Source of the DNA: Terebella lapidaria
Lineage: Eukaryota > Annelida > Polychaeta > Terebellida > Terebellidae
Length of the DNA stretch: 64,000 bases
Reading direction: 5' to 3'
Assembly (NCBI GenBank): GCA_949152475.1
Contig: OX424555.1
Location: forward strand, 18,308,868 to 18,372,867
The position numbers were made by a program, and so were the translations under genes. Of this stretch, positions 1 through 64,000 are shown piece by piece. The notes below the pieces were generated by a model. The model had not been told where the DNA came from. It was given only the letters and a program-made list of their open reading frames with translations, and did no database searches. Each line of letters begins with the position of its first letter. The first letter of the stretch is position 1.

Positions 1-76
1 CTGACTCAGACAAGTACAGTGTACCCGGCGACGGGGAAATGGATGACCATTGATTTTGTCGTATTTCCAATTTCAG

Positions 77-1329
77 ATGTCCACGCTGGGATTTGGAACC
101 TGTGCCACGTCAACATCACTGTGGCGAAGAAGCCGAGTCTCTGTGCCGATGGAAAGCCATGTAACAGTCCCCAAGATCCCTCGTCTTACATTCCGATAAA
201 AATAAACCTTTTGATCAGGGTTCCATAAAATCGCCAGGATCGATTCAGCCTGTCTGGCCCCATAGATGATTGCTATATTTGGCACTTGTGCAATTGAAGT
301 GTGTGCAATCATCGGGGGCTTTAGTTTGGTGTGGTGCTGTGATTGTGGATGTAAGAGATCTCCGAGAGACTGTTATTGCCGTGGTCTGTGTAGAAAACAC
401 ATAAACCACGGCAGTGAGTGCTACTTGTGTGTGTTACTGAGGGTTGTTGTGTCTCTGTGATGCTTGGGTGATCAAATGTTCTTGTGAATGGCCCTACTTC
501 CATTTCACTGCAAATCAAACGGTGTTCTCTCTCAATTACTGCACAATCAAACCCACATGTTCACGAATAAAGACACACTTAAAAGAATACACCCTAGTGA
601 CAAGAGAGTCTATGCATCAATTGCGCCTAACCATCTATACCTGTATACATAACCTGTTGCACACAAACACAACAACAATAACTCATACAGTCAGGCCACA
701 CATAGACACATGGTTTATATCATCACTAACTGGTGGAGAATGCTGTTGCAGACTGGCAGAATGCTGTGATCGGTCTTCTCGTGTTCTCGGTGGCGTCCGG
801 TTTCCTGGCCACGATACTGTCGATATCCGGGGTCTGTGCGGCACAACTGCCTCGCAAGATCTACTACTACCACTCGGCCGGGGAGATCTACCTGATCTGT
901 GGTGAGCAGACCGGGCAGGAGGCCATCAAAATGACACGATAATACTAGATTCATTAAGTATGTTCTTACGGTACTCGTTTCGAGATGGCTTGAGGACACG
1001 ATTCCATAAGTTTTTCGTTTGATGTCAGTTTACTTGTGTTAGGACAATTGCTATTTAAATGTTTTCAAGTGGAAGACTTACATTGAATGTGTTAACTTGC
1101 AGCTCTCTCGTGTGTGGCGGGTCTGATAGTGTACCCGTCCGCCCTGGCGACAGTGGATATTGAGAACGCCGACTTGAGTTATGGAGTTGGGTACGGACTG
1201 GGCTGGGGAGCCGCCTTCTTCTTCCTCACCTCGGCCGTGTGCATGTGTCTGGACGACTTGGTGCGGGCCTTCGCCCGGGGCCTTTGTCAGTGTATCGGCC
1301 GGCGGGACGACAACGACACACGCGTATGA
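77..1329 (+). CDS. PMP-22/claudin-superfamily four-pass membrane protein, 3' exons (5' end outside window)
   Basis: Three exons fit together in one phase: 77-160, 752-901 and 1103-1329. Each is bounded by AG/GT (acceptors ..TTTCAG, ..TTGCAG, ..TTGCAG; donors CAT|GTAACA and G|GTGAGC), and all junctions are phase 1. Exon 1 carries GIWNLC followed 12 residues later by a second Cys, the first-extracellular-loop signature of the PMP-22/EMP/claudin family (GLWxxC..C). Exon 2 encodes a hydrophobic helix starting WQNAVIGLLVFS. Exon 3 encodes two more helices (GLIVYPSA and YGLGWGAAFFFLTSAVC) and a short Cys/Arg-rich cytoplasmic tail ending NDTRV, then TGA. That leaves TM1 upstream of the window. The exons are clearly GC-richer than the flanks. 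Bases 1-76 are also open in the same frame, so exon 1 could begin earlier. The family is known for membrane, junction or channel-accessory roles; which of these applies cannot be told. Confidence 0.75.
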
Positions 1330-2264
1330 CAAAGGCTGGACACTCAGCCCTTCGTCGTCAACGCCTGAGGACACGTGACACCGAGGGAAGGGGATTCATT
1401 CGCTAGGTGTCACTGCCGCTCACCTCGCTCAAGTTCAGCACCACGCCAGCGGAAATTGCTCGCGTGTCGTGGCACCTGGAAAGTCTACGAATAAGTGTCA
1501 CACCCAGAAATGGTGGCCAGGTCCTGATGAAGACTGATTGCTCCGTCTTCGCTACTGGACGCTCCTGCAGCAAGCCTCAAAGGATTTTCCGGCGACATGG
1601 AATTGTGTTATCACGTGATCAGATGAAAGCACGAACCCCCAAGAACCCCACTCGGTGATGGATCTACCACGACATATAATCTGGCGTTTATCGTTCACTG
1701 CCTCTCTAAGCCTGTCCACGTTGGTTTTTTGCCCCGTGCAAGCAATCGTTGTCAAGTGGATAAATCTGTCGGCGACGCTGGGGTCAAACGCCAGGCGGCC
1801 TCGGGATTATGGATTACTGTGCTATACATTGCCATAGATGAAAAGCCAACTGTCGGTCTGGCTTGGAGAATCACGTACTGTAACTGACCCGTGAAGGCCA
1901 TTGCACTATATCGCCAACAGGAATATAGATATTAATGGCTTATCGTGTCCAAACATGGAGACAAAACAAAGAAAAAACAACTGAGCAAAGTGTACAATGA
2001 TGTCTTTCATTCATCTGGTCCGTTACGTTTTGTGATTTCAGAATTGTTAATGTATTCACATTATGTCATTACTACAGCTTCACAAATCGTACACTCTTAA
2101 CTTGACGTATATACTTTTGATTTAATCTAAAATATTTATCGCATATAAATACTGTGTAGGCTACTCTTTATAGTGTAATAATTTTTAGAAACAAATCAAA
2201 GCAGTCAGTGTGTATGTACCCCAGAGGTGACTTGTAAGTCGTGACCTCTGAAGTTCCACTACTC
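1330..2264. other. Downstream of the claudin-like gene; no gene seen
   Basis: GC-richer sequence continues to about 1650 and may be 3' UTR, then the DNA becomes AT-rich. No coding exon or convincing poly(A) signal was found close to the stop. A short imperfect hairpin lies at 2222-2250 (CAGAGGT ... ACCTCTG). Confidence 0.4.
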
Positions 2265-2687
2265 CTAGATGTAGGTGAGCACGGTGACTTCGTTACTGGT
2301 GACTGTTGTTGAAGATTGTCTTGGTGCTTTGTTATTGATCATTGTTTGTTCTTTGTCTGTTAAGCACTCGGCCTGTTCTGAAGCTTGTAGAGATCTAGAC
2401 CCCAAAATAACAAACTGCTGAGAAGTAAAACGTGTATACATGTCAGTCAGGGGCGCACTGTATGTCAGCCCTTTCCTGATAATCAAAATTGCCTGCTGAT
2501 TACCACTGCCCAGAATGAACTTCATCACTGACTTTCTCAATATTTCGGTGCAATGTCCACAAACATTTTCTGCTATGGGACACATTTCCCACAAATAGCA
2601 ATTTTTAATGAACCTATGAATTTTTTTGGCTGTTGTTACTGCTGACAATAAAATAAACTGCAGGTTTCGGGTAAACAAGATAACCAC
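2265..2687 (-). CDS. Unidentified 140-codon open reading frame
   Basis: An uninterrupted minus-strand frame beginning MVILFTRNLQFILLSAVTTA. It has a hydrophobic start and a short Cys-containing stretch (CPIAENVCGHC). I recognise no family and see no duplicate to test for conservation. At this length in AT-rich DNA, chance is a serious alternative, as is an exon of an unseen gene. Confidence 0.18.
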   Translation of the reverse strand: MVILFTRNLQFILLSAVTTAKKIHRFIKNCYLWEMCPIAENVCGHCTEILRKSVMKFILGSGNQQAILIIRKGLTYSAPLTDMYTRFTSQQFVILGSRSLQASEQAECLTDKEQTMINNKAPRQSSTTVTSNEVTVLTYI

Positions 2688-5399
2688 TAGAACACCGTGG
2701 TTAATATCCTGCCATCATGAAAAAAATATGTAATGTACTAACTGTAAAGCAAGTAATGTGTGTCCTTTTATCTTGGTGTATTTCCTAGGATTATGGTGCA
2801 ATTCATCTCAGTCCTTTCCTGGAATATTAGAAAGCTTCGAGCTTAAAAATAAATAACTTTTGCAATTTTACATCCCCCCCCCACCGAAATAACGATTTGA
2901 AGGTGAGGTATTTTATCTGTTTTATCACAATTTCTTTTTTTTTAATGTAGATCTGATAGTTTCTTACAAAAGTACATTCCATTCAGGAGTTCAACAAGCA
3001 GTTAGAATATTTCATGTGTCGTTGTGGAAAGTCCACGTGGTGATGTGAAATGGTAATGTAATGATAATGTGCAGTATGTACCGGTAACAATGTTCCTATG
3101 CATAGGCGTTCATCCAAATGTAGCAAAAAGTATACCTTAATAACTATCCAAAACAGAAAGGATATGGCAACACAATTATTTTCTGGGAAGAATTACCCCC
3201 TCCCTATAGGGACTGACTTATGTATGTTTCTTGGTATATGTAGTTTCATCGTTCGCCGCTCAAATTTTGCTCGTTCGCTTCATTCCATACGATCAATCTA
3301 TAATTCAATACCCACTGAGTAATTATCATGTCAAGATGTGTATTATGAACACAATGTACATGCATGCTTGATTTACTCAGTATACATCACGTATGCATAT
3401 ACATCACAGCCATTGCGTTTTTGTCGTATATGTAAGTCCAATAATTATCATATGTATTTAGCAGTGCCTCTATTTCATACTGTATCCTAAACGGTACGTA
3501 CATGTTTGTTATTCTATCTACATGTTCGTGTAATATATTACCCACCGCGATTTCTCTTGTACACCCGTAGTACTCGGTTGTTCACAAGGTGCTCCTACAT
3601 TATTGTATTGTATACTTCGTTTCTCATTCACTCACCGTGTCTCCTGTAATACCAGACACATAGTTCTGTATATTATTACTCCTTTAATATTTCATTCTTC
3701 TTGAAGTTTTACATTTTCTCTGATTTATACTGCAAATGCTGGCTTACAAGAGTATATTGAAACTCAGCATGATATTTGATAAATAAAGTATATTCTTCAA
3801 CTACAGATACATGTGACTTTTTTTATGCTGATCATCCTACAACGAAACAACACCAATGTAACTACTCTTGAATGCTATTGCGAATGGAATCACTGTATCC
3901 AGCCACACTGTCTCGAAGTTGAACAATAAACTCGAGCTCCTTACCATGCTAGATGAATGATAGACGATGTACATTAATAATAATTTAGTTTCCTGTCTGG
4001 TGAATACTGATGTGGGATGCCAATTAACACGACTTGTTCCCCGGTGTGTCCCCAGTACAGCTCGCCTGCCATCGATTGTCCCCCACTGATGCCAGGACAC
4101 GTCCCACATTCAAACCAGCCAGCAATGAACATCGCAACATCCTCTTGAATTGCCGTCCACATTCAGATGTACCCGGATGAACTGGTGCTGCTGGCCAGTG
4201 ATTGGTTAGAATACGAGATGGCGGCATTTGACAGCAATCCTCCTGATGACTTTCCCGGAAATTCCATTGAGCAACGATCGATAACTCTCATAATAGCCAG
4301 CTTTCTTGGGATTCACGCTCTGTATCCAGCCGATATTCCTATCTATCCCATCATCGGTTTATTCCACAATGTCGAAATCCTAACAACAACCTTGCTTTGG
4401 GTATTTAATATGTGTGTGTTCACAATAGTCAATCTAACCTGAATTCATATGATCATCCAAAATACTTTTATATCCCAGTAATATCCCAGTAATACATATC
4501 ATACCCAAATCAAATATACAACACTCAGACACAACTATTGTATACTTGTCATGTCTACATAATATAACGTCCCAAGTTATGTCTCTAGAGGGCTTTAGTT
4601 GGTCAAGTAGGCATCTAGTTGTTCGGCAATTGTTGGTCAAAACACTGAAAGCGATGTACTCTGTGACATTTCGCTCGGGCGCCAGAGAAGCGTCATGTAC
4701 GTCTATGCCATATTTAATCTCACAACTCCCAATAAGGGCGAAAAACAACTGTCTGAGAGTATTTTGTGCTTAAAGTATGGATGGCCGGTGTAGTAATGTA
4801 TAGTATTGTTTGTACTACAGTGTAGTTCATATACACAGTCACCTTTGCCGTTTTATTTGTTTCCTCTTCACGCCACCACTCTTATTATATATACACCAAC
4901 TTCATTGCTAGTGTAATACTTCTCTGCATATTGTCGAGTAACACTAATCGTCAGAAAAATCCACAGATTTTATGTATATTCCATGTAAATAGTTACACTC
5001 TTACATTAAGGGTGAGTATGTTGTGAAACCATAGCACCAGAACAACAACAAATTTACAGAGAGGACTTATTTCAACACTATTACATTCTGGGGATTAAGG
5101 ATATCCCGGCCATTGAGGTCTTCAGTTTTAAAACGTGAAGTATATGTCTTATTAAAATCACAAACAGAAAAAAAAACACGTAGAATACGCACTGAACCCT
5201 TTCTCTGTAGCATATTATGAACATAAAGTCGGAACCTAATACAATAATCGGCGACCATTTTCATTCATTGGAAACCTCATACCACAAATCAAGTCAGACA
5301 CAGAATCAGTCATTGACCTTAACTGTGAAATGTTGAGTGTTCATATGTAGATACATTACCGATAGTATAATAAAAATGTGATGATGCCAATGACATTTC
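2688..5399. other. Non-coding stretch with one GC-richer patch
   Basis: Mostly AT-rich sequence with no recognisable gene. The patch at about 4020-4240 is GC-richer and open in several frames on both strands: plus from 4167, starting MYPDELVLLASDW, and minus frames across 3974-4227. It may be a relic exon, but no frame matches a family I know. Confidence 0.3.
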
Positions 5400-6145
5400 T
5401 GTATAGGACCCTGTAAGGGTTTGGTGCGTTCCCAACTATACAGCTCAATTCTACGGAGTACGAGAGTAAGACCGTAGCGCTCAATACGGTTCAATGTCAT
5501 ACTCCATACTATATTATAGAATCACAGGAAGATGGTAATAAACTGGAACCCTGTCTGGTCACTGTGTTGTCACGACATTTTGTCATCTACCATCGTTAAT
5601 CTCACATGCTTGTGTCCCCCGTGACATTGGGCGGTGTCTGGAGGAAAATCTCCTGTAGAACCGACAGCTCGAACGATGGCTAAAACACAACAGACCTAGG
5701 CTGGGAAATGTGTAGCTACCATAATCAAGTGGTCGTGTTTGTGGAAGTAATTGCACACTTGTATAATAATGCAGCATATCTGATATTGTGTCCTGGCGAA
5801 GAACAGCCAAAAACAAGCATTTCATATTATACAGACATAGTAATATTCTTTTTAAAACTCAATGTTTTATGTGATTTTTTTATGTTCTAAAGTGAAAAAG
5901 ACGCCCATAAGGTTTTCGAGTGGATATTATTATAAACAAATCAATAAAATTCAGTATAATTCTTACCAAAGACATCGAAATACACGACATTGTATTTCTC
6001 ATTCCCCAGATGCTCTATTGTTCATACTGCCGCAGTAATGGGTAAAAAGAACTGCAGTTTCTGACGGGGAGAGACTCTGGTGTACTGCGTCGGCGATAAT
6101 GTGGAATAATTGGAAATCTAATTGTGCGGGATATGTTTCCCAGAG

Positions 6146-6352
6146 ATGACAGCAAGTGTTGGAACAAACCTCACGACATCAGAGAGAATGTTTGCACAAA
6201 AGCCAGATATCAGTCCTGGTGTTGATACTGAGCATAATTTTTGCCCATATTATTATTGTGATGTCGAGTCAATCATGCTCAGTATTTTTAAAGACATCAA
6301 CTTTTCATATGAATACATATCATTGTTTATAAATGCAGCGATGTGTACTTAG
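6146..6352 (+). CDS. Small ORF, 68 codons, duplicated at 18709
   Basis: A frame starting MTASVGTNLTTSERMFAQ and ending in TAG. Its duplicate at 18709-18915 is open in the same frame. The pair differ by three indels (6, 9 and 3 bases), every one a multiple of three, and both have the same total length. This is weak evidence of past protein-level constraint. There is a Cys-Pro-Tyr-Tyr-Tyr-Cys stretch but no signal peptide and no family I recognise. It may be an exon of a larger decayed gene rather than a free-standing gene. More distant copies of this block (16640, 42050, 48850) are frameshifted or stopped. Confidence 0.3.
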   Translation: MTASVGTNLTTSERMFAQKPDISPGVDTEHNFCPYYYCDVESIMLSIFKDINFSYEYISLFINAAMCT

Positions 6353-9149
6353 CAATTACCTGTGGATACTGCGTGTGTCAGATATGATTATATCATGTTA
6401 TGATGCTATACAACATAACATCACAGTTACACGTGTCCGAGCCTCACTAAACCCATAATATTAATTGTGATATATCATGATATACGTGTAATTAGTGATG
6501 AGGTATGGACACCTGAACAGCACAATACGTTCTGTACCACGAATTAATATTGTACTTGTAAACGCGATACTCTAGTACAGTTTCTCCACCAGCACGTACA
6601 ATGTAATATACCATTGCGTTGCATAACGTACCCACAATATTCCCAGGACGACAAATGAGGAATATGTCAACACAAGGAAATGAGGCGCCCGCTGAGCATG
6701 CAAACGGTTGGTAAGTGTAATAAACATACTATCAGTTCCAGTGATCCATATCCATTTTGTATCCTGGTGTTAACAACATCATTCTTCTGCAGAAAGTCAT
6801 GCATCACTTTGTATATAATCCATATTGACCATAAATTCAGAATAAGTCAAAATATGATGGAGAATCATTTTACTAACAATTGTTGAATAATGTATAAATA
6901 GCACGTTTGCAATCCATCCACAGAAAAACATTGGTACTGATATGCAACTCCCTCTCATACATGGCAAGGAAAACGTCACTATTTTTGTATTTTATGTGTA
7001 TTTATACGAAAATATCAACTACAGGAAAATGGGTGAAGGACAATATTCAGCCATGTTTCAATTGACTGTATAAAAGCAATCCAAACCAGGGTGTTAATAA
7101 TACACACACAGACGATTTGCCCTTGTATACTACAAATGTATTCATTTTATCCCCATGTGCACCACACTCTCTAGCAAACACAATTCGATATGTTATTTCA
7201 TACCTGTAGCGCATTTAATACCACCTGGTGACATCATCATTGATTTTAGTCATGGAAATCTCATGAGTTAGCGAACGCTCCAGAATGTTATGTTGTGTTG
7301 AACGCACTACTGGTCTAAATTTACTGCACTCTCGATGAGAGCTTCCTTTGGAAACACCAAAAGAGTTTTCTATTGATAATATAGTATGCAATGCCCATTG
7401 CCCGTATATGTTCTATGTATATGATCTCACGTTGAACCAATTTATCTTCTAACATTAAAAGAACTTTGTGTGCGAAGAAATATATATCGGTCAATCCGCA
7501 TAACACTCTGATATGATGCAGTATGAGCCCAGTTTTGAACATGACATGTACACAATCATTTGCTATTGTTTCTTTTGCAAGACTATCATATTCATGTCAA
7601 AATTCATATTCTATCTGATTTTGAAGCTTGTCTTATTAGGTATTGGTCCATAAGATAGTCATTGTGGAATATATCAGAGTTAATTTTGTGCATGTGCGAT
7701 ACTCTGAGTGTTATAATTACGAGTATTTTGTAGGCTAAGCAGTTATTCATTCATGGATGATGTTCAGTTCATTCCTCTAAAGAAGAAAAAAAATGGAATA
7801 AATGTATGCCACTATAGAAAACGTTGCGTAAAACACTAATTATTGGGGGTATACTATATGGTTAATGGTACAGTTCTGCTGCTGATATCGGAATGACAAT
7901 ATTATCAACAACTTCCCCTGATATTGTTCATTATTAACGGTAGAGCTTCATAGGTATTTAGGCAATATTTAAAAAAAAATACATATTTAGAAACCAACCT
8001 ATTTATCAGTTCATCTTTTCTACTTTGCGGTGGATCAGAATCTCGTCATATCACTTGATGTAGAAAAATTATCGATCTGTCAACACAGTTCCTGGAGAAT
8101 GAGGAAAGATTTCAGATGCCAGAGAGGAAACTCTGATTGAGGTGAAACCGTCAAATATTGACACAGCCATTGTGAAGTGGCGAGCCTCTGTACGTCATTA
8201 TATATTCGATACACAAAGGTTGGCGATATTGCGAGAAATACCCAATTATACTGAGCGAATTTTGTGGTGGTACAATATGGGAGACGGTAGAAATTCCTGA
8301 GCTCTCAACAGAGTTCATCACCTGAAGACCCATAGTGTTATGGTTCCTAAAATTGAAAATCCAAGACCAGACACAATACTTGTAAATTTATAGTGTCATG
8401 TTCTTCATAATACGTGTATGCTCACTCTTCCAACATATATTGTATATATCATCCAATCAATTAATAAACTATATTACTCATGTTGTGTACGCAGAATCAA
8501 CATATGATCATACTGTAACAAATTGTTCTGAGAAAATAATGTGCGTAAATACATAGTGCATCGAGCATCAACCTACACACAAAAGCAAACACAAATTTGG
8601 CTTGCCAGTTCAACATGAAAACAGTCACGTCCGAACCCTATTTGAGCAAGTATCTTTGTTTGGCAATTATAATTCAACACAAGATGTGTCTACTCTCTGA
8701 AAGCTTTGTACTCTCTGACATTTTGCTCGATAGCCAAAGAATCATCATTCAGGCATGTTTGGCGTATGTAAAATACCACTTCTCGGCCCGTTTCTTCACA
8801 GAGTGTAAACATTGGGTCTGAGAAGGAACCACAGTCTGAGAACTGAAGCATGGATTGCCCATGTACATGTGGTTTACATACCTTAACTACATTAGACTCA
8901 ACTACATATTGAGGTATGGGCCTATATGAACATGCAAATTTTTAGTTGCATAATTTTTTTTTATATCACAGCTAAAAATACTTGAACCATTTCCATGTCT
9001 AACTGTAACCAAAATTTATTACCAGCATAGACTTTCAACATACCCCTGACAAAATTGTTTTGATCCCCATATATTCCGAATAACGTGGAAGCCAGAAACA
9101 TTTTTATGAACATGAATCTGTCATGTGCACTGTGAACAATCAGACTATT

Positions 9150-9592
9150 GTATTGCGCTGTTCCAAAGCTAGTTGCAAATATGAGGACTTTTTTATAGAA
9201 GTGCCCAGCTAGTCTCGAAACTGCTGCGACAAGGATATGTTTTACCAAGACTTATAGCTGCCCCCAATAAATTCTATGGACGTCATCATGATCTGGTTGA
9301 TAAATACACCAAATCCATGACTGGCATGCAAATAGATCTATTTTCATGTTAATTTTGGAGAATTCATGACGGGTGCCACTAGTGGGGCAGGAAATGCCCC
9401 CTCTTTCCGGAACACCTGATTTCACCTCCTAATGGCCATTTTTAGGGGTTCATGAGTTTCCCTGTCAATTTTGTTTTTTCATTGCCTGATGCCTGATATG
9501 ACTCCCTGTCCCCGGACTATGATATTGGATAATGGACCCTGTGTTTTTCGCTCGAAATACTTAATACTGGTTATTGATTCTATGTCTAGTAT
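9150..9592 (+). repeat. Dispersed-repeat insertion with a molluscan-type conserved core
   Basis: About 440 bp present here but missing from the duplicate, where 21660-21700 reads straight across. The core at about 9367-9500 contains GCCACTAGTGGGGCAGG and CTTTCCGGAACACCTGA. I remember this block as very abundant in bivalve and other molluscan genomes. It is probably a SINE or LINE-tail fragment. Its class and exact ends are not resolved. Confidence 0.45.
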
Positions 9593-9749
9593 TACAGTAT
9601 CTGTATAAAAACTACTTATTCTACGCTGTTAAATAACTCATCCAGAAAGGTTCAATCTAGGCCTATACATATGAGACCCCGGCAGTCACCTCGAGGGTGT
9701 TTCCAGGCTCCAGCGAACATACCCCCGATACATATATGGCAGTGTCTAT

Positions 9750-9815
9750 TAGTCCATGAGCCCATCCAAAATTTACTACCATGAAAGGGCACCAAACTTT
9801 GATTGTATATATGAT
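9750..9815. repeat. Left terminal inverted repeat of the 6.3-kb element
   Basis: The 13-bp tip matches the right end perfectly in inverted orientation. After a length-variable linker, a second block of about 25 bp (centred on ACCATGAAAGGGCACCA) matches with two or three differences. Confidence 0.75.
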
Positions 9816-10516
9816 CCTCAACATGACAAAAAATCATGATGGACTTCTCAGAAGAGTAGCTTAAGTTTTCTACAAACCTTTGAACATAATGGTATATTAT
9901 GCTATAGCGAATGACAAAGTGAGCGATTTGAATGCACATTACAACATATTGTATTTAAACAAGGCATAGCGAAATCAATATGTTTTGTTTCATGAAATAT
10001 TATGGTGTTAGTTAAGTTATGACTGATTAATATATAGATGTTTTCACAATTTTGTTTGCAAATTCTAGAATTTCACAGCAGTCTAGTCTTGGATTGACGG
10101 AGCTACACTTTTGGCCACTGCGGATATCCGAAAATAATTTCAATATTTCAATGTGTATGAAAAGTGGTATATATTTTTTATACAGGATGATAATTAAGAA
10201 TAAGATTTGCGTATATGAAGCCATATTGTTCAAACACACGATGATTTGCAACAAGCGGCTATCAACATCGTACTTCACATTCGACGACGCAGGGTATGGT
10301 GATCTTCCTTACTCATTTATATATAAGTCGTAGTCCACATATTAAGATTATTTAAATAATTATTTAAGTTAATTGCTAATCACTTCTCCTGCCATTGAGA
10401 ATACCTGTGATGTCTGCAGCCCCATCCAATGACAATAAATACAGTGTATGCTTTTTTTCTTCTGTATGTTCTTAAACAACACATGGCTTGTCTATATCAT
10501 TCCAGGTGAGTAACTG

Positions 10517-13084
10517 ATGGATGTAACCCTGAAACCAGTGAAACGTTGTCGGATTGAGGAGAGAACATGTATTATATGTGGCAATAAGGCACCAATTGAT
10601 GAACTTACTAAACCAAAGGATCCAGTATCCATTGAAGCACTCAAGAATGCCGCCAAAGTACACAATTTTGATGCCATCCTTCAGATGTCCGAAATCGAGT
10701 ATGATACAAAACTCTGGTATCACAGGAACTGTCGTTCAGCTTTCACTCACAAGAAAACCCTTGCCAGTCTGGAACACAAAAATGAACCAGACGAAGTGGA
10801 AGAATCACGGAAATCATGCCGAAGTAGACCGAGTTCATCTCGTGTTATGGATCCTATTTGCATTTTCTGTGAAAAGAAGTCGAAGTATACAACACGATCC
10901 AAAACCCGTGAACCACTCATGCAGTCTTTGGAGCTCCGCTCTGATGAGAAGGTTCGACAAGCAGCCATTGATAAATTCGACGACAAAATTCTTGCTGTAA
11001 CATCACAAAATATAGTCGCAGTTGAAGCACACTACCATAAGACCTGTTATCACCTGTTACCACGAGATCCAAAACCGAAATGTCCTACTGTTAATGTGAC
11101 GCCTGAAGACGAAGCCTACCAGATTGCTGAACAAGAAGCATACAGAATGTTATTCAGACACATAAGGGAGACACTATTCAGTGAACCACAGGCAGTTCGA
11201 ATGACTGAACTTACAGAAAAACTTTCAGAATTCATGGGAACATTGGGCTTCGATAACATAAAGCAACATACAAAAAATCATATCCGTCGAAAGCTAGAAG
11301 CAGAATTCTGTGATTCCCTACATTTCAGCAATGAGGCAAATGGCAGGGTCCTGGTATATCCCGACAACCTTACACTGGTTAAAGTCCTCAGGGAAAATGT
11401 CTTCCTCAAGGATAGAGTACAAGAATTTGAGTCCACAAATGACATCAGACATAACATTAACCAATCTGCGGCCCATATCAGAAATGAAATCAAGTCCATG
11501 TCAAAACCCTCATGGCCACCCAAACCAGATGAACTGAATGATGATTACCTGAAGTTACCAGATAGTTTGGAAATATTCCTCAAGCAAGTCATCATTGGCG
11601 ATGCAGAAGATGGTACACCACGAATACAAAGGGTTGCACAATCTCTCGGGGAAGATATTGTATATGCTGTCAGCAGAGGGTCAACTATTCCTGCCAAACA
11701 TATACTGTTGCCATGGGGAATAAAATCTCTGACAGGGAATGTTGAAGTTATCAAAGTCTTGAACAGACTTGGGCACAGCATGTCCTATTCCAAGTTAGAG
11801 GAGTTAGATACTGCTCTCTGTCTTCAGAAACAAGAATGTGATGAAGGTATCTCCTTACCATCCAGCATTCACCCCTGTGTTCCTACAGCTTTGGCATTCG
11901 ATAATATTGATCGATTGGAGAAAACCCTGAGTGGTGGTGGAACATCCCACAGGGTTAATGGGATCATTGTCCAACCACAAGTGTCCACAGCTGCACCACC
12001 TCCAAAGGAGACTCCGGTGGCCAAGAAGAAGCTTCGAAGTGTACCTCCTGTGGCGCTGGATATCCCTGAGTATGTTGCAGGGTCAAGAGAGAGTCCACCA
12101 TCAACTAAACCTCTTGAAATCAATGAAGATCAAGAACTGGAATCCGCACATGCCAAAAACATCATCTGGGCATTGGCAAGGATGAGTGATGCAACCAAAG
12201 ATTGTGATACAACTGAGCAATTGGTATCATCATGGACAGGGTTCAATATCATGACACGTGATAACATAAGAGTATGCAAAGACAACATAGGATATCTACC
12301 AACCATAAATGCACCGGCAACGAAGTTGTCAACTGTACATGAGATCCTCAACCATGTCATGAGAGTCATGGATGCTCTGGATGTTGATGAAATAGTATGC
12401 GTGTTTGATCAGGCTCTGTACGCAAAGGCTGCTGAAGTCGTATGGAAACATCAGATGAGGTTCAAACCAATTGTGTTGAGAATGGGCACCTTCCATATGT
12501 TGATGAATCTTCTCTCCATCATTGGGAAACGGTTTGGGTCTGCAGGACTTCGCGACATTGCTGTGGAGTGTAACATCATTGCAGAAGGATCCATCGATGG
12601 AGTACTTGCAGGACGCAGTTACAACAGGGCCATTCGCCTGTGCAAGCTAGTGTATGAAGCCCTGTTGCGATTGGCATGGAAGCAATTTTATGTCTGGCTT
12701 GAAGCTAACCATGCAGAAGATGTTTGTCAACTCACTTCAAGCACCAATACCATCACAGAATTCAAGAACAACATTTCCAGTGATGGACTTGAACTGGCTT
12801 CTCGAAATGATTCTGTTTCTGTGGTGCTCCTGAGGTTTGATGAGTTCCTAACTCATCTGCATACCAGTCATGGTGAATTAGCAGCATTCTGGTTATCGTT
12901 CGTGGATCTTGTCGACACAATGTTAGGTTTGATCAGAGCATCCAGGGAAGGGAACTGGCTACTCCACCTGGCCTGCGTGAAGTCCTACATTCCATGGTGT
13001 TTCGCCTACGACAAACAAAACTACGCACGGTATACATCTGTCTACTACAGCCAAATGACTCGGCTCGCTGAAACGCACCCAGAG
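10517..13084 (+). CDS. Exon 1: two CCHC zinc modules and probable transposase core
   Basis: An intact 856-codon frame. Two N-terminal modules share the layout CxxC ... HxxxC: C18, C21, H69, C72 and C115, C118, H174, C177. These are probably DNA- or protein-binding zinc folds. After a charged linker, a conserved region from about residue 555 to the exon end includes VFDQALYAKA (D631), GTFHMLMNLL (H660), GLRDIAVE (D680, E684) and NWLLHLACVKSYIPW. Acidic residues in this order would suit an RNase-H-like transposase fold, but I cannot assign the catalytic set by eye. The frame runs 11 codons past the donor before a stop, as expected of an intron read-through. The shorter frames on both strands here are shadows. 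Confidence 0.75.
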
Positions 13085-13196
13085 GTATATTATCTAAATA
13101 TATATAAATGTGTGTGATATTGGTTTCCTTTCTCATTTTGACTTTAGCAAATTACATGCAGTCATCTCTGAATATTTAAGCGTTTACTTCATTTAG

Positions 13197-13317
13197 GTAC
13201 ACCAACACATGCTGCAAGGCGGCTTCTCTGTACAGACAAGTGACCACAATACATTCGGCAGAATTCCAGTTGATCAAACAGTTGACGAAACTGTCAACAG
13301 AAACACACAGACTGCAG
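13197..13317 (+). CDS. Exon 2 of the element gene
   Basis: Forty codons plus one base between TTTAG and GTATAA. It encodes a stretch with GGFSVQ and IPVDQTVDETVNRNTQTAG, which joins in phase to GTRGFSLNPGAVSRYY in exon 3. Related animal proteins have the same run without a break, which supports the splice model. The Asp-Gln..Glu pattern may belong to the transposase core. Confidence 0.7.
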
Positions 13318-13432
13318 GTATAAGTTTGTGTGAAATACATCTCGTATGCATTTTTGTCATGAGTATTGTGTATCCTAACCAGTTCAGCATGTTCAGTTGT
13401 CCGACCGATTCATCCCAATTGTTATATTTCAG

Positions 13433-14143
13433 GTGGGACCAGAGGTTTTAGCCTCAATCCTGGTGCCGTCAGTCGGTATTACATAACAGCAGAGTACCGT
13501 ACTTCATGCCTGAAACAACTGCAAAAAAATGACTCAAGTCAGCAACCCCACCAGCCACCCAGATCTTTCAAGGACGCGAATTCACAAAGATGAGCTCGCT
13601 GTAGAAGCCCTGGTGGAACTCATGGAAGAGAACTGGTCAGATCCATTCCATCATCCTTCCGAGTTGATGTGTTTGTCAACAGGGGTAATGGCATCGCAGG
13701 ACATCTCTACCGATTTGCTCACTGCTTCAGAAAAGGGAACCAAAGCATACATTGAGTTTCAAGAGAAGCGTCTTGACAAACAGGAAACATCTTTCTTTGA
13801 TCCATTGTCCAAAACGAACCTGAAGACATTCGAAAACAAGAAAAAGTCATCAAGGAGAACAACCAACAAAGAGATGGTCCTGAAAAGTGACCAGAAATTG
13901 TTTGGACACATGCTTCTCGTGGCATCCAGCAGACAGCTCAATATGAAGGAAGTTCTGCAGCATCCCCTTGGACCTATACCCTGGTGTCTTGCAAATGATG
14001 ACGGAAGCCTTAAGAAAACCAACAAATCAACATTAGCAAGGAAGTTGGAAGGCAACTCATCGACAGCTGAAACTATTCCACAACCTTCAGCCTGCCTTAT
14101 CGATGGCATGAAATGCTTTACAAGATGCAAGCTGACGACATGA
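13433..14143 (+). CDS. Exon 3, first part: linker and nuclease motif I, broken frame
   Basis: The exon opens in the frame continuing exon 2 (GTRGFSLNPGAV...LKQLQKN). It changes frame at the A7 run 13523-13529, after which the family sequence resumes as HPDLSRTRIHKDELAVEAL. It continues to the first nuclease motif, CLIDGM, with the Asp codon at 14102-14104. This corresponds to the first catalytic Asp of FEN1-type enzymes. A second shift at 14110-14116 moves the true continuation (LYKMQADDMTFGEFSDQLL) into another frame, so the formal frame ends at the TGA 14141-14143. Confidence 0.65.
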
Positions 14144-14146
14144 CCT

Positions 14147-15307
14147 TTGGAGAATTTTCAGACCAACTACTTGCTTCTGTTCTCAGGCAGCATAAGGGTT
14201 GACTTGGTATTTGATGTATATCGTCAACTCTCCATCAAACAGACTGAGAGAACACGGAGGGGGTCAGAAGGAGGAATCCGTTTCACCAACATTGCTCCAG
14301 GTCACAAAATCCAACAGTGGAGACATCTGCTAATGTGTGGAGCAAGCAAGATGAAACTGATTAGTTTCATTTTGGAACAATGGCAACAGCCAAAATGCAG
14401 ACAACAGCTGGCCGAAAGAACGGTTTACTTCACAAGTGGGGAAAAGGTTGTCAAACCCAGTCGTACCTGTGTATCAGATGTGATAGAGTTGTCCAGCACT
14501 CACGAAGAGGCAGATACCCGTCTTCTGCTTCACGCTGAACATGCTTCGGTCGACAACTCTGCAGTTGTAATTGTAGCAGAGGACACTGATGTATTCATAT
14601 TATGCCTGGCCTTCCAAAGCAAAATGAAATGTCCCATGTATATCAAATGTGGGTCTGCAACACGCATGCGGTACATTGATGTAAAAAAGGTGGCTGATGC
14701 CATAGGTAAAAATGTATGTGCCTCTTTGATAGGACTACATGCATACACCGGATGTGACAGTGTGAGCGCATTCAGTGGCCGAGGCAAGTTGTCAGCACTG
14801 AAGCTACTACAGCACAATACCCAATTCCAAGAGGTTTTCCAGCAACTAGGTCAGTGGACACTTTCAGAGACCCTTCTATCTAATCTGGAGATGTTCACCT
14901 GCCGTCTGTACGCAGCTCAAACCAACATCACAGAGGTCAATGAGATGCAATTTGAGTTATTCCGAATGAAGAATGGAAACGTAGACTCTTCACAGTTGCT
15001 GCCATGCAAGGACACTCTGCAGCTGCATGCTGTGAGGGCAAATTATCAAGCAGCCATTTGGCAGAGGTCCCTGATCAGCACCCCCGACATTCCATCTCCA
15101 GTTGAGAGCAAGGGCTGGATCCTGGTTGAAGAGAGTGGGCTTGCGGTCAACTGGATGACAGGTCCAATGGCCCCAGATGCCGTCCTGGGCTTCCTTTTTT
15201 GCAAATGCAAAAAAAGCTGTCAATTGCCGTCCTGTCAGTGCCGGGTGTATGGAAGCTTGCACGTTACAAACCTGCGACAACATGAAAGACGAAGCTGCCA
15301 ACAGTGA
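14147..15307 (+). CDS. Exon 3, second part: FEN1/XPG-like nuclease domain and CXC-like tail
   Basis: The true sequence enters this frame only after about 14183-14198, so the apparent start is not a real initiation site. The remaining four acidic motifs of the FEN1/XPG fold follow in order: VFDVYR with R-rich follow-up (Asp 14213-14215), HEEADTRLLLHA (14501-14536), AEDTDVFIL (acidic codons 14579-14590) and TGCDSVSAFSGRGK (Asp 14756-14758). The last is followed by a Gly-rich helix-hairpin-like run. Spacings between the last three are close to those of FEN1. The C-terminus has CKCKKSC..CQC, a shortened match to tesmin/TSO1-type CXC motifs, and then ends SCQQ. The 5'-flap nuclease activity is inferred from family knowledge. 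Confidence 0.75.
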   Translation: MENFQTNYLLLFSGSIRVDLVFDVYRQLSIKQTERTRRGSEGGIRFTNIAPGHKIQQWRHLLMCGASKMKLISFILEQWQQPKCRQQLAERTVYFTSGEKVVKPSRTCVSDVIELSSTHEEADTRLLLHAEHASVDNSAVVIVAEDTDVFILCLAFQSKMKCPMYIKCGSATRMRYIDVKKVADAIGKNVCASLIGLHAYTGCDSVSAFSGRGKLSALKLLQHNTQFQEVFQQLGQWTLSETLLSNLEMFTCRLYAAQTNITEVNEMQFELFRMKNGNVDSSQLLPCKDTLQLHAVRANYQAAIWQRSLISTPDIPSPVESKGWILVEESGLAVNWMTGPMAPDAVLGFLFCKCKKSCQLPSCQCRVYGSLHVTNLRQHERRSCQQ

Positions 15308-15343
15308 TCCTGTTGAATCAGACAGTTCAGATAGTGATCAGGA

Positions 15344-15595
15344 ATAGATAGATAAATGGATGGATGGATGGATTGATTAGAGGATGGATGAATGGATGGA
15401 TTAGGGGATGGATGGATGGTAGAATGGATGGATGGATGATTTCTTGTGATAACATGCTGCACACAATGATCGTGTTGAATTAAATTCGGATAGTGATCAG
15501 GAGTAGATGGATGGATGGATGGATGGATGGATGAATGGATGGAGGATGGATGAATGGATGGATGGATACATTGATGAATGGATAGATGTATGAAA
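15344..15595 (+). repeat. GGAT/GATG minisatellite in the element 3' region
   Basis: Imperfect runs of GGATGGATGGAT interrupted by short unique pieces. The stretch GATAGTGATCAGGA occurs just before each of the two main runs (about 15331 and 15489), showing a local duplication of the 3' end of the gene. Confidence 0.8.
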
Positions 15596-15652
15596 TAACG
15601 AAATAAGTGTTCAGAAGAAATAACATGTACATGTAAACATCAATACAATCGA

Positions 15653-15658
15653 AATAAA
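15653..15658 (+). promoter_or_regulatory. Candidate poly(A) signal of the element gene
   Basis: AATAAA lies about 345 bp after the stop codon and still inside the element, before the right TIR. It is the first canonical hexamer downstream of the gene. Confidence 0.4.
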
Positions 15659-15989
15659 ACTCGTTACTTGAAATGTGGTGTTATCTTATTTGCTACGGTT
15701 TCTGCAGTGTACAAATTGACTTCAATTTACCAAAAAAATATGATCCAAGACAAAATCCAGTATATATTTCACTTATTGTGACATTTAAGTAAGCTGTATA
15801 TTTCATTATGATACAGCAATAGTGATAAAAACAGTTTGCTGTTAGAGTATACAAGTTGCAGGTTGAATCACGTTCATCTGAAGCGCTTCATATTTGTTTA
15901 CGACCCCACTCTCCCGTTTTAGGTTGTACTGAAGTTAAGCTACTCTCCCGAAGTGTCCATCATGCTGTTTCCGGTAGTAGATACATATA

Positions 15990-16069
15990 TCTAACAAAAT
16001 CAAGTCAAAAAGTCTGGTGCCCTCTCATGGTAGCAATTTCCAAAAAATGGTCATTCGGCTCATGGACTA
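15990..16069. repeat. Right terminal inverted repeat of the 6.3-kb element
   Basis: Inverted partner of 9750-9815. It is longer than the left one because of an extra A/T-rich linker (about 16037-16050). The outermost base is A16069, followed by TAT and then duplicated host sequence (TGATTGC..GGGGCATG). Confidence 0.75.
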
Positions 16070-16072
16070 TAT

Positions 16073-17999
16073 TGATTGCAACTGTGGGGCATGAAAACAG
16101 AAAATCCCATCACTTGCTATCAATGATCAAAAACAGTTCCCTAAACTATGAGATGAGGTAAGTCCTGTGGCAAGAGATCAAGTCCCCATCAAACAGAAAC
16201 ATTGGCGTATTTTAATGTTTCCCTTTACACGGCTGAGTTCCACTGAAGACCAGAGAAGGAGGTTATAGAGAGCATGGCACAGAGTCATATTATAACATGA
16301 AATGGCGATAAACTAGAACCCTGTCTGAATACCAGGAAGTATGTTGCTTCACTTGGCGATGTATGAAAATGTCCTACAGTGTCCTGCAGACATGCAGCTG
16401 GAGGATAACTGAAACAAATGAAAAGTCAGGATGGGATCCTCAGGAATTTTTCTAACATCCCCCACCACACATTTTGCTCACCAGTGTAATAATCTGCCAG
16501 TGATGTCATTTTTTAATCTGGTCCATATTGTCTCAGCATTGGGTAAATAGGGATTACGATTTCCGCCGGTGGGAACAGAGGGATTCTCTGGTGCACTACG
16601 TTGATGTTGGTGTGGAATAATTGGTAATCTAATTGTGCAGGATATGTTTCTAGAGACGACGCAAATATTGAAACAAACCACGTGACAAACCACGTGACAT
16701 GGATGTATGCATAGACGTCAAATATCAGCGCTGATGCCGATTTGTCATTGTGAAGTCCAGTCAGTAGTCATATGCATTCAAAAACGGTATGTTGAATGTT
16801 ACTCTTGAATTATTATTAAGTAACAAGTAGCAATGAAACTTTGATGTTGAATTCCATGCATACAATTATAAATGAGATAATAATGAAGAAACGACATAAT
16901 ACACTTTGTGATACGGTCTAGTTTTGGCTAATTCGTCATTACTGATATCAGCAAAACGTCATATTTTCTTGACAATAGTTGTGTGTAGCACGAAGACACA
17001 CAACCTCCGGTAATGTGACAAAAGTGTTGAATCTGGACAATCAGTAGCATGCTGTCGAGCCGTGTTGTATGTGTTGTATTAAACAGCAAACTGTTTTCTT
17101 TCCCAAACTCCCATGAGGTATATCTTCATTTTTACCGTAGACATTGATCAGTTCATTCTCAGACTTTTTGTTCATAATATATATTGACTATATCTAGAAT
17201 TTGCAGTAAAGATTGTATTCATCTACAATTCACAGTAGAGACAAAATATGATGGGACATTGAAGTTAATCATCCACTCTACTCACAACTGTGCAATAATG
17301 TATGACTGACAGGTCCAAACTGCACTCGAAAAATGAACAGTAGGACTGACGCGCCGTTTCCACCCAGACACAGCAGTAATCCCGTCTGGTAGATGTAATT
17401 ACAATATCATTAATGAATGTTATCTGGGGATTGGGTGAATGTCAATAATCATCCATGTCGCAATCGATTGTACAAAAATCAATGTCTGGCATATAGCAAA
17501 CAACACATATAGAGGTAACTGACCTTACGTACCTTACGCACCAGATAATAAGTCATACGTATGAGATACTAACACATACTTATGAGATAATAACATATAT
17601 GCATGAGATACTAACACATACATCTGAAATACTGATTCATACGTACAAAATATTTTTTCCTCATTTCCTCCGTAGATATTCATCAGTTCATTATCAGAAC
17701 TTTTGTTCATAATCCTTATTGACTAGATCTACAATTCACAGTAAAAACAAATCTGATTTGGCACTGACGTTTATTATCTATCCTACTAACAACTGTGACA
17801 TGTTGTATAACTGACAGAACTGTATCATCATATGATGAATATGATATAAATCCCGTCGCATGCTTTTGTTTGATCCATATATTCAACGTGAACTGTTCCA
17901 CTGACACATCAAGGATTTGATGATGCTGATGAAAAGCTAATAGTGGACGCCTCTGGAACAGAAATAAAGTCTGGGTGGTATGTGGTTGTTTGTTGTCCA
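16073..17999. repeat. Segmental duplication unit 1, right part
   Basis: Matches 21846-22415 plus 22800-22903 plus 25772-26330. Landmarks are GGTTATAGAGAGCATGGCAC at 16261 and 22037 and GAACAGAGGGATTCTCTGG at 16573 and 22358. A block around 17145-17310 (GTTCATTCTCAGAC, TGTTCATAAT, ACTGTGCAATAATG) is repeated in diverged form at 17690-17815. That block is also present in the left part near 6815, so the unit itself was built by earlier duplication. No intact gene. Confidence 0.75.
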
Positions 18000-20900
18000 G
18001 ATGGGACAGGGCCGTGCGTTTTTGGTGTCTCAATGATACAACTCAGTTAATCTAACCTATTGAGTACGAGTACTCGCAGAGCTCAATACGCTTCGATGTT
18101 ATATTCCATAATATATCATGAAATAACGGGAAGACGGTATTAAACTAGAACCCTGTTTGGTCACTGTGTTGTCACGACATTTTGTCATCTACCATCGTTA
18201 TTGTCACATGCTTATGTCCCCTGTGACATTGGGCAGTCTTTGAAGGAAGTTCATTAATGTGTAGTTACAATAATCTAGTGGTCCTGTTTGCGAAAGTGAT
18301 TGCATGGCTGTATAACCATGCGTCATATCTAATATTGTGTCATGGTGAAAATCAATAAACAACATAAGCATTACAAAATATACATACATAATGACTTTTT
18401 TTTTAAATTCACAATTGTGGGTGAATATCTTCTAAAATCATGAAGATGCCAATATTATCTTTCGACTTTCGAGTGGATATTATTATAGTATATAAATATA
18501 TTTCAGTATTATTCTCACCAAATACATCAAAATACACGACATTGTTTGTATTTATCATTCCCCAGATGCTCTATTGTTCATACTACCGCTGTAATGGGTT
18601 GAAAGAACTGCAGTTTCTCCTGTCAGGGACATAGACTCTCTGGTTTACTGCGTGGACGATGATGTGGAATAATTGGAAATCTAATTGTGCGGGATATGTT
18701 TCCCAGAGATGACAGCAAGTATTGGAACAAACCTCGCGACACCAGAGAGAATGTTTGCACAAAAGCCATATATCAGTCCTTTTGTTGATACTGATTTTTG
18801 CCCATATTATTATTGTGATGTCGAGTCAATCATGACTAATATGCTCAGTATTCAAGATATCAATTTTTTGCATGAATACATATCAGTATTTATGAATGCA
18901 GCCATGTGTATTTGACACTTACTTGAAGTACTGTGCGTGTCAGATATGATTATATCATGTTATGATGTTATACAATATACCATCACAATTATACGTGAAA
19001 ATAACAGTACACTCTGTTGGCGTCTCTGGGTCTAACTAAATCGATAATACTAATTCGTGATATACGTGTAATCAGTGATGAGGTATAGATGCCTGAACAG
19101 CACAATTCATTCTGTACCACGAATTATTATTGTATTTGTGAACCCGAAACTCTAGTATAGTAACTCTACTAGTATGTGCATTGTAATATACCAAGGCGTT
19201 GCATAACGTACCCTCAATATTCCCAGGACGACAAATGAGGAATATGTCAACACAAGAAAATGAGAAGCCCGCTGAGCATGCAAACGGTTGGTAAGACTAA
19301 TAAACAGTTTCCTACCAGTTTCCAATGATCCATATCCAGTTTGTATCCTGGTGTTTATTGGCAACATCATTTTCTGCAGAGAGCCATAGATTTATCTCTT
19401 TGTTTATAATCCATATTGACTGCAAATTCAGAATAAGTCAAAATATGATGAAGCATCACTCGACTAACAATTGTTAAATAATGTATGAATAGCACATTTG
19501 CAATGTGCTACAAATAAACATTGATGGTGATATACAGTTCCCTCTCATACATGGCGAGGTTCCCGTCTGGTACATGTGATGATAGTGTCACTACTTTGGG
19601 ATTTTATGTGTATTCATATGAACATATCGATAGGAAAATGGGTGGAGGGCAATAATCAACCATATTTCAATTGACTGTATAAAATCAATCCAAGCCAGGA
19701 TGTTAATAATACACACGCAGACGATTTGCCCTTGTATACTACAAATGTATTCTTTTATCCCCATGTGCACAACAATCTCTAGCAAACACTATTCAATATT
19801 TTATTTTATACTTGTAATACCACCTGGTGTCTCATAAGTTGGTTGCGTGAAATGCGCCACTAGTCTAAATTTACTCTAAACTGGTCTAAAACTTATTATG
19901 TTATATTTAATTAATAAACTTTGTTTGCGAAGAAATATATATCGGTCAATTGGCATAACACTCTGATATGATGCAGTATGGATCCAGTTTCGACATGACA
20001 TGTACAAATGAAAGCAATCATTTGCTATTTTTGAATCTGCAAAAATATCTTATTCATTTGTCATAATAAGCATTCTATATGATTTTGAAGTTTGTCTCAT
20101 CAGGTATGGGTCAATAAGAATTAAAGTCACTGTTGAATATACTAGAGTCAATATCGTGCATGTGCAATACTCTGAGTGTTATAATTACAAGTATTTTAAA
20201 GACAAAGCAGTTATTCATTCATCGGTGATGTTAAGTTCATTCCTCCAGAGAAGAAGAAAAATATGGAATAAATCATGTTTGCCTCTATAGAAAACGTTGA
20301 GGAAAACACTTATTGTTGAGGTATACTATATGGTTATTGGTAGCCTACAGTTCTGATGCCGATAACGGAATGATAAAATCACCAACAAATTCCCCTGATA
20401 TTGTTCATTTTTAACGATAGAGCTTGATAGATATCTAGGCAATATTCAGAAACATACATATTTAGAAGCCAACGTCCCATTTATCAGTTCATCTTTTCTA
20501 CTTTGTGGTGAATCAGAATCTCGTCATATCACTTGATATAGAACAAGGAGTTATCGATCTGTCAACACAGTTTCTGGAGAATGAGGAAAGATTTCAGATG
20601 CCAGAGAGGAAACTGATTGAGGTGAAACCATCAAATATTGACAAAGCCATTGTGAAGTGACGAGTCTCTGTACGTCATTATATATTCGATATACAAAGGT
20701 TGCCAATATGTGAGAAATACTCAATTCGTCTTGCCAATTGGTGATTGTGACTCGTATCAGTAGTCATCATCTGAAGACACATTTTGTGGTTGCTAAAATT
20801 GAAAATTCAAGACCAGGCACAATAGTTGTTCATTTTTATTGTCATGTACTTCACAACAGTCACGTGTATGCTCACTCTTCCAGCCTTTACTGTGTCATAT

Positions 20901-21844
20901 CAATCAATATTACACCAATACTACAATATTGCAAAATACAATATACAATTACGATATATCGATCAATATTGCACCAATATTATCAATATTACACCATGTT
21001 GTGTACGTAGAATCAACATATGATCATACTGTAACAAACTGTTCTGAGAAAATAATGTCTGTAAATACATTATGCGTCGAGCATTAACCTACAAACAAAA
21101 GCAAGCACAAGGTTGGCTTGTGAGTTCAACATGAAAACAGTCACGTCCGAAGTTCACCCTATTTGATCGAGTATCTTTGTTTGGCAATTATAATTCACAA
21201 CAAGATGTGCACTCTGTCTGCTCTCTGAAAGCTTTGTATTCACATTTTGCTCGATAGCCAAAGAATTATCATTCATGCACGCTAGTCCTGTCTAAAATAC
21301 CTCTTCTCGGCCTGTTTCATCACAGTGGGCAAACATTATGTCTGAGATGGAACCACAGTCTGAGAATCGAAGCATGGATTGTCCATGAACATGTAGTTGA
21401 CGTACCTCAACTACATTGAACTCAACTATATATTGAAGTGTAGGCCTATATGAACATGCACATTTCTCAGTTGTATTAATTTTCTCTTATATCACAGCTA
21501 TCAATACTTGAACCATTTCCATGTCTAACTGTTACTAAGATTGATTACCACGCAGTATGGACTTTCAATATATCCACTGACAAAATTGGTTTGATCTCCA
21601 TATATTGCGAAGAACGTGAAAGCCAGAAACATTGTTGTGAACATGAGTCTTCCCTGTGCACTTTGAACAATCAGAATATAGTGTATATACAGTATCTGTA
21701 TGCAAAAATAATATTTTAGACCACGGAATAACTCGTCCAGAAAGGTTTAATCTAGGCCTATATATCTGTGCGACCCCGGTGGTCACCTCGAGAATATTTC
21801 CAGGCTCCAGTGAACCCTACCCCCGATCCATATATGGCAATATC
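18000..21844. repeat. Segmental duplication unit 2, left part
   Basis: Copy of 5400-9746 (see there). It lacks the 440-bp insertion of unit 1. It also has a local expansion of ATCAATATTRCACCAATA-like motifs at 20903-20998 that unit 1 lacks. At 20517-20659 a block is open for 47 codons (VIDLSTQFLENEERFQMPER) before a stop. In unit 1 the same block carries a 4-base deletion. Confidence 0.8.
18709..18915 (+). CDS. Small ORF, duplicate of the one at 6146
   Basis: Starts MTASIGTNLATPERMFAQ and ends in TGA. It has the same length as its partner despite three indels, all in multiples of three. Substitutions include both conservative and radical changes. Function unknown. Confidence 0.3.
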   Translation: MTASIGTNLATPERMFAQKPYISPFVDTDFCPYYYCDVESIMTNMLSIQDINFLHEYISVFMNAAMCI

Positions 21845-22903
21845 TATCAATTATTGCTACCTAGGGGCATGAAAATAGGAATTTCTATCACTCACTACCA
21901 AGGATTATCAAAACAGGTCCCTAAACTATCACATAAGGTGACCCATGTGGCTAGTGATTAAATCCCATAAAACGGAAACATATTGGCGTATTTTTATCTC
22001 CCTTTACACAGCTGAATTCTGGGAGACCAGAAAAAGAGGTTATAGAGAGCATGGCACAAAGTCATCTCATAACATGAAATGACGGGAAGATGGCAATAAA
22101 CTAGAATCTTGTCTGAATACGTTGCTGTCTCTTGGTGTTGTATGGAAATATCCTACAGTGTCTTGTAAATATTGCGACTGGGGAATGTCCGAAACAAATG
22201 AAAAGCTAGACTGGGATCTAACATCACCCTCTATTATCTCCATAATGTACCAACACATGTTTTGCTCACCAGTATAATAATATGATAGTGCTGGCAGTTT
22301 ATTTTCTAGTTCATGTTGTCACAGTAAATAGGGATTACGATTCCCACCGGTGGGAACAGAGGGATTCTCTGGTGCACTACATGGATGTTGGTGTGGAATA
22401 ATTGGTAATCTAATTGTCACTGTGGTGAGACTGGGTGCACTAACGATCGTTTGTAAAATCAAATTTTAATACTGAAAAGAAAATAGGGGGTCACCGTGCT
22501 GGTTTCTTCGACATATTCGATCAAAAATCACAAACATTTACTGAAATGATTTAATTTATAGTATTTTTCCACATTTTTTTGCCCATATTCACATTTTGCA
22601 TCTTGTTTTCCAGGAGAACGGATATGGTGACCCCCTATTTTCTTTTCAGTTTTAGGATGCTGATCAGTTACTATATAAAATATGTAATTTTGAAGCTCTG
22701 AATTTTGTTAATATGGTCATTTATTTTGAAAAACTCTTTGACCCCCTCCCCTCACTGTTTGGAGCGGACTACCTTAACTTCTCTGTCGATTCCCCCAAAA
22801 TCAATAAAACTAATTCGTGGAATTCCACGCATACAATTAGAAATGAGGTATTAATGAAGAACGAAACGTCATATTCTCTTGACAATAGTTGTGTGTACCA
22901 TAA
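21845..22903. repeat. Segmental duplication unit 2, right part (first piece) with a small insertion
   Basis: Reads like 16073-16640, then at about 22416 leaves the paralogous sequence for about 385 bp and rejoins near 22800 (matching about 16846). It continues to the foldback element at 22904. The inserted piece holds a perfect 25-bp inverted repeat, listed separately. Confidence 0.65.
22471..22650. repeat. Perfect 25-bp inverted repeat around a 130-bp spacer
   Basis: Arms 22471-22495 and 22626-22650 are exact inverted copies (GAAAAGAAAATAGGGGGTCA within them). They lie inside a stretch absent from the paralogous unit, which suggests a small MITE or its ends. Confidence 0.65.
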
Positions 22904-25767
22904 CACAGTCGTCAACGTGCGCACAGGATTCCTGTAGCGGAGTTACAGGAAGCCTGCAAAAAACAACAACATAATCTGAGTAAATTGATGGTGGGTGGGT
23001 ATTTTTTGGTTGGAAACACATCCCAAACGAGGTTTCCAGCAAAGCGACTTAGCAGATAGACTAACATAATGATATTCTTTTGAGTGGTAGTTTTATTTGT
23101 TGTTGACACCTTCGTTATTATTAACTATAAACACATGAAGTGAGATTATTCCTCAATTATCGTCCGATTGCCCCTTTGTCTACATGAAATCATCATATAA
23201 TGGAACTTTTGCCCACTGCTGATGTGCATGGGGGTTTATTGGTTCACAGTTGATCAAATTCAACAGTTAATGGGAGGTGACACTAGTCTGTTTGTGTTTG
23301 TCAAGCAATCGTAGTTTGTCAATGTTTATCGTAGCACACACGAGATATGTGCTGCAGGATTCACGTAACAGGCGCTGAAGTATTCACGTAACAGGCGCTT
23401 CAGTGTTCAAGTAACACTGGATGTAAAATTGCCCTAAAATTTTTCTTTTCACTAAATGAACTTTGTACACATCAATATAAACACATACAAAAGTTAGATT
23501 CATGGATTGTGCATTGTACTGGAAAAGTACAAGCATAATGGCTGCATTATTCCTGGCTGGATTTCATCAATTGGCAATGCAAGTACCACTAGATGTAAAA
23601 TTGTCCCCGAATCTCTCTTTCCACTAAATTTACAGCAAAATTATTTGTTATATTTAACAACTGGAACGGTATAATATGTATGTACACTATACATAAACTG
23701 AATATATACAGTGCTCACCATGACCTCACTGATCAGTATTCGTGATTGGGACCAGCGTGGGACTGGATGCAGTGTTGTACAATGTCATCCGTTTGCTCTG
23801 ATGAGAAACTGCAGTACCCACAGTCACCAGCCATAATAATTCTCTCTAGGAAATTTGCTAACAAAAACACACACGTAATATAGGTTAGGTCCATGCAACA
23901 CACCAATACTGATATCATTGAGGACATGATGAGCACTGTGTATTCAGTTTATTATATTCACAGGGAGGAACCGTTTGTCTGATTCTATGTGCATTATTCT
24001 GATTCTAGGGGCTGGAAGTCTGATTCTGTGAGCAAATTGTTTGATTCTATGGGGAAATAAGCGAGTAAGCTGTGGTGCACCAGTAAAACATGCTGGATCA
24101 ACGACAAATTTCTCAACACAATCTAATGGCACACGTTCTATTTACTCCATAAATCATTGCAGAATATGAGTTATGTTCAGTTTCTTATGCAGTGTTCACC
24201 GTTGTTCATACATTTGTCACACAAAAGTGGAACGGCTAGGTGGTGGAGCAGTTATCCATAATAAATCACCAACTTAAAAATAACAGAAACAAACCCGATT
24301 CTATGGGAACAAACCTGATTCTATGGGTATGTTTATTTGATAACCATGGAACTATGGGCTACGACCTGTCGTCCATGTTATTGACCTTCTTCTAGAAACA
24401 GAACATAAAATCAAGATTCAATAATATTTTTATTCAGGATCAGCATCGAGAAGCTGTTAGTTTCATGGCTATAACAACACCCTACCCATAGAATCAGGTT
24501 TGTTCCCATAGAATCAGGTTTGTTTCTGTTATTTTCATTCTATGTCCAATTTTGTTGGATTACGTAGCTGACTTCACATCCAGGAGCAATCAAAATGTTA
24601 ACTGGAATAATTGTCATGCAATTGTGGTCAATATATCCTGGTAAGTAACTGGAAGCGCTTTGTCTTTGGTGATTTATGATGGCTAACTGCTCCACTGCCT
24701 AGCCGTTCCACTTTTGTGCGACAGATATATGAAGAGCGGTGAACACCACATAAGAAACTGAACATGAATCATATTCTGCAATGATTTAAGAAGTAAACAG
24801 AACATACGCCATCAGATTGTGTTGAGAAGTTAGCCGTCGATCCAGCATGTTTTACTGGTGCCCCGCAGCTTACTTGCTTATTTGCCCATAGAATCAGACA
24901 ATTTGCTCATAGAATCAGACTTTTTGCCCATAGAATCAGGCAAATGCACATAGAATCAGACAAACGGTTCCTCCTTGTGATATTGTTCCAGTTGTTACAC
25001 ATAATAAGTTATTCTGCTGTAAATTTATAGTGAAAGAGGTATTTGGGGGCAATTTTTTTATCTAGTGCTACTTGCATACTAAATTACTTTACAACGAAGA
25101 AAAGGCATTGCCAGTTAATGAGATCCAGCCAGGAATATCGCAACCTATATGCTTGTACTTTTCCAGTACAATGCACAATCGATGAATCTGACCTTTGTAT
25201 GTGTTTATATTGATGTGTACAAAGTTAATTTAGTGGAAAGAAAAATTTTAGGGCAATTTTACATCCAGTATTACTTGAACACTGAAGCGCCTGTTACGTG
25301 AATACTTCAGCGCCTGTTACGTGAATCCTGCAGCACATATCTCGTGTGTGCTACGATAAACAATTGCTTGACAAACACAAACAGACGAGTGTCACCTCCC
25401 AATAACTGTTGAATTTGTTCAACTGTGAACCAATCAACCCCCATGCACAGTAGCAATGGGCAAAAGTTCCACTATATGGTGATTACATGTAGACAAAGGG
25501 GTAATCGGACGATAATTGAGGGATAATCTCATTTCATGTGTTTATAGTTAATAATAACGAAGGTGTCAACAACAAATGAAACTACCACGCAAAAGAATAT
25601 CATTATGTTAGTCTATCTGCTCAGTCCCTTTGCTGGAAACCTCGTTTGGGATGTGTTTCCAACCAGAGATACCCACCTACCATCAATTTTCTCAGATTAT
25701 GTTGTTGCTTTTTGCAGGCTTCCTGTAACTCCGCTACAGGAATCCTGTGCGCACGTTGACGACTGTG
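22904..25767. mobile_element. 2,864-bp foldback element with arms of about 1.3-1.45 kb
   Basis: The ends are CACAGTCGTCAACGTGCGCA and its inverted copy. The arms stay complementary almost to the middle (left arm to about 24355, right arm from about 24455), leaving a loop of roughly 100 bp. Arms differ by small indels, about 140 bp in total. ATAA flanks both sides (22900-22903 and 25768-25771). The paralogous site at 16981-17010 is unfilled and has exactly the length expected with one copy of the 4 bases. The arms contain many TGATTCTATGGG-type motifs and a repeated ATTCACGTAACAGGCGCT. No coding frame of note, so it is non-autonomous. Superfamily not assigned. Confidence 0.85.
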
Positions 25768-25771
25768 ATAA

Positions 25772-27360
25772 AGACCCACAACCTCCGCGACAAAACTGTG
25801 GAATCTGGTTAGCCAGGAGCATGCTGTTGAACCGTGAGAGGACAAAATATATGTGTTGTAATAAACAGCAGACTGTTATCTTCCCCAAACTCCCATGAGG
25901 TATATTTTCATTTTTACCGTAGACATTGATCAGTTCATTCTCAGACTTTTTGTTCATAATCCATATTGACTAGATCTAGAATTTGCAGTAAAGACTGTAT
26001 TTATCTACAATTTACAGTACGGACAAAATATGATGGGACTTTGAAGTGTGTTATCCACTCTACTCACAACTGTGCAATAGTGTATGACTGACAGATCCAA
26101 ACTGCACTCGAAAAATGAACGGTATGACTGACGCACCATTTCCACCCAGACACAGCAGTAATCCCGTCTGGTAGATGTAATTACAATATCATTAATGAAT
26201 GTTATCTGGGGATTGGGTGAATGTCAATAATCATCCATGTCTCATCGATTGTACAAAAATCAATGTCTGGCATATAGTAAATGACACATATAGAGGTAAC
26301 TGACCTTTGTATACTTGGAACGTATTCATTTCATCCCAATGTAGGCTACGAAGCGATTGGCAAGAGTATGAAATAATGTCGTTGCTCTATACAGTCGATA
26401 AGAGCTTTTGGTGAGATAAAACAAGATTTTGATCATTTTGAATATTTTATACTCATTTTTGGTATTACATTGACAGTATTGCATTAAAAAAAGCCTGGAT
26501 GATGTCACATGATGTCACATTAAACTGATCCATCTTTTGACATGTAAGCAACTTTGTTACAGCACACTTTGTTGTTTCAATGGAAAATGATATGTCTTTG
26601 AGGTGATATCACGTGGGTGTGCGTTGCACCGAGTTATATCATAATTACGAGTACTTCATTGATAAAGAAGTCATCGTTTTTTTAAAGCTTTTCAGTTCTG
26701 TTCACCAGCTAAGAAGAAAAGGATGACATAGTTGTATGGCATCTAAATTCGAGGATTTAGACAATGGATACAAAACCTATACCATCATACGGAGAGTTGT
26801 TGGTATAGTTCTGCTGCATGCTATTGCAAACTCCTGATTGCAAAGTCCCGAAAGCGAATTGTCACAGGAGAAGCCAGCCTCACATTTATCAGATTTAATA
26901 TTTTCTACTTGGCGGTAAATCTCGCCACGTCACTCAATGTAGAGAAAGGGGTTATCGATTTGTCAACACAGTTCCTGGAGAATGAAGAGAGATTTCAGAT
27001 GACAGAGCGGAAAATCTGACTGAGATGAAACCGCTAAATATTTACACAGCCATTGTGATGTGGCGAGCGTATGTGCCTCATTTGATATTACGATACACGG
27101 AGGTTGATGATATTCTGAGAGACAACAGTAGGACAATAGTCGTGTTGCAAAATACAGATTCCAGTTCTCTACAGCATTTAATTCATATGAAGTCTCACAG
27201 TCGTGTGGGGAGATTGGACACAATAGTTTTAGTTTTTGATACTGGTTCTCAGCAACACTTGCATGCCCACTCCGACATTCACAGCATGAATTATACTAAT
27301 TCGTTAAAAAAAAAGTTATCCAAGTTATGTTTTCGATGAACATTTGAAAGTAAGTATCAA
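25772..27360. repeat. Segmental duplication unit 2, right part (second piece) and a further diverged copy
   Basis: 25772-26330 continues the match to 17000-17520. From about 26330 it continues as a more diverged copy of the left-part modules, including the GAGAGATTTCAGATGACAG block at 26985. No intact gene. Short frames at 26963-27223 and 27025-27339 run on opposite strands of the same block. Confidence 0.6.
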
Positions 27361-27912
27361 TCTATCACCACCAATACAGTCAGATTTTGATTCTGCCAAT
27401 GTTATTTTACGTTTGATGGGCGATCAAGTAGAATTACCTAGCAGACATAGCTAGTATTCCCGTCTGAAAAAAAATAATTAAAATTAAAATTAAAATTGGC
27501 GACTGAAAGTTGAGTGAATGTCAATATCAACCATGTTTCGATCGATTCTATGGAATCAATGTATGACATAGTGTATATGATAGCCGACCTCTGTATACTT
27601 TAGTATTTTAAACGTATCAGACCACAACCACTAACAGTAATACACTACTTTACGTGATATCTAATGCCATTTCTCTGTACTCCCGACAAGAGCTTCCGGT
27701 GAGATGCCACCAAAACTGTTCTATCGAGATTACAGTGAAAACATACAGTACATTGAACCAAGCCGTCTTCTCAAAGGCAAAGGAATACTCTTCAGCACAG
27801 AACCATTCTCGAATCATCTATCGTTCATTCCTCCAGATAACTAGAAAGAGATGAAGCAATTGTGCGGCATCTGTCTTAAACGAGGACGTCGACAATAGAT
27901 AACAAGTATAAC

Positions 27913-29750
27913 GCCATGTTTTTAGAAAAACATGGCAGAAAACCCGGCCCTTTTATGTGTGCATGTTTTCCATGGACTCACAATGCTGATTGTCGAGTTC
28001 ACATTGTAAGAAGTTATCCCATAAAACCTGGTTGAACAGCTTATTTCCATATGAATAAGTCGCACCAATATTTATGCCCTTCATGGCCCAAGTATCATAC
28101 ACTGCGCCTTAATACTACTCGTCCACTAAATGAATGCCATTTAATCCGTCTGTCACCTTTTTAATCCTTATTGAATTTAGAGGAAGGCGCAGTGTATGAT
28201 ACTTGGGCACAGTTGATATAGAAAGTCAGACAATCAGTCACATCAAAGTAACTGATGCGGGAAATTGTGTACGTCCTCAGCCAAGTTATCTCCCCAAGTC
28301 TGTTTAGATGTACCGTATCCTTGTCAGATCGCCAGTGCCGTCGGCTGCTCTGTTAAAATCATCCTACTGAATTCCAGTTCCATAAGTCGCCCCAGAATCT
28401 ACCTTCTAGTTTAACATGCCGCATTACCAATATCCTGTAAACATCACTATAGGTACACACAAAGTGCCTTATTTAACACTTTCCACAATCAGGTCTAACC
28501 CCTTACCGAAGATATGCAAGAAAATATCGATAGGACATAACAGCCTATCATGAATGATAAAACAATTTTCACTCCCTTTAAATATTCATTAACAGGTGGC
28601 AGGATTTGATATACGTGCAGGCCTATTACAATGAATAAATATGTAGTTCCTGCACACTAGGCCCCTAGCTGGGCATATATACAAAATTGAGACTGAAATT
28701 CAACATTGGGGTAGATTGGCAGCTTTTTCAATTCTCGAGTAGAGATCTGAAATTCTGCAAGAATTTGCCGTTTGACACCCAGATGAAGTATGCCACGTTA
28801 CCATTTAACATCGCAATAATATCAGTGAAAACGGTGTAATTGAGTCAGTAAAATCAAATTGTACATATACAGTACAATTCACAGAATACAGCGAAGCCCG
28901 CAAAATAGCGCGCAACGTATGTCCAAGGTGGAATCGCTCGCTATCCGTTCAACTTACCACGAATATAGTAGTCGGGCTAACAGGCCGGACAAATAGCCGT
29001 AGATGTATAGGCCGTGTATTCCCCTCCCTGTATGATGTTTCGAGCGGTAGGGGGGAGGTGAGGGGGGGTCATTCAGGAGTTGCATATATGCGGGCAGTCG
29101 AGCCATTGAAGCCAGAGTGTACACTCTCTGGCAGTCCAAACGATGCGGAGCTCCGCTCTGAATGTTAGGGACCTACTCTGCCTACACTCTGCCTAGATTC
29201 ATAGATCACATACACATACACATGCACATGCGCTGCGACAAATAGTCCCTGGTCGTCTCGAGAGAAATAGCTTGATAAGCTCAGCATAATCGAAATAATT
29301 CGGAATGAGTATTTTAAACTATTGTCTAAAATGCTCAAAAGTAATTCGTCCTTGTCAACCCCTGCAATACAACATATTTCTGGTGGTTACTTCTTGGCGT
29401 AGTATTATAAGTAATTACAGTAATTATAACCACACAATTGGAGCGGTCATACTTTGTGAGTTCTAAGATAACTGGCAGGATAATCGGAAATTGCACTTGC
29501 GCATTCGACATGCAATCTAATTTAAAACATTAGTTTCCATTGCAATATGATGATTGTTGTTTCAACATTATTATTAGCAGTGTTTTTGTATCAGCTTAAC
29601 AGAATATATCGGCTTCTATTTCAAATTCGCGAAACCAACACCAGTGTATGCTGAATGTGAGAGAGTCGTATGGAGAAGTCGGAAGAAGGAAATACATAGG
29701 GTGAGGTCAACGACAATCACATATACCCGGCCCTGAGGGGCCGGGAATAA
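27913..29750. mobile_element. Candidate non-coding insertion of about 1.8 kb ending in a GC hairpin
   Basis: The left limit is near a perfect palindrome GCCATGTTTTT-AG-AAAAACATGGC at 27913-27936. The right limit is the GC hairpin CCCGGCCCTGAGGGGCCGGG at 29728-29747. CCCGGCCC occurs at both ends. Duplicated-family sequence seems to stop and restart at these points. The interior shares a block (AAGCCCGCAAAATAGCGCGC, 28894) with a smaller insertion at 36.3 kb. No coding frame of note. Limits and class are tentative. Confidence 0.4.
28086..28208. repeat. Perfect 25-bp inverted repeat, 73-bp spacer
   Basis: Arms 28086-28110 and 28184-28208 are exact inverted copies (GCCCAAGTATCATACACTGC within them). 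It is a compact hairpin-forming or MITE-like unit of 123 bp nested in the larger insertion. Confidence 0.7.
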
Positions 29751-30627
29751 TGTGGTGTACTCTACTGTATCTTAAATGATGAAATCATCAACGAATCCCC
29801 CATTATGTGACATACATCTAATGATGGGTCGGGGAGATATGCAGTCACCCAACCTTACTTATATCACAGGAGAAGCCACCATGTCCATTTCATCCATGGT
29901 GACATTTTCTACTATGTGGTGAATTTTGTCACTCAATGTAGAGAAAGGAATTATCGATCTGTCAATACAGTTCATGGAGAACGGAGCAAGATTTCGAATG
30001 ACAGAGAGGAAGCTCAGATTGTGTTTAAATATTGACACTGTCATTGTGACGTGGCGACTGTGTGTACGTCTTTTTTTCATCTCGCAATAACGGCGATATT
30101 GTGAGAGATACTCCAATCGTTTTCGCTATAGCATATTTCTAATTTCGTACATCATTAATTTTATGTCGATCCTCAGATGCGTCACACTTTGCAGAGGTTT
30201 ATGTTTCAGAGGTCAACAAAGCTTTCTCAAAATCATATGTACCCAATTCTACTTTTCTGTGAAACTAACTTGTAGAGGTACAATACAGTCCCTTCCCTTA
30301 AACAATGACTACATGGCAATGACGAAAAGGGATAAACGTAACACCATGAAATATTCAGCATATCGGCCTACTGTCATGGATTATCAGTAAATTGCCATGA
30401 CCGTAATGCATATTGCAACCTCCATGCTGTATTTATAAACTCCTATAAAATCAAGACAAATTAGTGCATTTTAATGACACCAATGTGGCTTTGTCTTCAT
30501 TCCGAAACTGTTTTATGCTCTTCAGTTTCATCATCAAGATCTGGTAACATGTATACTGGTGGTAATAGGTTAATACATATATTTAACTTCTACCCTTCAG
30601 AAGTGAATTCCCAAGGCCTCGATTTAA
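29751..30627. repeat. Diverged fragment of the duplicated family
   Basis: Contains the AAGATTTCGAATGACAGAGAGG block near 29990, followed by AATATTGACACTGTCATTGTG, as in the other copies. Frames are broken. Nothing else recognised up to 30627. Confidence 0.5.
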
Positions 30628-33600
30628 ACTGAGGCATAACGAAAGGTCATGGAGAGTATGACACAATGTCATATTCCACACTACATGTATAACACAGAAT
30701 GACTGGAAGATGGTAATAAACTAGAACCCTGTCTGCTCACGATGTTGTCACGACAGGTTGTCATCTATCATCATTGATGTTGTGTGTTGGTGTCCCCTGG
30801 GACACTGAGCGGTGTCTGGATAAAATGACCTGCAAACATGAAAGTATAGCTCAAACCAAGATTCTAAGTTCATCATGTTTTGTTGAGATAAAACGCAAAC
30901 GCATTGTGCTTGATTGGGTAACCAGTTCTAGTAACAAAACACTGATTATATCTCATGCCAAACAAGGTACATGATAAGGTAATGCAGGTTGCAATCATGT
31001 ATGGTTGGAGAAGGGATATCAGCTTATTCAACTTGTTGGAGCCTTGTAAAGCCACGTATACTTATTCTAATATACAAATAATGGATGTAGAGGAGTCCAA
31101 TATACAGTTCACAGGATGAAGAAATGTCATATTGGCCGAGGCGTCAGTCAAGGTCAATATACTTCTGAATACCGTAAATTGTATGTTGGACGTCTCTCAA
31201 CATACAACATTTGTTATATTATTTACGGAGTCAAAACAAACAAAAGTTACTTTCTTTTTGTTGGGAGAAACACAGTGTGGGGAACACCCACATGTAACAC
31301 GCGCTCTGATTGGCGGATAATCACCGCATCGTCCAATATACATTTGTGCCGTCCAATAAAGACTTTCACCTTCCAACATTGAGTAGGTATTGTGACGTGG
31401 TCAAATTGTCTAATCAAGAGTGTCCTTACAATAAGATTACCAATGAGTGAATACTATTAGGTTATATTTTCTGTAACTGAATTTGTATGCTTTCAAGCTT
31501 TTCATAATAATTACAAAGCGAAATGTACATGATATATGTTTCACAAAAATAGGAAAAAAATATGGTCATGGTATCACAAGATCTTCTAATAGAGGCCAAC
31601 TATCAGTCTGTGGTGATGGTTCTAAGCATGAAATCAGCCTCATAATATTCTGGAGGTGAAACGTTATTGGTGATATGCTCAGAGTTCAAACATTTTACAA
31701 ATTTTGGTTTTAAAAGATAGTATGTGTAACTAGTAATTACACGAATCATCATTACTAATTTCTGTTTCGTGTATAGGAAAGTATAATCATTCATCACCTT
31801 TCAGTCGTTACCCTTCTCCCACTTGTGGTGACTGTCAGCTCATTAATCATTGTGGGTAGATGAATCATACATCTCTCGAAACTGCTCCTGGAGAGTGAAA
31901 AAAAACATTTCAGATGACAGGGAGGAAGCTCTGAACCCGTCAAATATTGACACAGTCATTGTCAATTGCATCGGTGGAATTACTTCCATTCAAGTGCTTG
32001 TGGGAGAGAACCAGCAATTCTTTTGGCAACAGTGGAATTTCCAACATGGTATTCTACAATTTATCCACTCATATGCGACGCCTTTAAGTGATTCATGTAT
32101 CTGTAATAATTCGATCCTTCAAACTCTAATTTATGTCTGATGTTAAGTGCAAAAATGCATGCTCACAGATAGATAGTACCATATTGCAAATAATGAAAAT
32201 AATATTCGTACCCGTCAGCTAACGCATTTTCCAATTATCAATATTATGTTATGGTACATTGCAGATCCCATTGATATTGATCGTAGATGGTCAGCAGGCG
32301 ACTCTGGGAAGCACTTGAACTACAGACAAATATGACAAAATATAATATATCAAACATTATCCACTGGAGACGACATAGTTTATTGATTGAAGGAACGAAA
32401 ATACTTCGTTATTTTGATATCAACAGAATTTAACGCTCAAGACAATTGATGTACGGAATAACCCAATCATGCTGGATAGTTCTACATCCACTGACTCCGT
32501 CAAATTAACTGTCCAAGAAAATTGATTTCACTTTGCATCAACACTTGTCCAATTTATAACAACAAGAGATGCATGAGAAAAATGGTGACTGTTTGGTGAT
32601 CTACATTCAAAGCGAACACATTCGAGAGAATAGCACGATCTTACAGATACTATTATGGCTTGTTTCAAGTATAATAACAAAACGATTATTCAGTAGTATT
32701 TGTGAATGTGAAGAGACTACCTGGAAATTAACACTGTAAGTAGATGCTCGCCAGCATGTGTGTGGTTAAGAACAATGTTGCGTGCATGCATCACTTTGTG
32801 GATAGCTCATAGTGGAAACCGTTATCGCCTTGCAATGCTTTTCGTGATGGGACACTGCACGTATTAATCCATTACTGTTATTACATACCGTAAAAGAGTC
32901 CTACTTTCACCAGCCATAAACTGAAGCGGTAATGTATCCATTCTCCAAAGAAGGATTCCCATGAAGCTATCCCACAATGTCATGAATAAACGAATGTCGT
33001 TAGGGATAGGGATGACTTCATGAAGGTTATACGACCCCCCTTCCCTCCAGGTGGACAGAGGCAATGACCAACATTGACCATGGATCTGTGATCATAATAA
33101 ATTATCATTATTCCACGGAATACTGGTAATGCATTCAAACCCTGGAGGAAAACTGTGACCATGCCTCAATATCGAAATTTTGTGGTTAGATCTACATGTA
33201 TAACTTCAAAAAGTGTGTTCTTGAAATAATATTGGTGTTCTACATGTAGTATGAATGTAAGTATCAATCTATTACCACCAATACAGTAACAAATATTCAA
33301 GTAACGAAAATACTTGATAGATTTTAAATGTTCATTTGGGCCATGACATTGTTTATGGGGACAACTGACGTGCATCCTTGAACAATTTGAGGAAACCATG
33401 AAAATGTCGTACAATTGGCAAGATAAACGTGTACAATCTATTTCCGAGACACTCACTTTCAACAAATGAATGACAAGGTTCCAGTATTCACGAATAGGTG
33501 GTTTCCATTGGAGTGAGCTTTTTATATCATGTCAGGATGTCTTATCGCAGATCAGTGGACCATCTGTGAGCATTTGTTGCACCAATTAGCCATAACATTG

Positions 33601-34560
33601 CTTCATTATAGGCAAAAATATCCGGTATAGAGCTATTTGTGATTCTATTTGAGAGAAGAGCTATTTGGCAATGACACTATTACATTGTCGGTTTGGGAAA
33701 ACCAGCTATTTTTCTTACAATAGTGGTTACTAATTTATCAATGACCCAAACTGAGAATTTCGAATTCATCCGCTCTCTTTAAAGATTTGATTCCTTTACC
33801 GAAGAGTATATGATTTGTTATGAATGAGCGAGAATAGACAGACATACTTAATATTTCATGTATCCATTGGGATTTCTGGGAATAGACAGAAATATAGTAC
33901 TGGCGAACTGTGCAAAGGGATATGTCACATACACATGGAAGTCCCAGAAATGAAAACGATCTGCATTTGTGTTAATGTGATATGCTTCTCTACCAGACAT
34001 AGTGTTGGCTTGGAATGCTTACTTGTACAAAATTACTAATATTGACTGCAAAGCTGAAACAAGCCTGGGAACGTGAACACAAGAAAGCCCCATGTAAGGT
34101 CGCCTGAATAAACACTATGTGTTTGTAGCTGTAATTACCTGGCCGCTACCGTTCCCACATTTCGTGTTCTGTTCATGGCTTGATGTTGACACCCTTTTAG
34201 GTGACGTTTATATCAAACCACTCTGATCTTTCATTATTCTGATCCTTTGATCCTGCACCTGCATCCTGCACTGGATGAATGTTTGAAGAGCTGACGACGA
34301 GGGTACCTGACTTATATCACATGTAGTTTACAATAAATCGTTGATCATTAGTATGTCGCGACTCACTCTGGACTACATATTCAAACATTCTCTTATGAAT
34401 GGGTGTGGTTTCGTATAAGCATTACATTTGGTGATTCGGTGCTCAACATTAACGGTGGAGCAATGTTTATTGTTCCATTATTAAATGTGTCTATCAAGAT
34501 AAACTTGATATATCCATACAAGCTCGGCATTATGATGTCGGCCACTTGCCCTGCTATATT
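30628..34560. repeat. Duplicated-family copy D1
   Basis: Begins with ACTGAGGCATAACGAAAGGT and the CTAGAACCCTGTCTG block (30721). It continues through blocks shared with copy D2 at 34577 onward. The part 32091-34540 matches 38121-40430 at an offset of about 6.03 kb. Ends with the GGGTACCTGACTTATATCAC block at about 34300. Confidence 0.7.
32864..33465 (-). pseudogene. Decayed coding-like stretch in copy D1, minus strand
   Basis: Two minus-strand frames, 33465-33166 (MLKVSVSEIDCTRLSCQLYD...) and 33064-32864 (MPLSTWREGGSYNLHEVIPI...), lie in order. They match blocks in copy D2 (39498-39235 and about 39040-38860). In D1 the first frame shifts by one base relative to D2 within the GGTTT(T)CCTCA run. 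Family unknown. It could equally be ordinary repeat DNA with chance frames. Confidence 0.22.
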
Positions 34561-35324
34561 GACGACCTTCTTATTTTAAAACTGAGGCATAGCAAAAAGT
34601 CATAGAAAGTATGACCCAATGTCATATTTCACACCACATGTATAACATAGAATGACTGGGAGATAGTAATGAACTAGAACCCTGTCTGGTTACTATCTTT
34701 TCCGGACAGTTTGTCATCTACCATCGTTAATGTTGTGTGTCCCCCTGGGACACTGAGCGATGTCTGGATAAAATGACCTGCAAACATGAAAGTATAGCTC
34801 AAACCAAGATTTTAAGTTCATCATGTTTCGTTGAGATAAAACGCAAACGCTGATGTGCTTGATTTTCCACATGTATGAGTTTGGTACAAATAATTTTGAA
34901 GCACACTAGCTATTTCGAATAGAAATCATGGCGCAAGATCGCTTTAATTAGCTACATCTAGAGCTCATTGTCTGAATTACCGATACATACCAATGCAAAA
35001 TAGTATCCCATTAAGCCTGGTAATATTCTTATGATACGTACTCAGTTTTTCTAGCACCATATTCGTATACACGGCCATCAACGTGGTGCTAAAAGTTTTT
35101 TGGGGGAAGAGTTTGCAAATTGAGGCGAAAGTTACTATGTATTTCAGAAGGAAGCTACCATTGGATAAGCAGTTCTAGTAACAAAGCACTGACTATATCT
35201 CATGTCAAACAAGGTACATTATAGGCTAACGTAAGGTTGGAGAAGTGCTATCAGCTTAATCAACTTGTTGGACCCTTGTAATACCACGTATACTTATTCT
35301 AATAAAATTTCGGATGTTGAGGAG

Positions 35325-35401
35325 TCCAATATACAGTTTACGGGATTAAGAAATGTCATGCCAATATGACATTTCTGAATCCCGTAGACTGTGCGTTGGA
35401 C
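35325..35401. repeat. 77-bp imperfect palindrome
   Basis: Arms 35325-35360 and 35366-35401 are inverted copies with about seven mismatches and a 5-base loop (ACGGGATTAAGAAATGTCAT against its complement). The matching place in D1 (31105) has lost part of the palindrome. Confidence 0.6.
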
Positions 35402-35964
35402 GACTCTCAACATACTACATTTGCTATATTATTTACGGAGTTAAAACAAACAAAAGTTGAATTCTTTCTTGTTGGGAGAAACCCAGTGTGTTGAAAACCC
35501 ACATGTAACACGCACTCCGATTGGCGGATAAGCACTGCATCGTCCAATATACATTTGTGCCGTCCAATAAAGACTTTCGACTTCCAACATTGAGTTTGAG
35601 TTGATTGTCACGTGGTCAAATCTTCTAATCAAGAGTGTCTTCACAATAAGAATACCACTGAGTGAATAATAAAAGGTAATATTTCCTGTAACTGAAATCG
35701 TATGCATTACAAAGCTTTCCAGAATTATTACAGACCGAAGTGTGCATGATATATATTTTCAAAAAATAAGAAAAGCATGTTCGTGGTATCACAAGATCTT
35801 CTAAAAGAGGCAAACTATCAGTCTGTAATGATGGTTCTAAGCATAAAATCCGTCTGACTGCTGATATACTCAGAGTTTAAACATTTTACAATTTTTGGTA
35901 TAAAAACATAATATGTGTAACTACACGAATCATCATTATTAATTTCTATTTCATGTATAGGAAA

Positions 35965-36432
35965 CAAGCTACAGAATAGTAGGAATGGAAAGTGTTAAGA
36001 ATATGTCCGGAGGAAATGTTTTGCTGTTTTTTTTATTTATGAATTAGATTAGTATCTCGCGTATTATTCCCCAGTGCTCGAGTCTTCACTCCAGGTTTTT
36101 TTTATGCGCATATGCCCATATCCTATTCTAAGTGCGATTCTAATATGATTCTATTACGTCAGCGTTAGGCCTATATCAGCGCGTGCAAAAAATCACTGCC
36201 TGGGCAAACAGAGTGACAATATTTGCGACCCCCGCTGTACCACACAAACATATCTGACGTGAGACATTGTGAACTACAGTTCATAGCATAGTAAACGGGG
36301 AAGCCCGCACAATAGCGCGCAACGTATGTCCACCGTGGAATCACTCCCTGCCCGTCACTGCGGGAGACCTCGCAAAACGGAACCAGCTGAAATTAGTGCG
36401 TTTTTAGTATATCCGGGCCCGGGGCCCGGACA
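35965..36432. mobile_element. 468-bp insertion ending in a GC hairpin
   Basis: The paralogous D1 sequence reads directly from GTATAGGAAA to TATAATCATTC (31771-31792). Here those two are separated by 468 bp. The right end is the palindrome CCGGGCCCGGGGCCCGG (36413-36429). Shares an internal block (GCCCGCACAATAGCGCGCAA, 36303) with the larger insertion at 27.9-29.75 kb. Non-coding. Confidence 0.55.
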
Positions 36433-38383
36433 ATAATAATCATTCAGCACCTTTCAGTCGTTACCTTTCTCCCACTTGTGGTGAATGTCAGCTCATTTTT
36501 CATAGTGGATAGAAGAATTATGCATCCCTCAAAACTGCTCCTGGAGAGTTAAAAAAGATCTCAGATGACAGAAACCGTCAAATATTGACATAGTCATTGT
36601 CAGGCGCATCGGTGGAACTGCTTCCAATCAAGTGCTGGTTGGAGAGACCAGCAATTCTTCTGGCAACAGTGGAATTTCCAACATGGTATTCTGTAATTCA
36701 TCCACTCATTTTTTTTTTACTTGGGTCATCTGCTGTATCCAGGCAAATACAAAAACCATGATTAATCAAATGCACCAGACAGACATCTCAATTTTCCACG
36801 TATTCTCCGGGATATCAGGAAATAGAAGTCGGCATAATTCCCCAATTTGTATGTACCGGCGAATTTATACTTCATAGACACATGGATTTCGGCTGTCAAA
36901 TATAAAAAAGCTATACCGAATGATAGGCCCGTATACGAATTATAACACTCTGCTTCGTTCTAATAGAATGTTTTGATTCCGTGTACTTACCCAAACACAA
37001 TTGCTTATAATCGAATGAAATATTAAAAGATACATGAAAACGTAGAGAAAACGACCAATAAGGTCGTCTGAAAGCGACATATAACGTCACCAGAATACAC
37101 ACTGTGTTTTTGTATGTGTTTTTAACCTGTTGCTACTGATTCCTGGATTCGTGATCGTGCTGAATGCCATTTAAGGTGACATTGATAAATTGATATCGAG
37201 CCACTATATATATATCAAAACAAGGTCGTTCATTTTACCCTTCGATCTTACCTTCAATATTGGATAAATATTTGATGAGCTGAAGACATTGGTATCTGAC
37301 TTATATCACATGAAGTTTACACTAAATCTTTGATTACTCCAGTAATCACGGTACACTACATGTTTAAACATCCCATCATACAAGGGTGTGCTTTTTCTGA
37401 AAAAAAAAACTAAACTACTGTGAAATTATCACAGAATGAAATCTTGTAGACAATTTACAAGCACCGCCCATCATCGTTAGTTCCTACGCACCTAAAAGGT
37501 ATTCTTTTCATCAATATGAACATCAATGGGACCACGTGCACTCCCTACAAACCATAAAGGCATTTATTCCGCAATAGTACGCTATGGAATTGTTATATTG
37601 CATAATCTACTGAGGCTACTGATTAGGCTGAATAACTGGTTGTCGTACTCTGTATTTTTCATTCTGGTTGTTCCATACTCGGTTGTTAGTTACTATGTAC
37701 ATTATAAAACACAGTTCGTCTCCACAATATAACATCTATTAGTAATATATTTCTGTGCCATAATTTTGCACAAAAGATAATGAAAGGATGGTCTGTTTAT
37801 GGCATAGTGAGGTTAATGGCTCAGCCATGTCAATGCCCGCAAGCATCTGCAAATGGAAAACTACAATCACTCCCTTATCAGTAATTAGATCTCCATGAAT
37901 CCCGTGTCAGTCTATGAACGTACACTATACATGACAAGCAAAAATAAGAGTGCTAAAAAACACATGCTTTGTAGACTAAATGGTTTTCTCGAAATATGTA
38001 TACTATATAGATGACATTGTTGAATTTACATTTTGCGAAGGCATAATTACTGTCGGACAATCACTATTCATTAGTGTCTACTTTGCCTCCATGTGGCCGA
38101 AGCTGAAACATATTCACTAAGTGATTCATGTATCTGTAATATTTCAATCCTTTCAAACTCGAATTTATGTCTGATGTTAAGTGCAAAAATGCATGCTCAC
38201 AGATAGATAGTACTAGATCGCAAAAAAATGAAAATAATATTCTTACCCGTCAGCTAATGCAATTTTGAATTATTAATATTATGTCATGGTACATTACGGA
38301 TTATATTCATATTGATTAGTAGATGGTTAGCAGGCGATTCCGGGAAGCACTTGAACTACAAGCACATGACAAATTATAATATA

Positions 38384-39498
38384 TCAAACATTATCCACTG
38401 CAGATGACATAGTTGATTTATTGAAAGAACGAAAATACTTCGTTATTTTGATATCAACTGACTTTAACGCTAAAAAACATTGATGTACGAAACAACCAAA
38501 ACATGCTGGATAATTCAACATCCACTTACTACATGAATCTAACTGTCCAAGAAAAATGATTTCACTTTGCATCAACGCTTGTCCAGTTATAATGGAAAGA
38601 GATGCTTAAGAAAAATGGTCACTGTTTGGCGATCGAACACTCTCGAACACATTCGAGAGAATAGCACGATCTTGCAGATATAATTATGGCTTGTGGCTAG
38701 TATAATAACAAAACGATTATTCAGTAGTATTAGCACTGTAAGTAGATGCTCGCTCTCCAGCATGTGTGCGGTCAAGAACAATGTTGCGTGCATGTATCAC
38801 TATGTGGACAGCTTATCGCCTTGCATGCTTTTTGGGACGGGACACTCCACGTATTATCCATTACTGTTATTGCATACCGTAAAAGATTCCTACTTTCATC
38901 AGCAATAAACTGAAGCGGTAATGCATCCATTCCCCCAAAGAAGGATACCCATGAAGCTATCCCACAATGTCATGAATAAATGAATGTCTTTAGGGATAGG
39001 GATGACTTCATGAAGGTTCTACGACCCCCCTCCCCACAGGTGGACAGAGGCAATGACCATGGATCTGTGATCATAATATATTTTCATTATTCCACGAAAT
39101 ACTAATAATACATACAAACCCTGGAGGAGAACTGTGGCCATGCCTCAAGATCGATTTTGTCATTAGATCTACATGTATAACTTATTGGTGTAATATTGGT
39201 GTTCTACATGTAGTACGAAAATACTTGATAGATTTTAAATCTTCATTTGGGCCATGACACTAGTTGAGGGAAACATTTGACGTGCATCGTTGAATAATCT
39301 GAGGAAAACCATGACAATGTCGTTCAATTGGCAAGATAAATGTGTACAATCTTTTTCCGAGACACCCACTTCCAATACGTGAATGAAGATGTTCCAGTAT
39401 TCACGAATAGGTGATTTCCATTGGAATGTGCTTTTTATATCATACCAGGATGTCTCATCGCAGATCAGTGGACCATCTGAGAGCATTTGTTGCATCAA
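38384..39498 (-). pseudogene. Decayed coding-like stretch in copy D2, minus strand
   Basis: Minus-strand frames follow one another. 39498-39235 contains SPIREYWNIFIHVLEV and DIVMVFLRLFNDARQM. Interrupted pieces at about 39040-38860 contain DALPLQFIADESRNLLRYA. 38793-38587 contains HLLTVLILLNNRFVII, and 38575-38384 follows. The same peptides, differently broken, can be read from D1. I recognise no family. This is the best hint that the duplicated units once carried a protein gene. Confidence 0.22.
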
Positions 39499-40435
39499 TT
39501 AGCCATATCATTGCCTGTTTAGACAAACATATCCGGAATAGAGCTATTTGTGATTCTATTTGAGAGAAAAGCTATTTGGCAATGACACTATTACATTGTC
39601 GGTTTGGGCCAACCAGCTATATTTTTTTACAATAGTGGTTGCAAATTTATCAATGACCCAAAACGAGAATTTTTTTTTAAAGCGAGAATAGACTTTCTGG
39701 GAATAGACAGAAACATACACATGCAAGTCCCAGTGATAGAAACAATTTGCATTTGTGTTAAAGTGATATGCTCCTCTACCAGACATTGTGTTGGCTTGGA
39801 ATGTTTACTTATACACAATTACTAATATTGACTGCAACACTAAAACAAGCCTGGGAACGTGAACACAAGAAAGCCCCATGTAACGTTGCCTGAATACGCA
39901 CTGTGCGTTTGCAACTGTAGTTGACTGGCCGCTACTGTTTCCACATTTCGTGTTATTTTCATGACTTGATGTTGACACCGTTTTAGGTGATGTCGATGTC
40001 AAACCACTATTTGATCCTTCATTGTTTTGATCCTTCTTGCACTAAACATTGGATAAATGTTTGATGAGCTGACGACGAGGGTACCGGGCTTATATCACAT
40101 GTAGTTTACAATAAATCGCTGATCATTAGTGTGTCATGACTCACTCTGGACTACATATTCAAACATTCTCTAATGAATGGGTGTGGTATCGTATAAGCAT
40201 TTTTGTATTATTCATAATACATGGGGTATTCCCATTATGTATTAGTATTAGATGATTTGGTTATTTGCTGCTCAAAATCAACGGTGGAGCAATGTTCATT
40301 GATCCATTATTAAGTGTGCCTATCATGATAAAGCTGATATATGCACACGAGCCTGGCATTCTACGAGGTGAACGTCGTGTTTCTTTCTTGCCTCTCATTT
40401 ACGACATTCTTAGTAGAGAGCCATGAGATATGTGA

Positions 40436-40735
40436 TTATAAATCTAACTTGATCATAGAAGAAAGTGGATTTTTGAGATGATAATATTGTTCTAGTATAA
40501 ACATTGCTCGATAGCACAAGTGACCAAACACATCAGGTTGCCAAAGCTGCTTTAGAAGTCTAACCCTGCAATGGCATGGCTGCAAGCTCTTATTTACATT
40601 TTGGATCGAATATATCTCGCATATATTTCGCAAGTTCAGTTCAGACATGCCATGTCTCAGACAGATTAACTGGTGTGTATGGTTGAACAGTTTTCTGAGG
40701 AAATCATGAAAATTTGGAATGGTGCCATCACTCAT
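40436..40735 (-). CDS. Unidentified 99-codon ORF, minus strand
   Basis: An open frame with ATG start (MSDGTIPNFHDFLRKLF...). The segment NFHDFLRKLFNHTHQL resembles the decayed minus-strand peptide DIVMVFLRLFNDARQM of copy D2. It could therefore be a better preserved copy of the same exon. It carries several Cys and His residues but no pattern I can assign. Confidence 0.22.
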   Translation of the reverse strand: MSDGTIPNFHDFLRKLFNHTHQLICLRHGMSELNLRNICEIYSIQNVNKSLQPCHCRVRLLKQLWQPDVFGHLCYRAMFILEQYYHLKNPLSSMIKLDL

Positions 40736-41219
40736 CCCTTGTTTTTTTTATATTTTGGCCAACAATCATGCAGCATATTTGTAAACTGATTTTCTCACCA
40801 GTTTTGGAAATACCACAATTTGTTTAAAGGTGTGGAAGATGCTTTCATTTGGTTTTTAACAGAACACGGTATTCATGACAATATGTAGTCCAGATTTTCT
40901 GTAGCCCGGTTGCCAATCAAGCACTGATAGGGTTTCAGTTAGAGTATTCCACGTCTGTCATTATGCAAATTAATGTCTCAACTGATCATCATCAATATAA
41001 CAATTTTCCAAGATACGAATAGAGAACATAGAAAGCAAATGAAAATCAACAGGTATACCAAAGACAATGCACAATTATTCAGTATGACAAGTGAAACCAA
41101 ATATCCGTAGTCTCAAGAAGATGTGTGGGTGACAAATTATATATTATTCACAGTGCATTAGAAATTCTGCATGGTGAATGTATGATCCCGTACCTCTGAC
41201 ACAAAACGCCCATTCATAG
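40736..41219. other. AT-rich stretch, nothing recognised
   Basis: No open frame, repeat match or RNA gene was seen here. Confidence 0.3.
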
Positions 41220-44200
41220 AATTACGAGAGTATAATTATAAATTAGAATCGTGTCTGATCACTGTGTTTTCACGATATCTTGTCATTTGTCCCTGTGGCA
41301 CTGGAGAAAGTCTCCCGCAAGCGTGAAACTATAACTCAAGTCAATATGAATTTCAAATCAATCGTTCTCAAGATATTTTGTGCGATTTTGTTGAGATTAT
41401 GGTACTGAAATTTTCAGTATCAATACGTTAAACAAGGAGATTGTGAGATTGGTAGATTCTACATTTAGAGAATTTTGCCTTTATATGTACATAGTAGTGC
41501 AAAAATAATATAACATGAAGTTTGAATTAGGAAAAAAAAATTCCACATTCAAAATATATTTTCGGTCACTATGGCAACCATATCCTTCATTCGCACCACA
41601 GCAATGTGGTTGCAAGGGTTTTATCAGGACTGTTATGTAAAATTGAACTTGAATATATTCTGAATTTCAGAAAAGGCTCTCATACACATATTTTCACATT
41701 TTGGGGGCACTTAGTTCAATATTAATGGCGTTTGGGGTCTCAGCAACCATGGTTGCGATGGGATACATATATATATAGTCAGAATAGTCCCCTTGACATT
41801 TTTGGTGACTAATTTTAGTAACGGAACACTGCTTATACCAAACAAAATACGATGCAAAACAAAGTACATCTACACGATAAGCGACCTCAAACTACAATTA
41901 CATATAGTGGGCAGTCGTAATATCACCGTAACTAACTTGTTGGACCCTTTTAGCGTCATAAAATATTGATTACAACAGGATTTTATACTGTACTTTTTGT
42001 AACTAAAAATACGAGCAACAAGCAGCTTTACGGAATCGGATTGTGTATAATATGTTTCCCGAAGATGAGAGCAAACGTTAAAACAAAACTCGTGACATCG
42101 CGGAATTGTTCACATAGAGGCAAAAACATTAGTCTGCGATGTTCGTTGTAAGCACAAAATATACCTCATATCATCCTGGTCATGTTGCGTCAATAGTGAT
42201 ATGCTCAGCGTTTACAGATTTTACCAAATTTGGGTGAAAGCAATATATATTATCAATAACTGATTACTTTTCGACAATTACACGCTTACCAGTTCATGTA
42301 TTTTGTTTTGAGTATACGGTTGTGATGAAACCATGATCATGGCGGTTGAAAATTATATATATATCCCAAATTATATATATATATCCCAATGATCGTTACT
42401 TCTTTCACGCCTATGATGAACATGTCACATCAATCATCGTGGAACGATGAATTATGCATCCATCAATACTGCTGTGGAGAATGAAGGAAGATTTGTGATA
42501 TCAGAGAAGCTCTGATTGAGATGGAACCGTCGAATATTGACACAGTCATTGTAAGGTACATCTGTGAAATATGGACAACAACCAGCTATTCTTCTAGCAA
42601 CAATGGATCAGTGATCCAACATGAGAATCTACAATTTATATGTTCTATTTGTGATCCGTGGCATCTACTGTATTCGACCAAAGCAGTACAGTATTCACGA
42701 TGAATGCTGGAGACCAGACAGAACTCAATTTTCGACGTGTCCGCAGGGATATCAGAAATAGATGGGGCGATAATTCCGAAAATTGCACTGGCAAATTGTA
42801 TAAATGTATACGTCACAAAATACTGTACTGACTCGTATTAGAAATAGAATATTCTACGTCTTTCTGTTTTAACACTTTGGTTTGAGATGCTCACTCGGGC
42901 ACACCTACATGTGAAAAATGGAATTATTAGGGAAATGCGTAACAATTAAATGCACCTACCTGTAAGACACATGAGAACTCAAGCAGATCATCAGCACCAC
43001 AACAGCTGAACATTCTTTAGACAATATTAACCCAATTAAAAATTCATTTGCTGACACTGTTCCCCACATGATTCCAATTATTTCTATTGTGTATTGTGAT
43101 AAAAAAAAACGTCTACTTCCTTCATATGCCTATTACGTAGGTTTAAGAAAATATGTCACAAATTTATTTTGAACTCAGATAGATAGATATTTTATTTTTC
43201 ACAGATCAACATTTGCATACAGAATAAACAACATGATTGCATGATATGTGATGGACACCAGAGACGATAGTGTCTTGTCGAGCTGATGACCAAAGTTCAT
43301 AACATGAATTCATATACTTCATAACGCCAAAGGGAGAACACACGCAAGCTTATGCATCACGAATCGCTGCATAGAAAACAGTGTGTTCCAAAATACGCGT
43401 CATTACGGTAAAGTTTGCTTTGCATTCTGGGAACGTCAATTCCATCGGCTACGCCATTTTGGACGATCGAGCCTTTTACGTAATTTTCTTAAATATAACA
43501 CATCAATTTGTGCATTATTTAGCCTATCTGTGGAATCTTTAAAGTGTGCCAGCAATTCGAGAGATTTCATGTAAAGGATGAAGAAAATCCTCATTTGCGG
43601 TAGGTGTCCAAACGTTTTTCATGCCCAAACGGACGTCGATAGGTTGGCACGAAACCTTCTTTAAAAAGCTAGCACGTAGAATCTAGACATGTAGTACCCA
43701 CTGCTCCAATGTTAGAAACGTGAAGACAGCGCGAAGTAGCATCTCCAAAATACACACAGTGTGTTTGTTTGTAGCTGTATTTAATTTGGCAGTACTGTTT
43801 CCTTGATTTGGCTTGATGTTGACTGCCATCTAAGGTGACGTTGGCATCAAACCACACTTTTCCGCAGATATCCATAAGACCAATGTCTCTCATTTTCCCC
43901 TTTGTTCTTACCCCCAATATTGTATAAATATTTGATGAGCTGAAGACAAATGTAGGCCTACCTGACTTCTATCACATGAAGTGTACACTAAATCATTGAC
44001 AAATAGTACTCCATGCATCACTGTATGTTATATGATCAAACATCCAACTGCACATGGGTGTGCTATTGCTGACATCACAGTTCATTGTAAAATACACAGT
44101 CGACGACTCAACAAAACATTAACTATTACAGTATGAAATCTATTTGAGATCTATTGGACAAGCACCATCCATCATCTTTAGTTCCTACCCACGTAAAAGA

Positions 44201-44560
44201 TATCTCCTTTCGTCAACTTAAAAATCAATTTGTCCACATCCTATGAGCCATAAATACAATCTGCAATCAAACAATCATGGTTAGTCCCTGCCCATGTGAA
44301 GAAATGCCTTTCAACAACTTGATCAATATGCCCATCATAGAGGCAATCTACAATATTGCTGCGCTTGGAATAATATACTGAAGCTACGGAACAGACTGAA
44401 AAATCTTTTTCATTCTGGTCGTTCCATACTCGGTTGTTTGTTACTGTGTACAATACACACCACAACTGGACTCCACAAAACAACAGCAAACTATTAGTAA
44501 TATATAGTTCTGTGACAGGATATTGCACGGAACGTAATAAAAGGATGATCAATTTATAGC
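41220..44560. repeat. Duplicated-family copy E
   Basis: Diverged blocks occur in the usual order: the GTGTCTGATCACTGTG block (41252), TATGTTTCCCGAAGATGAG (42050), AAGATTTGTGATATCAG (42488), CCGCAGGGATATCAG (42743) and TATTTGATGAGCTGAAGAC (43928). An AT-rich duplicate (ATTATATATATATATCCCA) lies at 42353-42391. A candidate LINE 3' tail in reverse orientation is at about 43178-43250 (AGATAGATAGATATTTTATT, i.e. AATAAA plus a short tandem tail on the minus strand). Confidence 0.6.
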
Positions 44561-44593
44561 AAAGTGATTATAGTGACACACATATATATATTT

Positions 44594-45340
44594 ATGCATA
44601 AACACGTGACCAGCTTTTAACCAATGACAACGTATATATATATCCCGCGAACCAAATCCTGCAATCGCTCTGTGGCCAGTAATTAGATCACCAGGAAACC
44701 TCTGCCAGTCTACAAATCATAGCCAATTGGCCAACAGCAGATATTATGTGCAGTGTGGTATATATGTTATTTGAGATGCTATATTGCAATATGCCGTTTG
44801 TTCAATGTTCTTCAAGTGTCTGTGCTATGGAATCAGACATAGGCATATTATGTGACAATTTTATGTTACGTACAGGAATGTCGAACCTGTGCAAGTTTAC
44901 TGGATGGTTAACACTGAACGGTTTTCTCAAACTAAAGACTGAACGGTTTTCTCAAAACCTGTATACTATACAGGCAACATGGTTGAATTTACAGTTTGTG
45001 ACGGTATCATCACAATTGGCATTTACCATTCTCTTGTGTTAACTCTCTCACAAGATCAAAACTTCTATTCACATGTAATGTTAAATAACTGCAGAAATGC
45101 ATGCTCACAGAGGCATAGTAACTGGAATCAAATAACGAAAATATTATTAGTGCATGTCAGATATTGTATTTTCCGATGGATGACATTATGTGATGCTACA
45201 TTACATAGCACAGTGATATTGATTGTAGAAGGTCAGCAGGCGCCCCGGGGAACCACTTGAGCTTAATATATGCTATTATTATATACTACTAAGAATCATC
45301 ACGTTGTCATTGGTTAAAAGCTGGTCACGTGTCTATGCAT
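44594..45340. repeat. 40-bp inverted repeat pair flanking 667 bp
   Basis: Arms 44594-44633 and 45301-45340 match in inverted orientation with one mismatch (ACGTGACCAGCTTTTAACCA). The sequence between them resembles duplicated-family sequence near 37.9-38.3 kb. The arms may therefore be two separate inverted insertions rather than the ends of one element. An open frame at 44746-45042 lies between them; unassigned. Confidence 0.6.
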
Positions 45341-46071
45341 AAAAGTGCATATTCACCAGACCAACCGGTCAAGTGTTTTTTATTTTCACCGATCGGTCCG
45401 TATCACATACACATATATGTACCTCTCACCAAAGAGCAATTCATATACTTTTTCATGTTTGTTTGGGTTTTTTCTGTTACTAGTATCGCATATCTAATGA
45501 TATGGTGAATTGAGTGAGCATGTTTCAGGAACCATTCCTCGTTTGCGTTCTTGAAATATTGACATCAAATTGGAATTCAAAGGCGTGACTGGCGCAGTAC
45601 TCATTCGAATCAACACATGATAGTTTGGATGTATTATGTTTATATCATAACATCCACGCCATACATGAACAGTTCTTCATTATTTGCTTGAACTTCCAAA
45701 CTTTTCACATGTATTATATAATAGAACAAATATTAACTTTTGGCTTCGGCGAATGCGTGAAAATATGTACCTCTCGCAAAAAATTAGCCCAAGGGCTAAG
45801 AAAGGTTACCGAACAATATACATTTAGATATTAGCCTTTTGTCAAGTGACCTTGAAAATAAAGTCACTGATAAATTCAAGGCCGTGAAATTTTCAACAAA
45901 TATATCACTTCTAGTATGTCCACAATAAATTCCTAAGCTGTAAAGTCGATAATAAGTGAGACATTAGCCATTCTGTGATGTGACCTTGAAAATGAGGTCA
46001 AAGTTCAAGTTCAAGGTCATGAAAATATTCAGTATATATCATTCCTCTATATTCGCAATTGATTCCTATGC

Positions 46072-46585
46072 TGTGAATGTAAGTATCAATCTATTACCAC
46101 CAATACAATCAGAATTTGATGATGCCAATAAGAAACGTAAAATACTACATTTTGCAATAGAAACAAACAAAGCCCGACCCGAGTTTATCCAAAGACACAC
46201 TGGCGTCTTCAGGGGCAGACAATGTGTTAAATGTAGTTGTTTCTACTGTACACCAGATGGAATTAGTATACAACTGCCCAACAACCTATGAAAATAATTT
46301 AGAAATCCGAATCTAACCCCATGGAATAGATACATGACAAGTACAAAAGTACCCAATCACAAGCCCGAAGGCTACTGAGTTGATGGTATCCTCGGGGACA
46401 GATTTAACGTCCGCCAGCAGTGACACCGACTCAGTGGTATAAATGTAAGTATCAATCTATTACCACCAATACAATCAAATTTTGATGATGCCAATAAGAA
46501 ACGTAAAATACAACATTTTGCAATAGAAACAAAGCCCGACCAAATAGTTTATCCAAAGACACACTGGCGTCATCAGGGGCAGACG
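46072..46585. repeat. Duplicated insert with GTAAGTATCAATCTATTACC inside the array
   Basis: A block starting GTAAGTATCAATCTATTACC occurs at 46079 and again about 368 bp later at 46446. Both copies are followed by AGAAACGTAAAATAC and CAAAGACACACTGGCGTC. It interrupts the 133-bp array. The first 30 bases also occur at about 27350 and 33256 in the duplicated family. Confidence 0.65.
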
Positions 46586-46589
46586 TAAA

Positions 46590-47530
46590 GATGATAATAA
46601 GCGACATATTAGCCATTTTGTTCTCTGACCTTGAAAATGAGATCAAAGGTCAAATTCTAGATCACCAAAATATTCAGCATACATCATTTCCTATATGTTC
46701 ACTATGGACCCCTAAGCTGTAAATTTGATAATAAGCGAGATATAAGCCATTTTGTATTCTGACCTTGAAAATAAAATGACTAACCTTGAAATTTAGGTCA
46801 AGGGTCAAATTCAAGGTCACTAGAATATTCAGCATATATCATTTCCTATATGTTCACAATTGATTCCTAAGCTGCAAAGTCGCTAATAAGCAAGATATTG
46901 GCCATTTTGTCCTGTGACCTTGAAAATGAGGTCAAAGGTCAAATTCAAGGTCACGAGAATATTCAGCATATATCATTTCCTATATGTTCACAATTGATTC
47001 CTAAGCCGTAAAGTCGATAATAAGCGAGATATTAGCAATTTTGTCCTGTGACCTTGGAAATGAGGTCAAAAGTCAAATTCAAGGTCACGAGAATATTCAG
47101 CATATATCATTTCCTATATGTTCACAATTGATTCCTAAGCTGTAAAGTCGATAATAAGCGAGATATTAGCCATTTTGTCCTGTGACCTTGAAAATGAGGC
47201 CAAAGGTCAAATTCAAGGTCACGAGAATATTCAGCACATATCATTTCCTATATGTTCACAATGGATTCCTAAGCTGTAAAGTCGATAATAAGCGAGATAT
47301 TAGCCATTTTGTCCTGTGACCTTGAAAATGAGGTCAAAGATCAAATTCAAGGTCACGAGAGTATTCAGCATATATCATTTCCTATATGTTTACAATTGAT
47401 TTCTAAGCTGTAAAGTCGATAATAAGCGAGATATTAGCCATTTTGTCCTGTGACCTTGTAAATGAGGTCAAAGGTCAAATTCAAGGTCACGAGAATATTC
47501 AGCATATATCATTTCCTATATGTCCACAAT
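46590..47530. repeat. 133-bp tandem array with nuclear-receptor-type half-sites
   Basis: About seven head-to-tail units, with cores starting near 46625, 46762, 46914, 47047, 47181, 47314 and 47447, plus two degenerate units at 45850 and 45983. Each good core reads GTGACCTTGAA, then AGGTCAAAGGTCA, then TTCAAGGTCAC. That is an 11-bp perfect inverted repeat around a perfect direct repeat with a 1-base gap. Best example: 46914-46954. Confidence 0.85.
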
Positions 47531-48200
47531 TGATTCCTAGTCTCTAATCTCAATATTAAGTGAGATATTAGGCTTAATGTGTCCCATTATAAAGCATAGG
47601 AAAATTTAACATGGGAAAGTCACATCTGGGCCGAGTTTGGGCCCAAAATGGCCCACTTCGAGTGATTCAAGCGCAACGAAATTTATACATGTCACAGAAG
47701 TACACTATGAGGAGTGTTATGCATCAATAAGAAAAAAAGTTACTGAACAGATTTTGAGAAAACGACCATCAAAGTCCAAAATTAGCCATTTTCGACGAGA
47801 ACGGCCGCTATGATCTTGAAACCAAGGTTAGAGGTCAAATTCAAGGTCACGAGAATATTCAGCATATATCATTTCCTATATGTCCACAATTGATTCCTAG
47901 TCTCTAATCTCAATATTAGGTGAGATATTAGGCTTAATGTGTCCCATTATAAAGCATAGGAGAATTTCACATGGGAAAGTCCCATTTGGGCCGAGTTTGG
48001 GCCCGAAATGGCCCACTTCGAGCGATTCAAGGGCAACGAAATTCATACATGTCAAAGAGGTACATAGGAGGAGTGTCATGCATCAATAAGAAAAAAAGTT
48101 ACTGAACAGATTTTGAGAAAACGACCGTCAAAGTCCAAAATTGGCCATTTTTCGACGAAAAAGGCCGCCATTTTGAAAAAAATAAGAAAATCAAAAAACT
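47488..48200. repeat. Two copies of a 361-bp unit
   Basis: The sequence from GGTCACGAGAATATTCAGC at 47486 recurs at 47847 with the same continuation (TAGTCTCTAATCTCAATATT, GGGCCGAGTTTGGGCCC, GTTACTGAACAGATTTTGAG). It shares its beginning with the 133-bp unit, so it is a longer variant of it. Confidence 0.75.
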
Positions 48201-48289
48201 AAAAAAATTCTTTCTTGGAAATATTTTTAGGTATTTTTGTGCAAAATTTCAGAAATATTCGACCATAAACTTTAAAGATAAAAATGTGA

Positions 48290-48540
48290 ACGGACGACGG
48301 ACGGACGGACGGATGGACGGACGGGTGAACGGATGGGCGTTACGGGCGGACCCAATGTTAAATTTCCTATCTTAACTTTCCCCATAAGTCCTGAAAAAAT
48401 CCCCATAAGACCGCAATTTTTGGCTTAAACTGTGGTTGTGGGGCGTTTTCAGCTTTATTCCCCCTAAGAAATCCTCATAACTCCGTTCCGTTTGCCCGGC
48501 TAGACGGACGAACGGACGGATGGACGGACGACGGACGACG
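48290..48540. repeat. GACG/GGAC microsatellites
   Basis: Runs of GGACGGACGGAC at 48291-48330 and 48504-48540, separated by about 170 bp of unique sequence. Confidence 0.8.
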
Positions 48541-48789
48541 GACGCAACGCCACGGCAATAGGTTATCGGACCAAATGTCCGGTAACCTAAAAACATATTC
48601 ACCTCGCAAGCTTGGTGAATATGTCTTTTGCGAGAGGTACATATTTTCACGTACCGGTATTTTCTTTTCTTCATATTTTCTCGCAAGCTCGGTGAATATG
48701 TCTTTTTGCGAGAGGTACATATTTTCACATATTCACCTCACCAAAAGTCAATATTTGTATTTTATACTTTCTATGATTGAGAATGTAAA

Positions 48790-50340
48790 AAGCTTTTGCT
48801 AACGAAAACTTGGTGGGAAAATTACAAATGGAAAATTGCATGATATGTTTTCTAAAGATGAAGACAGACGTTGAAACAAAATCGTGACAGCACGAAATTG
48901 TTCACATATGGGTCAAATATCATTCTGTGATATTGGTTCTGATAACAAAATCCGGCTCATAACACTCTGGTAATGTTGCGTCAATAGTGACATGCTCAGT
49001 AATGACACATTTGACATATTTTCGGTGAAAATGAACAATGATGTACTACCTAGTAAGTAGGCGACAATTGCACACTCACCGTAAACATAATTTCTATTTC
49101 GACAATATGAAAGTAATGAAACCATAATCATGACGCCTGAAAGGTAAAATCAGCCCCCAACCCTTCAGTGATCGTTACCCTTCTCACGCTTACGATGAAT
49201 CTTTCCCATCAATCATCGTGAAAAGATTTATTATGCATCTATCAATACTGCGCCACGAAAATGAAGGAAAATAGTATATGAGAAAAAGTATATTGATATT
49301 GACACAGTCATTGTAAAGTAATCTGTGGATTGACTTACATTCCAGTGTTGGTTGTTGACGAAGCCAGGAATTGTTCTGGCAACAGTGGGCCTTCAAAGCT
49401 GAGAAACTAATTTATTCTCTTTTTGTGATTCGATGCACATAGTCTCCTAAACCTACTCGAGCTGAACAGAACAGTACCCACGTTGGATTCAGGAGACCAG
49501 ACAAACCATTCAATTTCCCAGGTATCCGCAGGGATATCAGCGAAAGACTGTTGTAACGGCAAATTGTATCAATTGACATGTCACAGATGCATGGGCTTTC
49601 AGAAATAGAACCAATTTACATTTTTCGAACAGTATTTTGTTACTTCATCAGTTGATGTGTTGGTTTGGGATGCTTATTTGCGCACAGTTACTGATATATA
49701 CAGCAAGATTAAAATAGGCCTGGGAACGTGAACACAAAACAGCCCCTGTAACGTCGCCTGAATACACACTGTGTGTTTGTAGCTGTAATTAACTGGCCGC
49801 TACCGTTCCCACTTTCCGTGATCTTTTTGTGGCTTGATACTGACTGCCAATTTAGGTGATGTTGACATCAACCCATTCTCCTACAGATATCGATCCAACT
49901 AATATAATTCATTCCAGCCTTTGATCTCGAAATATTGGATAAGTGTTCAATGAGCTAACGACAAGGGTACCGAAATTATATACCACATGAGGTTTACACT
50001 ACATCATTGATTTCATCTTGCAAACGGGTGTGGTAATATTTTGGCATTACAATAGGATTTACTTTATAGCAGGTATTTCCATACACAATGTATAAAAACA
50101 GTTAGTAGTGTTATGTACTTTGCTGCCCAGAATTAGTCTAACATTGCTCCAGGCATCTCTCCTCGATTTCTATGATTGAGGTGGTAGTATCCAGCCGACG
50201 ATTCGATGTTAAAAAAACTAATAAAATACTAATAAATCTTAATAAAGGTGTCGCTTGATTGTATAGATTGTATGAAAATATATAACAAAGATTGTATGAA
50301 TATATATAACATTTTACAAGCATAATCCACTATAATTGTT
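48790..50340. repeat. Duplicated-family copy F, diverged
   Basis: Blocks include ATATGTTTTCTAAAGATGAA (48847), the AATATTGACACAGTCATTG type (49296), CCGCAGGGATATCAG (49529) and AGGGTACCGAAATTATATAC (49963). All frames are broken. Confidence 0.55.
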
Positions 50341-53300
50341 AAATATATTTCTTTCATCAACAAATATAACAAAGTGTACACTATCTACAAAAATGCCATA
50401 AAAATAATTATCATTTTCACTGGATTCACTGGAATTGTTATATTTATTCATTCACGCATTGGTTGAACAGGTATTACTCGGGTTCGTGGTCTAGTTCTGG
50501 TGCAAGCTATGGTAAATACACTTTTTACAGCTAGTACAGTATGTATGATTGTGTTGTTAAATGAAATGATTACCATGTCAAACTTGAAATAGATACAATA
50601 ATTACATGAAACTAAACCACTACAGCAACTTCTAATTACCGGTATGCAATGCATATATTGTTTGACGAATTATCCCTCACCTACAAATTACTGCGTATCT
50701 GCTCAACAAACGATTATTGTAATGATGGCAGTAAAAATCTTTATAATGTACGTAACTATTTATGTACAAATCAGAACATATTTTATCCAGTAATGCTACA
50801 AAATCAGGAATCTGAACAATGTCGTGGCCATGTTTGATATTACATTAAATAACATTCCATCTGCTGACATTTAAGCAACTTCTACTCAGCACAGAACTGT
50901 GTGGGAGTAATACAAAATTCTCTGGAATGTGTTCACTCAGATTTTGGATCACAAGTGACGACACACAATGAATATTTTAGCAATGCATCGTGTCTACTTA
51001 AAACAGAATAAGTGGTGATGCAACGCAAAATAAAATGAAAAACTCACAAAGCAACTGGATGTACGGTTGTTCTTTTCATCAATTTCCTTCAGCGTTCAAG
51101 TGATTCAGTCGATATCAAAATAACGGAACTGTTTCATTCTTTCAATAAATCAACTGCATGCGTGTGATCTCCAGTAGGTAATGTTCGATATAATATAATG
51201 GATGTGGTCATGTTAGCTCAAATGGCTACCAGTTTTACAATATAATCATCCTATATTATGAACGATACTATGCATTATATTACTCATTGGAACATGCAAT
51301 ATATCTTAATATATCCTTTATTTGTGTTGTGCTGCATTTTTGCAGTTTAGTAATATCCACATAGGAATCGGTGTTTGGAAGGATTGGCTTATTATAGCTA
51401 CGTAATTATGTGCCCTGATGCACACGCTTTGTGTTTGTCTTAAGTGTTTCTTGATAATATAATTGGACACCCGCGTCTGGTAGAAGCCTTATGGTGAGTA
51501 TACCGTCACAAAATGTGATATCAACAATGTTGCATGCATTCAAAGCATTGAACGCACGGTGTATCGCAACATGATATCTATAATATGTCTATATATAGCA
51601 TACTGTACACCGCTTATACCATTCTTCAAACGTCTGTGATCTATGGATTACCACAGGATTCACAATAATCTAATGACTGATCAAAGAGCGATTGTAGGAT
51701 TTGATTTGAAGATACCTGCAGAGTCTGAAGTGGTGGGGCCATTGAACTCATTCTGCTATAAAGTGATCGCACTTGTATTAACTTATGTGTAATATCTGTG
51801 TTATTTCGTGGAGACGATATGTGGTGTGTAATGTACCTACATGATAAACAAACAACCGAGCGTGGAAAAAAATGAAAAGCATGACAACCACTCGTTCAGT
51901 CTATTCACTTACCTCAGTAGATTGTTCAATATAAAAATTCCACAGCGCAGCAATGGTGGTGGCCACGTTAATCTTCAAATTGTCGAAAACATTTTTTCAC
52001 AATGATTTCAACAATGATTTATTCAGTGTAAACTACGTGTGATATAACTCAGGTACCCTTGTCTCCAGCTCATCAAATATTTATACAATATTGGATGTAA
52101 GGCTAAGGATACTCGAACTACATGGACCTTTCATACTTTGAGCACAAACATTCTCGGACATTTGTTTTCGCCCACAGTAGGACAATGGAGAACAATTTTA
52201 CAGTATCTGGAAAGTATTTTACATCAGGTATATATGGATAAATGGTGTTTTTTATTAGCTTGCTGAACTGTCACAAAGTGCACAGTTTTCAGTGTTGTTT
52301 ATAACAATGATCAAACAACAATATTCTTCTTATGATATACACGAATTGACATGACCTGTCTGTGCAGTATAAATCTTTTTTATATAAGAATTCATGTTAT
52401 CGGGGTAAGGTTACAATATTGAAATATATGTATCAATATGTGTATCGTGACATGTATACAATAGCTGGCAAATGTTTAATTGTGTATAGTTAAGGTTATA
52501 TGGAGAACCTTATAACATTATCCCGTGTGCCTACTGTTAGCCTTCATACATGTACATTACAATGATCACTGCCCAGTACCGGAATTCTCTCGCAATATTG
52601 CCAACCATCATGTATCGAATATAGAAAGACAAAAGTTTCCCTTCTTCACAATGACTGTATCAATATTGGAGTGTATTTTCTCAATATGAGCTTTCCCTCT
52701 GTCTCCCAAAATTTATGTATAGACCTACCAGTATATTTTTTTTCTTTCCTTGGTCGATATTTCTTTTTTGGAATGTGGTAAAAATGTGGAATGGAATAGC
52801 CCAAAGGTTAATAGCTTCTTCTGGGATACAAATATTGCCAATATACCTCCAAGGTCTTAGCATCGGAAGTGTACAACATCGTGGGGAATTATTTGATTCA
52901 TATATTGGTAGCGGAACAGTACCGATAACCCCACATATTTGGATATAATAAGTAGATCATCTGTCTTCCCTGAATTAATACGAGTCTATTGGCTAAAGTA
53001 TACAGTATACTGTCAGATATATAATCTCATATATTCCACAATGCTGCCTCTCCACTCAATCCCAATATACCGGAGACAATTATAGAACTCTAGTAACGAT
53101 GAATAAATTTGATACTTTCCTGCAATAAAGTAGACAAAATAGCAGAATATTGCTTTTATCCGTGAATGTCATGTAAAAAGTGAATCAATATTGCATCACA
53201 TGAAGTTGATATGCTGCTTAATTGATATAATTTTCCCTCCCACACAATGTTCTGCGCTAAGTAGAAGTTTTTGAAATGTCAAAAGATGGATCGATTGCAT

Positions 53301-53500
53301 GTTACATCATACATAGGACATCTAGCCATGTTTGGCTGTACAACTGTCAATATAAGAGTTTTTGTATTTTCACACCGGAAGCTCTTATCGCAAGCACAGT
53401 GAAATGACATTAGATATAATATGAAATTATATATCAATCTCGCCAGTGATTCTAGTATACATATTTTTTTACTTTATGTTATATATTGGTTATTAAACTC
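50341..53500. repeat. Duplicated family in inverted orientation
   Basis: The order of blocks reverses here. GTGTGATATAACTCAGGTACCC at about 52040 is the complement of the TTATATCACATG block seen at 34300, 37290, 40083, 43964 and 49970. 51060-51160 is the complement of about 38400-38480. 53220-53330 is the complement of about 26520-26580. No intact gene. Confidence 0.6.
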
Positions 53501-53587
53501 ATTTCGATGAATTGATTGCATCTGACAATTCCACAGTGCAGCAATACTGCATATTGATATGGTACTTGTTGGAACATCTATTGTGCA

Positions 53588-53690
53588 AGTAATGTAATGT
53601 AATGCTTTATTCTCATGTCGCCCCTGTTTAGGCGCATTGGAGAAGTACAAACTTTACAGGTGATGAGAAACAACAACAACAAAATACAAC
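53588..53690 (-). mobile_element. Candidate LINE 3' end fragment
   Basis: On the minus strand the sequence reads ...GAGAATAAAGCATTACATTA, an AATAAA followed by a short tandem tail, the usual look of CR1/L2-like LINE 3' ends. A GC-richer stem (GCGCCTAAACAGGGGCGAC) precedes it. Only the tail is present. No reverse transcriptase is visible. Confidence 0.35.
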
Positions 53691-55643
53691 AACAACGGCA
53701 GACATTTCAGGATAAACCAAACAGTCAATACACCATGGATCACAGAAGTGGTTACCTTATAGCAGTACATGTATCAGTGAGATAATCTCAAATTATATAA
53801 AAAAAAAACTGTAACTGCATTCTGGAGAATTGATAGACACCAAGTCGACCAAGTAGTGTGAATGTTTGGAAAAACATGCAGATTATATAGGCAATCGATC
53901 AATCATTTTCCGGAATTATTCTTTGAACTGGCAGCCTTACGGCACTTGATTTCATTGTTTGACTGATACTACACTTTTTGAGAATACATATGAACACGAA
54001 ATTTTGATTGGCTTGATTGCAATTAGTATCAACTTGTAATATTCATCAGGAAAATAGACAGTTTTACCTAAGTACTACGTGATTCAATGCAGATAATATT
54101 AGTGTGGTAAAAATGTCTCCTATACAATATTAATTTGAGATTTTTCAATAAGTACAAATCCCTGCTGTATTTTCCTTTGACGTCAACACCTGTCAAAACT
54201 TGTGCCAGATCATGCATTTTCAAATAGACTAGACTTTAACTGAACAGGTATACCTCCTCGATAACACTGAGAATACATCAAGTTTTATCTGCTGATAATT
54301 TTGCCAAGTCATGTGCCAGATCATGCATTTTCATGTTTTGTTTATGAATGAAACTGCAGAGGTGACACGGAACTGAGCAAAAAATCTTGATGTTGCTTTC
54401 TTTGATGACATGCACTTCGATATCGAGATACCACGAGTTGTGTTCATATTGTCATATGCTACATGAATACATCTGTGATTCTCCATATCGAAGTACAGCT
54501 CTAATATTCCCGCTACAATTGAGGTCCATGAGGAAGATTGCTGAATCTTTTTTGCTAGATATTCACTTCCCATGTTGATATAGCTGCCAAGTCAAGTGCC
54601 AGATCATGCATTTTCACAATTTTGTTTACTGAAACTGCAGATGTGACACGGAACCAAGCTAGCATAAAATACTCGCATCTATTATATAAGTGTAACTGCA
54701 TTCTGGAGAATTGATAGACACCAATTCGACCAAGTAGTGTGAATGTTTGGCAAAAACATGCCGATTATAAAGGCAATCAACAAAACATTTGCTGGAATTA
54801 TTCTTTGAACTGGCAATCTTATTGCACTTGATTTCATGGTTTGACTGATACTACACTTTTTAAGAATACGTTTGAACACAAAAGTTTGATTGGCTGATAG
54901 CAATTAGTATCAACTTGCAATATTCATCAAGAAAATAGACAGCTTTACCTAAGTACTACGTGATTCAATGCAGATAATATTAGTGCTGTAAAAATGTCTC
55001 CTATACAATAATATGTTGTGATTTTCTAATAAGTAAATTTTCCTGCTGTGTTTTCCTTTGACGTCAACACCTGTCAAACCTTGTGCCAGATCATGCATTT
55101 CCAAATAGACTGTAACTGAATTTGCAGATGTGACACGAAACTGAACAGGTATACCTCCTCGATAACACTGAGAATACATCAAGTTTTATCTGTTGATAGT
55201 TTTACCAAGTCATGTGCCAGATCATGCATTTTCATGTTTTGTTATGAATGAAACTGCAGACGTGACACCGAACTGAGCAAAAAATCTTGCTGTTGCTTTA
55301 TTTGATGACATGCATTTCGATATTGAGATACCACGAATTGTGTTCATATTGTTATATGCTACATGAATACATCTTTGATTTCCATACCAAAGTACAGCTC
55401 TAATATTCCCACATAAATGAGATCTATGAGGTAAATTGCTGAATCTTTTATGCTGGATATTCACTTCCTATGTTGATATAGCTGCCAAGCCAAGTGCCAG
55501 ATCATGCATTTTCACAATTATGTTCACTGAAACTGCAGACGTGACACGGAACCGAGCTAGCATAATTTAGAATTAAACAAGACAATATAAGATCCAAAGG
55601 AAAACACGTACTGTCTTGTATTGATTCGAAATATGATAATTTA

Positions 55644-55880
55644 TTGTTTGCAAGATGTCAAGTAGTAGCTATATTTTCAGTTTTATGCACTTTTTTGCTG
55701 TTTACTTCCAGACATTGCGTACTTGCCGAGAAATATTCTGTGCACATTTGTTCGGGAAAGAAAACATCCCACGTATTCATCAATATCTATGAACCAGTTT
55801 TGAGGAATGGTGATTGGTGTTCTTCCCTGGATACTGCATCAGTATCAGCTTGCGATATTCATCAGGAAAATGAACAGTGA
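55644..55880 (+). CDS. Signal-peptide-like ORF, copy 1 (shortened by a stop)
   Basis: The frame reads through a hydrophobic run, VLCTFLLFTSRHCVLA, typical of a secretion signal with a cleavage site after VLA. It continues EKYSVHICSGKKTSHVF and ends at a TGA after HQENEQ. In the other copies that codon is TGC or TGT (Cys), so this copy is truncated by about 22 residues. There is no ATG at the front of the frame. It would need a spliced upstream exon or is not translated. Confidence 0.3.
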   Translation: MFARCQVVAIFSVLCTFLLFTSRHCVLAEKYSVHICSGKKTSHVFINIYEPVLRNGDWCSSLDTASVSACDIHQENEQ

Positions 55881-56686
55881 TACCTAATTCCTACGAGATA
55901 CAATTCAGAAAGTAGTAGTGATGTGAAAATGTCTCCCATGCAGTAGTAATTTTCAGATTTTAATCCAATTCAATAAGTACATGTTCCTGCTGTTGTTTCC
56001 TCCGACGTCGACACCTGTCAAAACTTGTACAAGAGCATGCATTTTCAAATAGACTGTAACTGAAACTGCAGATGTGACACAAAACTGAACAGGTATACCT
56101 CCTCAATAGCAATCAGAATACATCAAGTTTTATCTTTTGATAGTTTTGCCAGTTTATATGCCAGATCCTGCATTCTCGAGGTTTGTTTATGAATAAAACT
56201 GCAGAGACGACATGGAACTGAGCAAAAAATCTTGATGTTGCTTTCTTTGATGACATGCACTTCGATATCGAGATACCACGAGTTGTGTTCATATTTTCGT
56301 ATGCTGCATGAATACATCTGTGATTCTCCATATCAAAGTATAGCTCTAATATTCCCACCACAATTGAGATCCATGAGGTAAATTGCTGATTTTCTTTCTC
56401 TCGATATGCACTTCCTATGTTGAAATAGCTGCCAAATCAAGTGCCAGATCATGCATTTTCACAATTATGTTCACTGAAACTGCATATGTGACACGGAACT
56501 GAGCTAGCATAAAATACTCATATGTACTGTGCAAGTGCAACTTCATTCTGGAGAATTAATAGACACCAAGTCGATCAAGGAGGATAAATGTTTTCAAAAA
56601 AGTATGCTGATCATATACACAATCGGCAGGTCATTTGCTGGAATTATTTTTTGAATTAACAATGTTACTGAACTTGATTTCATGGT

Positions 56687-57070
56687 TTGGTAACTGATAA
56701 ACAAGACAATATAGGAACCAAGGGAAAACACGTACTGTCTTGTATTGATTCGAAATATGATAAGTTATTGTTTGCAATATGTCAAGTAGTAACTATATTT
56801 TCAGTTTTATGCACTTTTTTCCTGTTTACTTCCAGACATTGCATACTTGCCGAGAAATATTCTGTGCACATTTGTTCGAGAAAGAAAACATCCCACGTAT
56901 TCATCAATATCTATGAACCAGTTTTGAGGAGTGGTGATTGGTTTTCTTTCTTGGATACTGCATCAGTATCAGCTTGCGATATTCATCAGGAAAATGAACA
57001 GTGCTACCTAATTCCTACGAGATACAATTCAGAAAGTAGTAGTGATGTGAAAATGTCTCCTATGCAGTAG
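56687..57070 (+). CDS. Signal-peptide-like ORF, copy 2
   Basis: Same frame as copy 1, with the upstream side open for another 28 codons because the junction with array sequence differs (ACTGATAAACAAGAC). Cys, Trp and acidic positions are kept. Substitutions include Gly to Arg (CSRKK) and Asn to Ser (RSGDW). It ends SDVKMSPMQ, then TAG. No ATG begins the frame. Confidence 0.3.
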   Translation: MVTDKQDNIGTKGKHVLSCIDSKYDKLLFAICQVVTIFSVLCTFFLFTSRHCILAEKYSVHICSRKKTSHVFINIYEPVLRSGDWFSFLDTASVSACDIHQENEQCYLIPTRYNSESSSDVKMSPMQ

Positions 57071-59398
57071 TAACTTTCATATTTTAATCCAATTTAATAA
57101 GTACATGTTCCTGCTGTTATTTCCTTCGATGTCGACACCTGACAAAACTTGTACAAGATCATGCATTTTCAAATAGACTGTAACTCAATCTGCAGATGTG
57201 ACACAAATCTGAACAGGTATACCCCATCAATAGCAATCAGAATACATCAAGTTTTATCTTTTGATAGTTTTGCCAGTTTATATGCCAGGTTCTGCATTCT
57301 CGAGGTTTGTTTATGAATAAAACTGCAGAGGCGACACGGAACTGAGCAAAAAATCTTGATGTTGCTTTCATTGATGACATGCACTTCGATATCGAGATAC
57401 CACGAGTTGTGTTCATATTTTCGTATGCTGCATGAATACATCTGTGATTCTCCATATCAAAGTATAGCTCTAATATCCCCACCACAATTGAGATCCATGA
57501 GGTAAATTGCTGATTTTCTTTCTCTCGATATTCACTTCCTTTGTTGATATAGCTGCCAAATCAAGTGCCAGATCATGCATTTTCACCATCATGTTTACTG
57601 AAACTGCATATGTGACACGGAACTGAGCTAGCATAAAATACTCATATCTATTGTACAAGTGTAACTGCATTCTGGAGAATTAATAGACACCAAGTCGATC
57701 AAGGAGGATAAATGTTTTCAAAAAAGTATGCTGATCATATACACAATCGGCAGGTCATTTGCTGAAATTATTCTTTAAATTAACAATGTTACTGAACTTG
57801 ATTTCATTGTTTGGTAACTGATACTACAATTTTTTAGAATACGTTTGAGCAAACAATTTCGGTTGCCTCGATTGCAATTAGTATCAGCTTCCAATGTTCA
57901 ATTAGGTCAATAGTGGTGTTGTGAAAATGTCTCCTCCTGAATAACACTGAGAATACATCATGTTTTATCTCTTGATTGTTTTACCAAGTCATGTGCCAGA
58001 TCATGCATTTTCATATTTTGTTTATGGATGAAACTGCAGAGGTGACACGGAACTGAGCAAAAATCTTGCTGTTGCTTTCTTTGATGACATGCACTTCGAT
58101 ATCGAGATACCACGAGTTGTGTTCATATTTTCATATGCTACATGAATACATCTGTGATTCTCCATATCGAAGTACAGCTCTGATATTCCCACCACAATTG
58201 AGATCCATGAGGTAGATTGCTGAATTTCTTTCGCTGGATATTCACTTCCCATGTTGATATAGCTGCCAAGTCAAGTGCCAGATCATGCATTTTCACAATT
58301 ATGTTCACTGAAACTGCAGATGTGACACGGAACCGAGCTAGCATAAAATACTCATATCTATTGTACAAGTGTAACTGCATTCTGGAGAATTGATAGACAG
58401 CAAGTCGAACAAGTAGTGAATGTTTGGGAAAAGTATGCAGATTATACAGGCAATCGCTAAATCATTTGCTGGAGTTATTCTTTGAACTGGCAATCTTACT
58501 GCACTTGATTTCATGGTTTAACTGACAGTACACTTTTTGAGAACACGTTTGAACAAAAAAATTCGGTTGCCTCGATTGCAAGTAGTATCAACTTCCAATG
58601 TTCAATTAAGTAAATAGTGATGTTGTGAAAATGTCTCCTATACAATAGTCATCCTTAGATTTTAATCCGATTTAGAAAGTAAATATTTTTCAATTGTCTT
58701 GCTTGCAAAAGAAAATGAATAGTTTTACTACCTAAATCCTGTGAGATTCAATTCAGAAAATAGCAGTGCTGTGCAAATGTCTCCTATACAATAGTAATTT
58801 TCAGATTTCAATCCAATTTAATAGGTTAATATTTCTGATGTTATTTCCTTTAACATCAACACCTGTCACAACGTGTGCCATATCATGCATTTTCAAATAG
58901 ACTGCAACTGAAACTGCAGATGTGACACGAAACTGAACATGTATACCTCCTGAATAACACTGAGAATACATCAAGTTTTAACTGTTGATCGTTTTGCCAA
59001 GTTATGTGCCAGATCATGCATTTTCATGTTTTGTTTAAGAATGAAACTGCAGACGTGACACCGAACTTATTCCGAACATCTTGTTGTTGGTTTATTTGAT
59101 GACATGCACTTCGATATTGAGATACCACGAGTTGTGTTCATATTGTCATATGCTACATGAATACATCTGTGATTCTCCATATCGAAGTACAGCTCTAATA
59201 TTCCCACATAAATGAGATCTATGATGTAAATTGCTGAATCTCTTATGCTGGATATTCACTTCCTATGTTGATATAGCTGCCAAGTCAAGTGCCAAATCGT
59301 GCATTTTCACAAGTATGTTCACTGAAACTGCAGACGTGACACGGAACCGAGCTAGCATAATTTAGAATACCCAAAACAGCACAGTTCTACCAATCTCT

Positions 59399-59605
59399 AT
59401 GGAAGCAAACTCACCTCAATTTTGTGTTCAGAAATTGCCAAGTGTTGCTGTGTGTGGCGATGAATGGTTTGCAATGCCAGTTGATGTGATTTATATACCA
59501 ATCGAATTGCTTCTCAGAGCGGATTCATACACAAGAGACATGTTTTTTCTGAACAGATTTTACGGCCCGTTGCACTCTGACACTCTTGCCAGTTTGCACG
59601 CTTGA
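59399..59605 (+). CDS. Unidentified 68-codon ORF, copy 1
   Basis: ATG start (MEANSPQFCVQKLPS), then AVCGDEWFAMPVDVIYIPIE and NRFYGPLHSDTLASLHA, ending in TGA. It lies at the start of a 2.1-kb array unit, about 265 bp before the signal-peptide-like ORF of the same strand, so the two could be exons of one gene. Family not recognised. Confidence 0.3.
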   Translation: MEANSPQFCVQKLPSVAVCGDEWFAMPVDVIYIPIELLLRADSYTRDMFFLNRFYGPLHSDTLASLHA

Positions 59606-59869
59606 ACTGGTGGGTGTCAATGGTGCCCTACTGCAATTAACCACGACATGAATCAGTGAATTATAAATCTGTCATATTGCTGTATTTATTCGTTTAAATT
59701 CCACGCTAATTACTTCTTTAATCTGGTAATTAATTGATTGATGTGATATCAGTGATTACGAATTGGCTATCGAGAAATTCATGTCTGAATAGCAAAGACT
59801 AAACAAGACAATATAAGATCCAAAGGAAAACACGTACTGTCTTGTATTGATTCGAAATATGATAAGTTA

Positions 59870-60172
59870 TTGTTTGCAAGATGTCAAGTAGTAGCTATAT
59901 TTTCAGTTTTATGCACTTCTTTGCTGTTTACTTCTAGACATTGCGTACTTGCCGAGAAATATTCTGTGCACATTTGTTCGGGAAAGAAAACATCCCACGT
60001 ATTCATCAATATCTATGAACCAGTTTTGAGGAATGGTGATTGGTGTTCTTTCCTGGATACTGCATCAGTATCAGCTTGCGATATTCATCAAGAAAATGAA
60101 CAGTGTTACCTAATTCCTACGAGATACAATTCAGAAAGTAGTAGTGATGTGAAAATGTCTCCTGTGCAGTAG
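59870..60172 (+). CDS. Signal-peptide-like ORF, copy 3
   Basis: Same frame as the other copies, about 100 codons: hydrophobic leader, then EKYSVHICSGKKTSHVFINI, RNGDWCSFLDTASVSACDIH and a tail ending SDVKMSPVQ. Four to six Cys residues suit a small secreted protein. The first codon is not ATG. An ATG in another frame (MSSSSYIFSFMHFF) overlaps it, so the true frame is uncertain. Confidence 0.32.
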   Translation: MFARCQVVAIFSVLCTSLLFTSRHCVLAEKYSVHICSGKKTSHVFINIYEPVLRNGDWCSFLDTASVSACDIHQENEQCYLIPTRYNSESSSDVKMSPVQ

Positions 60173-61510
60173 TAATTTTCAGATTTTAATCCAATTCAAT
60201 AAGTACATGTTCCTGCTGTTGTTTCCTCCGACGTCGACACCTGTCAAAACTTGTACAAGAGCATACATTTTCAAATAGACTGTAACTCAATCTGCAGATG
60301 TGACACAAAACTGAACAGGTATACCTCCTCAATAGCAATCAGAATACATCAAGTTTTATCTTTTGATAGTTTTGCCAGTTTATATGCCAGATCCTGCATT
60401 CTCGAGGTTTGTTTATGAATAAAACTGCAGAGGCGACATGGAACTGAGCAAAAAATCTTGATGTTGCTTTCATTGATGACATGCACTTCGATATCGAGAT
60501 ACCACGAGTTGTGTTCATATTTTCGTATGCTGCATGAATACATCTGTGATTCTCCATATCAAAGTATAGCTCTAATATTCCCACCACAATTGAGATCCAT
60601 GAGGTAAATTGCTTATTTTCTTTCTCTCGATATGCACTTCCTATGTTGAAATAGCTGCCAAATCAAGTGCCAGATCATGCATTTTCACAATTATGTTCAC
60701 TGAAACTGCATATGTGACACGGAACTGAGCTAGCATAAAATACTCATATGTACTGTGCAAGTGCAACTTCATTCTGGAGAATTATTAGACACCAAGTCGA
60801 TCAAGGAGGATAAATGTTTTCAAAAAAGTATGCTGATCATATACACAATCGGCAGGTCATTTGCTGGAATTATTCTTTGAATTAACAATGTTACTGAACT
60901 TGATTTCATGGTTTGGTAACTGATACTACAATTTTTTAGAATACGTTTGAGCAAACAATTTCGGTTGCCTCGATTGCAATTAGTATCAGCTTCCAATGTT
61001 CAATTAGGTCAATAGTGGTGTTGTGAAAATGTCTCCTCCTGAATAACACTGAGAATACATCATGTTTTATCTCTTGATTGTTTTACCAAGTCATGTGCCA
61101 GATCATGCATTTTCATGTTTTGTTTATGAATGAAACTGCAGAGGTGACACGGAACTGAGCAAAAAAATCTTGCTGTTGCTTTCTTTGATGACATGCACTT
61201 CGATATCGATATACCACGAGTTGTGTTCATATTTTCATATGCTACATGAATACATCTGTGATTCTCCATATCGAAGTACAGCTCTAGTATTCCCACTACA
61301 GTTGAGATCTATGAGGTAGATTGCTGAATCTCTTTTGCTGGATGCTCATTCCTATGTTGATATGGCTGCCAAGTCAAGTGCCAGATCATGCATTTTCACA
61401 ATTATGTTCATTGATACTGCAGACGTGACACGAAACCGAGCTAGCATAATTTAGAATACCCAAAACAGCACAGGTCTACTAATCTCTATGGAAGCAAACT
61501 CACCTCAATT

Positions 61511-61705
61511 TTGTGTGGTATTTGTTCAGAATTTGCCAAATTTGTTGCTGTGTGTGGCGATGAATGGTTTGCTATGCCAGTTGATGTGATTTATATACCA
61601 ATCGAATTGCTTGTCGGAGCGAATTCATACACGAGAGACATGTTTTTTCTGAACAGATTTTACGGCCCGTTGCACTCTTACACCCTTGCCAGTTTGCACG
61701 CTTGA
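61511..61705 (+). CDS. Unidentified ORF, copy 2 of the one at 59399
   Basis: Keeps VAVCGDEWFAMPVDVIYIPI and NRFYGPLHSYTLASLHA. An insertion upstream (GTGGTATTT region, about 61514-61522) puts the old ATG at 61487 out of frame. Either this copy is dead or the true exon begins downstream of the change. Function unknown. Confidence 0.25.
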   Translation: MCGICSEFAKFVAVCGDEWFAMPVDVIYIPIELLVGANSYTRDMFFLNRFYGPLHSYTLASLHA

Positions 61706-61983
61706 ACTGGTGGGTGTCAATGGTGCACTACTGCAATTAACCACGACATGAATCAGTGAATTATAAATCTGTCATATTGCTGTATTTGTTCATTTAAATT
61801 TCACGCTAATTACTTCTTTAATCTGGTAATTAATTGATTGATGTGATATCAGTGATTACGAAGTGGCTATCGAGAAATTCATGGTCAAATTGGCATGTCT
61901 GAATAGCAAAGACTAAACAAGACAATATAGGAACCAAGGGAAAACACGTACTGTCTTGTATTGATTCGAAATATGATAGGTTA

Positions 61984-62286
61984 TTGTTTGCAAGATGTCA
62001 AGTATTAACTATATTTTCAGTTTTATGCACTTTTTTCCTGTTTACTTCTAGACATTGCGTACTTGCCGAGAAATATTCTGTGCACATTTGTTCGGGAAAG
62101 AAAACATCCCACGTATTCATCAATATCTATGAACCAGTTTTGAGGAGTGGTGATTGGTTTTCTTTCCTGGATACTGCATCAGTATCAGCTTGCGATATTC
62201 ATCAGGAAAATGAACAGTGCTACCTAATTCCTACGAGATACAATTCAGAAAGTAGTAGTGATGTGAAAATGTCTCCTATGCAGTAG
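61984..62286 (+). CDS. Signal-peptide-like ORF, copy 4
   Basis: Same length as copy 3, with leader VLCTFFLFTSRHCVLA and end SDVKMSPMQ. It sits 2,114 bp after copy 3, matching the 2.1-kb array period. No indels separate copies 3 and 4. No ATG begins the frame. Confidence 0.32.
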   Translation: MFARCQVLTIFSVLCTFFLFTSRHCVLAEKYSVHICSGKKTSHVFINIYEPVLRSGDWFSFLDTASVSACDIHQENEQCYLIPTRYNSESSSDVKMSPMQ

Positions 62287-64000
62287 TAACTTTCAGATTT
62301 TGATCCAATTTAATAAGTACATGTTCCTGCTGTTATTTCCTTCGATGTCGACACCTGACAAAACTTGTACAAGATCATGCATTTTCAAATAGACTGTAAC
62401 TCAATCTGCAGATGTGACACAAATCTGAACAGGTATACCCCATCAATAGCAATCAGAATACATCAAGTTTTATCTTTTGATAGTTTTGCCAGTGTATATG
62501 CCAGGTTCTGCATTCTCGACGTTTGTTTATGAATAAAACTGCAGAGGCGACATGGAACTGAGCAAAAAATCTTGATGTTGCTTTCATTGATGACATGCAC
62601 TTCGATATCGAAATACCACGAGTTGTGTTCATATTTTCGTATGCTGCATGAATACATCTGTGATTCTCCATATCAAAGTATAGCTCTAAAATCCCCACCA
62701 CAATTGAGATCCATGAGGTAAATTGCTGATTTTCTTTCTCTCGATATTCACTTCCTTTGTTGATATAGCTGCCAAATCAAGTGCCAGATCATGCATTTTC
62801 ACCATCATGTTTACTGAAACTGCATATGTGACACGGAACTGAGCTAGCATAAAATACTCATATCTATTGTACAAGTGTAACTGCATTCTGGAGAATTAAT
62901 AGACACCAAGTCGATCAAGGAGGATGAATGTTTTCAAAAAAGTATGCTGATCATATACACAATCGACAGGTCATTTGCTGGAATTATTCTTTGAATTAAC
63001 AATGTTACTGAACTTGATTTCATGGTTTGGTAACTGATACTACAATTTTTTAGAATACGTTTGAGCAAACAATTTCGGTTGCCCCGATTGCAATTAGTAT
63101 CAGCTTCCAATGTTCAATTAGGTCAATAGTGGTGTTGTGAAAATGTCTCCTTCTGAATAACACTGAGAATACATCATATTTTATCTGTTGATAGTTTTAC
63201 CAAGTCATGTGCCAGATCATGCATTTTCATGTTTTGTTAATGGATGAAACTGCAGAGGTGACACGGAACTGAGCAAAAATCTTGCTGTTGCTTTCTTTGA
63301 TGACATGCACTTCGATATCGAGATACCACGAGTTGTGTTCATATTTTCATATGCTACATGAATACATCTGTGATTCTCCATATCGAAGTACAGCTCTAGT
63401 ATTCCCACCACAATTGAGATCCATGAGGTAGATTGCTGAATCTCTTTTGCTGGATACTCACTTCCTATGTTGATATAGCTGCCAAGTCAAGTGCCAGATC
63501 ATGCATTTTCACAATTATGTTCACTGAAACTGCAGATGTGACACGGAACCGAGCTAGCATAAAATACTCATATCTATTGTACAATGTAACTGCATTCAGG
63601 AGAATTGATAGACACCAAGTCGACCAAGTAGTGTGAATGTTTGGAAAAAGCATTGAAATTATATAGGCAATCGATAAATCATTTGCTGGAGTTATTCTTT
63701 GAACTGGCAATCTTACTGCACTTGATTTCATGGTTTGACTGATACAACATTTTTGAGAATACGCTTGAACACGAAATTTTGATTGGCTTCTTTACAATTA
63801 GTATCAACTTGCAATATTCATCAGGAAAATAGACAGTTTTACCTAAGTACTACGTGATTCAATGCAAATAATATTAGTGTTGTAAAAGTGCCTCTTATAC
63901 AATAAGATTTTGAGATTTTCCAATAAGTTAATACTCCTTCTGTGTTTTCCTTTGACGTCAACACCTGTCAAAACTTGTGCCAGATCATGCATTTTCAAAT

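Follow-up and report, generated by a model that had tools for sequence, protein, structure and literature searches.

From its sequence, a single protein appears to join a transposase and a flap nuclease of the DNA-repair type in an abundant transposon family of the Terebella lapidaria genome, with the repair-type 5′ nuclease and the transposase to which it is fused conserved to a like degree. A member of this family, by its reading frames an old, degraded copy, lies in the 64,000-nucleotide stretch of DNA analyzed here (the window; Table 1). We regard the element as probably an AcademX-type DNA transposon that moves by cut and paste, a reading taken jointly with the mechanism proposed below; the kind has already been named (Academ), and the window element adds a member to it. 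In cut-and-paste transposition the non-joined strand must also be cut, which known families achieve in different ways, among them hairpins, double cutting and a partner nuclease; given the intact frames of relatives and the fusion of nuclease and transposase, the question of how that strand is cut becomes testable in one purified protein.

The original prediction had described inverted ends with a 13-bp perfect tip, a second conserved block of the terminal inverted repeat (TIR) and TAT on both sides, all of which were recovered here together with a third, more diverged block (Table 1). Other copies with the same ends exist: the tip TAGTCCATGAGCC was counted 432 times (217 + 215) in the 762-Mb genome, against 10 (6 + 4) for a reversed-pattern control. 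Among 100 tip places listed, which cover contig C1 and most of C2, 66 formed 33 facing pairs less than 10 kb apart (hand count). Target-site duplications (TSDs) were checked in the window pair and the next 20 pairs in list order, every tip being exact, and the 3-bp flanks matched exactly in 17 of these 21 pairs (2.6 expected from re-pairing). Four of the 20 further pairs had one flank in common and go back to one insertion within another repeat; three of these four match. Counting independent sites, about 15 of 18 match. The duplications varied (CAT, GTA, ACA, AGA, CTT, AAC, TGC and others), and at a repeated insertion site, a TA run, one copy that lacks the element fits a 3-bp duplication and not one of 5 bp.

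Table 1. Features of the transposon copy, in window coordinates (TIR, terminal inverted repeat).
Feature	Position	Strand	Basis or remark
Left target-site duplication TAT	9747..9749	.	Flank comparison
Whole element, TIR tip to TIR tip	9750..16069	+	6320 bp
Left TIR tip TAGTCCATGAGCC	9750..9762	+	Pairs with right tip, 13 nt
Second left TIR block	9770..9800	+	Partner 16009-16039, 31 nt, 87%
Third left TIR block	9829..9875	+	Partner 15924-15970, 47 nt, 77%
Exon 1: zinc modules and DDE-like core	10520..13084	+	Open frame 10514-13117; end from GT-AG inspection
Zinc module 1 (C-x2-C ... H-x2-C)	10568..10732	+	First C, H and last C invariant in alignment A2
Zinc module 2 (C-x2-C ... H-x2-C)	10859..11047	+	All four residues invariant in A2
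DNID motif, proposed first catalytic Asp (D461 or D464)	11900..11911	+	20/20 rows aligned there
Proposed second catalytic Asp (D630, FDQ)	12407..12409	+	22/22
G-x-F-H motif (G656, F658, H659) between second D and third acid	12485..12496	+	Each 22/22
Proposed third acid E683	12566..12568	+	20/22; Asn in L063, L121
Exon 2	13197..13317	+	GT-AG introns on either side, sequence inspection
Exon 3: frame-broken nuclease and cysteine-rich tail	13433..15307	+	Sequence and frames
Nuclease acidic motifs LIDGM, VFDVYR, EEAD, EDTD, GCDS	14096..14761	+	Broken by TGA at 14141
CXC-like cysteine-rich tail	15200..15307	+	Last part departs from relatives' pattern in window copy
ATGG/GATG microsatellite	15347..15592	+	3′ of stop codon, within element
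Right TIR tip	16057..16069	-	100% complementary to left tip, 13 nt
Right target-site duplication TAT	16070..16072	.	Flank comparison

The nuclease had been taken as complete in the window copy; it is not intact, being interrupted by frame changes and by an in-frame TGA at 14141-14143, between LIDGM and VFDVYR. The stretch from LIDGM to VFDVYR reads better in a different frame, and the frame at the start of exon 3 (13363-13593) differs from that carrying LIDGM. Intact frames of 1527-1610 codons were present in the five relatives read, and among the five full-length proteins the DDE-like and nuclease modules were equally conserved, at mean identities of 36.3% and 36.7%. At least 37 of 55 listed DDE matches are followed within 8 kb by a nuclease match that was also listed; of the 18 without a listed nuclease partner, three nonetheless have the whole module or the greater part of it, as seen on reading L066 and L128 and, for a copy on C7, from a 99.9% DNA match to L063. 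Both ends were resolved for the coding element L061 (TSD CTA, right tip with two mismatches), which also has a block resembling the second TIR (TACCAT..GGGCACCAAA). The coding element L128 (TSD ATA) has the same tip at both ends and a weaker such block, and the element around L063 on C6 has the tip TAGTCCAAGAGCC (three mismatches in the right tip relative to the left), a 371-bp TIR at 98% and the TSD TGC. The ends, the 3-bp duplication, the association of gene and ends and the conservation of nuclease residues are properties of the DNA as read. Near-identical copies at different sites in some subfamilies point to recent spread. Searches for relatives in viral contigs (35 pattern hits) and in bacterial and archaeal genome contigs (6 pattern hits) gave no confirmed case.

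All five acidic motifs that the original prediction placed in the 3′ exon occur in order, with LIDGM at 14096-14110, the D of VFDVYR at 14213, EEAD at 14504-14515, EDTD at 14579-14590 and GCDS at 14750-14761, but not in one open frame in the window copy. FEN1-like spacing was found for the last three motifs, with E-D and D-D distances of 25 and 56 in the relative L032 compared with 21 and 50 in L126, an archaeal FEN1. The D-to-E gap that precedes them, between second and third motifs, is longer (98 versus 58). Conservation was assessed in alignment A1, comprising the window and 18 of 30 nuclease loci (L031-L060), after leaving aside L031 (the window itself), near copies or stop-bearing loci (L037, L039, L044, L047, L048, L051) and loci that were broken, short or like kept rows (L034, L035, L050, L055, L056). 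Across its 19 rows, which include four pairs more than 90% identical, the acids were retained almost throughout (D72, 11/12 rows aligned there; D113, 16/16; E211, D213, D236 and D294, each 19/19; D238, 18/19). A family nuclease profile (22 rows, 21 copies) searched against the PDB gave EXO1 as its top five matches (E 5.4e-4 to 0.032), followed by ApoA-I (E 0.18). The match to EXO1 comprises two stretches in the right order, each weak by itself (i-Evalue 96 and 0.083), which place D-x-Y on EXO1 D78 and GCD on D225. Past the second motif, a K (15/16) and an R (14/16) stand seven apart as in EXO1; the HMM alignment sets them on K86 and R93, one residue late relative to K85 and R92, the two functional basic residues of EXO1. 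When compared by hhalign with archaeal and own-genome FEN1, the nuclease reached a probability of 60.6 (DDE alignment control, 0.2), and earlier profile-profile runs of A1 gave 49.1 with fewer FEN1 rows (A4) and 41.4 (A5), with DDE controls of 0.1 and 0.2. Pfam XPG_N and XPG_I had no match (E up to 1) in the window pieces, six relatives or 19 A1 rows, so the module is named FEN1/EXO1-type by profile resemblance and is not filed as a Pfam XPG member; of the predicted XPG/FEN1 kinship, it is the part carried by the PDB search that stands. Membership of the FEN1/EXO1 type is supported at the level of sequence profiles. The order of acidic motifs and a G-x-G-K turn after GCD are shared with the FEN1/EXO1/XPG 5′ nucleases, and the basic residues past the second motif may be; unlike in these enzymes, the module is embedded in a transposase of ~1550 amino acids, with the longer 98-residue gap.

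The nuclease is not the sole enzyme-like part, as earlier assumed, because a conserved DDE-like region, previously missed in the first exon, precedes it. Alignment A3 holds 22 hand-picked matches of the 55 listed, window included, with three pairs more than 90% identical. Both D461 and D464 were conserved in 20/20 rows. The copies L063 and L121, nearly identical to each other, have Asn in place of E683 and an acidic residue four positions earlier, at column 679. As these two copies have different left flanks, the third DDE acid is uncertain, unless the Asn subfamily moves by means of another copy's enzyme. In 13 of the 22 rows the DDE-like core showed weak to moderate similarity to Pfam DUF6589 (E up to 0.1), and the match in L064 (7.8e-8) was over the cut-off. 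Pfam families named as DDE transposases had no match in the window pieces, six relatives or DDE rows, and the DDE profile gave only chance-like matches to the PDB (E 0.32 and 0.59). No mention of DUF6589 was found in the literature searched, with most subscription papers outside its scope.

Two C2HC zinc modules upstream of this core agree with the original prediction (A2, seven sequences). The proposed CXC-like tail was upheld: three of the 19 rows matched Pfam TCR (E up to 1, the lowest being 2.4e-5), though the degraded window copy gave no such match; by its cysteine pattern such a tail occurs in several subfamilies, including that of the window, and an acidic tail replaces it in some relatives.

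The nuclease of AcademX is of the XPG type. As described in PMC10045372, the Academ superfamily includes the lineage AcademX (Repbase; Kojima 2020), with TSDs of 3-4 bp and an encoded nuclease, and the lineage AcademH, which has a helicase gene and TSDs of 9-10 bp. Compared with the description of AcademX alone, the family studied here is likewise a TIR DNA transposon with 3-bp TSDs (17/21 tip pairs, plus those of L061 and the C6 element) and a nuclease alongside the transposase (EXO1 as top match, acids conserved), which supports the earlier placement nearest to Academ; the CXC tail, the E-to-N subfamily and the basic nuclease residues may be its own details. Neither trait of AcademH was seen, and Pfam scans of three window pieces and six relatives gave no helicase model (E up to 1). 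Another superfamily with 3-bp TSDs, such as PIF/Harbinger (PMC2213677, in part), would account for the duplication length, but is very unlikely given the variety of the duplications, the lack of matches to Harbinger-type Pfam models in the window pieces and six relatives, and a nuclease that is a trait given for AcademX (PMC10045372, in part). It is scarcely credible that a host repair gene lies by chance between inverted repeats that are unrelated to each other. The low copy number of the window copy, whose best match elsewhere in the genome is only 58% identical in the nuclease, would fit; but three further coding elements, different in their interiors, share its terminal motif and are flanked by 3-bp TSDs of their own.

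In the mechanism we propose, the zinc modules and tail would bind the TIRs or chromatin, and the DDE core would free the 3′ ends and join them 3 bp apart in the target, thereby giving the 3-bp duplication. The FEN-like module would act on the 5′ strand, cutting the non-transferred strand at excision or, alternatively, removing 5′ flanks or flaps after joining. Both the DDE chemistry and the step of nuclease action we infer. In its strongest form, one polypeptide would contain two active nucleases, the DDE core cutting and joining 3′ strands and the FEN1-like module making an obligatory 5′-strand cut, which we put forward as tentative. If true, a single eukaryotic protein would correspond to what Tn7 divides between TnsA and TnsB, with hairpin-free excision, and AcademX would owe to the nuclease the short 3-bp outcome that distinguishes it from helicase-bearing AcademH. 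In Tn7, the DDE enzyme TnsB serves the 3′ ends and a separate nuclease, TnsA, the 5′ ends; the likeness lies in the idea of this pairing and homology is not claimed, TnsA being a restriction-type nuclease and a separate protein.

A less likely alternative, the view taken in the original prediction, makes the module only a repair helper: it would trim 5′ flaps during filling of the 3-bp gaps left by DDE-catalyzed insertion, and the DDE core would suffice for excision. Flaps and gaps with 5′ ends are the substrates of FEN1 and EXO1, and the FEN1-type acids are retained; however, in five full-length relatives the module is kept at the conservation level of the DDE core, and since host FEN1- and XPG-type exons occur in the same genome such a helper could be redundant. 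A reading in which catalysis belongs to the nuclease alone, with the DDE-like region serving for structure or binding, seems improbable. The Asn at E683 in a recently spread subfamily and the Pfam results, with no DDE family matched and DUF6589 described just as a family of unknown function, would fit; against this, D461, D464, D630 and G-x-F-H are invariant across the 20-22 rows compared, and the acid at column 679 in L063/L121 would be one turn away if the region is helical. DDE enzymes typically give short TSDs, and we know of no FEN-type enzyme that joins strands. Experimental work on this nuclease was not found in the titles, abstract beginnings and some passages searched, mostly outside subscription papers.

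Several other matches were set aside. ATP-grasp_3, the sole Pfam match of the window fragment above the cut-off, appeared in one of 19 A1 rows. NCBIfam DNA polymerase I matches to the window fragment (E 8.5e-4 and 1.2e-3) could mean the 5′ nuclease domain of that enzyme, but only one of 22 A6 rows matched (E 0.033). Four weak PHROGs matches, each confined to a single row, reached E 0.04 at best. A TIR element in 4884-bp tandem units was rejected, the one interval read having three poor terminal-motif matches at ≤3 mismatches. Single-sequence structure models (pLDDT 34 for the nuclease, and 39) were too poor for fold reading. Close-pair dN/dS exceeded 1 in two pairs (L036/L037 and L066/L116), each on very few changes.

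The window element belongs to a transposon family. Its reported inverted ends were borne out, with tips of 13 nt that are perfectly inverted, TAT on either side and, internal to the tips, two less perfect inverted blocks (31 nt, 87%; 47 nt, 77%). Further tips with short duplications, which the original prediction had proposed seeking in the same genome, were found in the 761.6-Mb assembly (438 contigs): the 13-bp tip occurred 432 times (217 forward and 215 reverse) against 10 for the control (6 and 4). Among the 100 tip places listed (contig C1 and most of C2), 66 formed 33 facing pairs 2 to 9 kb apart (counted by hand). In a sample consisting of the window pair and the 20 pairs that follow it in the list, the 3-bp flanks of the two ends were identical in 17 of 21 (2.6 expected from re-pairing), equivalent to ∼15 matches among 18 independent sites because four of these pairs have one flank in common. 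The site of this repeated insertion also exists unoccupied, in one copy on a different contig, whose length is as expected from a duplication of 3 bp rather than 5 bp, a reading that the TA-run nature of the site makes less secure. At 29 other left-end loci, some 200 to 480 bp were alike to the window left end at 74 to 85%, and the window's protein pieces had no match within the 3.1 kb examined at each; these loci appear to be either relatives that lack coding sequence or coding relatives with the gene farther in than that.

The window gene comprises three exons, a long first, a short second and a third (GT-AG borders, placed by eye). Its nuclease had been described as complete; in this copy, the third exon is broken by a frame change and an in-frame TGA, and the bases between the acidic motifs LIDGM and VFDVYR were read by eye as family-like protein in a different frame. 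A degenerate ATGG/GATG microsatellite (15347-15592) lies immediately 3′ of the gene's stop codon.

Features of the element and its gene, in window coordinates
Feature	Position	Basis or remark
Whole element, 6320 bp	9750-16069	tip-to-tip inverted ends
Exon 1, long	within open frame 10514-13117	open-frame reading
Frame opening third exon	13363-13593	differs from frame with LIDGM
LIDGM-carrying frame	13514-14143	
In-frame TGA	14141-14143	between LIDGM and VFDVYR-containing stretch
Stretch with VFDVYR, EEAD, EDTD and GCDS	14144-15307	

None of the five relatives read has an intron. Their open frames, 1527 to 1610 codons long, encode, in order, two zinc modules (C-x2-C/H-x2-C type, the first degenerate in some relatives), a DDE-like core and the nuclease, followed by a CXC-like tail (three of 19 rows matched Pfam TCR, the strongest at 2.4e-5) or, in some, by an acidic tail. 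Besides the window, ends were resolved for three coding elements. The closest coding relative to have both parts, L061, bears the tip (right tip, two mismatches) and a target site duplication (TSD) of CTA; L128 (8.46 kb), encoding both core and nuclease, has the tip at both ends and TSD ATA; and the distant subfamily element around L063 on contig C6 has tip TAGTCCAAGAGCC (right tip three mismatches from left), a 371-bp TIR at 98% and TSD TGC. Across subfamilies with ∼30% identity between their DDE regions, these three elements link the gene to a single terminal motif, TAGTCCAWGAGCC, and to 3-bp duplications.

Within the DDE-like core, D461 and D464 were conserved in 20/20 rows, D630 and the G-x-F-H located between it and E683 in 22/22, and E683, the proposed third acid, in 20/22; Pfam DUF6589 matched 13 of 22 rows, above cut-off in locus L064 (7.8e-8). 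Both E683 exceptions, the near-identical copies L063 (C6) and L121 (C7), have Asn in its place, with an acidic residue four positions before it. Over 1664 bp, the left parts of these copies are 99.7% identical, with agreement ending at the tip and different flanks, so this subfamily has spread recently, and E683 is a putative rather than an established catalytic residue. The Asn-bearing copies could have been moved by the enzyme of another copy; the C7 copy has a shorter reading frame (994 codons), and its right end was not found within the stretch fetched.

The acidic motifs had been predicted to lie in a FEN1/XPG-like fold. A nuclease profile built from 21 copies (22 rows) and searched against 177,635 PDB sequences ranked five EXO1 sequences at the top (E = 5.4e-4 to 0.032), ahead of ApoA-I (0.18), and an earlier 19-row version found EXO1 alone (0.043 to 0.085). 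The alignment consists of two correctly ordered stretches, each weak singly (i-Evalue 96 and 0.083), in which D-x-Y aligns with D78 of EXO1 and GCD with D225. A conserved K and R C-terminal to D-x-Y are spaced seven apart, like EXO1 K85/R92; in the alignment, though, each falls on the next residue (K86 and R93). Profile-profile comparison with FEN1 (two archaea plus the T. lapidaria assembly) gave a probability of 60.6 (control DDE alignment, 0.2). Pfam XPG models had no match in scans of window pieces and relatives, and the kinship is therefore remote.

All seven nuclease acids are retained in nearly every row. Between the window copy and its relative L032, amino-acid change was 0.275 and silent change 0.728 per site; between families, silent change is near saturation and amino-acid change far behind. 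Across five proteins, the nuclease (36.7% mean identity) and the DDE region (36.3%) were conserved to an equal degree. Among the DDE matches listed, 37/55 had a listed nuclease match ≤8 kb downstream (two copies count as two matches each), and at least three of the other 18 (L066, L128 and the C7 copy) carry the nuclease or most of it.

The proposed affinity to Academ agrees with PMC10045372, which gives TSDs of 3 or 4 bp for AcademX and 9 or 10 bp for AcademH and links this difference to the helicase and nuclease encoded. The window element resembles AcademX in TSD length and nuclease, a match by description. Amplified Academ elements are reported in bivalves (PMC10294476).

Ends, duplications, gene structure and conservation are directly supported. 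Mechanistically, the DDE core would cut the 3′ strands and join them at positions staggered by 3 bp; processing of the 5′ strands would fall to the FEN-like module. A part in 5′-strand processing of one kind or the other is likely for this module. Two forms of this part carry equal weight, each by itself less likely than not: obligatory cutting of the non-transferred strand, and help in post-insertion repair. The former is the more novel because the module is retained and conserved despite host exons of FEN1 and XPG type in the same genome.

FEN1-type exons also occur on small contigs C436 (L122) and C403 (L123), besides those on chromosome-size C11; the small contigs may be non-host. Nuclease-exon matches recur at exactly 4884-bp spacing at C15:20969724-20980547 (three units) and C1:35405647-35411586 (two units); the one interval read is a repeat array (units of roughly 80 bp) without a good terminal motif, making tandem amplification look likelier than transposition. 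Coding copies of other subfamilies with long open frames form near-identical pairs, L036/L037 (C8, C11; 99.8% over 3507 bp) and L045/L046 (C14, C1; 99.5% over 4029 bp), an apparent sign of recent spread or duplication.
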